Part shown: positions 1-33,295 of the stretch, in pieces
Layout: the number at the start of each line of letters is the position of its first letter
How positions within the stretch are numbered: position 1 is the stretch's first letter
Virus record (IMG/VR): IMGVR_UViG_3300046689_000827
Span: 1-33,295 of that record
DNA from: a virus
Strand: one strand, 5' to 3'
DNA length: 33,295 bases
Notes under the pieces: generated by a model
What the model was told of the DNA's origin: nothing
The model's input: only the letters and a program-made list of their open reading frames with translations
Database searches by the model: none
Program-made: the position numbers and the translations under genes

Positions 1-137
1 TTCTCCTGCTCGGTGAAGGCTTCCACTGCCCACTTGTCGAACCAGTGCTCCGGTTCGGGGTGGCGCGTGATGTGGCGGTGGTTGCGGTTGACGTGCCACC
101 GCACAGTCCCGGCGGGCCGCTCGGTCGTGGCAGTCAC
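1..137 (-). CDS. Hypothetical protein, C-terminus cut by window edge
   Basis: About 45 N-terminal residues are visible (MTATTERPAGTVRW...), read from a GTG start three bases after the stop of the preceding gene. The visible part is rich in His, Arg and Trp (HVNRNHRHITRHPEPEHWFDKW) and resembles nothing I can name. It is the last visible gene of the minus-strand train coming from 577. The rest lies outside the window. Confidence 0.6.
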   Translation of the reverse strand, partial: MTATTERPAGTVRWHVNRNHRHITRHPEPEHWFDKWAVEAFTEQE

Positions 138-140
138 GGA

Positions 141-275
141 TCAGTCCTCGTCTCGGTCGAACCAGTAGCGGTCGTAGCGGGCGCAGGTGCGGGGGTCGTC
201 GTCCCAGTCCCGGCGGGGTTCGGTGAGCGGCGCCGGCACGTCGACGGCCGGGGCAGGCTCGGGCGGGGCGGTCAC
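141..275 (-). CDS. Small acidic hypothetical protein (44 aa)
   Basis: A 44-residue ORF whose GTG start overlaps the TGA of the upstream gene in a GTGA junction, so it is probably translationally coupled. The N-terminal half is Pro/Ala rich; the C-terminal half is charged and aromatic (RRDWDDDPRTCARYDRYWFDRDED). No family recognised. The overlap and the coding-like third-position GC are the main support. Confidence 0.6.
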   Translation of the reverse strand: MTAPPEPAPAVDVPAPLTEPRRDWDDDPRTCARYDRYWFDRDED

Positions 276-577
276 GACTGTCCGTTGCAGAGGCAGGCTT
301 CGTGCGGGAACTGGCAGGGCCGGGGGTGGGCCTTGGAGGCGTCGCGGACGGCGATGATGGCGCCGATCTCGTCGTTGCTGAGTCCCTTGGCGAGGCGGTA
401 GCTCTCGCGCCAGTAGTCGGCCTCCATGTACTGCTCGTCGGCGTCGGTGCGGGCTCGCTTGGCCTCGGCAAGCAGCGCGCGGATGTCGTCGGCTGATGCG
501 CCGGCGGGGCCGTTCACGGCTGCTTCGATGGCGGCGAGGCGTCCGGCGGTCATGGGCTCGGCGGTCTGGTTCTGCAT
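272..577 (-). CDS. Hypothetical helical protein (101 aa)
   Basis: The start at 577 is chosen because GAAAGGAGC precedes the ATG at good distance; the frame is open further upstream but that part overlaps the next real gene. Predicted mostly helical: an alanine-rich stretch (RLAAIEAAVNGPAGASADDI) is followed by a charged segment and a C-terminal tail with two cysteines (FPHEACLCNGQS). No family recognised. Its stop overlaps the start of the next small gene. Confidence 0.75.
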   Translation of the reverse strand: MQNQTAEPMTAGRLAAIEAAVNGPAGASADDIRALLAEAKRARTDADEQYMEADYWRESYRLAKGLSNDEIGAIIAVRDASKAHPRPCQFPHEACLCNGQS

Positions 578-587
578 GGCGCTCCTT

Positions 588-917
588 TCAGGCGGCGATG
601 GGCGGGGTGAACTCGGCGAACGCGTAGGTCTGCACGATCTGGTACTCCGAGACCTTGGAACCGCTGTCCCCAATGTTGTAGATGCAGTCGATGTACAGCG
701 GCGGCGCCGTCTCCAGATCGGCCGGCATGCACGCGTCGCAGCCTTCGTATTCGCAGCAGCTGTTTTCCCAGCGCAGGTTTTCAGCGTCCGGGGTGTCGGT
801 GCGGAGGAGATGTTCGGCGTGCTGCTGGGCTGCGTTGAGGCGTGTATAGACGCGGATCTCCTTGTCGGTGGCCCAGTTGCGGATCGTGTACAGGGTGGCG
901 GCGTTGGTGTCGGCCAT
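588..917 (-). CDS. Hypothetical protein with cysteine cluster (109 aa)
   Basis: Start supported by ATAAGGAG seven bases upstream. The protein begins MADTNAATLYTIRNWATDKEI and carries a central cysteine cluster (NSCCEYEGCDAC) that could bind a metal, followed by a hydrophobic beta-like region. The N-terminal part reads like a small alpha/beta domain. No named family recognised. It stands 10 bp upstream of the 101-aa gene and probably shares its transcript. Confidence 0.75.
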   Translation of the reverse strand: MADTNAATLYTIRNWATDKEIRVYTRLNAAQQHAEHLLRTDTPDAENLRWENSCCEYEGCDACMPADLETAPPLYIDCIYNIGDSGSKVSEYQIVQTYAFAEFTPPIAA

Positions 918-927
918 CGGGTTCTCC

Positions 928-1059
928 TTATCGGGTGGTGGCGGTGACGGCGGGCTGCGGGGTTACGGCGTGCACGTTGTGCGGGGCGAGGACGCACCAC
1001 GCGAACAGCAGCGACAGGAGCGACATCAGCAGGCACAGGCCGCCGGTCTGGCGTTTCAT
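928..1059 (-). CDS. Small signal-peptide-like or single-pass membrane protein (43 aa)
   Basis: MKRQTGG is followed by about 19 hydrophobic residues (LCLLMSLLSLLFAWCVLAP) and a short polar tail, typical of a secreted or membrane-anchored micro-protein. The start is uncertain: a GTG codon directly precedes the ATG, and an in-frame GTG at 1125 would add a 22-residue Arg/Pro-rich leader overlapping the upstream gene. No clear ribosome site is seen for any choice. Confidence 0.5.
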   Translation of the reverse strand: MKRQTGGLCLLMSLLSLLFAWCVLAPHNVHAVTPQPAVTATTR

Positions 1060-1099
1060 CACGAGGCCGGGGCGGGGACCGTGGACGTCGGGCGGGCGA

Positions 1100-1393
1100 T
1101 CACGGCTGGTCGCCAGGAGCGTCACCGGCCGCGAAGCGGATGGTCATCTCGTCGTTTCCGGCGTGAACGGTGAACTCGCCCTCGGCTCCGCGGGCCGAGT
1201 TATGGGCGGGGTCGCTGGTCGGACAGATCACCGTCTCGTCCGACTTACTCACCCATTCGTCGTCGCCTTCGACCCAGTCGAGCGCGAGTGCCGGAGTGTC
1301 GGACCAGCCGAGGTACTCGCCGCTATCGTCGAACTCCCGGAAGCACACGTCGCAGACGGCGATGTAGTGGACGCCAACCTTGATCGTCATCAC
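1100..1393 (-). CDS. Hypothetical acidic protein (97 aa)
   Basis: Starts at GTG in a GTGA overlap with the upstream gene, or at the ATG immediately after it. It carries a CxxC pair near the N-terminus (VCDVCFREFDD) and two further cysteine/histidine positions (ICPTSDPAH), a possible zinc site. The rest is acidic and Trp-containing (ALDWVEGDDEWVSK). Family unknown. Confidence 0.75.
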   Translation of the reverse strand: MMTIKVGVHYIAVCDVCFREFDDSGEYLGWSDTPALALDWVEGDDEWVSKSDETVICPTSDPAHNSARGAEGEFTVHAGNDEMTIRFAAGDAPGDQP

Positions 1394-1569
1394 TCCGCCT
1401 CGCCGTCGGCGTCGCGGATCTCGCTGCGGAGGGCTTCCTTGCCGCGGGCGCGGGCACGGCCGTGGGCCTTCTGACCGTTGTGGCGCTCAGGTTCGTCGTC
1501 GTAGCGGCCGGCGCCGAGGCTGCGCCCACGGAGGATGACGCCGGGGCTACGGGGCTTCTTGCGGGACAT
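1390..1569 (-). CDS. Small basic hypothetical protein (59 aa)
   Basis: The start at 1569 is chosen because a strong GGAAGGAA purine run lies immediately upstream. The first half is very basic (MSRKKPRSPGVILRGRSLGAGRY); the second half is mixed charge and ends DADGEAE. It may bind nucleic acid, but this is a guess from composition alone. It overlaps the next gene by a GTGA junction. Confidence 0.65.
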   Translation of the reverse strand: MSRKKPRSPGVILRGRSLGAGRYDDEPERHNGQKAHGRARARGKEALRSEIRDADGEAE

Positions 1570-1609
1570 TTCCTTCCTTCTTTCTTTCGGTGCGGGCGTG
1601 GCGGTGAGG

Positions 1610-1948
1610 TCAGGCGGCCAGCGCGAGCCGCGCGGCCACGATCTTGTAGGCGGGCTTCCTCGGCTTGTAGCTGAGGGCGATGACCGCGACCTGCTGGGGC
1701 GTGAACCTGGCGCAGCCCCGCATCCGGCGCCCGGCGTGGCTGCGGCCGGGAGTGCCGACGACACCGAGCTTGGCGGCGACCTTCCGCAAGGTGCCGACCA
1801 TGCTGGCCGCGTCGCGGTGGCTGAGGCCCTGCGCCATGGCGTGGCTCGCGAGGGTGCCGGTTCCGCGTCGGGCGATGCGGGCGGCGGCGCGGGTGGCGAT
1901 GCTGCGGGCCTTGACGGTGGCGCGGCGGCTGCGGTTCGAGCGAATCAT
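1610..1948 (-). CDS. Basic, possibly DNA-binding protein (112 aa)
   Basis: GGGGGA precedes the ATG. The N-terminus is strongly basic (MIRSNRSRRATVKARSIATRAAARIARR), then a segment that could fold as a helix-turn-helix (LSHRDAASMVGTLRKVAAKLGV), then another basic part (FTPQQVAVIALSYKPRKPAYKIVAARL). DNA binding is plausible from charge and the HTH-like spacing; no family was recognised. Confidence 0.7.
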   Translation of the reverse strand: MIRSNRSRRATVKARSIATRAAARIARRGTGTLASHAMAQGLSHRDAASMVGTLRKVAAKLGVVGTPGRSHAGRRMRGCARFTPQQVAVIALSYKPRKPAYKIVAARLALAA

Positions 1949-2020
1949 CGGGTCCCCCTTGGTGCGGATGTGCGGTGGTTCGGTGGTGAAGCCCGACCCC
2001 GAAAGGCCGGGCGGGGCGGG

Positions 2021-2467
2021 TCAGCGTTCGGTGATCCACGGCATGCCGTCGTCGAGGTCGGGGCGCTTCGCGATGAACTCGCGGCGGGCCGTCTCGACGA
2101 CCTGCATCAACTTGTCCAGGTCCCAGCCGAGGTATCCGGCCAGGGTCCGGTCGTAACTGCGCTGCCACGACTTGCGGAGTGCGTTGTAGATCCGGACGGA
2201 GTGCTCGTTACCCGTGGCCGGGTCAATGTCGCCCATCGGGACGCCTGCGGCCACGCTCTTCGCGGTCCGTGCATCGGCGAGGGATGTACGGAGATCGGCG
2301 CTGACGACTGCCCACTCCTCCAAGGTGGCTTCGGGGGTGCGGCAGTTGAGCAGCTCGTTGCCGATGCGCTGGACGCGGGCGAACGCCTGGTCCTGGAGCT
2401 TCCGGTCATTCTCGGGGTCCGGCCCGGTGCCGTTCGAAAGTTCCAGTTGTTCGGCGATGGCGTCCAT
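2021..2467 (-). CDS. Hypothetical protein (148 aa) under an operator-controlled promoter
   Basis: The start at 2467 is preferred because GGGGAGA lies upstream; an earlier in-frame ATG would run through the promoter. The protein is helical and acidic with Arg/Lys clusters, and its C-terminal half reads SYDRTLAGYLGWDLDKLMQVVETARREF. No family recognised. It is transcribed divergently from the HTH gene at 2601, and a 14-bp palindrome sits in its promoter, so it may be repressed by that neighbour. Confidence 0.75.
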   Translation of the reverse strand: MDAIAEQLELSNGTGPDPENDRKLQDQAFARVQRIGNELLNCRTPEATLEEWAVVSADLRTSLADARTAKSVAAGVPMGDIDPATGNEHSVRIYNALRKSWQRSYDRTLAGYLGWDLDKLMQVVETARREFIAKRPDLDDGMPWITER

Positions 2468-2504
2468 TTCCGTCTCCCCTGCTGGTCTCCCTGGCGATGA
2501 CTCC

Positions 2505-2534
2505 ATCATCCACTCCACACGTGTGGACTGTCAA
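2505..2534 (-). promoter_or_regulatory. Minus-strand promoter with palindromic operator
   Basis: On the minus strand TTGACA (2534-2529) and GATGAT (2510-2505) are separated by 18 bp. A perfect 14-bp palindrome, TCCACACGTGTGGA (2514-2527), fills the spacer between them. TGTGGACTG recurs at 2522-2530 and 2545-2553. A protein bound here would block RNA polymerase. The adjacent divergent HTH gene is the natural candidate; that link is inference. Confidence 0.6.
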
Positions 2535-2600
2535 GAGTCCTCGGATGTGGACTGAAGAGTGCACTACCCCGAGCACTCAATCGCGTGCCACAATGCAGGC

Positions 2601-2888
2601 ATGACCAGCGACTGGACCCCCACCGAGGAAGAGGCGCGCACCCTCGCCCGCTATAAGAAGGCCCGCGAGACCGAGAGGGAGTTGAAGCCGGTCACGCGCA
2701 CCATCGGCCTAGACGCCCTCCGCAAGGGCGCCACCCCGGCCCAGCTGGCCGAGCTCACCGGGGAGTCCGCCGAGACCTTCCGGCGTCTCCGTGACGCCAA
2801 CGACATCCCCGTCGACCCGCGTTACCAGAGCCGCGCCGAACTCGCCCGCGCCCGCAAGGCCGCCCTGCCCGAGGCCGCCACCGAGTAG
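2601..2888 (+). CDS. Small helix-turn-helix protein, likely regulator (95 aa)
   Basis: Starts at ATG 2601. No ribosome site is seen, but CACAAT ends eight bases before the ATG, so the transcript may be leaderless. The N-terminal half is charged and helical (EEEARTLARYKKARETEREL). The centre has a clear HTH pattern (GATPAQLAELTGESAETFRRLRDAN) like the short XRE/sigma-type HTH proteins common in actinophages. Divergent from 2021-2467 with a palindrome between them; likely an autorepressor or switch protein. Function is inferred. Confidence 0.75.
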   Translation: MTSDWTPTEEEARTLARYKKARETERELKPVTRTIGLDALRKGATPAQLAELTGESAETFRRLRDANDIPVDPRYQSRAELARARKAALPEAATE

Positions 2889-2942
2889 CCCGCTTCCCGT
2901 ATTCCGCCCCGTCTCCCCCACCACCCCGGGCACACTGCGGGT

Positions 2943-3146
2943 ATGAGCGACGTCGTCTACATGGTGCGCGCGAAGAGCGAGGCCTCCTGCCAGCGGGAAC
3001 TGGACCTGATCTGCGAGCGCATGGGGGCGGTGCCGGTGACGAGCCCGACGGACGCGGCCGGACGCGACTGGGTCGCCCGCGCTGTCCCCGCCCGCACGAC
3101 AAAGGCCCCGGTCCGTGAGGATCGGGGCCCTGGCGTTTCCGGCTAG
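2943..3146 (+). CDS. Small hypothetical protein (67 aa)
   Basis: ATG 2943 opens a frame with good third-position GC for about 50 codons (MSDVVYMVRAKSEASCQRELDLIC...). The last dozen codons run through a hairpin that looks like a terminator, and its stop overlaps the stop region of the convergent gene at 3143. No ribosome site is obvious, so it may be leaderless or the second gene of the 2601 transcript. No family recognised. Confidence 0.6.
   Translation: MSDVVYMVRAKSEASCQRELDLICERMGAVPVTSPTDAAGRDWVARAVPARTTKAPVREDRGPGVSG
3104..3129. terminator. Hairpin terminator between convergent genes
   Basis: GGCCCCGGTCC and GGATCGGGGCC form an 11-bp stem with one G-T wobble and a GTGA loop. It lies inside the 3-prime end of the plus-strand ORF and just past the stop of the minus-strand DUF6197 gene, so it can serve both directions. 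There is only a weak T-run, as is usual in Streptomyces. Confidence 0.65.
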
Positions 3147-3652
3147 ATGAGGCGCGCGTGGGCTAGTGCAGCGGCCCGGTCGAGGTAGACCGCCGGCAGT
3201 CGCGGGTCGCGTTGGGCATCGTTCCAGGATGGGATGGTCTCGACGTGCGCGAAGTCCCGGCGGATGGCGTCGAGGAGCACCACGCACGCATCGTCGGCAG
3301 CGCCCCGGGTTGGGGCTTCGGCCCGGATGAGGCCAATGAGGCAGGCGGCTCCTTGTTCGTCGCGCAGCTGTCCGGTGCACCAGCCGCCGGTCTCGAGCCG
3401 AAGGCGGGCTCGATGGAGGGTGGCGGCGATCGGGGTGCTGTACGGGCACGGCGCCGCCGTGGGGGTGAGCGGCAGCGGCGCGGTGATCTCGGGGATTGGG
3501 GTGGCGGGGATGTGGGCGGTGTTGACTTCGAAGGCGACGGCGGCCTCGTCGAGGCGGCCGGTCATGATCGCGCCCACCATGGCGAGCCTCGCGTCCAGGT
3601 CGAGTTCGACCGGGGCGGAGGTTCTCTTGCCGATGGTGGGCGCGGTCATCAT
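3143..3652 (-). CDS. DUF6197-like protein (169 aa)
   Basis: The C-terminal half fits the actinobacterial DUF6197 pattern as I know it: a helix, GGWCTGQLRDEQGAACLIGLI (about residues 89-108), then ETIPSWNDAQRDPRLPAVYLDRAAALA with the signature SWND at 142-145. The N-terminal 75 residues are Pro/Thr rich and probably flexible. The ATG overlaps the stop of the zinc-finger gene upstream. The molecular function of the family is unknown to me. A second member lies at 31155-31517. Confidence 0.75.
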   Translation of the reverse strand: MMTAPTIGKRTSAPVELDLDARLAMVGAIMTGRLDEAAVAFEVNTAHIPATPIPEITAPLPLTPTAAPCPYSTPIAATLHRARLRLETGGWCTGQLRDEQGAACLIGLIRAEAPTRGAADDACVVLLDAIRRDFAHVETIPSWNDAQRDPRLPAVYLDRAAALAHARLI

Positions 3653-4422
3653 GCGGCAGCCTTCGCCTTGCCAGTGCCCATGCATTCGTCGCAGACGATG
3701 ACGATCTGTTCGCCGCCGAATGCGCCGTGGAGTTTGCCGTTGCCTGCGCACTTCCAGCACAGGCCGTTGGCGATGGCCTTGCCGGGGTGCATGGCCTTGT
3801 TCTGCTTGATCCACTGGTCGTCGGTCATGCCGGAGTTGGGGACGACTTTCGACACGGCGGGTTCGGCCTGCTTGGCGGGCTGGGCTGTTCCTTCGGTGGC
3901 CTGCGCGTACCAGGCGCCCCCGACGGTCTTCCCGCCGTGCTTCTGCCGCTCATGGGTGCGCAGCGCCTTGGTGGCTTCCTTCGCGTCCCGGTAGCGGGGC
4001 TTCTCTTTCTTGCCGCAGGGGCACGCCCAGCCGACGAGGCCGGTGTTCTTGTCGGCGCCGAACCGGCTGGCCTTCCAGACCTCGAGGCGCGACACGCGCT
4101 CCTTGGTGGGCTTGGCGGGGCAGGGCTTGGAGCCTGTAAAGGAGCCGTCCTTGCCCTTGGTGAAGATCTGTCCGTTGCCCTGGCAGGTAGTGCACCCCTT
4201 GTGGGTGGCGCGGAGGATCGCGGCGTCCTTGCGGGAGCGGACGGTGTCGCCGCGGGTGTCGAGGCGGGAGACGGCGAACAGGACCATGCGGGCGCCGATC
4301 TGGTGGTGCAGCGGGCCCTTGCGCGGGATCTTGACGCGGCGGGCGGGGTGGTTGCGTGCGGACGGCTTGCGGCGCTTCGCCGGGGTGGTCCGGCGGGCCG
4401 GCTTGCGCTTCGCGGGCGGCAT
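3649..4422 (-). CDS. DnaJ-type zinc-finger protein with basic N-terminus (257 aa)
   Basis: Starts after GAGGAG. The first 35 residues are extremely basic (Lys/Arg/Pro), suited to nucleic acid contact. Three CxxCxGxG-type motifs follow at C77, C222 and C244, the kind found in DnaJ central zinc domains; further cysteines lie at C101, C134 and C136, and a CPCG...HERQKH stretch resembles another zinc ribbon. There is no J domain, so it is not a full co-chaperone. It is the first gene after the 11-bp repeat array, so it could act there, but that is only position-based. Confidence 0.75.
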   Translation of the reverse strand: MPPAKRKPARRTTPAKRRKPSARNHPARRVKIPRKGPLHHQIGARMVLFAVSRLDTRGDTVRSRKDAAILRATHKGCTTCQGNGQIFTKGKDGSFTGSKPCPAKPTKERVSRLEVWKASRFGADKNTGLVGWACPCGKKEKPRYRDAKEATKALRTHERQKHGGKTVGGAWYAQATEGTAQPAKQAEPAVSKVVPNSGMTDDQWIKQNKAMHPGKAIANGLCWKCAGNGKLHGAFGGEQIVIVCDECMGTGKAKAAA

Positions 4423-4472
4423 GAGAACTCCTCTTCAAGAACTTCGCATATATGGATCAATGGGGTGGCGGC

Positions 4473-4602
4473 GACCCGGCGGAAGCCCGGCGCGGACCCG
4501 GCGGACACCCGGCGACCTGCATCGATGGGTTGAACGTCCGCCGGGTCGGCGCCGGGGCTACGCCGCCCTCATGCCGGGGTCTTGCCGGGTCTGCGCCGGG
4601 TC
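4473..4602. repeat. Opposed arrays of 11-bp GACCCGGC units; candidate clt or origin
   Basis: Four plus-oriented 11-bp units start at 4473, 4484, 4495 and 4506, each with CCCGGCG at the same register (GACCCGGCGGA, AGCCCGGCGCG, GACCCGGCGGA, CACCCGGCGAC). After a 20-bp spacer containing ATCGAT come six minus-oriented units in exact 11-bp register: 4537-4547 (again GACCCGGCGGA), 4548-4558, a degenerate one at 4559-4569, 4570-4580, 4581-4591 and 4592-4602. The last four overlap the end of the TraB-like gene. The core differs by one base from GACCCGGA, which I recall as the TraB recognition repeat of plasmid pSVH1. An AT-rich box (CATATATG, 4446-4453) lies beside the array. Confidence 0.75.
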
Positions 4603-6639
4603 CAGGAGGCCCGCCGCGGCCCTCTCGACCTCGCTCCGCTTCCAGCCGCGCAGGTACTTCCCCTCGGGGCAGTCGGTGCGGTCCGCCTTCACGCCGGGTG
4701 CGTGCTTGCGCAGCCGGTTGGCAAGTGCGGTCGCGTCCACTCCGTCAACTCCCGCGGCGGCCAGGGCAGGCAGCAGCACCTCGCCTGTCGGCAGGAAGTC
4801 GCGGCCCTTGGCGTGGAAGGCGCGGAGCAGGGCGGCGATGAGCGGCGCGTCGTCGTGGCTGACTGCGTCGAGGCGTTCGGCGAGGTTGCCGCGCTGCCCG
4901 GCCGTCGTCAGGGTGGCGCCGGCCTTGAGGACGGTGTCGCTGTCCATGCGGTTAGCTCCGGCCTTGATGCGGTCGGGGACGGCGGCGGTGATCTGGTCGC
5001 GGGTGTAGCCGTTGAACTGGTAGCGGATGGCCCGGTTGAACGGGCCGCCCATGATCATGGCCTGGCCTGCGTCGTTGGCGACCGGGCCGACGGCGGGCTT
5101 CATCCGGTCCGCTCGCCATCCCTGCGCGCCGGCGCCGGGGCCGAAGGCGATTTTGATGTCTTCGAAGCGGCAGGCCATGAGGATGCGGTAAGCAATGATC
5201 AGGGCGATCGCGTCACCGAGAGCATCTGCGGTGGCTTCCTGACCGGCCATGATGAGGTAGATGCCGTACTGGCGGCCGGTGCGGAGGATGGTGATCGCGT
5301 CGGCCTTGCCCTTGGGGCTGAGCTGGATGAACTCGTCGATGTTGATGTACAGGTTGGGGTGCTTCTCGGTGGCGTGCCAGCGGTCGCCCATACCGAGTGT
5401 GGGCATGAGGTAGCGGCGGGCGGACACGTAGGAGAGGGCCTCCGCCAGCGCCTCCTCGCATTCTTCGGGAGTGCGGGCGCGGCGGGCCATGAGGTCGCCG
5501 AACTCGGCGAGCCCGCCCTTGATCGGGTCGAGGTCCCAGACGACGGCGTCTCGGCACGCGGTGAGCGCTTCGTTGATCGTGCGCAGCGCGCCGAGGGTCT
5601 TGCCCGCCCCCATGGCACCGACGATCAGTGCACAGAACCCGTCGAGGGTCAGCTCGAAGAGGCTGCCGTCCATGGCGCGGCCCATGGCGATGACATCGTG
5701 CACCGACAGGGAGCGGGGGGCGTGCACGGCGGGCCGAGGCATGTCGGCGAACGGGTTCGACTGGACGAGGCGGACGACGATCCGGGACTTGTCCCGCGCA
5801 TCCGGCTCGATCATGAATCCGCCGTCGGGCAACCCGAGGTGGGACTCAAGCTGGTCGGCCTTGCCCTGCACCCCGCCCGGGGTGGAGCCCTTGAGGACGA
5901 CCTCAAGCTCCCAGCCCCAGTCGTGGCGGGCGATCATCTTTATGTCCCGGTAGTCGGCACCCTCGGCGAACAGGGCACGCCCGAGGCAGTCGGCCGCCTG
6001 GCCCCCGCTGGTTACCCACGCGATCGGGTACGGCTCCTCGCCTTCCGGGTTGTCCTGGTCGGCGATCGCCAGCTGAGGTGCAAGCCCGGGGGCGTTGGCC
6101 CGGTAGCGGCCGTACAGGGCGATCCCCGTGAATGTGGCGAGCGCAAGGGTGGAGGGCGTCATCCACCACGAGTCGGCGGCCGTCAGACCCGCGTACTTCA
6201 CGAGCGCCCACCAGCCGGCGAAGTTCAGGCCCGCGGTGATGCCAGCGGCCCAGCCGAGAAGCTTCCAGCGTGCGCGGCGTTCGGCCTTGTTCTGGTTCCA
6301 GTCGGACTTCTTCTGGAGACCCCCAACGGCTTCCTGAAAGTCGTGGGTGCGGATGTATCGCCAACCGAGGACGCCGACGGCGCGGGCGCCGACACCGAAC
6401 CAGCGCATCATGGTGCCGCTGCCGCGAGCGGTCAGTCCGATCGCACGACCGGTGACCGAGGCAACGACCATCGCGGCCGAGCCCGCCTTCCGCAGGACGG
6501 GCAGGCGCGGCTCGTAGGGGACGACGATGCCGGGCGCGATGTCCTCGCCGGACAGGTCGTCGGGCACGTGCAGCTCGCCGGGGATCACCTTGGTGAGGTC
6601 CCAGTCGGCGGGGAACTCGGGGTTCGTGTCGAGGCTCAT
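4558..6639 (-). CDS. TraB/FtsK-like conjugative DNA translocase (693 aa)
   Basis: Predicted membrane-bound ATPase that would pump double-stranded DNA between mycelial cells, as Streptomyces TraB proteins do. N-terminal region about 1-120 is soluble; two membrane segments lie near 126-145 and 160-177. The FtsK/SpoIIIE motor has Walker A GAMGAGKT at 341-348 and Walker B YINIDEF at 431-437, followed by RTGRQYGIYLIMAGQ (sensor region). The last 120 residues resemble a winged-helix DNA-binding domain (LLRAFHAKGRDFLPTGEVLLPALAAAG...). ATG overlaps the stop of the SpdB-like gene. No relaxase is seen, consistent with single-protein double-strand transfer. A cell-division FtsK is unlikely given the plasmid-like context. 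Confidence 0.85.
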   Translation of the reverse strand: MSLDTNPEFPADWDLTKVIPGELHVPDDLSGEDIAPGIVVPYEPRLPVLRKAGSAAMVVASVTGRAIGLTARGSGTMMRWFGVGARAVGVLGWRYIRTHDFQEAVGGLQKKSDWNQNKAERRARWKLLGWAAGITAGLNFAGWWALVKYAGLTAADSWWMTPSTLALATFTGIALYGRYRANAPGLAPQLAIADQDNPEGEEPYPIAWVTSGGQAADCLGRALFAEGADYRDIKMIARHDWGWELEVVLKGSTPGGVQGKADQLESHLGLPDGGFMIEPDARDKSRIVVRLVQSNPFADMPRPAVHAPRSLSVHDVIAMGRAMDGSLFELTLDGFCALIVGAMGAGKTLGALRTINEALTACRDAVVWDLDPIKGGLAEFGDLMARRARTPEECEEALAEALSYVSARRYLMPTLGMGDRWHATEKHPNLYINIDEFIQLSPKGKADAITILRTGRQYGIYLIMAGQEATADALGDAIALIIAYRILMACRFEDIKIAFGPGAGAQGWRADRMKPAVGPVANDAGQAMIMGGPFNRAIRYQFNGYTRDQITAAVPDRIKAGANRMDSDTVLKAGATLTTAGQRGNLAERLDAVSHDDAPLIAALLRAFHAKGRDFLPTGEVLLPALAAAGVDGVDATALANRLRKHAPGVKADRTDCPEGKYLRGWKRSEVERAAAGLLDPAQTRQDPGMRAA

Positions 6640-7979
6640 GACGGGTCCTTCTGGGCGGCGTTCTTGGCGGTGATGGCGGCCTGCTTGCGGGCGGCGTCCA
6701 CGAACTTCGGGGTGTCGCCTGCGCGTCGCGTCCCGCGCACCGGCGGACCGGTAACCGAGCCCCTACGGCCAGTAGGGGGGACTTGTGGATTCACCTGCGC
6801 GTCTTGGATCTTCCACACGGTCTTTTCGGGGGCGTCGGCGCGGGCGTCGAGCATGCGTCGCGCCGCCGCATTGCGGAGCTGCTGAGCCTCCGGCGAGTCG
6901 CCCGGATCGGTGCCCTTCACGTCCTTGTGGGCGCGCCGCCAGACGGCATCGGTGACGGTCGTCTCGCCCAGTGCGGCGGCGAGCCTCAGGGCGTGATCCC
7001 ACACGTCCGGGAACTTCTCCGCGCGGTCCTTCGCGAGCTTCTCCAGCTCCTCTCGAAGCGCCTTCTCTCGGTGCGCCTCGCGCTCCGCGGCGAAGAGCTT
7101 TTCGGCGGCCGTTTCCGTGGCGATCCGCTTCGCTTCCCTCGCTGCCGCCCTCCGCTCGCGGCGGGTAAGGACACCGTCGCGGCGACGGATCCGGCCGTGC
7201 TCGTGGAGGTCCCACACGCCGGGGCCGGCGAGCGAAGCGAAGGCCGTGCCGATCGCCGTCGCCGGGTCGAAGTGGGAGAGGCCGTGTGACAGGTTCACCG
7301 CGGCGGCAACGAACGCGAGCAGCCAGGCGATGAGCCGGTAGTGCCAGTGCGGCCGGTGGTCGTCGACTGCCGCCGCGGCGCCGCGGAGTACGACCCAGGC
7401 GCCGCCTTCCAGCATCACGGGGGCGGCGAGCAGCCATCGGGCGTGCGGGTTGTAGAACGCGGACATCTGCACAGGCAGTGCCACGATGGCGCAGGCAATC
7501 GCGAACCCGAGGGCCGCGTTCCGCCACGACTTGGCGGACTTCCCCCGCTTCTTGTCCTGTGTGGCGGCGGAGAGCTGTTCGGCTGCGTCCTGTTCGCGCG
7601 CTTTCTCGCGTGCCCGGTTGGCTTCGTCCCGCTTGCGGTTGGACTCGGCGATGCGGGCTTCGCTGGCAGCGTCGTCCTCGCGGGCCCGGCGCTCGGCCTT
7701 GTCGTTGAGCAGCCGCTGCTTGCGGGCTTCTTCCTCGGCCTTGACGATCTCGGCCTGGGCTGCGGCTTCGGCCGCAATGCGAATCGCCTCGGCTTCGGCC
7801 TCGCCGCGGGCGCGGATCGCGGCAGCCTCCGCCGCAGCAACAAGGTCGGCCCGGTCGATGGCGGGCTCGGGCTGGGGGGTGCGCCGCTCCTCGGGGTCGG
7901 CGGTGATACGCCAGTCCGCGAACTGCAGGGGCGTGCGCGGCCTGGTGCTGCCGTTGGCCTTGGGCGGGCTGGCGGTCAT
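6636..7979 (-). CDS. SpdB-like plasmid-spread membrane protein (447 aa)
   Basis: Start after GAAAGGA. Residues about 35-145 form a long alanine/glutamate/arginine coiled coil (AEAEAIRIAAEAAAQAEIVKAEEEARKQ). Four hydrophobic segments follow at roughly 150-175, 181-205, 213-235 and 243-262, with WLLAAPVMLEGGAWVV resembling the DUF2637/SpdB membrane core. A second coiled coil and a basic C-terminus complete it. In Streptomyces plasmids Spd proteins partner TraB in intramycelial spread (pock formation). Here the gene overlaps the TraB-like gene by ATGA, which strongly supports the pairing. Confidence 0.75.
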   Translation of the reverse strand: MTASPPKANGSTRPRTPLQFADWRITADPEERRTPQPEPAIDRADLVAAAEAAAIRARGEAEAEAIRIAAEAAAQAEIVKAEEEARKQRLLNDKAERRAREDDAASEARIAESNRKRDEANRAREKAREQDAAEQLSAATQDKKRGKSAKSWRNAALGFAIACAIVALPVQMSAFYNPHARWLLAAPVMLEGGAWVVLRGAAAAVDDHRPHWHYRLIAWLLAFVAAAVNLSHGLSHFDPATAIGTAFASLAGPGVWDLHEHGRIRRRDGVLTRRERRAAAREAKRIATETAAEKLFAAEREAHREKALREELEKLAKDRAEKFPDVWDHALRLAAALGETTVTDAVWRRAHKDVKGTDPGDSPEAQQLRNAAARRMLDARADAPEKTVWKIQDAQVNPQVPPTGRRGSVTGPPVRGTRRAGDTPKFVDAARKQAAITAKNAAQKDPS

Positions 7980-7998
7980 GACGTTCGGTCCTTTCGGG

Positions 7999-8208
7999 TC
8001 AGCCGCGGGTGCGGCGGTCGATGAGGGCGGCGGTGGCGAAGTAGACGCCGAGGGCTGCGGTGAGGGACATCAGGGCGGAGACCGGCCGGCTGATGCCGAG
8101 GGCGGTCAGGCCGAGCTGGACGCCGAGGACGACGGCCACGGCGGGGATCAGGAGCGTGAAGGACTCGCGCACCGTGTAGCGGCGGTTGAGGTAGGCGAGG
8201 AAGCGCAT
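7999..8208 (-). CDS. Two-pass membrane protein, Spd-like context (69 aa)
   Basis: A basic start (MRFLAYLNRRYTVRES) is followed by two hydrophobic stretches (FTLLIPAVAVVLGVQLGL and ALMSLTAALGVYFATAALI) and a basic tail, so both ends should face the cytoplasm. It starts one base after the stop of the DUF4236 gene. Small membrane proteins next to traB-spdB often belong to the spread apparatus; that role is inferred from position. Confidence 0.75.
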   Translation of the reverse strand: MRFLAYLNRRYTVRESFTLLIPAVAVVLGVQLGLTALGISRPVSALMSLTAALGVYFATAALIDRRTRG

Positions 8209-8209
8209 G

Positions 8210-8413
8210 TCAGCCCTCTCGGTTGCGTCGGGTGCGGGTGGACCTGTAACCGAACGGGCCGGGCAGGTCCATGGAGGTGGTGCGCCGTCCGGTCGACGAG
8301 ATCGTGTGGCGGGGTCCGCCCCGGCCGCCCAACGTCACCGACCAGCTGCGCCGGTTGATGTTGAGGCGGACCCCGGGCAGGATCCGGAAGCTCTTGCGGA
8401 ACGTGATCGGCAC
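8210..8413 (-). CDS. DUF4236-like small protein (67 aa)
   Basis: GTG start preceded by GAGAGGA. The sequence FRKSFRILPGVRLNINRRSWSVTLGGRGG fits the DUF4236 pattern (FRKS...PGVRLN....SVS.GGRG), and the tail continues as short beta strands (RRTTSMDLPGPFGYRS). The family is widespread in bacteria and mobile elements with no defined function that I know. It sits between two membrane-protein genes of the transfer region. Confidence 0.75.
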   Translation of the reverse strand: MPITFRKSFRILPGVRLNINRRSWSVTLGGRGGPRHTISSTGRRTTSMDLPGPFGYRSTRTRRNREG

Positions 8414-8426
8414 TACGGCCGTCCTC

Positions 8427-8723
8427 TCAGGCGGGCGCGCCGGTGCGCGCCTTGTGGAATTCGCGGATGAACTCGTCGGTCAGGCCCGAGCCGACAGCCG
8501 CCCCGACCGGGCCGATCCCGGTCACCGAGGCCGCCCACAGCTCCAGCCAGGCGGCCCGGGTCGCGATGTAGTTGAGGACCGGGCGGGCAGCGCGCAGCGG
8601 GAACACGACGGCGCCGAGGCCGACCATCACCAGCAGGGCGAGGAGCCGCACCGTCCACCGGCCCACGAACCGGACGGCACGCGTCGGCCGGCCAGGCTTC
8701 GCAGTGATCAGATAGGCGTGCAT
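8427..8723 (-). CDS. Single- or double-pass membrane protein (98 aa)
   Basis: A strong GAGGAG lies eight bases before the ATG. After a basic N-terminus comes a hydrophobic helix (VRLLALLVMVGLGAVVFPL), a moderately hydrophobic region (WLELWAASVTGIGPVGAAV) and a polar C-terminus. It is the first of a set of small genes leading into spdB and traB, so a role in plasmid spread is possible but not shown. Confidence 0.75.
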   Translation of the reverse strand: MHAYLITAKPGRPTRAVRFVGRWTVRLLALLVMVGLGAVVFPLRAARPVLNYIATRAAWLELWAASVTGIGPVGAAVGSGLTDEFIREFHKARTGAPA

Positions 8724-8752
8724 GGGAGGCTCCTCGCGGGTTGGGCTACCGG

Positions 8753-8950
8753 TCAGCGGCTGTAGCGGACCTGGATGTTGTCGGTGTCGACCTTTTCGCC
8801 GGACGCGATGTTCTTGCCGAGCTGGGTGGCGGCGTCAGCGCGGGCCCTGTCGTGCGTGTACATGGGGCTGGACTGCTCGACGGTGCCGGTGACCTCGCGG
8901 GTGGTGCCGTCGCGGCCGGTGACCTTCGCGACGATGTTGAACTTCGGCAT
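8753..8950 (-). CDS. Small hypothetical protein (65 aa)
   Basis: GAGGAG precedes the ATG. The protein (MPKFNIVAKVTGRDGTTREVTGTV...) reads as a beta hairpin followed by a helix (HDRARADAATQLGKNIASG) and a final strand (DNIQVRYSR), a compact domain of unknown family. It is separated from the next gene upstream by a hairpin at 9001-9025. Confidence 0.75.
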   Translation of the reverse strand: MPKFNIVAKVTGRDGTTREVTGTVEQSSPMYTHDRARADAATQLGKNIASGEKVDTDNIQVRYSR

Positions 8951-9000
8951 GCGGTTCTCCTCGGGTGGGGGTTGGAAGTCGCTGGCGCGGTTCCCCTCGA

Positions 9001-9025
9001 CCGGGCCCGTGTGAGACGGGCCCGG
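9001..9025. terminator. Intergenic hairpin
   Basis: CCGGGCCCGT and ACGGGCCCGG form a perfect 10-bp stem around GTGAG. It lies 12 bases past the stop of the 52-aa gene in the direction of minus-strand transcription and is probably a terminator or processing signal. Confidence 0.6.
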
Positions 9026-9036
9026 CGGGCAGCCGG

Positions 9037-9195
9037 TCAGCCGTTCTTCGGCTTCTTGGCGTTCAGCTCGGTCTCCCGCTTCTCGGCGGCCTCCCTGGTC
9101 GGGTACGACGCGGTCCAGGAGTCGCCGTCGACGCGGTACTCGGCCCGCATGGCACGGGGGGTCTCGCTGGACACGTAGCTCTTCTTGATCGGCAT
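9037..9195 (-). CDS. Small basic hypothetical protein (52 aa)
   Basis: GAAGGAG precedes the ATG at 9195. The sequence MPIKKSYVSSETPRAMRAEYRVDGDSW... reads as a short beta sheet followed by a helix (PTREAAEKRETELNA), a small DNA- or protein-binding-sized fold. No family recognised. Flanked by hairpins and therefore perhaps expressed at its own level. Confidence 0.7.
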   Translation of the reverse strand: MPIKKSYVSSETPRAMRAEYRVDGDSWTASYPTREAAEKRETELNAKKPKNG

Positions 9196-9222
9196 GGGGC
9201 TCCTTCGATGCGGTGGACGGAT

Positions 9223-9240
9223 GGTGGTGCGCGCCCCGGG
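9223..9240. repeat. Intergenic 18-bp direct repeat, copy 1
   Basis: GGTGGTGCGCGCCCCGGG occurs here and again at 9520-9537, both between the ribosome site of one small gene and the stop of the next. Each copy is followed about 35 bp later by CCGGGGC, which could pair with its GCCCCGG to form a hairpin. It may be a duplicated intergenic terminator. Confidence 0.5.
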
Positions 9241-9287
9241 CCGGATCCGATCCGGCGCCCTCACGGCTGGATGCCGGGGCTGAGCGG

Positions 9288-9491
9288 TCAGCCCTCGTAG
9301 GTCCCGTTCGTGTACGCGTTGTCGCGGGCGACGGAGTCGGCGATGTGGGCGTGAACGGCGTCGAGGCCGCCGACAGGCAGGTGGCCGACGATGGCGCGGA
9401 CGTCGTCGCGGATCTCCTGGTCGGACTTGCCGAGGGCGTCACCGGCCTTGACGGCGAACTGGACCTTGTCGGCGATCTTCTCGATGGACAT
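9288..9491 (-). CDS. Small hypothetical protein (67 aa)
   Basis: GGAAGGAA precedes the ATG. All-helical prediction: MSIEKIADKVQFAVKAGDALGKSDQEIRDDVRAIVGHL, then DAVHAHIADSVARDNAYTNG. It carries a recognisable helix-turn-helix-like alternation but no clear HTH. No family assigned. Confidence 0.75.
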   Translation of the reverse strand: MSIEKIADKVQFAVKAGDALGKSDQEIRDDVRAIVGHLPVGGLDAVHAHIADSVARDNAYTNGTYEG

Positions 9492-9519
9492 GCGGTTCCT
9501 TCCGGATCAGCTGGTCGGT

Positions 9520-9537
9520 GGTGGTGCGCGCCCCGGG
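9520..9537. repeat. Intergenic 18-bp direct repeat, copy 2
   Basis: Identical to 9223-9240. It stands upstream of the 67-aa gene ending at 9288 and can pair with CCGGGGC near 9571-9577 to form a long-loop hairpin. Confidence 0.5.
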
Positions 9538-9634
9538 TCGCCTTCGCGGCTACGTCGGTGATGACCGGACCGGGGCTGGGCCGTGGCGGCGGGGCCGCGG
9601 GGGAACGAATCCCACCGCCACGGGGTCTAGGGGC

Positions 9635-9838
9635 TCAGGCGACGTCGCCGAGGCTCGCGCCGAACAGCTCATCCGTCAGAGACGGGGCGTCCTTGTTGGC
9701 CCGGTCGTAGGCCGCAGCCTCGGCCCGCAGCGCCTTCCGAGTCCGCGAGCTGCGGGCGGTCAGGTAGCGGGAGATCAGGCCGGTGCGGTACTCGGCATCC
9801 GACGACGGGGCGGAGGTGATCAGGGTCAGAACAGACAT
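9635..9838 (-). CDS. Small hypothetical protein (67 aa)
   Basis: GAAGGG lies upstream of ATG 9838. The protein (MSVLTLITSAPSSDAEYRTGLISRYLTARSSRTRKALRAE...) has a basic central helix (RYLTARSSRTRKALRAEAAAYDRAN) and an acidic end. The basic helix suggests nucleic acid contact, but no family is recognised. Confidence 0.65.
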   Translation of the reverse strand: MSVLTLITSAPSSDAEYRTGLISRYLTARSSRTRKALRAEAAAYDRANKDAPSLTDELFGASLGDVA

Positions 9839-9887
9839 GGGGGTGCCCTTCGAGGTGGTCAATCAGGAATGGGGGTGGGGTGGGGAA

Positions 9888-9928
9888 CCGCGGCGCGGGA
9901 CGGGGGGGGGTTGGTGTCCGCGCCGCGG
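9888..9928. terminator. GC-rich hairpin downstream of the small-gene operon
   Basis: CCGCGGCGCGG (9888-9898) and CCGCGCCGCGG (9918-9928) form a perfect 11-bp stem with a 19-nt loop containing a nine-G run. It lies just past the stop of the 25-aa gene and probably ends the minus-strand operon that starts at 10888. Confidence 0.55.
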
Positions 9929-9941
9929 CGGTCTGGGGGGT

Positions 9942-10019
9942 CTAGCGGGTGGGGTGCTCGCTGCGGTCGTTCTTCTCGCGCAGCTTGCGGAGCATCTCTT
10001 CGTAGTCGGCGGGGCTCAC
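9942..10019 (-). CDS. Micro-protein (25 aa)
   Basis: A 25-codon frame (MSPADYEEMLRKLREKNDRSEHPTR) whose GTG start overlaps the TGA of the upstream gene as GTGA, with good coding bias and a single charged helix. The junction matches the other genes of this operon, which is why it is called despite its length. Function unknown. Confidence 0.55.
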   Translation of the reverse strand: MSPADYEEMLRKLREKNDRSEHPTR

Positions 10020-10183
10020 GACGCCTCGCCCTCGTCCGTGACGACGAGGAACCGGTCGCCGGGCAGGTCCTGCACGACGGTCGCCGGGATGCCCTGGTCG
10101 CGGAACTGCTGCGCCTGCTCCTCCGCCGGCCAGGAGCCGCGCGGGTGGCCGGCCTGGGTGGAGGCGAGGATCTCGCGGGCCAT
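10016..10183 (-). CDS. Small hypothetical protein (55 aa)
   Basis: ATG overlaps the stop of the upstream gene (TGATG). MAREILASTQAGHPRGSWPAEEQ is followed by a short alpha/beta segment (AQQFRDQGIPATVVQDLPGDRFLVVTDE). No family recognised. Fourth gene of the operon led by the excisionase-like protein. Confidence 0.65.
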   Translation of the reverse strand: MAREILASTQAGHPRGSWPAEEQAQQFRDQGIPATVVQDLPGDRFLVVTDEGEAS

Positions 10184-10368
10184 CACGCCGCTCCGATCAG
10201 GTCGAGGCGGCCGGCGGCCTGAAGCTGGCAGCGGCACATCGCCATCTCGTCGCGGACGTACTCGCAGCCCTCGTAGTCGCCGGACGCGGCGAGCGCCCGG
10301 TAGTGGACGGCGGCCGACTGGTAGCGGGAAGCCGCCTCCAGCGGGGTAGTGGGGGTCGCGGTGCTCAT
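10183..10368 (-). CDS. Small helical protein (61 aa)
   Basis: Overlaps the upstream gene by ATGA. N-terminus MSTATPTTPLEAASRYQSAAVHYRAL resembles that of the next protein upstream (MTTATPTKPPTPNSHYAAMRRYQQA), so the two may be duplicated relatives. Contains DEMAMCRCQL with two cysteines. Function unknown. Confidence 0.65.
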   Translation of the reverse strand: MSTATPTTPLEAASRYQSAAVHYRALAASGDYEGCEYVRDEMAMCRCQLQAAGRLDLIGAA

Positions 10369-10673
10369 GCCGACACCGCCGATCGCACGGCACGGAGGCC
10401 ACGGACGGTGATGCGGAGGAGCGTGCCCGGACGGGACGCCCAGAACTTCTCGGCCCGCTCACGGCGCTGCGCAGCGACACAGTGCGCCTCAGCCAGACGG
10501 AAGTACTCGTCCTGCTGCGCCCGCAGCTCGGCGAACTCGCCGGCCGCAATCGCACCGACCGTGCGGCGGACCGACAGCTGCACCGAAATGCTGCTCGCCG
10601 CCTGCTGGTAGCGGCGCATCGCGGCGTAGTGGGAGTTCGGGGTGGGGGGCTTGGTGGGGGTTGCGGTGGTCAT
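10365..10673 (-). CDS. Helical hypothetical protein (102 aa)
   Basis: Overlaps the excisionase-like gene by ATGA. After a Thr/Pro-rich start it is predicted fully helical (AAMRRYQQAASSISVQL..., FAELRAQQDEYFRLAEAHCVAAQRRERAEKFW), with a basic C-terminus (LLRITVRGLRAVRSAVSA). It looks like a coiled-coil or DNA-associated helper; no family was recognised. Confidence 0.7.
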   Translation of the reverse strand: MTTATPTKPPTPNSHYAAMRRYQQAASSISVQLSVRRTVGAIAAGEFAELRAQQDEYFRLAEAHCVAAQRRERAEKFWASRPGTLLRITVRGLRAVRSAVSA

Positions 10674-10888
10674 GCCGCCTCCTGGTTGAGGGCGAGCAGT
10701 TCGTCTACGACGCTGCTCGGGATTCGGATCGCTCCCCCGCGCCGGCTTTCGCCTTCAACTCGGGGCTGGCCGTACTGGATCGACGGCAGGTATCCGCTGG
10801 CAGCCCAGCGGTAGACCGTCGGCTTGGAGACCCGCAGCAGGTCTGCGGCCTCCGCCACGGTGAGCAGCTTTTGAGCCGCAGGCAGCAT
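10670..10888 (-). CDS. Excisionase-like HTH protein, MerR/HTH_17 type (72 aa)
   Basis: GGAGAA precedes ATG 10888. The sequence LLTVAEAADLLRVSKPTVYRWAASGYLPSIQYG is the classic HTH_17 pattern (TVxEAAxxLxVSxxTVYRWxxxGxLP) of excisionases and small regulators in Streptomyces elements; the C-terminus (IRIPSSVVDELLALN) fits too. In pSAM2-type elements such a protein acts as Xis, but no integrase is present here, so it may instead be a transcription factor. It leads a five-gene operon from a promoter with a GntR-type operator. Confidence 0.8.
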   Translation of the reverse strand: MLPAAQKLLTVAEAADLLRVSKPTVYRWAASGYLPSIQYGQPRVEGESRRGGAIRIPSSVVDELLALNQEAA

Positions 10889-10930
10889 CTAGTTCTCCAA
10901 TCCAGGAGGTGGGTTCCTCTGACAGAGATG

Positions 10931-10967
10931 ACTGTGACAGGTCTCTTGAGAGGTATCAACCCTCTCG
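10931..10967 (-). promoter_or_regulatory. Promoter with GAGAGG/CCTCTC operator for the excisionase-like operon
   Basis: On the minus strand TTGATA (10959-10954) and CACAGT (10936-10931) are 17 bp apart. Overlapping the -35 box is an inverted repeat, GAGAGG (10948-10953) with CCTCTC (10961-10966). Nearly the same 38-bp block, with matching spacing, is found at 12436-12472 ahead of the GIY-YIG gene. The repressor is probably the GntR protein encoded between them. Confidence 0.7.
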
Positions 10968-11004
10968 CCTGATCGAGCCGCTCTCGTATGCCCCGCGGCC
11001 CTGC

Positions 11005-11033
11005 TTGACGTGGGCTTATGGTTGGAGAAATTG
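11005..11033 (+). promoter_or_regulatory. Possible promoter for the UTRA/GntR pair
   Basis: TTGACG (11005-11010) and AAATTG (11028-11033) are 17 bp apart, placing the start near 11040, about 35 bases before the GTG of the UTRA gene. The -10 box is poor. GGTTGGAGAAATTGCTAG here resembles, on the other strand, GGATTGGAGAACTAG at 10890-10904, possibly a second paired site. Confidence 0.35.
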
Positions 11034-11073
11034 CTAGACGCCTCAGGAGAAGTCGCGCACTGGAGGAGCTGGA

Positions 11074-11610
11074 GTGACGGAGAACCGATGGGCCGGCTCA
11101 TCGACGCCGTACATCGAGAGCGGCCAGGGTGACGCCTGGGGTAAAGAGGCGGCCCAGCAAGGCCGCTCGGGAACCCAGCGCATCCTCAGCGCAGGCCAGG
11201 AGCCAGCACCGCTCGCGGTCGCCGAAGCGCTGGAGCAGCAACCCGGCACGCCCGTCGTAGCCCGACAGCGATTGATCCTGCTCGACGGGCAGCCGATCGA
11301 AGTCGCGCGCTCCTATTGGCCCGTCAACGTCGCCGCCGATACACCCCTGGCCGGCACCGGCAGGGTCCGCGGCGGCGCCGTGACCCTCCTCGCCGAGCTC
11401 GGCTACAAACCCGGCGCGGTCACCGAGGACGTCCAGACCAGGCCCCCGACGAAGGAGGAAGCGGAAGCCCTGCAACTCACCGACAACAGCGAATGGGTAC
11501 TGGCCCTAACTCGCACGATCGCAACCCCCGACGGGCGCCCCTACGAGGTGTCAGTCATGGTCAGCCCCGGCCGCATTGGGCGGCTCCACTACTCAATGAA
11601 GGTCGACTGA
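11074..11610 (+). CDS. UTRA-only protein lacking a DNA-binding domain (178 aa)
   Basis: GGAGGAG precedes GTG 11074. Residues about 35-178 match the UTRA effector-binding domain of the GntR/HutC family: APLAVAEALEQQPGTPVVARQRLILLDGQPIEVARSYWPVNVAADTPL, then RVRGGAVTLLAELGYKP and a C-terminal sheet (VLALTRTIATPDGRPYEVSVMVSP). No winged-helix domain precedes it, and only 185 bp separate it from the divergent gene, so none has been lost to a nearby frameshift. It ends one base before the full GntR gene. It could bind ligand or dimerise with the neighbour; function inferred. Confidence 0.75.
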   Translation: MTENRWAGSSTPYIESGQGDAWGKEAAQQGRSGTQRILSAGQEPAPLAVAEALEQQPGTPVVARQRLILLDGQPIEVARSYWPVNVAADTPLAGTGRVRGGAVTLLAELGYKPGAVTEDVQTRPPTKEEAEALQLTDNSEWVLALTRTIATPDGRPYEVSVMVSPGRIGRLHYSMKVD

Positions 11611-11611
11611 C

Positions 11612-12373
11612 ATGGCAGAGCAGCACGAAGAGGAATCCATCTGGCCCGTTCAAGACCAGATCGCCGCCTACCTTCGCGACGGCATCCTGAACGGCGACTT
11701 CCCGCCCGGCAAGCCGCTCCCCTCCAGCCGCAAGCTGAACGAGGAGTTCGGCGCCGCAGCTCAGACGATCAAGAACGCGATGGGCATCCTGGAGAAGGAG
11801 GGCCTCGTCTTCACGCGCAGAGGCGCCGGGATCTACGCCCGGGAGCACCGCCAGCGGACCATGACGCCCGCCGAGTACAAGAACCCTCCGGCCGACGGCG
11901 GGAAGTATCAGTGGATCACCGCCGCAGAGCGCAAGGGGTTCACGGGCCGTTCGGAACTCCTGGACGTCGAAGAGGTTGTCCCGCCACATCTCGTGCGCGA
12001 GGCATTCGGACTCGGCGAGGGCGAGACCGTGATTTTGCGGCGCCAGGTGATGTATCTCGACGATGAGCCCTGCGAGTTGGTAGAGGTCTACTTCCCGCTC
12101 GACTTGGCCAGGGGGACGCCGATCGCCGAGCGCCGGCGCATCAAGGGCGGAGCGGGACGAGTGCTGGCCGAGGCGGGACTCCCGTCTCTCCGTTGCGTGG
12201 ACAAGGTGGCCGCTCGCTGGCCAACTCCGCAGCAGCAGAAAGCGCTGAAGATGCCCACGAAGCTGCCGGTGCTGCGCCAGTTCCGGGTGACGTACAGCGT
12301 GGACGACCGTCCCATCCAGGCGGAGTTCATGATCAAGGCGGGTCATCTGTACGAGCTGGAGTACGAGTTCTGA
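11612..12373 (+). CDS. GntR/HutC-family transcriptional regulator with UTRA domain (253 aa)
   Basis: N-terminal winged helix at about 10-80 (VQDQIAAYLRDGILNGDFPPGKPLPSSRKLNEEF, then AQTIKNAMGILEKEGLVFTRRGAGIYA), the GntR signature. The UTRA domain covers about 95-250 (LDVEEVVPPHLVREAFGLGEGETVILRRQ...). Similar regulators such as KorSA of pSAM2 repress transfer and excision functions in Streptomyces elements. Candidate operators are at 10948-10966 and 12436-12455, just outside each end of the pair of regulator genes. A hairpin terminator follows. Confidence 0.85.
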   Translation: MAEQHEEESIWPVQDQIAAYLRDGILNGDFPPGKPLPSSRKLNEEFGAAAQTIKNAMGILEKEGLVFTRRGAGIYAREHRQRTMTPAEYKNPPADGGKYQWITAAERKGFTGRSELLDVEEVVPPHLVREAFGLGEGETVILRRQVMYLDDEPCELVEVYFPLDLARGTPIAERRRIKGGAGRVLAEAGLPSLRCVDKVAARWPTPQQQKALKMPTKLPVLRQFRVTYSVDDRPIQAEFMIKAGHLYELEYEF

Positions 12374-12387
12374 TCGGGCCGCCCACC

Positions 12388-12414
12388 AGCCCCGACGCAG
12401 ACGGCGTCGGGGCT
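12388..12414 (+). terminator. Rho-independent-type terminator after the GntR gene
   Basis: AGCCCCGACGC and GCGTCGGGGCT form a perfect 11-bp stem with a five-base loop (AGACG), followed by TCGTTG. It separates the regulator transcript from the GIY-YIG gene, which then has its own promoter. Confidence 0.75.
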
Positions 12415-12435
12415 TCGTTGCGTCTGGATGCAAAC

Positions 12436-12472
12436 GAGAGGGTTGCGAACCTCTCAATAAACCTCTTACAGT
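12436..12472 (+). promoter_or_regulatory. Promoter with GAGAGG/CCTCTC operator for the GIY-YIG gene
   Basis: TTGCGA (12443-12448) and TACAGT (12467-12472) lie 18 bp apart, and GAGAGG (12436-12441) with CCTCTC (12450-12455) bracket the -35 box. The layout matches the promoter at 10931-10967 base for base at most positions. Likely repressed by the GntR protein encoded immediately upstream. Confidence 0.7.
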
Positions 12473-12516
12473 CGCTTCCGAGAGTGGCTCACGCCACACG
12501 CTCAGTAAGGAGCGGC

Positions 12517-13119
12517 ATGCCCGAAACCCCCGAGCAAGCGCCGAGCCCGGCCTTGCGCATCCCGTACCTCAAGTTCCACGAACCCGACGGGATAAGGACC
12601 CTGCTCTACCGGTTCTTCGACGACGAAGGCAGGCTGCTGTACGTCGGCATCACCAACAATCCACAGGTCCGGTGGTCTGACCATGCCGGAAAGGCACGCA
12701 AGGGCGAGAACGCATGGTGGCGCCACGCGCGCGTCGTGCACACCGAGTGGTTCGCAACGCGCGCCGAGGCGGAGAAGGCCGAGATCACTGCCATCCACAA
12801 CGAGCATCCTCTGCACAACGGCTCTCACAACGTGAGGCTCGGAGCAGGGCTCCGCTTCCGGTCGATGTACCTGCACCCAATGGCGAGGGAAATCTTCGGC
12901 GACGAGCCATTCACCTTGCACGAGCTAGGCGACCGCGCGCGCATCCCCGTTGGAACCGCCGTGCTTTACGGTCGACGCCTTGTCGCGAAAGGTGCATTTC
13001 GAAAGGTCGGCAAGGTGAGGAGCGGCCCCCACAACAGGCTCCGGGACCAGTACATCGCTCTCGACGTTCCCGCCGACGTCGCCTCGCCCGTACAAAGCCC
13101 CCTCCTGGACATGGAGTAG
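12517..13119 (+). CDS. GIY-YIG endonuclease-like protein with C-terminal extension (200 aa)
   Basis: TAAGGAG precedes ATG 12517. The nuclease domain is at about 28-105: YRFFD at 31-35 as the degenerate GIY strand, YVGIT at 42-46 as the YIG strand, R52 on the following helix, and the glutamate-bearing helix EAEKAEITAI near 84-93 with E89 as probable metal ligand. The C-terminal part (HELGDRARIPVGTAVLYGRRLVAKGAF) looks like a DNA-reading winged helix. Could be a free-standing homing or defence nuclease. It is under its own GntR-type operator. Confidence 0.8.
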   Translation: MPETPEQAPSPALRIPYLKFHEPDGIRTLLYRFFDDEGRLLYVGITNNPQVRWSDHAGKARKGENAWWRHARVVHTEWFATRAEAEKAEITAIHNEHPLHNGSHNVRLGAGLRFRSMYLHPMAREIFGDEPFTLHELGDRARIPVGTAVLYGRRLVAKGAFRKVGKVRSGPHNRLRDQYIALDVPADVASPVQSPLLDME

Positions 13120-13130
13120 CCGCAACACAA

Positions 13131-13156
13131 CGGCCGGGTGCGTCAACACCCGGCCG
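13131..13156 (+). terminator. Terminator after the GIY-YIG gene
   Basis: CGGCCGGGTG and CACCCGGCCG form a perfect 10-bp stem around CGTCAA, starting 11 bases past the stop codon. Confidence 0.75.
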
Positions 13157-13163
13157 CTTGATC

Positions 13164-13183
13164 CAGCGAGTTCGAGCTCGCTG
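13164..13183 (+). repeat. Short inverted repeat in the leader of the TTA-containing gene
   Basis: CAGCGAG and CTCGCTG form a 7-bp stem with loop TTCGAG, about 36 bases before the ATG at 13220. It could be a leader hairpin or a protein binding site; there is no further evidence for either. Confidence 0.4.
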
Positions 13184-13219
13184 TTCCGTAATCCGTCCCG
13201 TCAGAAAAGGACTACACCC

Positions 13220-13519
13220 ATGACCTTAGCGCAGGGTTGCACCCTCCCCCAGCAGAAGACCACGACGGTTGAGCGTCTCCTCGATGCACCACTCGACGAC
13301 CTGTTGCTCGAGCTGGACGTCGAACTCCACCTGTCGCAGATCACCGACCCGGGCTTCATCGGCGCCCTGGTGCAGCTGCCGGACGGGAGCCTGATCCTGT
13401 CGATGCCGCCGGGCCGGCCGCGGCTGGAGCGGGACTCGGTGGCGCGGGCGATGCTCGGGCAGGTGATCGGCGTGCCGCTGTCGCCGCTTCCGTCGCCGTA
13501 TGAGTTGACCGAGCTCTGA
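13220..13519 (+). CDS. Hypothetical protein with a TTA leucine codon (99 aa)
   Basis: AAAAGGA lies upstream of the ATG. The third codon is TTA, a leucine codon so rare in Streptomyces that genes holding it depend on the developmental tRNA made from bldA. The protein (LLDAPLDDLLLELDVELHLSQITDPGFIGALVQLPDGSLILSMPPG...) is a small alpha/beta domain of unknown family. It is bracketed by two terminators, so it is a single-gene unit. If the TTA is real, translation would be limited to late growth. Confidence 0.75.
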   Translation: MTLAQGCTLPQQKTTTVERLLDAPLDDLLLELDVELHLSQITDPGFIGALVQLPDGSLILSMPPGRPRLERDSVARAMLGQVIGVPLSPLPSPYELTEL

Positions 13520-13530
13520 CCGCACACAGA

Positions 13531-13564
13531 AGCGCCCCCGGCTCCGGTTGGAGTCGGGGGCGCT
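13531..13564. terminator. Bidirectional terminator
   Basis: AGCGCCCCCGGCTCC and GGAGTCGGGGGCGCT pair almost perfectly across a GGTT loop. It lies between the stop of the plus-strand gene at 13519 and the stop of the minus-strand gene at 13571 and can serve both. Confidence 0.8.
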
Positions 13565-13570
13565 GTGCTG

Positions 13571-14332
13571 TCAGTCGTCGGGGGCGCGTTCCGGCTGCTC
13601 GCTGTTGTCGCTGGCAGGCTGCTCGCCGGTCGATTTGATCCGGTCGTCGATGACGATCGCCACGGGGTCGCCGCCGGTGCCGCTGTGCGGATCCTTCGCG
13701 ACGGCCTTCACGGTCTTGGCGATGCGCCCGTACACGTGCTGGGCGATGGCCGCGGTACCCGGGTCGGCGTCTGCGGCCTGGTGGACGGCCTGGAGGCTGG
13801 TGAGGGCGGCGACGAGGGACGGCCCGGAGACCTGCACCTTGACGATGCCGTCTTTCTCCTTGACGTCGCCGGGGATGTGGAAGTGCCGGTCTTGGCCTGC
13901 GTGTTCGACGAGGAACGCCCACGTGTCGCGGTGGACGCGGAGTTCGGCTGCGGAGATGCCGGCTGCGGCGAGGAGGAGTTTCGGGTGCTTTTCTTCCTTG
14001 CCCTCGTCCACGTCCTCGCCGGGCTGCTGCTCCACTGCGGCGTCCGGCTCGGCCGGCTGGGGCTCCCCGTACCGCTGGGTGTTGGCGCGGACGGTGGCGA
14101 GGTCGGCGCTGAACGCGGACAGCTGGCTGATGAGCATCTCCCGGTTCTCGCCGAGTGCCCGGCGGACGACTTCTCGGGTGTCGTTGAGGTGGTCGCGGGC
14201 GGCGGTTTCGGTGCGGTCGATGGCGTGCTGCTGGCCGTCGACTTGCTGCCGTAGTGCGCGGAGTTCCGCCAGCGCCTGTGTGAGCTGGTCGCTGATCCCT
14301 TGTAGCTGCTGGCTGTGGTCCTTGCCGAACAT
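13571..14332 (-). CDS. Coiled-coil hypothetical protein (253 aa)
   Basis: AAGGGGGG lies upstream of the ATG. Residues 1-85 form a long coiled coil (QQLQGISDQLTQALAELRALRQQVDGQQHAIDRT...), then an acidic linker (EQQPGEDVDEGKEEKHP) and a C-terminal alpha/beta domain with HRDTWAFLVEHAGQDRHFHIPGDVKEKDGIVKV. The tail is acidic. No family recognised. It is flanked by a terminator on each side and seems to be a single-gene unit. Confidence 0.8.
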   Translation of the reverse strand: MFGKDHSQQLQGISDQLTQALAELRALRQQVDGQQHAIDRTETAARDHLNDTREVVRRALGENREMLISQLSAFSADLATVRANTQRYGEPQPAEPDAAVEQQPGEDVDEGKEEKHPKLLLAAAGISAAELRVHRDTWAFLVEHAGQDRHFHIPGDVKEKDGIVKVQVSGPSLVAALTSLQAVHQAADADPGTAAIAQHVYGRIAKTVKAVAKDPHSGTGGDPVAIVIDDRIKSTGEQPASDNSEQPERAPDD

Positions 14333-14420
14333 CCAGGCCCCCCTTGTTGTCGGCTGACCTGGTCAGGGTGGGGGTGGGACATGACGGGGGCAAGGTCGCG
14401 AACCGGACAGTTGCGCATTG

Positions 14421-14455
14421 AAGCGCCCCCGCGCCGAACCCCGGCCGGGGGCGTT
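14421..14455. terminator. Hairpin terminator
   Basis: AAGCGCCCCC and GGGGGCGTT pair with a single bulge across a GC-rich loop. In the 215-bp gene-free stretch 14333-14547 this is the only strong structure; it probably ends the minus-strand train that finishes at 14733. The rest of the stretch shows nothing clear. Confidence 0.55.
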
Positions 14456-14547
14456 CTCGTGTCACGGCTGCTGCTCGCCGCCGTTCACGCCGCGCCCCAT
14501 TTGGCCGTATTGCGGTGTCGGCCCGCGCGCTGCGGCGTTAGGCGTAC

Positions 14548-14727
14548 ATGACCAGGAGCCGGAAAATGCGGGATCTGTCGCCCCAGGCGTTCGACCAGCT
14601 GCGTTCACAGTTGGCTCGTGCCGCCGCCGGGGTGGCCAGGGAGAAAGTGCCACGGCAGCGACCTCGTCCGACGCCTGCGGAACCGGACGGCGTCGGCGGT
14701 GAGGCGGGCCCGCCCAGTTCGAGCTGA
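14548..14727 (+). CDS. Possible small basic protein (59 aa)
   Basis: ATG 14548 opens MTRSRKMRDLSPQAFDQLRSQLARAAAGVAREK..., a basic helical segment followed by a Pro/Gly-rich tail, ending six bases before the stop of the convergent minus-strand gene. No ribosome site is visible, so it would be leaderless. The clean fit between converging genes is the main support; coding bias is moderate. Confidence 0.45.
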   Translation: MTRSRKMRDLSPQAFDQLRSQLARAAAGVAREKVPRQRPRPTPAEPDGVGGEAGPPSSS

Positions 14728-14732
14728 GGCCA

Positions 14733-15023
14733 TCACTCGCCCGCCGCGGCCTCACCCGCTTCCCGCAGGTGGTGGTCGGCGAGGCCGACCGCGATCTCCA
14801 GTCCGGCGGCGATCCCGTTGTGGGCGGTGACGCGGAGGTGGTCGAGGTCGGGTCGGGGATGCTGGTCGGCGCGGACGGCTTTGGCGTGTTCGGCGGCGAG
14901 TTGGCCGCGGAGACGGTGGAGGCGGGCGAGGGTGGGCTGTGGCGGCTGGTCGGTCACGGGTTGGCCTTCCTGGGGGCTCTGTGCGGGTTCTGACGGCCTT
15001 TGGGGGCCTGGTTGGGGAGTCAT
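14733..15023 (-). CDS. Hypothetical helical protein (96 aa)
   Basis: The ATG overlaps the stop of the HNH gene as ATGA. The first 28 residues are Pro/Gln rich and disordered; residues 30-90 are helical (LARLHRLRGQLAAEHAKAV, then NGIAAGLEIAVGLADHHLREAG). An in-frame GTG after the disordered part (MTDQPPQP...) is an alternative start. No family recognised. Confidence 0.65.
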   Translation of the reverse strand: MTPQPGPQRPSEPAQSPQEGQPVTDQPPQPTLARLHRLRGQLAAEHAKAVRADQHPRPDLDHLRVTAHNGIAAGLEIAVGLADHHLREAGEAAAGE

Positions 15024-16120
15024 GGGGCGTTCCGGGCGTTGATGGCGCGTGCGACGCCGCCACTGAGATCGATCTGGGTGGCGGCCAACTCGACGGCTTT
15101 GTGGATGGATATCCGTCCGCGGTAGGCGGACCTGATGGCGACGGCCCTGGCGTGCAGGTCGTCAGCGAGGACCCGTTGCGCCGGGGTCAGTCCGCCTGAG
15201 CGTCTGTGGGTCTTCTCTGGGCGGGTCGGCCGCCAAGGGTCGTCGACGTCCCGGCTTTGCAGGTCGCCTGCCTCAGCGTCCTTCTCCGCGACCGGCAACT
15301 GGGGTTCAGGTGGGACGTCGAGCGCCTGAATTCGTTCACGCAGCTGGCTGGTCGTCACGGATTTCGGCTTCTCCCAGCACGTCCCCCACGGCTGCGAGCT
15401 GGGGAGGAGACCAATCTCGTCCGGTTTCAGGCACCGCCGATCGCCGTCATCGCCGATCCGGTGTAGGGCGGCAAGCGGCTCGCTGGCAAAGGTCTGACAG
15501 CACCGCGGGCAATGCGAGCGGCGGTCGCCGGTCCACCACGCCCCGCAGCTGTGCGACACGGCCCCCTGGGGAAGGGTGCGTTCGGCGAGGGGGCGCCGGG
15601 CAGGTGCGCGCTGGATGACGGGCTTGGGCTTCGCCGGCAGCTTCCGCCTCGCCTTTGTCTTCGGCTTCGGTTTGGCCTTGCCGACCTTGCGGGGCTGCAG
15701 CTTGGCGACCGTCTCCGCCGTCGACTCGAAGCCTTTCGCTATGCGTGCCTGCAGGATCACCTCTCGCGCCTCATCGACGGTCTGGAATATGCGGTCACTC
15801 TTGATCCCGTTGCAGACCTGGCAGGACAGGACCCAGTTCGCGTCCGGGTTCTGTGCGAGGTAGGCGAACGGAACGAAGTGATCCCAGTGCGCGGTGAGCG
15901 CGACCGTGCGTCCGTGGCGCTTCACGCGTGCACCGATTGGGAGTTGGCAGTAGAGGCAGCGTCCAAGCTGGCTGGCGCGAATGCGCTTCTTGGTGGTGGC
16001 CTTGGGGTCCTGTCGCTGAACGCCGCCGCCCGATCCCCGTCCGTAGACCCTGCCCTGCCAGCCCATGCGCGGATCGCTCCCTCCGGGCGTCTCCTGGGCG
16101 CTCTGGCGGCCGTCTGTCAC
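15020..16120 (-). CDS. HNH endonuclease with long C-terminal extension (366 aa)
   Basis: GTG start in a GTGA overlap with the coiled-coil gene. The HNH fold runs about 50-112: C55-x2-C58, the H78-W-D-H81 core, and C100-x2-C103-N104, the two CxxC pairs binding structural zinc. A basic linker (KAKPKPKTKARRKLPAKPKP) and a second cysteine/histidine cluster (SHSCGAWWTGDRRSHCPRCCQTF) follow, then a helical tail with LTPAQRVLADDLHARAVAIR. Free-standing HNH genes in phages serve in packaging or homing; with no terminase seen, the role here is open. Confidence 0.8.
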   Translation of the reverse strand: MTDGRQSAQETPGGSDPRMGWQGRVYGRGSGGGVQRQDPKATTKKRIRASQLGRCLYCQLPIGARVKRHGRTVALTAHWDHFVPFAYLAQNPDANWVLSCQVCNGIKSDRIFQTVDEAREVILQARIAKGFESTAETVAKLQPRKVGKAKPKPKTKARRKLPAKPKPVIQRAPARRPLAERTLPQGAVSHSCGAWWTGDRRSHCPRCCQTFASEPLAALHRIGDDGDRRCLKPDEIGLLPSSQPWGTCWEKPKSVTTSQLRERIQALDVPPEPQLPVAEKDAEAGDLQSRDVDDPWRPTRPEKTHRRSGGLTPAQRVLADDLHARAVAIRSAYRGRISIHKAVELAATQIDLSGGVARAINARNAP

Positions 16121-16539
16121 GCCGCCGCCTCCCCTCGCGGCCCTGTGCGCCCGTCTGCGGCTCTCGCAGCCTCCCGGACGTCCCGAGCGCCGTTCGCGGA
16201 CTCCGAGACGCCCTGAGGGCCGCCTGCGGCCTCCTGGACCACCTCCGTGCCCGTCTCGGCCTCCAGCTCCGCCACACGCGCCTCCAGACGCCGTATCTCG
16301 GCATCTGCGGCTTCCCGGTTCCGCTGCAGAGCCCGAGTCGTCTCGCCGAGACTGCGGCGCGTCTTGTCGGCCAACTCCCGTTCCGCCCGCCAGTAGTCAG
16401 CCAGGACAGCCGCCTCCGGAACGCTGAGCACGCCATGCAGGCCGCGCCGCAGCAGGATCTCGACCGCAGCCTGACGCTGGGCACGCTCGTGCTCGTGCGG
16501 CTTCGGGGCGCGGACCGCGGGACTCCGACGGCTGTTCAC
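16117..16539 (-). CDS. Coiled-coil protein upstream of HNH (140 aa)
   Basis: GTG start in a GTGA overlap. The central 75 residues form an unbroken coiled coil (YWRAERELADKTRRSLGETTRALQRNREAADAEIRRLEARVAELE), between a basic N-terminus (PKPHEHERAQRQAAVEILLRR) and a Gly/Ala/Glu tail. Likely a structural or DNA-associated partner of its neighbours; no family recognised. Confidence 0.7.
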   Translation of the reverse strand: MNSRRSPAVRAPKPHEHERAQRQAAVEILLRRGLHGVLSVPEAAVLADYWRAERELADKTRRSLGETTRALQRNREAADAEIRRLEARVAELEAETGTEVVQEAAGGPQGVSESANGARDVREAARAADGRTGPRGEAAA

Positions 16540-16712
16540 GACCGACCCCCGTTCTTGATCCGCCCGTTGGGCAGGAGCAGCCCGTCCGCGGTCGCGCGCA
16601 GACGGAGCGCAATCAGCAGGGCGCCGCGAGGCTTCTCGCCGCGCCGCACGTACAGCGAGAGCAGGCGGCCGAACTCTTCGTCGACCAGCAGGCGCAGGAT
16701 CCGGGTCGTCAT
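16536..16712 (-). CDS. Small basic protein (58 aa)
   Basis: Starts at ATG 16712 after GAAAGGC; its stop overlaps the start of the coiled-coil gene as GTGA. Sequence MTTRILRLLVDEEFGRLLSLYVRRGEKPRGALLIALRLRA... suggests two helices with a basic face. Called from ribosome site, overlap and coding bias. Function unknown. Confidence 0.65.
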   Translation of the reverse strand: MTTRILRLLVDEEFGRLLSLYVRRGEKPRGALLIALRLRATADGLLLPNGRIKNGGRS

Positions 16713-16736
16713 CGGTGGTGCCTTTCGGTGCGGGGT

Positions 16737-16761
16737 GCCGCCCCCACGACGCAGGGGCGGC
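16737..16761. terminator. Intergenic hairpin
   Basis: GCCGCCCC and GGGGCGGC form an 8-bp stem with a nine-base loop, 10 bases past the stop of the 268-aa gene in its direction of transcription. Confidence 0.5.
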
Positions 16762-16770
16762 AGGGCGGGG

Positions 16771-17577
16771 TCAGGTGGTGGGCTTCGGCTCGGCCTCGAC
16801 GGTGTACGTGGTGGTCGCGCGGACCAGACGGCGCTGCGTCGGCGTGCCGTCCTTCCACGTCGGGCCGACAGTGCGGGCGTGGGCCAGGTGGTTCACGGCG
16901 CGGTCGCGGGTGGCGTGCCGGGTGCCGGGCACCCACTCGTCGGCGAGCGGGTCGTGCAGCTCGGCGGCCCAGGTGTGCTCGGCCGGGTGCGCCTCGCCCG
17001 CCTGCGTCTCGGGCTGCTGCGCCTCGCCGGCCATGCGGCGCAGCTTCTCCAGCGCGGCCCGGTCCTCGTCGGTGAACCCGTCCCCGAGGGACATCTCCTC
17101 GGCGGCCTGGTCGAGGGCGAAGGTGAGGAACTGTCGCTCCGTGTCGGACAGCGAGGCGGCCTGGTCGGCGGGTGTGGGGAGGACGGCGGGCTGTTGCTCC
17201 AGTACGGCGACCTGGGCGCGGATGCGGATGATGGCGGCGCGGGCGCCGACGGCCACCTCGTCGTGCTGATCGCGGTAGTCGGCCTCGATCGCGTTGCATT
17301 CGGCGAGGACGGCGGCGAGCGCCTGGGCGATCCGGTCGCGCAGTGCGGTCTGGTCGGCGGGCGCAGACGGTGCGGCGGCAGGCGTGGCGATGAGCGCGGT
17401 CTGCAACTCGTGCCGCGCCCCGAGGGCTTCGACGCCGGGGTCGGTGGTGTTGGCGATCAGGTCGTCCATCGCTTCGAGGGCCCGGCGGGCGGCGTCCCGC
17501 AGAGGGTCGATGGCGGGCGGTTCCCAGACGGCCTTGCCGTCGCGGATGGCGTTGACGCCGTTGTGGTTCACGGGCAT
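16771..17577 (-). CDS. Helical hypothetical protein (268 aa)
   Basis: AAGGAG precedes ATG 17577. Mostly helical with a central region (RDRIAQALAAVLAECNAIEADYRDQHDEVAVGARAAIIRIRAQVAVLE) like a coiled coil, followed by SDTERQFLTFALDQAAEEMSLG and a C-terminal beta-rich tail. The N-terminus (MPVNHNGVNAIRDGKAVWEPPAIDP) is short and polar. No family recognised. Hairpins lie on both sides, marking a single-gene unit. Confidence 0.75.
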   Translation of the reverse strand: MPVNHNGVNAIRDGKAVWEPPAIDPLRDAARRALEAMDDLIANTTDPGVEALGARHELQTALIATPAAAPSAPADQTALRDRIAQALAAVLAECNAIEADYRDQHDEVAVGARAAIIRIRAQVAVLEQQPAVLPTPADQAASLSDTERQFLTFALDQAAEEMSLGDGFTDEDRAALEKLRRMAGEAQQPETQAGEAHPAEHTWAAELHDPLADEWVPGTRHATRDRAVNHLAHARTVGPTWKDGTPTQRRLVRATTTYTVEAEPKPTT

Positions 17578-17613
17578 GCGGTGCTCCTTGATCGATGTGA
17601 TTGGGTGGGCGGA

Positions 17614-17642
17614 GACCCGCGCCGCTACCGACGGCGCGGGTC
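17614..17642. terminator. Intergenic hairpin
   Basis: GACCCGCGCCG and CGGCGCGGGTC form a perfect 11-bp stem around CTACCGA, ten bases past the stop of the 135-aa gene. Confidence 0.65.
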
Positions 17643-17651
17643 GCTGCGTTG

Positions 17652-18059
17652 TCACGGGGTGGGGGCGGCCAGGGCGTCGGCGACGGTCCGGCCGTGGTAC
17701 GTGAGCCGCGGCGCCAACTGGCGGGCCAGCCGCAGCGCCGTCTCGTTGTCGAAGCGGTGCGCCGCCTCCCACTCGACGGTGGCCGGATCGTCGGGCTCGT
17801 CGTCCTCGCTGATCCCGCCGGGCTGGAGGGACCAACGCCCGTCGGTGCCCCAGTAGCTGAGCCCGTGCTGCACGGCGTACAGGCTGCCCTGCTGGTGCCG
17901 AACGTTCACCGTGAACTCCCACCGTTCGTCGTGGCCGAGGGGCAGGCAGGACACGACATAGGCGGTCGGCAGGACGGTCGGCTCCGGTACGCCGGGCTTC
18001 ACGTGGCCGAGGCCTTCGCGGATCTCCCGCATCGTCATCGCGGGCTTCTGGTCGGTCAT
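17652..18059 (-). CDS. Hypothetical alpha/beta protein (135 aa)
   Basis: CAAGGAA precedes the ATG. After a helical start (MREIREGLGHVKPG) the protein has a run of strands (TAYVVSCLPLGHDERWEFTVNVRHQQGSLYAVQHGLSYWGTDGRWSL) and an acidic loop (ISEDDEPDDPATVEWEAAHRF), then a helix. No family recognised; the shape suggests a small immunity or inhibitor-like fold, but this is only a guess. Confidence 0.75.
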   Translation of the reverse strand: MTDQKPAMTMREIREGLGHVKPGVPEPTVLPTAYVVSCLPLGHDERWEFTVNVRHQQGSLYAVQHGLSYWGTDGRWSLQPGGISEDDEPDDPATVEWEAAHRFDNETALRLARQLAPRLTYHGRTVADALAAPTP

Positions 18060-18113
18060 GGGGTTCCTTGTCTGGTGGGCGGTTCGCTGGGGTTTGTGCC
18101 TACTGCGGGCGGG

Positions 18114-18623
18114 TCAGCTGGCGGCGGCGAGGCGCTGCGTGCAGTCCGCCCAAGCGACGACGACCGGGAACTCGCCGTCCTTGTGCGGGCCGGTGCAGCC
18201 CTCGCAGATCTCCATCTCGCTGAGGTGCGAGCAGGTCTCCTTGCCGGGGATCTCGTCGCCCTCGTCGTCGAAGAAGTCCTCGCACTCGCGTTCCAGGCAT
18301 TCGAGGGAGCCGACGTCGACAGTCAGCGGAACGTGGGCGGTGGGCGGCTCGGGCTTCTGGGCCGCAGCCTGCTTCGGCCGGGTGTGATCACGGACCCGGC
18401 ACCGGTTCCACGGCACCATCTCGCCGTCCTCGGCGGAGCAGGCCAGGCAGGCGTCACCGGCCGGGGCGTCGAGGCAGACCGGGCCGTCGTCGCTGGACGG
18501 GTGACGGTCCCGCCAGAGGTCCCACGCCTCGCCCTCGGTCTCGATGTCGGGCTCGGCGCCGTGCGGGCACTGGTCGCTGCCGACCTCCCAGTAGAAGGCT
18601 CCGGGCTCATGCAGTTCGGTCAT
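18114..18623 (-). CDS. Cysteine-rich, probably metal-binding protein (169 aa)
   Basis: CAGGAG precedes the ATG. About eleven cysteines with interspersed histidines occur in clusters (DQCPHG; GDACLACSAEDG; LECLERECEDFFDDEGDEI; TCSHLSEMEICEGCTGPHKDG), typical of several small zinc knuckles, on a strongly acidic background. It reads like a host-takeover or adaptor protein but matches no family I recognise. Lies just upstream of the cytosine methyltransferase. Confidence 0.75.
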   Translation of the reverse strand: MTELHEPGAFYWEVGSDQCPHGAEPDIETEGEAWDLWRDRHPSSDDGPVCLDAPAGDACLACSAEDGEMVPWNRCRVRDHTRPKQAAAQKPEPPTAHVPLTVDVGSLECLERECEDFFDDEGDEIPGKETCSHLSEMEICEGCTGPHKDGEFPVVVAWADCTQRLAAAS

Positions 18624-18735
18624 GTCAGTTCTCCTGTCGGTGAGTTGGTTTGTCTAGGTTTCGCATCCCGCTCACACCGGGCTGCTGTCCGCCGTTTCCC
18701 CGGCCCGAGGGTCGGGCGGCAAACAACGGGCGACG

Positions 18736-19761
18736 TCACGCGGCCATCGCGTCGAAGTCGGACAGCCGTCGGGCCGGGGCGGCGACTGCGGCGACGAGGA
18801 CCGCGGCGAGCGGCGGGGGCACGGCGTTGCCGACCGTCAAGTGCCGCTGGCCGGCGGTGCCGTGGAAGACCAGGCCGGGCCGGAAGCCCTGGAGCTTCGC
18901 GCACTCGGCAACGGTGGGCCGGAGGTTGGGCCGGGGCGTCTTGCCCTCGGCGGCCTCTTTCGGTGTGGGCCTACGCAGCGGCACGTCCCGGTCCGCCCAC
19001 AGCGGCCGTCCGTCTTCGTCGACGGTGCCGATGGTGCGGGCCATGGCCTGCCGGGTGCCGTTGCCGAACGGTTCCGCGCCGCCCGTGTAGGTGCCGCCGC
19101 CGGTGACGGACGGGGCGGGGCGCTGCGTGTATCCCCAGCCGATGACGTCGGCCATGGCGGTGAGTGCCGGCTGGCCGAGCCCGCCGTGGGTGGGCGCTGG
19201 AAGCACAGCGTCGCGGGTGCGGCTGGCGATGAGGACGGCCCGCTTGCGGCTCTGGCCGAGCCCGTAACGGGCGGCATCGACCACGCCCGCGGTCGCGCTG
19301 TAGCCCCAGCTGCGGAGGATGTCCGCGTACTGCTGCCAGACGGGGAGCACGGACGGCACCTGCTCCATGCAGATCCAGTCCGGCATCAGGTCGGCCATCC
19401 ACCGCATCGGCTCCGCGGTGAGGATCGACCGTTCGTCGCGGCAGGCGGCGCCGATGACGGCCCGGGTGTCCTTGCCGCGGGAGAGGTCTTCGATCGCCTG
19501 GTGCACGAGCGGCAGGTCGAGCAGGCCGAGCTTCTTCCCGGACTTGTTGAAGCCCGGGCAGGGCGGCGACCAGATGCCGCCGTCGGTGCGGCCTTTGAAC
19601 ACCCACGTCGGGTACTGGGTGACGTCGCAGCGCACTGTCGGGTGTCCGGCTTTGTGGCGGGTGAGGGCTGCGGCGGCGTCGAGTTCGAGGCCGATGTCGG
19701 TGAGGCCGAGGGGGCGGATGCCTTCGGACCAGCCGATGCCCGCAAAACCGTGGACGATCAT
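18736..19761 (-). CDS. DNA (cytosine-5-)-methyltransferase (341 aa)
   Basis: Transfers a methyl group from S-adenosylmethionine to cytosine C5. All main motifs are in order: I FAGIGW (6-11), IV PPCPG with catalytic Cys68, VI EQV (133-135; usually ENV), VIII QSRKR (170-174), IX RPTVAECAKLQGF (281-293) and X GNAVPPPLA (311-319). The target-recognition region (about 180-280) is short. The ATG overlaps the upstream gene. No restriction enzyme lies beside it, so it is probably an orphan enzyme protecting the element from host restriction. The EQV variant keeps the key glutamate. Confidence 0.9.
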   Translation of the reverse strand: MIVHGFAGIGWSEGIRPLGLTDIGLELDAAAALTRHKAGHPTVRCDVTQYPTWVFKGRTDGGIWSPPCPGFNKSGKKLGLLDLPLVHQAIEDLSRGKDTRAVIGAACRDERSILTAEPMRWMADLMPDWICMEQVPSVLPVWQQYADILRSWGYSATAGVVDAARYGLGQSRKRAVLIASRTRDAVLPAPTHGGLGQPALTAMADVIGWGYTQRPAPSVTGGGTYTGGAEPFGNGTRQAMARTIGTVDEDGRPLWADRDVPLRRPTPKEAAEGKTPRPNLRPTVAECAKLQGFRPGLVFHGTAGQRHLTVGNAVPPPLAAVLVAAVAAPARRLSDFDAMAA

Positions 19762-20045
19762 GCGGCTTCTCCTTCGGCGCGCTCGTGCGGTCGGGGCAGT
19801 GCGACGACGGCCGCCTGCTCGCACAGCGGGCAGGTGCAGCGGCCGTGCGTCGGGGTGGGGCCGGTGGCGGTGGTGCCGATGGGCCAGCCGCCGGTGTGGG
19901 CGATCCGGTAGCCGGGCTCGACGGGGGCCGCAGCGACCGGGGCCGGCTTCGGGGCCGGGGTGCGGCCGGTGAGGGCGAGCAGGTAGCTCTTGAGGTCACC
20001 GTCTTTGCGGAGGGCGGCGATGTCCTCGGTGGTGGGCTGATTCAT
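19758..20045 (-). CDS. Small protein with cysteine motif, between helicase and methyltransferase (95 aa)
   Basis: The ATG overlaps the TAA of the DnaB-like gene. N-terminal 30 residues are helical (TTEDIAALRKDGDLKSYLLALTG), then a Pro/Ala linker and a C-terminal RCTCPLC motif that may bind zinc. The tight coupling to dnaB suggests a role in replication, for example a helicase accessory factor, but no family was recognised. Confidence 0.7.
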   Translation of the reverse strand: MNQPTTEDIAALRKDGDLKSYLLALTGRTPAPKPAPVAAAPVEPGYRIAHTGGWPIGTTATGPTPTHGRCTCPLCEQAAVVALPRPHERAEGEAA

Positions 20046-21430
20046 TACGTGGCCGCCATGTCGCAGAAACGGGCAAAGTGCCCTTGGAATGCAGTGGTGA
20101 TCGTTGCGGTGGGCCCGTTGCGGTGCTTGCCGACGATCAGGTCCGCCTCGCCGGCGCGCGGGCTTTCCTTCTCGTAGGCGTCCTCGCGGTGAAGCAGGAT
20201 CACGATGTCCGCGTCCTGCTCGATCGCGCCCGACTCGCGCAGGTCGGACACCTGCGGCTTCTTCTCGGTGCGCTGTTCGGGTCCGCGGTTGAGCTGGCAG
20301 AGGACGATGACGCTGATGTTGAAGTCCTTGGCGAGGAGCTTCAGCCCGCGGGACAGGTCGGCGACGGCCTGCTGCCGATTGTCGGCCCGCCCGACTTGCA
20401 TCAACTGCAGGTAGTCGATGATCACGAGCCGCAGGCCTTTGGTGCGGACCAGGTTGCGGACGCGGGCCCGCAGGGTTGCGAGGGACAGCAGGGCGCCGTC
20501 GTTGATGTAGAGCGGGGCTTCGGCGATCGCGTCCTGCACTCGGGCGGCGGCGCGGGCGACGTCGCTGTCGGAGACGACGCCCTGTCGCAGGTGATGCAAC
20601 GGGACGCGGGCCTCGGCGCACAGGATGCGGTCGGACAGGTCGCCGCTGCTCATCTCCAGCGACTCGATGAGCGTGGGAATCTTGTTGCGGATGGCGGCGC
20701 CGCGGGCGAAGTCCTGGGCGATCGTGGACTTGCCCATGGCGGGCCGGGCACCGATCACAATCATCTGGCCGCCGGTGAAGCCCCCGGACAGGAGGCTGTC
20801 GAGGTCGATGAACCCGGTGGGGACGCGGTCTTCGTTGGTGGGTGGGGTGACGGCGCGGATGAGGCTGTCGCCGATGAGGTCGCCGATCGGAGCGAGGTTC
20901 TCTTCGTCCGTGGGCCGGACGGCCCCGTCAAGGTCGGCCTGAATGGCGGCAACGTCGGCGTCCTCATCGAAGGCCGGCGAACTGCCTTTGAGGATGGCGT
21001 CATAGCCGAGGGCGACGACGCGGGCGGCAACGGCCTTCTTGGTGACGCGGGCCGCGTACCAACTGGCGCTGCCGTAGTGGGCCTCGTTGCAGAGTTCCAT
21101 GAGCTGGTCGGCGGGCGGCACGCGGGTGGGCATGCGACCGTCGGCATGCCAGGCCTCGAGCTGCCGGTGCACGGCGAGGTGCTTCAACTCGCCATCCCGG
21201 AAGACGGTGCGCAGCGCCTCGACCGCGAACCAGGACCAGCGCAGCCAGTCGATGGTGATGTCGGCCGGGTCGAAGCCCTCGGCAGCAAGTTCGTCGACGG
21301 CGGCGGGCTGCATGATCGCGGTGGCGACGAGGACCCGCTCGGCTTCGAGGTCGCAGGGTCGAGACGGCGGGCGCGGGCCGGCGTCGGCGACATCCTCGTC
21401 GGGAGCCCACATTTCGGTTTCGGTGGTCAC
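20045..21430 (-). CDS. dnaB: DnaB-like replicative helicase (461 aa)
   Basis: N-terminal domain about 25-170 starts with the typical CDLEAERVLVATAI. The RecA-like motor has PTGFIDLDSLLSGGFTGGQM, Walker A GARPAMGKST (227-236), SLEMS (257-261), Walker B LVIIDYLQL (335-343), QLNRGPEQR (379-387), SDLRESGAIEQDAD (395-408) and GKHRNGPT (434-441), so all catalytic parts are present. Length is normal for phage DnaB. GTG start overlaps the 80-aa gene. With the DnaC-like loader and the initiator it forms the element's own replisome-recruiting set. Confidence 0.92.
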   Translation of the reverse strand: MTTETEMWAPDEDVADAGPRPPSRPCDLEAERVLVATAIMQPAAVDELAAEGFDPADITIDWLRWSWFAVEALRTVFRDGELKHLAVHRQLEAWHADGRMPTRVPPADQLMELCNEAHYGSASWYAARVTKKAVAARVVALGYDAILKGSSPAFDEDADVAAIQADLDGAVRPTDEENLAPIGDLIGDSLIRAVTPPTNEDRVPTGFIDLDSLLSGGFTGGQMIVIGARPAMGKSTIAQDFARGAAIRNKIPTLIESLEMSSGDLSDRILCAEARVPLHHLRQGVVSDSDVARAAARVQDAIAEAPLYINDGALLSLATLRARVRNLVRTKGLRLVIIDYLQLMQVGRADNRQQAVADLSRGLKLLAKDFNISVIVLCQLNRGPEQRTEKKPQVSDLRESGAIEQDADIVILLHREDAYEKESPRAGEADLIVGKHRNGPTATITTAFQGHFARFCDMAAT

Positions 21431-21669
21431 GCGGGGTTCTCCTGGCTGGGGGTGGCGAACTGGGCGGCGAAGCAGGTGTCGCAGTTGCGGTCGCCGCACG
21501 GCCGACCGGCCGCATGAGCGGCTTCGATGCGACGGAACTCAGCGCGAATCTCGGGGCTCTTGACGATCCCGTTAGCGATCCAGAAGGCGAGCTTCCAGGT
21601 GTCGACATCGCAGTTGACCTGCTGGGCGATCAGGTGACGGAGTCGGTCGTCGGCGGGTGGGTAGCTCAC
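21427..21669 (-). CDS. Small protein between loader and helicase (80 aa)
   Basis: GTG start in a GTGA overlap with the DnaC-like gene, and its own stop overlaps the DnaB start. The N-terminal half is helical (DDRLRHLIAQQVNCDVDTWKLAFWIANGIV); the C-terminus has a CGDRNCDTCFAA cluster (three cysteines) that could bind zinc. Likely a replication accessory factor by position only. Confidence 0.75.
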   Translation of the reverse strand: MSYPPADDRLRHLIAQQVNCDVDTWKLAFWIANGIVKSPEIRAEFRRIEAAHAAGRPCGDRNCDTCFAAQFATPSQENPA

Positions 21670-22379
21670 GCGGCCTCACCCCGACGGCGGTCCGGGCCCT
21701 TGAACACGACGCGCTGGCACATCTCGATGAGCCGGCTGGTGACGCGGTCGCCGAGACGTTCGCTGATCTCCTTCGGCACCAAGTTGGAGGTGATCAGCGT
21801 CGGCAGGTGGTTCTCGTAACGCCAGTTGATGAGCCGGAAGTTAATCTCTTCGGTGAACTCGGTGGGCTTCCTCTCGGCGCCGAGGTCGTCGACGAGGAGC
21901 ACCGACGCGTTGCGGTAGCGGTGGAACTCGGCCTCGGAGTCGATGCCGTGGCGGGGACGGAGCGCGGCGTACAGGTCGGCCGCGGTGGTGACGACCCACG
22001 TGGCGGCGACGCCGGCGATCGCCAGTTCGCGGATCGCGCCGTAGGCCTGGTGGGTCTTGCCCGTGCCGGTCGGACCGAGCAGCAGCAGGGAGCGTCCGCG
22101 AGTGACGGAGCCGACGGGTGCGCCGCGCTCGGCCTGAGTTTCGCGCGCCTCGGCGATGAGCTCCTGAAGCCAGGCCTGGATCTCGGGGCTGTCGGCGATG
22201 GCAGCTCGGTAGTGGAACGGGATGATCTTGGCGGCGGCGACGATGGAGTAGCGGGCGACGTTGGCGACGCTGTACGGGTCGGCGTCACCGGAGTTGAGCC
22301 AGGCGAGGTCGACGCCGCGGACGGCGAGCATCTGCTCGAGGTGGTATCGCTTCGGGTTGATGGGCGGGATCCACTGCAT
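21666..22379 (-). CDS. DnaC/DnaI-like helicase loader (237 aa)
   Basis: An AAA+ ATPase that would load the DnaB-like helicase at the origin. Walker A GPTGTGKT (102-109), Walker B VLLVDDLGAE (160-169), sensor-1 TLITSNL (194-200) and an arginine-bearing segment DRVTSRLIEM (211-220) are all present. The N-terminal 95 residues are probably the helicase-binding part. It starts three bases past the stop of the initiator gene and leads into dnaB. Confidence 0.88.
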   Translation of the reverse strand: MQWIPPINPKRYHLEQMLAVRGVDLAWLNSGDADPYSVANVARYSIVAAAKIIPFHYRAAIADSPEIQAWLQELIAEARETQAERGAPVGSVTRGRSLLLLGPTGTGKTHQAYGAIRELAIAGVAATWVVTTAADLYAALRPRHGIDSEAEFHRYRNASVLLVDDLGAERKPTEFTEEINFRLINWRYENHLPTLITSNLVPKEISERLGDRVTSRLIEMCQRVVFKGPDRRRGEAA

Positions 22380-22381
22380 GG

Positions 22382-23320
22382 TCAGTTCCAGTCCTGGTTG
22401 TAGTCGGAGTCGTCTGCGTGATTGCGGTGGGGTTCGTAGCCGCCTACGGCGTGCAGATGGCGGCCGGGCGGCGTGTCGGGCTCGTCGTCGTAGCAGCCGT
22501 TGTTGAGCCAGGTCGCCGGGTACTTCGTGTACTTGGGTTCCTGGTCTTTGCGCTCTTGGGCGTAGGCCTTGGCGGCGTCGACCATCTGCTGGGGCTCTGC
22601 GCCGCGTTCGATGGCGGCGGTCCAGGCCTTCTTGGCGGCTTCCTTGTCCCGTCGCTTCGGGTAGGTCAGCCAGAAGGCGCCGAAGGCCTCGAGGTGGTGA
22701 TCTTTCTTCTCGCTGCCGCTCTTGGTCTGAACCGAGGCGACCGGCTTCTCGGGCTGGTTCGCGACGGCTGCGGGAGAAGAGTCTTCTAGTAGTTGTTTGT
22801 CTGACGGTTGTTGGTGGTTAGGGCTGCGTTCCGTGCGTGACGAACGGACTTTAAGTGCGTGACATTCGTCGGTCACGGACTCTGCGTGCGTGACAGTCAC
22901 GCCTTCTACGTCCGTGACGGTCACGGACTCTGCGTGCGTGACACCCTTCGAGCGGGACCGGCGCTTCCGCTCCGCGGCGGCGGCACGGAACTCGTCCTCC
23001 TCGCGCTCGAGGTTGCTCCAGTCGGTGGCCGGGCGACGCAGTTCCATCGCGAGCTTGTAGCGGGTGCGTCCTTCACGAGTTCCGTCCTTCGCGATCAGTC
23101 CGGTCTTCTCGAGCCGGCGCAGGGCGCGCTGAACGGTGGCCCGGTCGTAGCCGGTGCGGTACTGGATGCGGAGCACGGAGGGATGCGCGTCGATGCCGGT
23201 CGGACTGGCGTGCTCAGCGAGCGCCTGAAGGACGTGCCGGGCAGTCGTGTCCGGCTTCCCCTTCTCGGTGCGCGGCATGGGCGCCTGGTCCATGGCCCAC
23301 GTGACGGCCTCAGTACTCAC
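22382..23320 (-). CDS. Winged-helix replication initiator with in-gene iterons (312 aa)
   Basis: GTG start after GAAGGAAG. Residues 20-95 form a winged helix (TARHVLQALAEHASPTGIDAHPSVLRIQYRTGYDRATVQRALRRLEKTGLIA). The middle has an octapeptide repeat (residues about 127-150: VTHAESVT repeated with variation), which is exactly where the DNA iterons lie. The C-terminal 100 residues (LEAFGAFWLTYPKRRDKEAAKKAWTAAIERGA...) match the phage replication-protein FWxxYPKK domain. Placement before DnaC- and DnaB-like genes supports an initiator (a lambda-O-type arrangement). Confidence 0.82.
   Translation of the reverse strand: MSTEAVTWAMDQAPMPRTEKGKPDTTARHVLQALAEHASPTGIDAHPSVLRIQYRTGYDRATVQRALRRLEKTGLIAKDGTREGRTRYKLAMELRRPATDWSNLEREEDEFRAAAAERKRRSRSKGVTHAESVTVTDVEGVTVTHAESVTDECHALKVRSSRTERSPNHQQPSDKQLLEDSSPAAVANQPEKPVASVQTKSGSEKKDHHLEAFGAFWLTYPKRRDKEAAKKAWTAAIERGAEPQQMVDAAKAYAQERKDQEPKYTKYPATWLNNGCYDDEPDTPPGRHLHAVGGYEPHRNHADDSDYNQDWN
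22833..22942. repeat. Iterons inside the initiator gene; candidate replication origin
   Basis: Forward units GTGCGTGAC begin at 22833, 22855, 22886 and 22934, with a variant GTCCGTGAC at 22910. Inverted partners GTCACGGAC lie at 22872 and 22920, and a variant at 22896. From 22871 the DNA is three tandem 24-bp units; units one and three share 25 identical bases (22871-22895 and 22919-22943). Lambda O, by comparison, binds iterons within its own gene. The encoded protein shows an eight-residue repeat as a by-product. Confidence 0.75.
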
Positions 23321-23424
23321 GGAATACTTCCTTCGGGAGGGTGTCTTCGCTGGTCATCCGCTGCTTTGGGACAGCCCTCATGGAGGCTCGAACCGGTCTC
23401 GATCTCGCCGGTTGGCGTGCCGCC

Positions 23425-23460
23425 AGTCTAGCAAGGGGTGTGTAGGCACATGCAATACAC
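23425..23460 (-). promoter_or_regulatory. Putative promoter/operator for the replication operon
   Basis: On the minus strand TAGACT (23430-23425) is a good -10 box, with TTGCAT 19 bp before it as a weak -35. GTGTA (23440-23444) and TACAC (23456-23460) form an inverted repeat across the spacer and -35 box. GCAACAC (23463-23469) and GTGTTGC (23500-23506) form a second one. The divergent ribbon-helix-helix gene may act here. Confidence 0.45.
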
Positions 23461-23533
23461 AGGCAACACGATCACCATCGACTTTCCCGGCCATGGGGTG
23501 TGTTGCTTCTGCACGGTCAGCTACGCTGTCGAC

Positions 23534-23752
23534 ATGACGACGAGAGGGACGCCCGGCCGGATGATCCGCATCGACGACGAGATGTGGGAGCTCTACGGCC
23601 AGCTGTGCGCGGAGGAAGGCACCACGCGCACCGACGAGCTGCGTCGCCACGTCCACTCGCGCGTCCGTGCCTACTGCAAGGCGAAGGGCATCGAGGCGCC
23701 CAAGCCGAAGCCCCGGATCGTTCGCAGCAAGCCGGCCGCGGCTTCCGACTGA
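23534..23752 (+). CDS. Ribbon-helix-helix regulator (72 aa)
   Basis: ATG 23534 has no ribosome site, but TACGCT lies at -12 to -7 from it, so the transcript is probably leaderless. Residues 9-45 (RMIRIDDEMWELYGQLCAEEGTTRTDELRRHVHSRV) fit the Arc/CopG strand-helix-helix fold; the tail is basic (KPKPRIVRSKP). It is divergent from the initiator operon with inverted repeats between them, so it most likely controls replication and copy number or itself. That regulatory link is inference. Confidence 0.75.
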   Translation: MTTRGTPGRMIRIDDEMWELYGQLCAEEGTTRTDELRRHVHSRVRAYCKAKGIEAPKPKPRIVRSKPAAASD

Positions 23753-23774
23753 CGTCACGTCCCTTCCTCCTTCC

Positions 23775-23797
23775 AGGCCCCGCCATCGGCGGGGCCT
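23775..23797. terminator. Bidirectional terminator
   Basis: AGGCCCCGCC and GGCGGGGCCT form a perfect 10-bp stem with a three-base loop (ATC), between the stops of the plus-strand regulator and the minus-strand gene at 23812. Confidence 0.8.
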
Positions 23798-23811
23798 GCG
23801 TCGTGTGTGGG

Positions 23812-24234
23812 CTAGGCGGCTGCGCCGAAGATCGCCGCGTACTGGTCGCGCATCGGCTGGTCTTCGACGTGGTCGGGGTGGACGCAGCCGTCGAACTCGC
23901 AGCCGGGCTTGACGTAGCCGACGGGCTCGCGGCCGTGCCGGATCTGGAATGCGATGCGGTAGGCGGTGCGCATGCCGTCGACGGTGCGGACGGCGGGCAC
24001 GCCCTTGGTGTTGCGGTAGCCGGTCCAGGCGAGATGCCCGTCGTCGGTCGGCTGGGTGCGCTGCCGGAACAGGGCTTCCGGGCTGGCCGCCACATAGCGG
24101 CGTCGGCTGCGGGGCAGGCCGAGTTCCGCACGGATCGCCGCGACCTTGCTGCGGTCGACGTGGACTTCGCGGGCGATGGCCAGGTTGCCAACGCCGGTAC
24201 GGAGGAGCTTGACGATCGCGTCGCGGGTGCTCAT
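23812..24234 (-). CDS. HTH plus HNH-like zinc protein (140 aa)
   Basis: ATG overlaps the upstream gene (ATGA). Residues 1-40 form a helix-turn-helix (TGVGNLAIAREVHVDRSKVAAIRAELGL). The C-terminal part (GHLAWTGYRNTKGVPAVRT..., then KPGCEFDGCVHPDHVED) ends in a Cx4CxxPxH motif like the HNH_3 homing-nuclease/AP2-linked type. The catalytic core is only partly visible. It could be a small nuclease or a DNA-binding regulator. Confidence 0.65.
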   Translation of the reverse strand: MSTRDAIVKLLRTGVGNLAIAREVHVDRSKVAAIRAELGLPRSRRRYVAASPEALFRQRTQPTDDGHLAWTGYRNTKGVPAVRTVDGMRTAYRIAFQIRHGREPVGYVKPGCEFDGCVHPDHVEDQPMRDQYAAIFGAAA

Positions 24235-25085
24235 GCGGCCACCTCGATCGCGTACTCGGGGTGGTCGCGGAAGGCGTGGTCGACATAGGACTTGTCGACG
24301 CCGAGGCGGGCTGCGGCGGCGGCCTTGTCGAGGCCGGTCGTCCGCATGATCAAGTTGGCGTCCTGGGCGATGATTTCCCGGCGGGTGAGTCCGTACATCG
24401 GCTCGAAGTGCTTGTCGTCGATGGCGTCCATGCGCTCGGTCCAGTACTTGACGGTGGCCCAGCGCCGCTTGGCCGCGTAGCTACGGGCGCGGTTGGCGGA
24501 GATGCGGCTGACGTCGTGCTGCTCCGGCTTCTCGCCGGCCAGCTGCTCGTACATCTTGGTGACGGCTTCGGCGGTCCGGCCGTAGACACGTTCTTGGTGA
24601 ACGAGGGCGCGCACGGTGCGCTCGGAAACGCCGATGCGGGGCCCGAGGTGCTGCATGGGCCAGCCGGCGGCGACGAGGGCCTGGAGGCGGCGGCGGGTGC
24701 CGGTTGCGTCGGCGATTCCGGGCTTGGCGGCGTCCGGGGCGATGGCCAGGATCTTCGCGGCGACTTCCGGTGTGCAGCGCTGCTTGCGGCCTTTGCGGTA
24801 GCCGTTGAAGCCGTAGGCGCGGACGAAGCCGATGACGGTTTCCGACGGGATTCCGGCGAGCTCACCGATGCGAGTCGGGCTGAAACCGGCGGCGTACAGC
24901 TTAAGGATGTGCTGCCGCACGGGCTCAGCCTCGATCAGCGGCTTCCATGTGCCCGCTGTGCGGCTGCGGTAGCGCTCGCGCTGGTAGGTTCTGTGGCGCT
25001 CGATGCATTCGGGGCGGAGGCAGCCGTAGTGCTTTACGCAGGTGAGCGTCTCGTGGTTGGGCGGCTGGCGAGTTGCGGTGGTCAC
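24231..25085 (-). CDS. Multi-HTH DNA-binding protein with N-terminal zinc motif (284 aa)
   Basis: GTG start in a GTGA overlap. Near the N-terminus C16, H19, C22, C27 and H31 fall in a short motif (CVKHYGCLRPECIERH) of the HxxYxxGCRCxxC type common in actinophage regulators. Three HTH-like segments follow: AAGFSPTRIGELAGIPSETVIGFVRAYG (about 65-92), AAGWPMQHLGPRIGVSERTVRALVHQ (about 138-163) and GLDKAAAAARLGVDKSYVDHAFRD (about 251-274). Probably a DNA-binding regulator. Confidence 0.75.
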   Translation of the reverse strand: MTTATRQPPNHETLTCVKHYGCLRPECIERHRTYQRERYRSRTAGTWKPLIEAEPVRQHILKLYAAGFSPTRIGELAGIPSETVIGFVRAYGFNGYRKGRKQRCTPEVAAKILAIAPDAAKPGIADATGTRRRLQALVAAGWPMQHLGPRIGVSERTVRALVHQERVYGRTAEAVTKMYEQLAGEKPEQHDVSRISANRARSYAAKRRWATVKYWTERMDAIDDKHFEPMYGLTRREIIAQDANLIMRTTGLDKAAAAARLGVDKSYVDHAFRDHPEYAIEVAA

Positions 25086-25327
25086 GGCGTCTCCTCTCGG
25101 CGGTTGGCGGGGTGGTTGGCGTAGTACTCGGCCCAGCGGGCGACCCGGCGGCCGTCGATGCGGACGGCCATGCGGGTGGCGACGGCCTGGTAGATGCGCC
25201 AGGCGAGTCGGATGACGCCGGCGGCGAGGGTGAAGGGGAGGCCGACGATGCAGGCGATCACCAGCCAGAAGAGGCCTTCGAGGGCCCAGCCGTGGGCGAG
25301 CAGCCAGCCGCCGATTTGGGCCCTCAC
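25082..25327 (-). CDS. Small membrane protein (81 aa)
   Basis: GTG start overlapping the micro-protein gene upstream. One long hydrophobic stretch (LEGLFWLVIACIVGLPFTLAAGVIRLAW) probably spans the membrane once, followed by a basic C-terminus (RMAVRIDGRRVARWAEYYANHPANRRE) facing the cytoplasm. Part of the coupled train that includes the methyltransferase. Function unknown. Confidence 0.7.
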   Translation of the reverse strand: MRAQIGGWLLAHGWALEGLFWLVIACIVGLPFTLAAGVIRLAWRIYQAVATRMAVRIDGRRVARWAEYYANHPANRREETP

Positions 25328-25422
25328 GTCCGCCTCCCGGTGATGGAGGCGTAGGCGACGGCGGCGATGCCGGCCATGAGGGCGAGGCAGGCGAGGAAGA
25401 GGGCGGCGGCGTGGTCGGTCAT
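25324..25422 (-). CDS. Single-pass membrane micro-protein (32 aa)
   Basis: MTDHAAALFLACLALMAGIAAVAYASITGRRT is essentially a single transmembrane helix with an Arg-rich end. Its ATG overlaps the methyltransferase stop (ATGA) and its TGA overlaps the next GTG, so both junctions fit the train. Such tiny helices in phage-like operons can act as holin-like or superinfection-exclusion peptides, but nothing here proves that. Confidence 0.6.
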   Translation of the reverse strand: MTDHAAALFLACLALMAGIAAVAYASITGRRT

Positions 25423-26426
25423 GACGCCTCCCCGAGCCCGTCGAAGGCCAGCTGCTCCTGAAGGGCGGGCAACTCGACGATGTCCGCCTGCCGCGGTTTG
25501 GCCACCGGTGTCGGCTTCTTGAGGAGGGCTTCGATGGCGTCGAATTCCTTCATGGCCGTGCGCAGGGCGGATCGGATTTCGTTGAGGATGTCCAGCGGGT
25601 TCCGGAACTCCGGCTCGGGCGCCGTAGCTACCTCCCGCGTTGGCCAGACGGTCGGCTTGGCGTCGGCTGGCCGGGTGGCGGGGATGGTGACGATGACGGT
25701 GGGTACGTCGGTGCCCGACTCCTTGAACGCTCCTGCGGCTACGGCTTCAACGGTTCCGCCGCGGGCCTCAACCAGACTCCGGAAGTTGGCGGTCCTGCGG
25801 TTGTGGTCAACGACCGTCCACGACATGACCGCGGCCAGCAGCCCGTCCGGCTTCAGGAACTGAAGGGCGTGCGTGACGTGCTCCATGTCGGCGCCCTTGG
25901 TGAAGGGCGGGTTCATGACGACCCGGTCGTATCGGGCGTCCGGGGCGACGGTGAGGAAGTCGGCGACGCGCACGCTGTGGACGGCGCCCGTCTCGGCGAG
26001 CACGGCCGCGTACCCGGGGTCGCGTTCGAAGCAGTCGACGACCGCGCCTCGGCTGGCGGCTGCGGTAGCGATGGCGCCGGAGCCGGCCGACGGCTCGAGG
26101 ACTTCCATGCCCGGCTTCAAGTCCGCCAGCTCCAGGAGACGGGCGACGATGGGCGCCGGGGTCGGGAAGTACTGCGCCTGGGTGCGCTTCTCCCGCAGCG
26201 TGACGACTTCACCGGTGGCCAAGACAGGCGCTATCGCTTCAGCGGCGTCGATCGGGAACACGTGCGCCTGGACGCTGGTGGTCCAGCGGCCTCCGACGGC
26301 TTCGAGGACCTCGTTGGCGAGCTGGTACAGCTTGGGGTTCATGCGCGGCCCGGTGAGGACCAGGCGGTTGCCGTCGATCTCGGCCCGCTCTGTCAGCACG
26401 GCGAGGATGTCGTCGGTGAGCTTCAC
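25419..26426 (-). CDS. N6-adenine-type DNA methyltransferase (335 aa)
   Basis: GTG start in a GTGA overlap with the winged-helix gene. Motif QYFPTP (85-90) precedes the SAM-binding EPSAGSGAI (111-119) and catalytic NPPF (172-175), the order of gamma-like adenine methyltransferases; the C-terminal 80 residues are helical (LDILNEIRSALRTAMKEFDAIEALLK). The N-terminal 75 residues probably dock a partner. No endonuclease partner is present. Together with the C5 enzyme it gives the element two independent base-modification activities. Confidence 0.82.
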   Translation of the reverse strand: MKLTDDILAVLTERAEIDGNRLVLTGPRMNPKLYQLANEVLEAVGGRWTTSVQAHVFPIDAAEAIAPVLATGEVVTLREKRTQAQYFPTPAPIVARLLELADLKPGMEVLEPSAGSGAIATAAASRGAVVDCFERDPGYAAVLAETGAVHSVRVADFLTVAPDARYDRVVMNPPFTKGADMEHVTHALQFLKPDGLLAAVMSWTVVDHNRRTANFRSLVEARGGTVEAVAAGAFKESGTDVPTVIVTIPATRPADAKPTVWPTREVATAPEPEFRNPLDILNEIRSALRTAMKEFDAIEALLKKPTPVAKPRQADIVELPALQEQLAFDGLGEAS

Positions 26427-26830
26427 GCCGCCCGCCTCTCCTGCTGGCGGGCGGCGCGTGCGGCGGCCCGGTCTTCGCGGCGACGGCGGGCGACGGCTTC
26501 GCGGTGGGCGACGGGGACGCCGATCCATTCGTGGACCATGCTGTGTCCGGCGCGTGCGCTGGTGCCGCCGCCGTGGTGGCGGATGATCCCCTCGTTCTGG
26601 AGGCGGATCGGGAGGCTCCCCCACATCGACTTCGGCTTGGGCGGGTCGGGCAGCTGGTGCTTGCGGGCCACGGCATCGATCGTGAACGGCACGCCGGTGT
26701 CGGCCTCGGCCACGTAGTACGGCGTGACCTCGTCGACCCAGGCCTCGAAGTCGTCGACTATCCGGCGGGTCTTGGCGGGGGCCGCGGCGGCGAGCTCGGA
26801 GCCTTCGAACGCGGGTGCGATGTAGGTCAT
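26423..26830 (-). CDS. Winged-helix-like protein (135 aa)
   Basis: ATG overlaps the next gene upstream (ATGA). The central part (FTIDAVARKHQLPDPPKPKSMWGSLPIRLQNEGIIRHHG) looks like a winged helix: recognition helix followed by a wing with RHHGGG. The C-terminal 40 residues are a basic helix (HREAVARRRREDRAAARAARQQ). DNA binding likely; partner of the downstream methyltransferase possible. Family not identified. Confidence 0.7.
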   Translation of the reverse strand: MTYIAPAFEGSELAAAAPAKTRRIVDDFEAWVDEVTPYYVAEADTGVPFTIDAVARKHQLPDPPKPKSMWGSLPIRLQNEGIIRHHGGGTSARAGHSMVHEWIGVPVAHREAVARRRREDRAAARAARQQERRAA

Positions 26831-27141
26831 GACGCGGACTCCTCTTCAACGATTTCGGCGTCCCGGGTGGGCAGCTCGGCCTCGAGCTCGGCGTCCGTCA
26901 TCAGGTAGGCGGGGATGCGGCCGTGGATGAGTGCGTGCCGGATGTCGTTGCCGGCCTGCCGGATCTGCATGGCCCGGCCGCGGCCAGGGTCGGTGGTGGC
27001 CTGGTCGGCGATCTGCAGGTAGCGGTCGGAGAGCAGGCCGAGAGCGGTCTGCATCTGGACGGCCTTGTCGTGGATCGGGTCGTAGCCGGGGTCGCTGTGG
27101 GTGAGGGCCGCGACGACTCGGCGCCAGAAGGAGCTCTTCAC
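26827..27141 (-). CDS. Helical hypothetical protein (104 aa)
   Basis: GTG start in a GTGA overlap with the exonuclease gene. MKSSFWRRVVAALTHSDPG is followed by helices (KAVQMQTALGLLSDRYLQIADQATTDP, then RAMQIRQAGNDIRHALIHGRIPAYLM) and an acidic tail. No family recognised. Confidence 0.65.
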   Translation of the reverse strand: MKSSFWRRVVAALTHSDPGYDPIHDKAVQMQTALGLLSDRYLQIADQATTDPGRGRAMQIRQAGNDIRHALIHGRIPAYLMTDAELEAELPTRDAEIVEEESAS

Positions 27142-27935
27142 TTGTCGCCTCCGAACGGGATGAGCGGCCACGCCTGCTCGACACGCACGTCGGGCTTCAT
27201 GCGCCGCAGGTGCTCTTGCAGGGATCGGGCCTGTTCCGCGGCCCAGCCGATCTGTGCCGCATGCAGCTGGTCGAGGTCGAGGTCGGTGAGGTCGTCGAAC
27301 CGCTGGTGGTGGTCCCAGGTGACGAACTCGGGCCGGTCGGCGTGCGGGGTCTGCGCGAGCGACCCGATGCGGTAGGCGATGCGGGCGGACATCAGTGCGT
27401 CGTACTCGCTGCCGTGCGCGGCCTCCTCGTCCCACCCGAAGCCGTAGACCTGCGCAAGGGTGACCAGTTGGCGGGGGCCCTGGCTCTGCGAGATGCGGCG
27501 CCGCCGGGGCAGGACATGCTGGTCGAGGACGCGGGTGTCGATGACGCGCATCCGCGCCAGGTCGAAGGCTTCGTCGAGGCCGCAGCCGAGGTGCCGGCGG
27601 GCTTCGCGGTCGAGGAGGGTGAGGTCGAAGACGACGTTGTGGCCGACGATTGGAATGCCGCGGGTGACCGCTTCACCGACTGCGGTGACGACGTCTCCGA
27701 CGACATCCTTGGCCGGATTGCCGTTCGCGTGGGCGTGGTCGGAGCTGATGCCGTGGACGGCGCGGGCGGCCTCCGGGATGTCGGCGCCGTTGAGGTCGGA
27801 CAGCCAGTTCAGCGGGACGGTGTCTTCGCCGCCGCCGACGTAGATGGCGGACGCGGTGACGATCAGGTCGCGGTCGACGCTGATGCCGGTGGTTTCCGTG
27901 TCGATCGCACAGAGCCTTTGCTCATGCCAGCTCAC
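27138..27935 (-). CDS. DnaQ-like 3-prime to 5-prime exonuclease, DEDDh type (265 aa)
   Basis: DTETTG at 12-17 supplies the first two acidic metal ligands; IVGHNVVFDLTLLD (96-109) carries the third (D104); HGSEYDA (174-180) holds the fourth with the catalytic histidine H174, as in the epsilon subunit of DNA polymerase III. An extra C-terminal helical part (about 200-265) is likely a partner-binding tail. Such enzymes trim DNA ends in phage recombination. It sits two genes from the RecT-like annealing protein and could process ends for it. Confidence 0.88.
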   Translation of the reverse strand: MSWHEQRLCAIDTETTGISVDRDLIVTASAIYVGGGEDTVPLNWLSDLNGADIPEAARAVHGISSDHAHANGNPAKDVVGDVVTAVGEAVTRGIPIVGHNVVFDLTLLDREARRHLGCGLDEAFDLARMRVIDTRVLDQHVLPRRRRISQSQGPRQLVTLAQVYGFGWDEEAAHGSEYDALMSARIAYRIGSLAQTPHADRPEFVTWDHHQRFDDLTDLDLDQLHAAQIGWAAEQARSLQEHLRRMKPDVRVEQAWPLIPFGGDK

Positions 27936-28450
27936 GACGCCTCACCGGCCTCGATCTGCAGGAGGTTCAGGTGCGCCAGGGCTCCGGTGCGCCAGGCTTC
28001 GGCGATGGCTTCCTTGCCGCCTGTGGACGGGCGGACGGAGTGGGTGAGCGCCCGGGTGGCTTTGACCTCGACGCCGGGGACGTCGTGGAGCTCGCCGGTC
28101 TCGGTGTCGACGATGCGGGGGACGCCTGCCGCGGTCATCTGGGCAAGGAGCGTGGTGCGGTAGGCGGGCCGGACTTCGGTCACGAGCCGGGTGGTGACCT
28201 CGCCGGGGGCGATGCTGCGGACGAAGTCGCGGAAGGCGTCGTCGTCGATGACGACGGCTGCGGGCTTGGCGTCGGAGCGGCTGATGGTGGCGACCTTGGT
28301 GCCGTCCGGCAGGGTCGCGGTGACCTTGGAGATTCCGTTGCCGACGAGCTGCTCTTGCATGGCGTTCTTCACCTCCTTGAGGCGGTCGTTGACGGTGTCG
28401 GAGAGGGCTTTGAGGGCGGCCTCTTCGAGGGCGAGCTGTGCGATGTCCAT
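27932..28450 (-). CDS. Conserved-looking protein next to RecT and exonuclease (172 aa)
   Basis: ATG start at 28450 preceded by GGAGCCCCC. N-terminal helix (LEEAALKALSDTVNDRLKEVKNAMQEQLVGNG) leads into a strand region (KVTATLPDGTKVATISRSDAKPAAVVIDD) and a C-terminal helical part. A hairpin separates it from RecT. It resembles the small proteins that often accompany phage RecT operons, perhaps an exonuclease partner; no family name is certain. Confidence 0.75.
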   Translation of the reverse strand: MDIAQLALEEAALKALSDTVNDRLKEVKNAMQEQLVGNGISKVTATLPDGTKVATISRSDAKPAAVVIDDDAFRDFVRSIAPGEVTTRLVTEVRPAYRTTLLAQMTAAGVPRIVDTETGELHDVPGVEVKATRALTHSVRPSTGGKEAIAEAWRTGALAHLNLLQIEAGEAS

Positions 28451-28477
28451 GGGGGCTCCGTGGTTTGCTGGTGGGGT

Positions 28478-28506
28478 GGGCCGGCCCGATTGCCGCGGGC
28501 CGGCCC
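28478..28506. terminator. Hairpin after the RecT gene
   Basis: GGGCCGGCCC occurs twice (28478-28487 and 28497-28506) and, being palindromic, pairs as a 10-bp stem around a nine-base loop, 13 bases beyond the RecT stop. It may reduce read-through from RecT into the exonuclease train. Confidence 0.6.
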
Positions 28507-28518
28507 GTCCTGTGCGGG

Positions 28519-29643
28519 TTAGGCGGCGGGGCGGATTTGTGCGGCGAGGGTGCGGATCGCGTTGGCGGAGGCGTCTTCGATGGAGCAGCCGAGGGCGCTG
28601 TATGCGCCGTTTTCGAAGTCGCTGAGGTTCGCGGCTTCGGCGGCGGCGCGCAGCTCGGCGACAGCGGCGGCGTGGTCGGCTTCCTCGTCGGGGACGACCT
28701 CGCCCTCGACCACGTCCTCGTCTTGCCCCTCGGGCCCGGTGGGCTGCGGCTCAGCAATCGCCTTCGCCCTGCGGGTCAGGTACTGGCCGAGCTCGCTGAT
28801 CTCACCGGTGTCGGCGGCCAGTACCGGGGCCTCCATCAGGCGCCCCGTCTTGGCCAGCCCCCACAGCTCGGAGATGCGCTCCTTGCCGGTGGCCTTCTCC
28901 GCCTGGTCTGCGATCTCCTGCGCCGGCTTGTGCGGTTCGACCCGCGGGGCCTCCGCGGTCTGCTGCGGCGCGGTGACTGGGGTGGCCCACGGATCAGCCT
29001 CGCCCTGCTGGACGCTGCGAAGGTGCCGCTCCTCCGGGGCCGGGTTGTCGGCCTGAGCCATCTCCTCGGCCGTGTACACCCCGGCCAGGTCGTGCGGGAA
29101 GGCCTTCCGCAGCGCGAGTGCCTCCGCGCACTTCGCGAGCTGGCCAGCGGGCATTTTGCCCCACAGGCCGATCGACTTGTTCTCCTTGCCGGTCTGCACG
29201 TACTCGCGGAACAGCGCCACTGCGGGGAACCGCTGGCCGTTCCGAATCACCGTGACCTTCACGCCGGAGGGCGGCGTCTCGGACAGCCACACGTCCCGCC
29301 ACTGGCCGTCCTTGTCGCACCAGAGGGTGTCCTCGTAGCCGAGGTCGGCGTTCTGCTCGGCGACGACGCGGTGAGCGATGACTCGGTAGCCGTCGATGCT
29401 GGTCTGCGGGGTGTACACCTTGCGCTGCTGCCGACTGTCCCAACGGCCGATGAGGTAGATCTGCCGGGAGAACGGGTCGAGGCGAGTGCGCTGGCAGAGG
29501 TGGAGGAACGCGGACAGTTCCGCGGCGGTCACCTGGTTGTCGATGCCGGACTGCTGGAGTACTGCCTGCTGCGCGGGAGTCCAGTCAGTCTGGTCGGGGC
29601 GGATGGCGAGTGCGCCGCCTGCCTGGACGAGGTCGGTGCTCAT
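28519..29643 (-). CDS. recT: RecT/Bet-family single-strand annealing protein (374 aa)
   Basis: CAGGAG precedes ATG 29643; the longer upstream reading has no ribosome site and is rejected. Residues about 15-200 match phage recombination protein Bet: LSAFLHLCQRTRLDPFSRQIYLIGRWD, then the sheet region SIDGYRVIAHRVVAEQNADLGYEDTLWCDKDGQW, ending with AKCAEALALRKAFPHDLAGVYTAEEM. The C-terminal 170 residues are acidic and helical, likely flexible. It promotes annealing of single strands during recombination and repair, with the exonuclease downstream as plausible partner. Confidence 0.88.
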   Translation of the reverse strand: MSTDLVQAGGALAIRPDQTDWTPAQQAVLQQSGIDNQVTAAELSAFLHLCQRTRLDPFSRQIYLIGRWDSRQQRKVYTPQTSIDGYRVIAHRVVAEQNADLGYEDTLWCDKDGQWRDVWLSETPPSGVKVTVIRNGQRFPAVALFREYVQTGKENKSIGLWGKMPAGQLAKCAEALALRKAFPHDLAGVYTAEEMAQADNPAPEERHLRSVQQGEADPWATPVTAPQQTAEAPRVEPHKPAQEIADQAEKATGKERISELWGLAKTGRLMEAPVLAADTGEISELGQYLTRRAKAIAEPQPTGPEGQDEDVVEGEVVPDEEADHAAAVAELRAAAEAANLSDFENGAYSALGCSIEDASANAIRTLAAQIRPAA

Positions 29644-29704
29644 TGGTGGTGCTCCTGTTCGCTGCTGAGCTGCGTGTTCTGCGTGAAATGGGTGCACTGA
29701 AGGC

Positions 29705-29750
29705 GGGCCGCCAGCCCCAGCCGGGGGGGTTGGTCCGGGGCTGGCGGCCC
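29705..29750. terminator. Very stable hairpin between RecT and the 179-aa gene
   Basis: GGGCCGCCAGCCCC and GGGGCTGGCGGCCC form a perfect 14-bp stem with an 18-base G-rich loop. It lies within the 164-bp gap 29644-29807, past the stop of the 179-aa gene, and is the strongest hairpin of the window. Confidence 0.8.
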
Positions 29751-29807
29751 TGGATGCCGCGGGAGCGAGGGGGGCGCGCTACACCGCGGCGGTATGGGAG
29801 GTGGAGG

Positions 29808-30347
29808 TCAGGTGGCCTCAGCGGCGGTCACGATGCGGTCGTGGGCTTCGTTGAAGTCGTTCTCGTCGAGGCCCATCCACGGCATGGTGTGCGACATCGC
29901 GATCAAGATGTCGTAGGCGCTGAACCCGTCCGCCTTGGCCTCGCGCGCCGCTTCGTCGATGTCCGCGTCCGCGTAGACGCCGTTGCGGCTGACGTCGCCG
30001 CGCATCCGGTATGCCGGACTCGCGGGCAGGACCGGGTAGTAGCGGGCGGCCTTCGCGAACAGCTCGTCCGCGTCGACGTTGGCGCGCAGCGTGTCCATGT
30101 CCTGCGTCCAGTCGACGAGCGTCCCGAAGAGCTCGGCGGTCTTGATGGCGTCTTCGCAGGTCATGGTGTCCGCCACGGCGCGGCCGGAGGGATCGTGGCC
30201 GATGCGCCAGCGGTGCGGGCTGGACGGGTGCATGCCGTCCGGGATGCGGTAGACGAGCAGACCGGGCGTGATCTGCATCGCGAGCGGCACCGTGTACACC
30301 TGGCCGTCAGCCAAGGCGAGTTGGTAGTCGCGGACTTCACCGATCAT
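29808..30347 (-). CDS. Hypothetical protein (179 aa)
   Basis: GAAGGGGAA precedes the ATG. N-terminal strand-rich part (EVRDYQLALADGQVYTVPLAMQI) followed by helices (CEDAIKTAELFGTLVDWTQDMDTLRANVDADELFAKAARYY), an acidic segment (VYADADIDEAAREAKADG) and a final helix. No family recognised. Flanked by hairpins, hence probably independently terminated. Confidence 0.75.
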   Translation of the reverse strand: MIGEVRDYQLALADGQVYTVPLAMQITPGLLVYRIPDGMHPSSPHRWRIGHDPSGRAVADTMTCEDAIKTAELFGTLVDWTQDMDTLRANVDADELFAKAARYYPVLPASPAYRMRGDVSRNGVYADADIDEAAREAKADGFSAYDILIAMSHTMPWMGLDENDFNEAHDRIVTAAEAT

Positions 30348-30383
30348 CGGGATTCCCCTTCCATGGGAAGCTGGTGGTGGACT

Positions 30384-30406
30384 CCCGCCCGTTAGCCCCG
30401 GGCGGG
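30384..30406. terminator. Hairpin after the 66-aa gene
   Basis: CCCGCCCG and CGGGCGGG pair as an 8-bp stem with loop TTAGCCC, 12 bases past the stop of the 66-aa gene in its reading direction. Confidence 0.6.
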
Positions 30407-30417
30407 GGTTTCTGCTG

Positions 30418-30618
30418 TCAGGCGGCGTTGTCGTCTGCGGTCTCGGCCGCGGCGGTCGCCTTGAGGCCGTCGATGAACTCGGCGAGCCGATCGACGGGGA
30501 TGTAGCAGCCGTTGTTGGAGGTCTGGAGCCACAGGACGGGCCCGTGGTCCTTGTCCTCGATGCGTTCGGTGATGACGTAGTCGCGCGTAGGGCCGGCGAA
30601 TCGGTGCGTCTTGTTCAT
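30418..30618 (-). CDS. Small hypothetical protein (66 aa)
   Basis: GAAGGAG precedes the ATG. MNKTHRFAGPTRDYVITERIEDKDHGPVLWLQTSNNGCYIPVD reads as a small beta sheet, then a helix (RLAEFIDGLKATAAAETAD). The shape is like small immunity or anti-restriction proteins, but that is a guess. Hairpins lie on both sides. Confidence 0.75.
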   Translation of the reverse strand: MNKTHRFAGPTRDYVITERIEDKDHGPVLWLQTSNNGCYIPVDRLAEFIDGLKATAAAETADDNAA

Positions 30619-30649
30619 GGCGGTCTCCTTCGGGGGTTTCTGCTTTGGG

Positions 30650-30688
30650 CGCCGGGCCTGCCAGCCGGTGTCATCTGGCGGCCCGGCG
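30650..30688. terminator. Hairpin after the 155-aa gene
   Basis: CGCCGGGCCTGCCAG and CTGGCGGCCCGGCG pair with a single bulge; the structure ends three bases from the stop of the coiled-coil gene and so terminates the ten-gene train coming from 33.3 kb. Confidence 0.6.
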
Positions 30689-30690
30689 AG

Positions 30691-31158
30691 TCAGGTGGTG
30701 GCGGGCATCGCGTACACGGGCCAGACGGCCGGCTGCGGCCGGTCGAGGACCGGCAGCTGCTGCGTCTCGTCGTTGGCGGTCGAGCGGTGCGGCACCGGGG
30801 AGACGTAGGGCAGGACGACGACCGGAGCGAACGGGCGGACGAGGTCGGTGGGCACCGGATGGAGCTTCGGCCGTGCGTTGACCACGGCCTGCCGGAGCCG
30901 CTCCTGTTCGGCCTTCGCGCGGATCGTCGTGTGCCGCAGATCGGCGTTCGCCTTCAGCAGCCGACCGTTCTCGTCCTCGGCCGCGGCAGCTCGCAGGGAG
31001 TAGCGGCTGGCCGAGAGGATGGTGCTGGTGAGCTCGCAGACGAGTTCTTCGTTGCGGGCGATCAGCGCCTGGTTGTCGGCTTCCACCTGGGCGAGGCGGG
31101 CTTCGAGTTCGCGGTAGGCGGCGGTGTGCTTGCCGGGTGCGGTGGTGGTGAGGCTCAT
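30691..31158 (-). CDS. Coiled-coil hypothetical protein (155 aa)
   Basis: ATG overlaps the DUF6197 gene (ATGA). Residues about 15-95 form a coiled coil (AAYRELEARLAQVEADNQALIARNEELVCEL, then EDENGRLLKANADLRHTTIRAKAEQERLRQAV), followed by a Pro/Val-rich tail (LHPVPTDLVRPFAPVVVLPYVSPVP). No family recognised. Last gene of the ten-gene train. Confidence 0.75.
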   Translation of the reverse strand: MSLTTTAPGKHTAAYRELEARLAQVEADNQALIARNEELVCELTSTILSASRYSLRAAAAEDENGRLLKANADLRHTTIRAKAEQERLRQAVVNARPKLHPVPTDLVRPFAPVVVLPYVSPVPHRSTANDETQQLPVLDRPQPAVWPVYAMPATT

Positions 31159-31517
31159 GCCGCCACCCCCGCCTTCAGGCTGGCCGCGGTGTCGCGGAGC
31201 AGCTTGGCGGCTTCCCGCTTGCCGTGGCCGCGGGCGTCGTTCCAGGAGACGATCGCCGCTTCCGGGATGCGGGCGAGGATCGCCTGCTCGGCAGCCCAGA
31301 CGCGCAGGTCGCGGCCGGTGTACACGGGCGTGCCGTGCGCGGCGATGTTGAGGGCGCCGATGATGTCGACCCGGCAGCCGGCGGGCTTGGTGCCGCCCGC
31401 GGCCTGCTTGTGGTCGTACAGGTCCCGCTTGCAGTGGCCGTTGGTGTCGATGACGTCGGCGGCCTTGCCGACGAGGTCGGCGGTCTCGACGTCGGTGGGG
31501 ATGGTCAGGGTGGTCAC
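31155..31517 (-). CDS. DUF6197-like protein, second copy (120 aa)
   Basis: GTG start in a GTGA overlap. Carries the family pattern: a helix LVGKAADVIDTNGHCKRDLYD, a short cysteine-containing strand (AGCRVDIIGALNIA), and SWNDARG at 91-97 followed by a final helix (REAAKLLRDTAASL). This matches the C-terminal half of the protein at 3143-3652. Function of the family is not known to me. Confidence 0.75.
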   Translation of the reverse strand: MTTLTIPTDVETADLVGKAADVIDTNGHCKRDLYDHKQAAGGTKPAGCRVDIIGALNIAAHGTPVYTGRDLRVWAAEQAILARIPEAAIVSWNDARGHGKREAAKLLRDTAASLKAGVAA

Positions 31518-31621
31518 TGGCCCTCCTTGGCGGGCTGGAGCAGGTCGCGGACTTCCCGGGCGACGATCAGCAGCCAGCCGCAACACGGCAGCGAGACTGC
31601 GATCCAGATGGCGGTGCTCAC
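31514..31621 (-). CDS. Single-pass membrane micro-protein (35 aa)
   Basis: MSTAIWIAVSLPCCGWLLIVAREVRDLLQPAKEGQ: one hydrophobic helix with a short charged tail. GTG start and stop both overlap neighbours as GTGA, which is why it is called. A second such peptide lies two genes upstream in this train. Confidence 0.6.
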   Translation of the reverse strand: MSTAIWIAVSLPCCGWLLIVAREVRDLLQPAKEGQ

Positions 31622-32088
31622 GACTCGGCCCCCTCGTCCGTGCCCCACGCCTCGCACGCCGCGTTCAACTCGTTGGCGTGCTCCCAGCGGGAGGCAGTGA
31701 CGGACTGGTTGCGGTGCTCGATCAGCGCGCGAACGCTTTCGACGACGTAGGCCGGAGCCGCGTATCCCTCCGCGGTGAGCGCGGCCGGTTCGTCGTTGCC
31801 GCCGTGGTTGGGGCGGAGTTCGGCCCACTCCCAGACCGGGCCGCGTTCGGGCTCGCCGTCCTCGATGCCGGTGTGCCATTCCCAGCTGAGGATCAGGCCG
31901 TTCGGCCACCGTTCGGCGTCGAGGCCGGAGGTGTCGGGGTCGAGGGTGATGACGGCGTTGAGGTAGCAGTAGATGCCGCGGGTCTCCCCGTCGGACGTCC
32001 ACGCGTCGGCGGATTCGAGGCCGGCCTCGGTGAGGGCGTCGCAGACGGCGTTGATGTAGTCGTCGTGCGGAAGGGTGCGAGTGGTCAC
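31618..32088 (-). CDS. Acidic alpha/beta hypothetical protein (156 aa)
   Basis: GTG start in a GTGA overlap. N-terminal helix (DYINAVCDALTEAGLESAD), a strand run (GIYCYLNAVITLDPDTSG, then WPNGLILSWEWHTGIEDGEPERGPVWEWAELRP) and a C-terminal helical half (APAYVVESVRALIEHRN). Strong acidity suggests a DNA-mimic or inhibitor role is possible; no family recognised. Confidence 0.75.
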   Translation of the reverse strand: MTTRTLPHDDYINAVCDALTEAGLESADAWTSDGETRGIYCYLNAVITLDPDTSGLDAERWPNGLILSWEWHTGIEDGEPERGPVWEWAELRPNHGGNDEPAALTAEGYAAPAYVVESVRALIEHRNQSVTASRWEHANELNAACEAWGTDEGAES

Positions 32089-32216
32089 TGGTTTCCCCTG
32101 GAGATCTCGTCACTGATGCGGGTGCCGAACAGGGCGAGGAAGGCCATGGCGGCTAGGACTGTCCAGCCGGTCACGGAAACCTGGGCGGCGGCGAGGACAG
32201 ACGGGATCGGGATCAC
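32085..32216 (-). CDS. Single-pass membrane micro-protein (43 aa)
   Basis: GTG start at 32216 and TGA at 32085 both overlap neighbouring genes. MIPIPSVLAAAQVSVTGWTVLAAMAFLALFG followed by TRISDEISRGNQ is a single transmembrane helix with a polar tail. The junctions are the main evidence. Confidence 0.6.
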   Translation of the reverse strand: MIPIPSVLAAAQVSVTGWTVLAAMAFLALFGTRISDEISRGNQ

Positions 32217-32431
32217 GGCGTCTCCAGTCCGGTTCGGTCGATGTATCCGGCGGCGAGGCTGGCCTCGTAGCTGGCGGTGGTGCGGAGGGTGTCGTTCAGC
32301 TCGCGCTTGGCCGCCAGTTCCGTAGTCCGCTCCGCCACGACGGCGGTCAGGCTGCGGATCGCGAGGCGGCGCAGGGCGTTGGCGAAGCCCGCGATCGGCG
32401 ACAGGCGCGGCGCCGGGACGGGGGCGGCCAT
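32213..32431 (-). CDS. Helical hypothetical protein (72 aa)
   Basis: ATG overlaps the upstream stop (TGATG). Basic helical sequence (ANALRRLAIRSLTAVVAERTTELAAKRELNDTLRTTASYEASL). Coiled-coil tendency; no family recognised. Confidence 0.65.
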   Translation of the reverse strand: MAAPVPAPRLSPIAGFANALRRLAIRSLTAVVAERTTELAAKRELNDTLRTTASYEASLAAGYIDRTGLETP

Positions 32432-32670
32432 CACGCCGCCTCCAGGGCGTGTCGGTATGTGGCGGCGGTCGTCGGCTGCGGGGCGGGGGTGAGGGGCCCG
32501 TGGTCGCGGTAGACGACCGACAGCGGCAGGACCACGGCAGGGGTGCCGGGGCGCAGCATCAGCGGCTCGTCCGACTCGTTGTGCTCGCAGGTCCACAGCC
32601 AGCGGGAGCCGTCCAGAGCGACCTGCACCCGGTCCAGGTCGATGGCGGTGCCGTCGAGGAAGCCGGTCAT
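32431..32670 (-). CDS. Hypothetical beta-rich protein (79 aa)
   Basis: ATG overlaps the upstream stop (TGATG). Strands with a WTCEH motif (IDLDRVQVALDGSRWLWTCEHNESDEPLML) and a hydrophobic strand (AVVLPLSVVYRD). One cysteine and several histidines might bind metal. No family recognised. Confidence 0.65.
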   Translation of the reverse strand: MTGFLDGTAIDLDRVQVALDGSRWLWTCEHNESDEPLMLRPGTPAVVLPLSVVYRDHGPLTPAPQPTTAATYRHALEAA

Positions 32671-32987
32671 CACGCCACCGCTTTCGCCAGCTGCGGGCGG
32701 GCCTGCGGGGTGTAGCCGTGGATGATGACGGTGGCGCCGTCGACCTTGGCCTCGGCGATCAGGTGGATCTGGCCGACCGCGGTCAGCTGGTGCTCCACCG
32801 TGTCGGTGTCGGCGTGCAGGGCCTCCCGCCACGCTTCGAACGAGGCCAGCGAGTCGTAGCACTCGACCATCAGCTCGTCGGGAACGTTCGACACGATCCG
32901 GATGTCGGCGGCCGGCAGCAGCGGGTACTCCGTTGCCAGGGAGTGCAGTGCGGCGATGCTGCGGGAGTGATCGGCGAGAGTCCTCAC
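32670..32987 (-). CDS. Hypothetical alpha/beta protein (105 aa)
   Basis: GTG start in a GTGA overlap. Helix (DHSRSIAALHSLATEY), strand (ADIRIVSNVPDELMVECY), helix (LASFEAWREALHADTDTV), strands (GQIHLIAEAKVDGATVIIHGYT): a compact sandwich. Family not recognised. Confidence 0.7.
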   Translation of the reverse strand: MRTLADHSRSIAALHSLATEYPLLPAADIRIVSNVPDELMVECYDSLASFEAWREALHADTDTVEHQLTAVGQIHLIAEAKVDGATVIIHGYTPQARPQLAKAVA

Positions 32988-33247
32988 GACGCCTCCAACG
33001 GGCGGTAATAGGTGGGCTGGGCGGCAAGAGCGGTGGCCCAGGCCGGGTAGTCGTCGTCGGTGGCGCAGGCCCCGTCGGGGTGGCTGAGGAGCCACGCGTC
33101 GTGGGCGTAGGCGATGAGGTCCGACGGGGAGTGCGTGTGGGCGGCGGCGTCGGCCAACGTCTGGCAGGCGCGCTGCCGGGCGACGAGCTGCTGCACGGTG
33201 GCCAACGGCACGTCCAGGTCGCGGATCGGGCGCGGGGTCGTCGTCAT
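32984..33247 (-). CDS. Helical hypothetical protein (87 aa)
   Basis: ATG at 33247 overlaps the stop of the partial gene upstream. Helix-rich with several aromatic residues (VQQLVARQRACQTLADAAAHTHSPSDLIAYAHDAWLLSH). No family recognised. Confidence 0.7.
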   Translation of the reverse strand: MTTTPRPIRDLDVPLATVQQLVARQRACQTLADAAAHTHSPSDLIAYAHDAWLLSHPDGACATDDDYPAWATALAAQPTYYRPLEAS

Positions 33248-33295
33248 CGCCCGGCCTCCGCTCCGTCGCGCGGGGTGAGACCAGGGGCGCCCAGC
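33244..33295 (-). CDS. C-terminal end of a gene cut by the window edge
   Basis: Only the last 16 codons (LGAPGLTPRDGAEAGR) are visible, ending in a TGA that overlaps the next ATG as ATGA. The overlap, matching the train it leads into, is the sole support for calling it. Confidence 0.4.
   Translation of the reverse strand, partial: LGAPGLTPRDGAEAGR

Follow-up and report, generated by a model that had tools for sequence, protein, structure and literature searches.

Actinomycetes are, to our knowledge, peculiar in transferring double-stranded DNA by means of a single FtsK-like protein, a transfer in which an uncut circle gets through. Two reports describe for plasmid pSVH1 a clt/TRS with a repeated 8-bp motif (GACCCGGA) and its TraB, an FtsK-like motor with a C-terminal winged helix (PMC5133688, PMC3583192). 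TraA of pWTY27 is reported to protect a clt whose start lies inside the 3' end of traA (PMC3583192), and for pSAM2, a model element, no clt has been described (PMC9513070). In the chromosomal systems, the winged helix of FtsK gamma reads polar 8-bp words (KOPS) and loads the hexamer with direction (PMC2680272), and for SpoIIIE at least two hexamers are proposed, one per arm of the circle (PMC4423119). Circular Streptomyces plasmid-phages of about 86-90 kb are represented by pSLE1 and pZL12 (PMC4487206).

The window, meaning the whole stretch of DNA analyzed here, corresponds to a 33,295-base virus record, a fragment of about 33 kb, which encodes RecT, an exonuclease, a DnaB helicase, a helicase loader and an initiator-like protein (gene 22382-23320). 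Three tandem 24-bp repeats (GTCACGGACTCTGCGTGCGTGACA) within this last gene, at 22872-22943, are likely a replication origin of the lambda type. At the end of a traB-like gene, the window carries two opposed arrays of short units with the following features:

4473-4516, plus strand: plus block of four 11-bp units with a CCCGGC core, downstream of the traB-like gene (direct reading, shuffle test)
4473, plus strand: unit GACCCGGCGGA
4484, plus strand: unit AGCCCGGCGCG
4495, plus strand: unit GACCCGGCGGA
4506, plus strand: unit CACCCGGCGAC
4514-4520, minus strand: GCAGGTC box on the edge of the spacer, partly shared with the innermost unit (comparison of near relatives)
4517-4536, no strand: 20-bp spacer between the opposed blocks, containing ATCGAT (direct reading)
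4537-4602, minus strand: minus block of six 11-bp units, one degenerate (direct reading)
4547-4537, minus strand: unit GACCCGGCGGA
4558-4548, minus strand: unit GCCCCGGCGCC
4569-4559, minus strand: degenerate unit AGGGCGGCGTA
4580-4570, minus strand: unit ACCCCGGCATG
4591-4581, minus strand: unit GACCCGGCAAG
4602-4592, minus strand: unit GACCCGGCGCA
4438-4464, minus strand: conserved A+T-rich block ATTGATCCATATATGCGAAGTTC / ATTGATCCATATATGTGAAGT, between the array and the next gene

Direct reading bore out the initial annotation on the composition of the array (four plus and six minus units, one degenerate, around a 20-bp spacer with ATCGAT), on its exact 11-bp register, which corresponds to about one turn of the helix, and on the threefold occurrence of the core unit, GACCCGGCGGA. 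Minus units three to six double as the final codons of the 693-aa gene (stop 4558-4560). The information in the unit is concentrated at positions 3-9, much alike in both blocks, and the conserved part of the unit consists of a word core of about 7-8 bp and a 3-bp gap. By itself, GACCCGGC is mildly enriched (11 in the window, 5.9 expected). Same-strand pairs of CCCGGC at 11-bp distance occur six times in the 33 kb, all six inside the array, as against a mean of 0.11 and a maximum of 2 in 200 dinucleotide shuffles of the window; chance, which the initial annotation had itself named as a ground for rejecting its reading, is thereby excluded. Nine copies of CCCGGC lie within 130 bp, compared with a maximum of six in the shuffles and three in the rest of the window, and a scan of the window at lags 11 and 22 ranked the array first (z 5.7; runner-up 3.7). 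The corresponding site ranks first at these lags in a related 88-kb record and third in a related 93-kb record. The A+T-rich block is kept in near relatives although their words differ, and is possibly the promoter region of the next gene.

The genes around the array are arranged as follows:

6636-7979, minus strand: 447-aa membrane protein, just upstream of the 693-aa gene, related to the DUF2637 protein beside the pFP1 traB-like gene
4558-6639, minus strand: 693-aa FtsK/TraB-like DNA translocase (Walker A, profile and structure matches)
4600-4846, minus strand: segment within the span of the 693-aa gene
3649-4422, minus strand: next gene, 257 aa, with a Lys/Arg-rich start and a weak zinc motif of the DnaJ type; near relatives share this gene order

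The 693-aa protein consists of a motor domain (about residues 205-575), with the Walker A motif GAMGAGKT at residues 341-348, and a predicted winged helix (about residues 598-679). It matches phrog_12531 (E 4e-89), and its full-length model matches FtsK motor structures (Foldseek, E 7.5e-15). A profile search found FtsK, where phmmer against the PDB had returned chance-level matches only, and a Pfam search of the translocase returned no match. The AlphaFold2 model gives the C-terminal domain a winged-helix topology with a pLDDT of about 90 there; a comparison of this predicted winged helix with solved FtsK gamma domains returned no significant structural match. The protein thus combines the Walker A motif and motor fold of FtsK/SpoIIIE translocases with a C-terminal winged helix, the latter as a prediction. 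Since it reaches only 32 bits with the NCBIfam TraB model NF041214, below the curated cut-off of 800, we call it TraB-like: of the annotated TraB-like gene with a C-terminal DNA-binding domain, an FtsK-type motor and a predicted winged helix stand, and the relationship to TraB is a distant one.

The search for the same array beside traB in related elements covered ten viral loci and two genome loci that encode relatives of the translocase; the latter two came from an alignment query of genome contigs, a first scan having given no locus. Relatives of the translocase are present in 33 of 394 Streptomyces genomes and in 29 of 396 family genomes. All ten near viral relatives, and the two genome relatives as well, have an array that follows the stop of the traB-like gene. 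Its geometry in the near relatives is mostly fixed (exceptions L010, L023 and L029): the six units start at the Asp codon in the LLDP motif of the C-terminus, a GCAGGT box stands at +82 and the opposed units begin at +86; where the box is at +82, the spacer is identically 20 bp long. The opposed, helically phased layout, which the initial annotation set apart from a simple direct-repeat clt, is no peculiarity of this locus; it recurs after many Streptomyces FtsK-like genes.

The 11-bp register recurs with it. Of the 17 near relatives, 16 have their strongest repeat lag at 11; this lag also tops the mean z in every set of loci, and the peak was replicated in 24 loci fetched later (mean z 2.49; coding control -0.75). 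In a survey of 71 loci, same-strand words were spaced by 11 bp 118 times, by 12 bp 30 times and by 10 bp 18 times. Spacing is looser in the distant set, where it ranges from 10 to 12 bp and a further peak stands at 21. The commonest word beat every shuffle in 50 of the 71 loci, 48 of which have at least two copies per strand; in about 20 loci, mostly distant, the word count was not above all shuffles. The words themselves differ by clade (CCCGGC, CCCGTCTA, CCCGTCC, CTGCTC, GTGACG and GATCGG). Two loci, L044 and L083, mix CTGCTCAG and the palindromic CTGATCAG in one array. No array was found in Stanwilliamsviridae lytic phages of about 130 kb (L054 NootNoot, L055 LukeCage), which encode a related FtsK-like translocase; the motor alone does not imply the array.

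Across the 17 near relatives, and with array-encoded residues excluded, word distance correlated with winged-helix distance (r 0.84) and hardly with motor distance (0.05). The partial correlation of word with winged helix given motor was 0.79 (p 0.0002), in a Mantel permutation that takes no account of phylogeny and draws on a small number of independent word changes. Given both motor and downstream gene it was 0.82. Individual loci illustrate the same pattern. L009 differs from L008 by 2% in the motor and 10% in the downstream gene, and has a winged helix and word of the L025 type; its DNA identity drops between about -300 and +105 around the stop and recovers on both sides. Winged helix and array were here exchanged as one cassette, with both flanks unchanged. 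L023 and L029 share a common word type and have mutually nearest winged helices, with motors that differ by 48%. Linkage can explain a joint exchange of winged helix and array: the two adjoin, and one recombination tract can move both, an objection that the two flank controls reduce without removing. What linkage by itself does not explain is that word and winged helix remain matched from locus to locus where the motors differ.

Since the words change in step with the winged helix across relatives, the array is most likely the docking site of the motor. We put at roughly 75% the probability that it serves the cognate FtsK/TraB-like translocase, encoded immediately upstream on the same strand, as a clt-like site of recognition and loading, read through the winged helix. 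With a clt it shares the clustering of short repeats on the translocase-encoding element, and among the 17 near relatives its word co-varies statistically with the winged helix, as would be expected of a clt-like site. The clt-like site proposed in the initial annotation is partly supported by this co-variation and by translocase homology; it has to be read with a distant TraB relative and a layout not unique to the locus. We infer from these data that the winged helix would bind the array, load hexamers and take part in transfer. The word read by the C-terminal winged helix would be specific to the element and about 8 bp long; with 3-bp gaps in between, the sites would share one face of the DNA, where several subunits could bind side by side and assemble motors; and the facing blocks would let motors of both orientations load at one place, one per arm of the circle, with double-stranded DNA pumped from both sides. 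FtsK words load with direction, and for SpoIIIE one hexamer on each arm is proposed; the opposed half-arrays may represent a compact form of this plan.

The GCAGGT box behaves differently from the words, being kept in most near relatives while the words change. Of 71 loci, 49 have GCAGGTC no more than 230 bp from the stop (background 12%), with the variants GCAGGTA in the CCCGTCTA clade and GCAGGCA in L026. A second, inverted GCAGGTC copy often stands 85-107 bp further in plasmid and chromosomal relatives. A fuller scheme, previously undescribed in the open literature, can be offered only tentatively: a docking site shared by Streptomyces phages and plasmids, at which two opposed phased half-arrays might load two motor rings back to back and a closed circle might be pumped, relaxase-free, as a loop through two pores, winged helix and array forming one specificity cassette that evolution exchanges as a whole and GCAGGT being read by a second factor.

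Other readings of the array were weighed against the loading site. An operator or a partition site for some other protein, for example the basic 257-aa protein or the GntR regulator, would fit the position of the array just before the 257-aa gene, and arrays of 11-bp repeats are known as centromeres (parC of plasmid R1). We consider it unlikely, as word distance follows the winged helix and not the downstream protein (partial r for the downstream gene given the winged helix, -0.31).

An RNA hairpin, with the opposed arrays as its stem and either termination of the traB-like operon or protection of its mRNA as its role, would sit suitably at a gene end, and the region's RNA folds better than its shuffles do (z -3.6). 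The consensus pairs, however, fall mainly in word cores and are broken at the inter-word gaps, paired changes are mostly word swaps, and a hairpin needs no 11-bp direct-repeat register inside each arm. A hairpin is there, but the array is not followed by the T run of an intrinsic terminator, and an Rfam search of the array region returned no family. From the pair distribution and the direct-repeat register, a hairpin alone was judged improbable, and the stem is better seen as a by-product of the inverted words.

A replication origin, with the units as its iterons and the A+T-rich block as the place of melting, is a very remote prospect, weaker than the initial annotation had allowed: repeats do stand near such a block, and iterons occur elsewhere in pWTY27 and the pFP plasmids (PMC3583192), but across elements the array follows translocase genes and not initiator genes, the triple 24-bp repeat is a better origin candidate, the initiator-like gene lies about 18 kb away rather than adjacent, and the GC skew of the window rises through the locus with no inflection at 4.5 kb.

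The loading site, as the preferred reading, also has to be placed in its element. The 93-kb record with L010 encodes a large terminase, portal, major head and tape measure proteins and two integrases, and the 88-kb record with L007 a portal and a terminase nuclease domain; with these genes, the two records represent temperate tailed phages or plasmid-phages. The carrier of the array is a phage relative and not a known conjugative plasmid. The site also suggests the presence of a conjugation-like module in some temperate phages of Streptomyces. By size and type, the relatives of the window (84-93 kb records with phage genes) are likened to pSLE1 and to pZL12, whose size we take to fall within about 86-90 kb; kinship with them is no more than a lead. 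A 93-kb relative, L067, has an RNA ligase gene beside a polynucleotide kinase gene at 9290-11477, a possible RNA repair pair. So recognizable a layout should allow the recognition word to be predicted for many translocases with nothing but the sequence. Natural exchanges of the cassette, as between L008 and L009, would serve as ready-made specificity tests.

Compared with the described systems, the locus shows both likeness and difference. As the initial annotation stated, its core departs from the pSVH1 motif by one base, the last (GACCCGGC against GACCCGGA), and so falls outside a strict pSVH1 TRS definition; compared by description, the locus further differs from pSVH1 in its opposed blocks, strict 11-bp phasing, fixed spacer and GCAGGT box, and its protein differs from pSVH1 TraB in scoring 32 bits against the TraB cut-off of 800. 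pWTY27 is similar in that its site starts in the 3' end of the translocase gene and has direct and inverted repeats, with a TraA of 688 aa; it differs in its repeats (TGACACC, CCCGCCC), and the available part of the source describes no 11-bp register (PMC3583192). pIJ101 shares an FtsK-like Tra, a clt with repeats and a weak profile match; no comparable array follows its tra, after which spdA begins at once. KOPS/FtsK and SRS/SpoIIIE differ in having their words spread along the chromosome, whereas here they are clustered at one locus. The pFP1-type traB loci resemble the window in gene order and layout, with a DUF2637 gene, an FtsK-like gene and then opposed CTCTAC words with inverted GCAGGTC boxes, and differ in having another word, two boxes and blocks that meet between the boxes. 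Array and translocase together are a variant of the TraB/clt type.

Follow-up and report, generated by a model that had tools for sequence, protein, structure and literature searches.

In a Streptomyces phage, replication appears to start within the initiator gene, and one amino acid of the initiator may go with one base of the site

Introduction

Why does the gene for a putative replication initiator carry, in its middle, an array of short repeats in both orientations? Are the repeats there for the sake of the protein or of the DNA, and if the latter, which part of the initiator might read them? The stretch of DNA that raises these questions (the window) is a virus record of 33,295 bases. A Streptomyces phage appears to hide the start of its replication inside the gene of the protein that recognizes this start, and comparisons of related genes suggest that a single amino acid of the initiator is linked to a single base of the site.

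Results

The initiator gene and its neighbors

The putative initiator comprises a winged helix, a long basic helix, a disordered linker, and a C-terminal domain (Table 1). It matches HTH_36 (32.6 bits, with a cut-off of 25) and PHROG 270 (replication initiation protein), which spans residues 24-286. In the AlphaFold2 model, each of the winged-helix blocks has a mean pLDDT of at least 88, and the helix at residues 100-125 is unbroken. The basic end of this helix sits directly ahead of the array, and it includes A115, K119, and S122, which are the columns that track the type of iteron (see below). Residues 129-205, which are encoded by the array and the AT-rich stretch, have pLDDT under 50 and are modeled as a disordered linker. 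Among solved structures, we found generic winged helices only and no close relative.

The initial annotation described the neighboring genes as DnaC- and DnaB-like, which is borne out by their matches to PHROG 50 and DnaB_C. Both genes lie downstream of the initiator in all 20 of the close loci that we examined. Just past the helicase gene is a C5 cytosine methylase-like gene (18736-19824, - strand). A DnaQ-type exonuclease and a RecT-like annealing protein are encoded near the replication genes (27138-29697, - strand), as they are in the Streptomyces phage TurkishDelight, and the window also encodes an FtsK/SpoIIIE-like protein (4558-6639, - strand; PHROG 12531, E = 4e-89). None of the window proteins that we tested was recognized as structural. 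The record could be a fragment of a larger phage, or a phage-like element.

Table 1. Features of the replication region (positions in the window).
Feature	Position	Strand	Details
Replication initiator gene, 312 aa	22382..23320	-	HTH_36, E = 6.9e-8; PHROG 270, E = 2e-32; AlphaFold2 model
Winged-helix domain, codons 1-90	23051..23320	-	AlphaFold2 helices 3-12, 25-36, 49-56, 60-73; strands 76-82, 85-90
Long helix, codons 100-125, basic end AxxRKRRSR	22946..23023	-	AlphaFold2 helix 100-125
Iteron array, eight half-sites, consensus GTCACGSAC, core GTCAC	22833..22942	-	Inside the initiator gene
Half-site 1, GTCACGCAC	22934..22942	-	Reading frame 0
Half-site 2, GTCACGGAC	22920..22928	+	
Half-site 3, GTCACGGAC	22910..22918	-	Forms GTGACnGTCAC with site 2
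Half-site 4, GTCACGCCT	22896..22904	+	Weakest match
Half-site 5, GTCACGCAC	22886..22894	-	Partner of site 4
Half-site 6, GTCACGGAC	22872..22880	+	
Half-site 7, GTCACGCAC	22855..22863	-	Reading frame 1
Half-site 8, GTCACGCAC	22833..22841	-	Reading frame 2
Near-absent synonymous variation, codons 154-180	22781..22861	-	Includes half-sites 7 and 8 and the greater part of the AT-rich stretch
AT-rich stretch, candidate DNA unwinding element	22773..22832	.	Low stability, low GC
DnaC-like helicase loader	21666..22379	-	PHROG 50, E = 4.9e-40
DnaB-like replicative helicase	20045..21499	-	Pfam DnaB_C, E = 1.8e-87

An array of half-sites within the gene

As the initial annotation had it, there are iterons inside the initiator gene: we found eight half-sites with a GTCAC core. 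They had been described as alternating units in three tandem 24-bp blocks at 22833-22942. The blocks are present but at 22872-22943, where Tandem Repeats Finder reports a 24-bp unit in 3.0 copies; the units at 22833 and 22855 lie outside of them. These two outer units are in other reading frames, and they are the most telling part of the array. The three blocks hold six half-sites, alternately rightward and leftward, and the junctions of the blocks are GTGACnGTCAC, which are the paired inverted half-sites that had also been proposed. The blocks encode the octapeptides VTHAESVT, VTDVEGVT, and VTHAESVT. Some relatives have one further site, in the same order (8-9 half-sites overall).

The block pattern matches six times in the window (three places, both strands), while 0.07 matches were expected, and none of 100 shuffles reached six. 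Similarly, the best-clustered 7-mer has five copies in the initiator gene, which none of 100 synonymous-codon shuffles matched. These two sets of shuffles rule out chance repeats and confirm that the in-gene repeats are real. The clustering, not the word count, carries the signal, because the 10-mer alone (with one mismatch allowed) is no more common in the window than expected by chance (17 vs. 13.15).

The repeats are selected as DNA

To compare close relatives, we used 16 of 24 loci from viral contigs, along with four loci from genomes, all of Streptomyces. (We left out the fragment L017 and the distant loci L019-L025, which matched only elsewhere in the sequence.) With the window, these gave 16 distinct ORFs.

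The exact 9-mer is present in all three reading frames in all 16 of these ORFs. It occurs 51, 16, and 16 times in frames 0, 1, and 2, where it is read as VTH, (C/R)HA, and SRT, so a protein repeat cannot be the cause. Also, the valine codons of the array are GTC in 58/58 left arms and GTG in 48/48 right arms, as the palindrome demands; the other valines in the same genes are mixed (125 GTC, 46 GTG, 11 GTT, and 10 GTA). The ratio of synonymous differences is 0.66-0.75 at codons 91-125 (windows starting at 91-111), about 0.2-0.3 in the blocks, and just 0.02-0.10 over about codons 154-182, which include half-sites 7 and 8 and the AT-rich stretch. Within codons 154-180 (Table 1), variation is limited to 16 of 81 nucleotide columns, which is the lowest proportion among 12 stretches. 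The DNA of the array is free to be selected because it is coded in a disordered linker (pLDDT near 33).

Could a VT-rich peptide repeat have been selected for its structure in the protein, with the DNA repeat merely following? The three blocks do share one frame and encode octapeptides, and a looser count (the core with up to two mismatches) is only weakly above synonymous-codon shuffles (107 of 2,000 reach it); such words are to be expected from any VT-rich protein, which weakens this count. But the same 9-mer is found in three frames, the choice of valine codons follows the palindrome, the region is disordered, and out-of-frame residues change (such as H to N) when the base of the site switches. 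Selection on the peptide is thus hardly credible, and we reject it. The comparisons show that the repeats are selected as DNA, with the octapeptide repeat as a by-product, which is what the initial annotation had proposed.

The array and its AT-rich neighbor as a candidate origin

Adjoining the array is an AT-rich stretch that was absent from the initial annotation. Only one other 40-bp window in the 33 kb is less stable than positions 22773-22813. In the window and its relatives, the GC content of the AT-rich stretch is 45-51%, as compared to 66-68% for the gene. Judging from these sequences, we put the probability at roughly 0.78 that the array and the adjoining AT-rich stretch are the phage's replication origin, inside its own initiator gene, and that residue 119 of the initiator is the main discriminator between GTCAC and GTAAC sites (see below). 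The arrangement fits an origin of the lambda or SPP1 type within an initiator gene.

Alternatively, the array might be an autoregulatory operator that dampens transcription of the initiator, with the origin elsewhere. Sites within the gene would block transcription of the initiator, the loader, and the helicase together. Also, GC skew, which had been suggested as a check on the origin, does not switch at the array; this is consistent with an operator but is uninformative as evidence about the origin. However, 8-9 sites exceed what an operator needs, the array adjoins an AT-rich stretch with almost no synonymous variation, and gene 38 of phage SPP1 holds an origin that is made up of repeats and an AT-rich DUE (DNA unwinding element), as described in PMC6316719. 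We consider an operator in place of an origin to be quite improbable.

The array stays with the front of the protein

The initiator of TurkishDelight shares its N-terminal 104 residues (67%) and its array with the window, but its C-terminal part is different. The window's DnaC and DnaB are unmatched in the surrounding 12-kb stretch of TurkishDelight. Using the N-terminus of TurkishDelight as the query, we found 47 loci with several types of C-terminus, all of which have arrays. These comparisons tie the array to the N-terminal part of the protein, and the rear part to the supply of helicase.

Such N-termini were matched in 9 of 392 genomes from the genus Streptomyces and in 8 of 394 from its family. 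A phylum-wide search with L127 hit only G001 among 396 genomes, and a plasmid collection gave two distant matches. The initial annotation had stated that its reading would be refuted by related elements that have the initiator gene without the repeats and still replicate; all 62 of the related N-terminal regions that we compared carry an array.

Concerted switching from GTCAC to GTAAC

These 62 comparable regions (which exclude the truncated ORF L178 and L171, where no ORF was found) include 58 with GTCAC-type arrays and four of the GTAAC type. In two of the four, L044 and L080, which were among the loci found with TurkishDelight, every half-site is GTAAC (or its complement, GTTAC), in every frame, and there is no GTCAC array. 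The other two, L180 and L184, are from genomes. The switch alters out-of-frame residues, for instance from H to N.

Only columns 115, 119, and 122 separate the 58 GTCAC proteins from the 4 GTAAC proteins without overlap. Column 115 is A in all 58 and T in all four. Column 119 is K (44) or Q (14) in the GTCAC type and V in the GTAAC type; and column 122 is S (53) or A (5) in the GTCAC type and H in the GTAAC type. These three columns are i, i+4, and i+7, which lie on one face of the helix (0 to 40 degrees to one side on a helical wheel, and 340 to the other).

In a tree of the winged helix only, the four GTAAC rows are not grouped, and three changes are needed. All three independent pairs on this tree agree with the linkage between the helix and the base. 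The choice of base follows the basic helix behind the winged helix, rather than the winged helix.

The same rule on other initiator domains

We scanned viral contigs for two GTGACnGTCAC pairs that are 24 bp apart and found 51 stretches, of which 33 belong to this family in whole or in part and 10 belong to other initiator-like genes; the remaining 8 are unclear. The corresponding scan for GTTACnGTAAC found 26 stretches, mostly low-complexity VT repeats or non-initiators. The scans hit initiator-like genes that have other front domains and a similar basic segment before the array (L214, L216, L225/L242, L269, and others). L214 matches PF09681 (E = 8.4e-43). We also fetched 13 named phages, most of which show a basic helix and then an array.

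After examining these 13 phages, and before fetching 80 further loci, we noted a rule: K goes with GTCAC, V goes with GTAAC, and Q goes with either. The 80 loci were the best from an alignment search with the PF09681 domain, in which 570 of the 600 scanned stretches encode a relative. The survey included 93 ORFs, of which 75 were distinct by their first 200 residues. We set apart five that lacked the motif and kept 70, and we scored the type of array within 150 bp of the helix.

Among the genes with an array beside the helix, on the GTCAC side were all of those with K119 (19/19) or N119 (11/11), or 30/30. On the GTAAC side were all of those with V (26/26), A (3/3), Q (4/4), L (2/2), M (2/2), or T (1/1), or 38/38. 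(N, A, L, M, and T were grouped only after seeing the data.) Two of the 26 genes with V, from PaeP54 and Silvergun, belong to another domain, not PF09681. If we consider only the new rows from viral contigs, obtained after the rule was noted, then 16/16 with K have GTCAC and 22/22 with V have GTAAC, but the V counts overstate independence because many of these rows are close streptococcal relatives. When we left the helix out of the domain tree (66 rows, excluding PaeP54, Silvergun, and the two genes that have no array next to the helix), seven changes were needed, and 6/6 supported independent pairs agreed with the rule (p = 0.031). Overall, there are nine independent switches, which is a small number.

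The two motif genes without an array beside the helix are 055SW001 (V) and L284 (Q). The initiator gene of Bacillus phage 055SW001 (L281:844-1614) encodes a V-type helix but lacks an array, and this phage may have its origin elsewhere. L284, which is on the same contig as L214, has an HNH segment after the helix, and a GTCAC array further on. In the PF09681 initiator at L214:4051-5208, the basic helix and the array are separated by an HNH endonuclease segment that is in frame. The full motif is missing from five distinct genes, of which one has GTAAC sites and the other four lack an array; L285 has an array and an incomplete motif.

Q119 is ambiguous: it goes with GTCAC in 14/14 Streptomyces-type proteins and with GTAAC in 4/4 PF09681 rows, yet with GTCAC in L214. 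The rows with M119 have mixed arrays (1:2 and 1:3).

The key residues of the helix are i, i+3, i+4, i+7, and i+8, often with Asn at i and Arg at i+8; the code residue is i+4. In eukaryotic bZIP proteins, the basic region has N-x7-R spacing, and the half-sites are GTCA and GTAA. Because the spacing of the residues matches, a bZIP-like reading that arose by convergence is possible. We do not claim homology.

A natural swap of helix and array

CRBO, L347, and L361 combine GTCAC arrays with the helix NRIRKQRQR, while L319 has the helix NRLRLRKFR and GTAAC. The first 108 residues of all four are identical. This 108-residue domain cannot choose the base of the site, because the identical domain goes with both arrays. 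Between L347 and L319, just 26/49 bases are identical across the helix and the array, as compared with 60/60 at the start and 58/60 close to the end. Because the helix and the array adjoin, they were likely exchanged as a cassette.

Adjacency raises another explanation: the residues of the helix and the base of the iteron might be linked merely by being exchanged together, and the base might be read elsewhere in the protein, for instance by the winged helix. The difference between CRBO or L347 and L319 does resemble a local replacement of the helix and the array, and joint transfer of adjacent elements needs no contact between them. But the identical domain pairs with both arrays, and the rule holds in array sequences that otherwise differ (L184 vs. 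L080). Furthermore, residues and bases are matched in the same way on unrelated domains, which linkage by itself does not explain. Linkage without reading by the helix therefore seems unlikely.

We lean, if only slightly, towards a portable cassette of a basic helix and a GTNAC array, common to unrelated domains and to phages of Streptomyces, Firmicutes, and Gram-negative hosts. In its code, K or N would go with GTCAC, and V or another small hydrophobic residue would go with GTAAC, maybe in a bZIP-like manner by convergence.

Discussion

A proposed mechanism

In the mechanism that we propose, the initiator would be made early and would bind the array inside its own gene, probably as dimers on GTGACnGTCAC pairs of the GTCAC half-sites. 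Past the winged helix, the long helix would use its basic end to read the middle base of the half-site, with residue 119 (K in the window) as the main discriminator, while the winged helix probably positions the dimer and contacts the backbone. Filling all eight half-sites would strain open the AT-rich stretch, and the C-terminal domain would pass this melted DNA to the loader and the helicase, which are DnaC- and DnaB-like. Comparative sequence analysis shows selection at the level of DNA, concerted switching of sites, and linkage between the helix residue and the site's base. For binding, dimerization, melting, and loading, we infer by analogy with lambda and SPP1, as described in PMC7466680 and PMC6316719.

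What the rule would mean

Origins are already known to lie within initiator genes, as in lambda and SPP1. What appears to be new is that residues of a helix are linked to the base of the site across unrelated domains. In the open-access literature that we searched, we did not find a rule for reading the sequence of the origin off the protein. If the rule holds, then the type of origin could be predicted for thousands of annotated replisome organizers, and the VT-, GN-, or CNA-rich linkers of these proteins would be explained as origin DNA. Naturally occurring phage pairs that share a domain but differ in specificity would be a ready test of how initiators recognize and change their origins.

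Comparison with known systems

The initial annotation called the iterons lambda-O-like. The iterons within the gene and the AT-rich tract are indeed a lambda-style design, but the window protein does not match Pfam's O family (Phage_rep_O); three Pfam families were found, none of them O. Weak PHROG matches are named O-like (E = 7e-9). In lambda, as described in PMC7466680, the iterons lie midway in the initiator gene, next to an AT-rich tract; the initiator is dimeric, and a loader gene is next door. The window shares the in-gene iterons, the AT-rich tract, and the neighboring loader gene with lambda O and ori lambda. Whereas lambda has four direct iterons, the window and its relatives have 8-9 half-sites in both orientations, with GTGACnGTCAC pairs. 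Also, unlike lambda O, the window protein matches HTH_36 and has a basic helix.

According to PMC6316719, gp38 of the Bacillus phage SPP1 binds repeats within its own gene at oriL, with an AT-rich DUE and genes for a loader and a DnaB-type helicase. The window has counterparts of the repeats within the gene, the AT-rich stretch, and the loader and helicase genes, and its initiator probably binds the repeats as well. The repeats of oriL are reported there as direct, while those of the window are in both orientations. The Rep of Lactococcus phage Tuc2009 is also similar to the window's initiator in that its record states that the gene contains the origin of replication. In Tuc2009 Rep, we saw other repeats but no GTNAC array and no basic-helix motif.

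Other initiator-like genes have other iterons. The HTH_36 initiators of Pseudomonas phage vB_PaeS_AV001 and Kineococcus plasmid pKRAD01 have the same type of winged helix as the window, and have in-gene clusters of GGGTGCA (7 and 9 copies, which 0/100 codon shuffles reached). We did not see an AxxRKRRSR segment in either translation. More broadly, the linkers of HTH_36-type initiators from a Pseudomonas phage, a Kineococcus plasmid, and an oral phage have 5-9 copies of GGGTGCA or GTGCAAA iterons (L189:2001-2840, L190:2001-3179, and L032:1916-2839). In Gordonia phages Daredevil and Yvonnetastic (L033:1910-2902 and L193:1491-2312), the initiator's linker has a 5-bp tandem repeat, CGACC, that codes for RPDPT repeats. 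Six initiator-like genes (L246, L248, L251, L254, L256, and L267) have GTTACGGTAAC arrays, which are read as SYGN, behind the helix AAAxRAxKHAEKK; L246 matches RepA_N.

Finally, the replisome organizers of Firmicutes phages with PF09681 (Phage_rep_org_N) differ from the window's initiator in having another N-terminal domain and shorter arrays, and the window protein does not match the PF09681 profile. Yet they resemble it in having the helix (residues 106-132 in a model of PF09681), the GT(C/A)AC array, and an AT-rich stretch in the linker.
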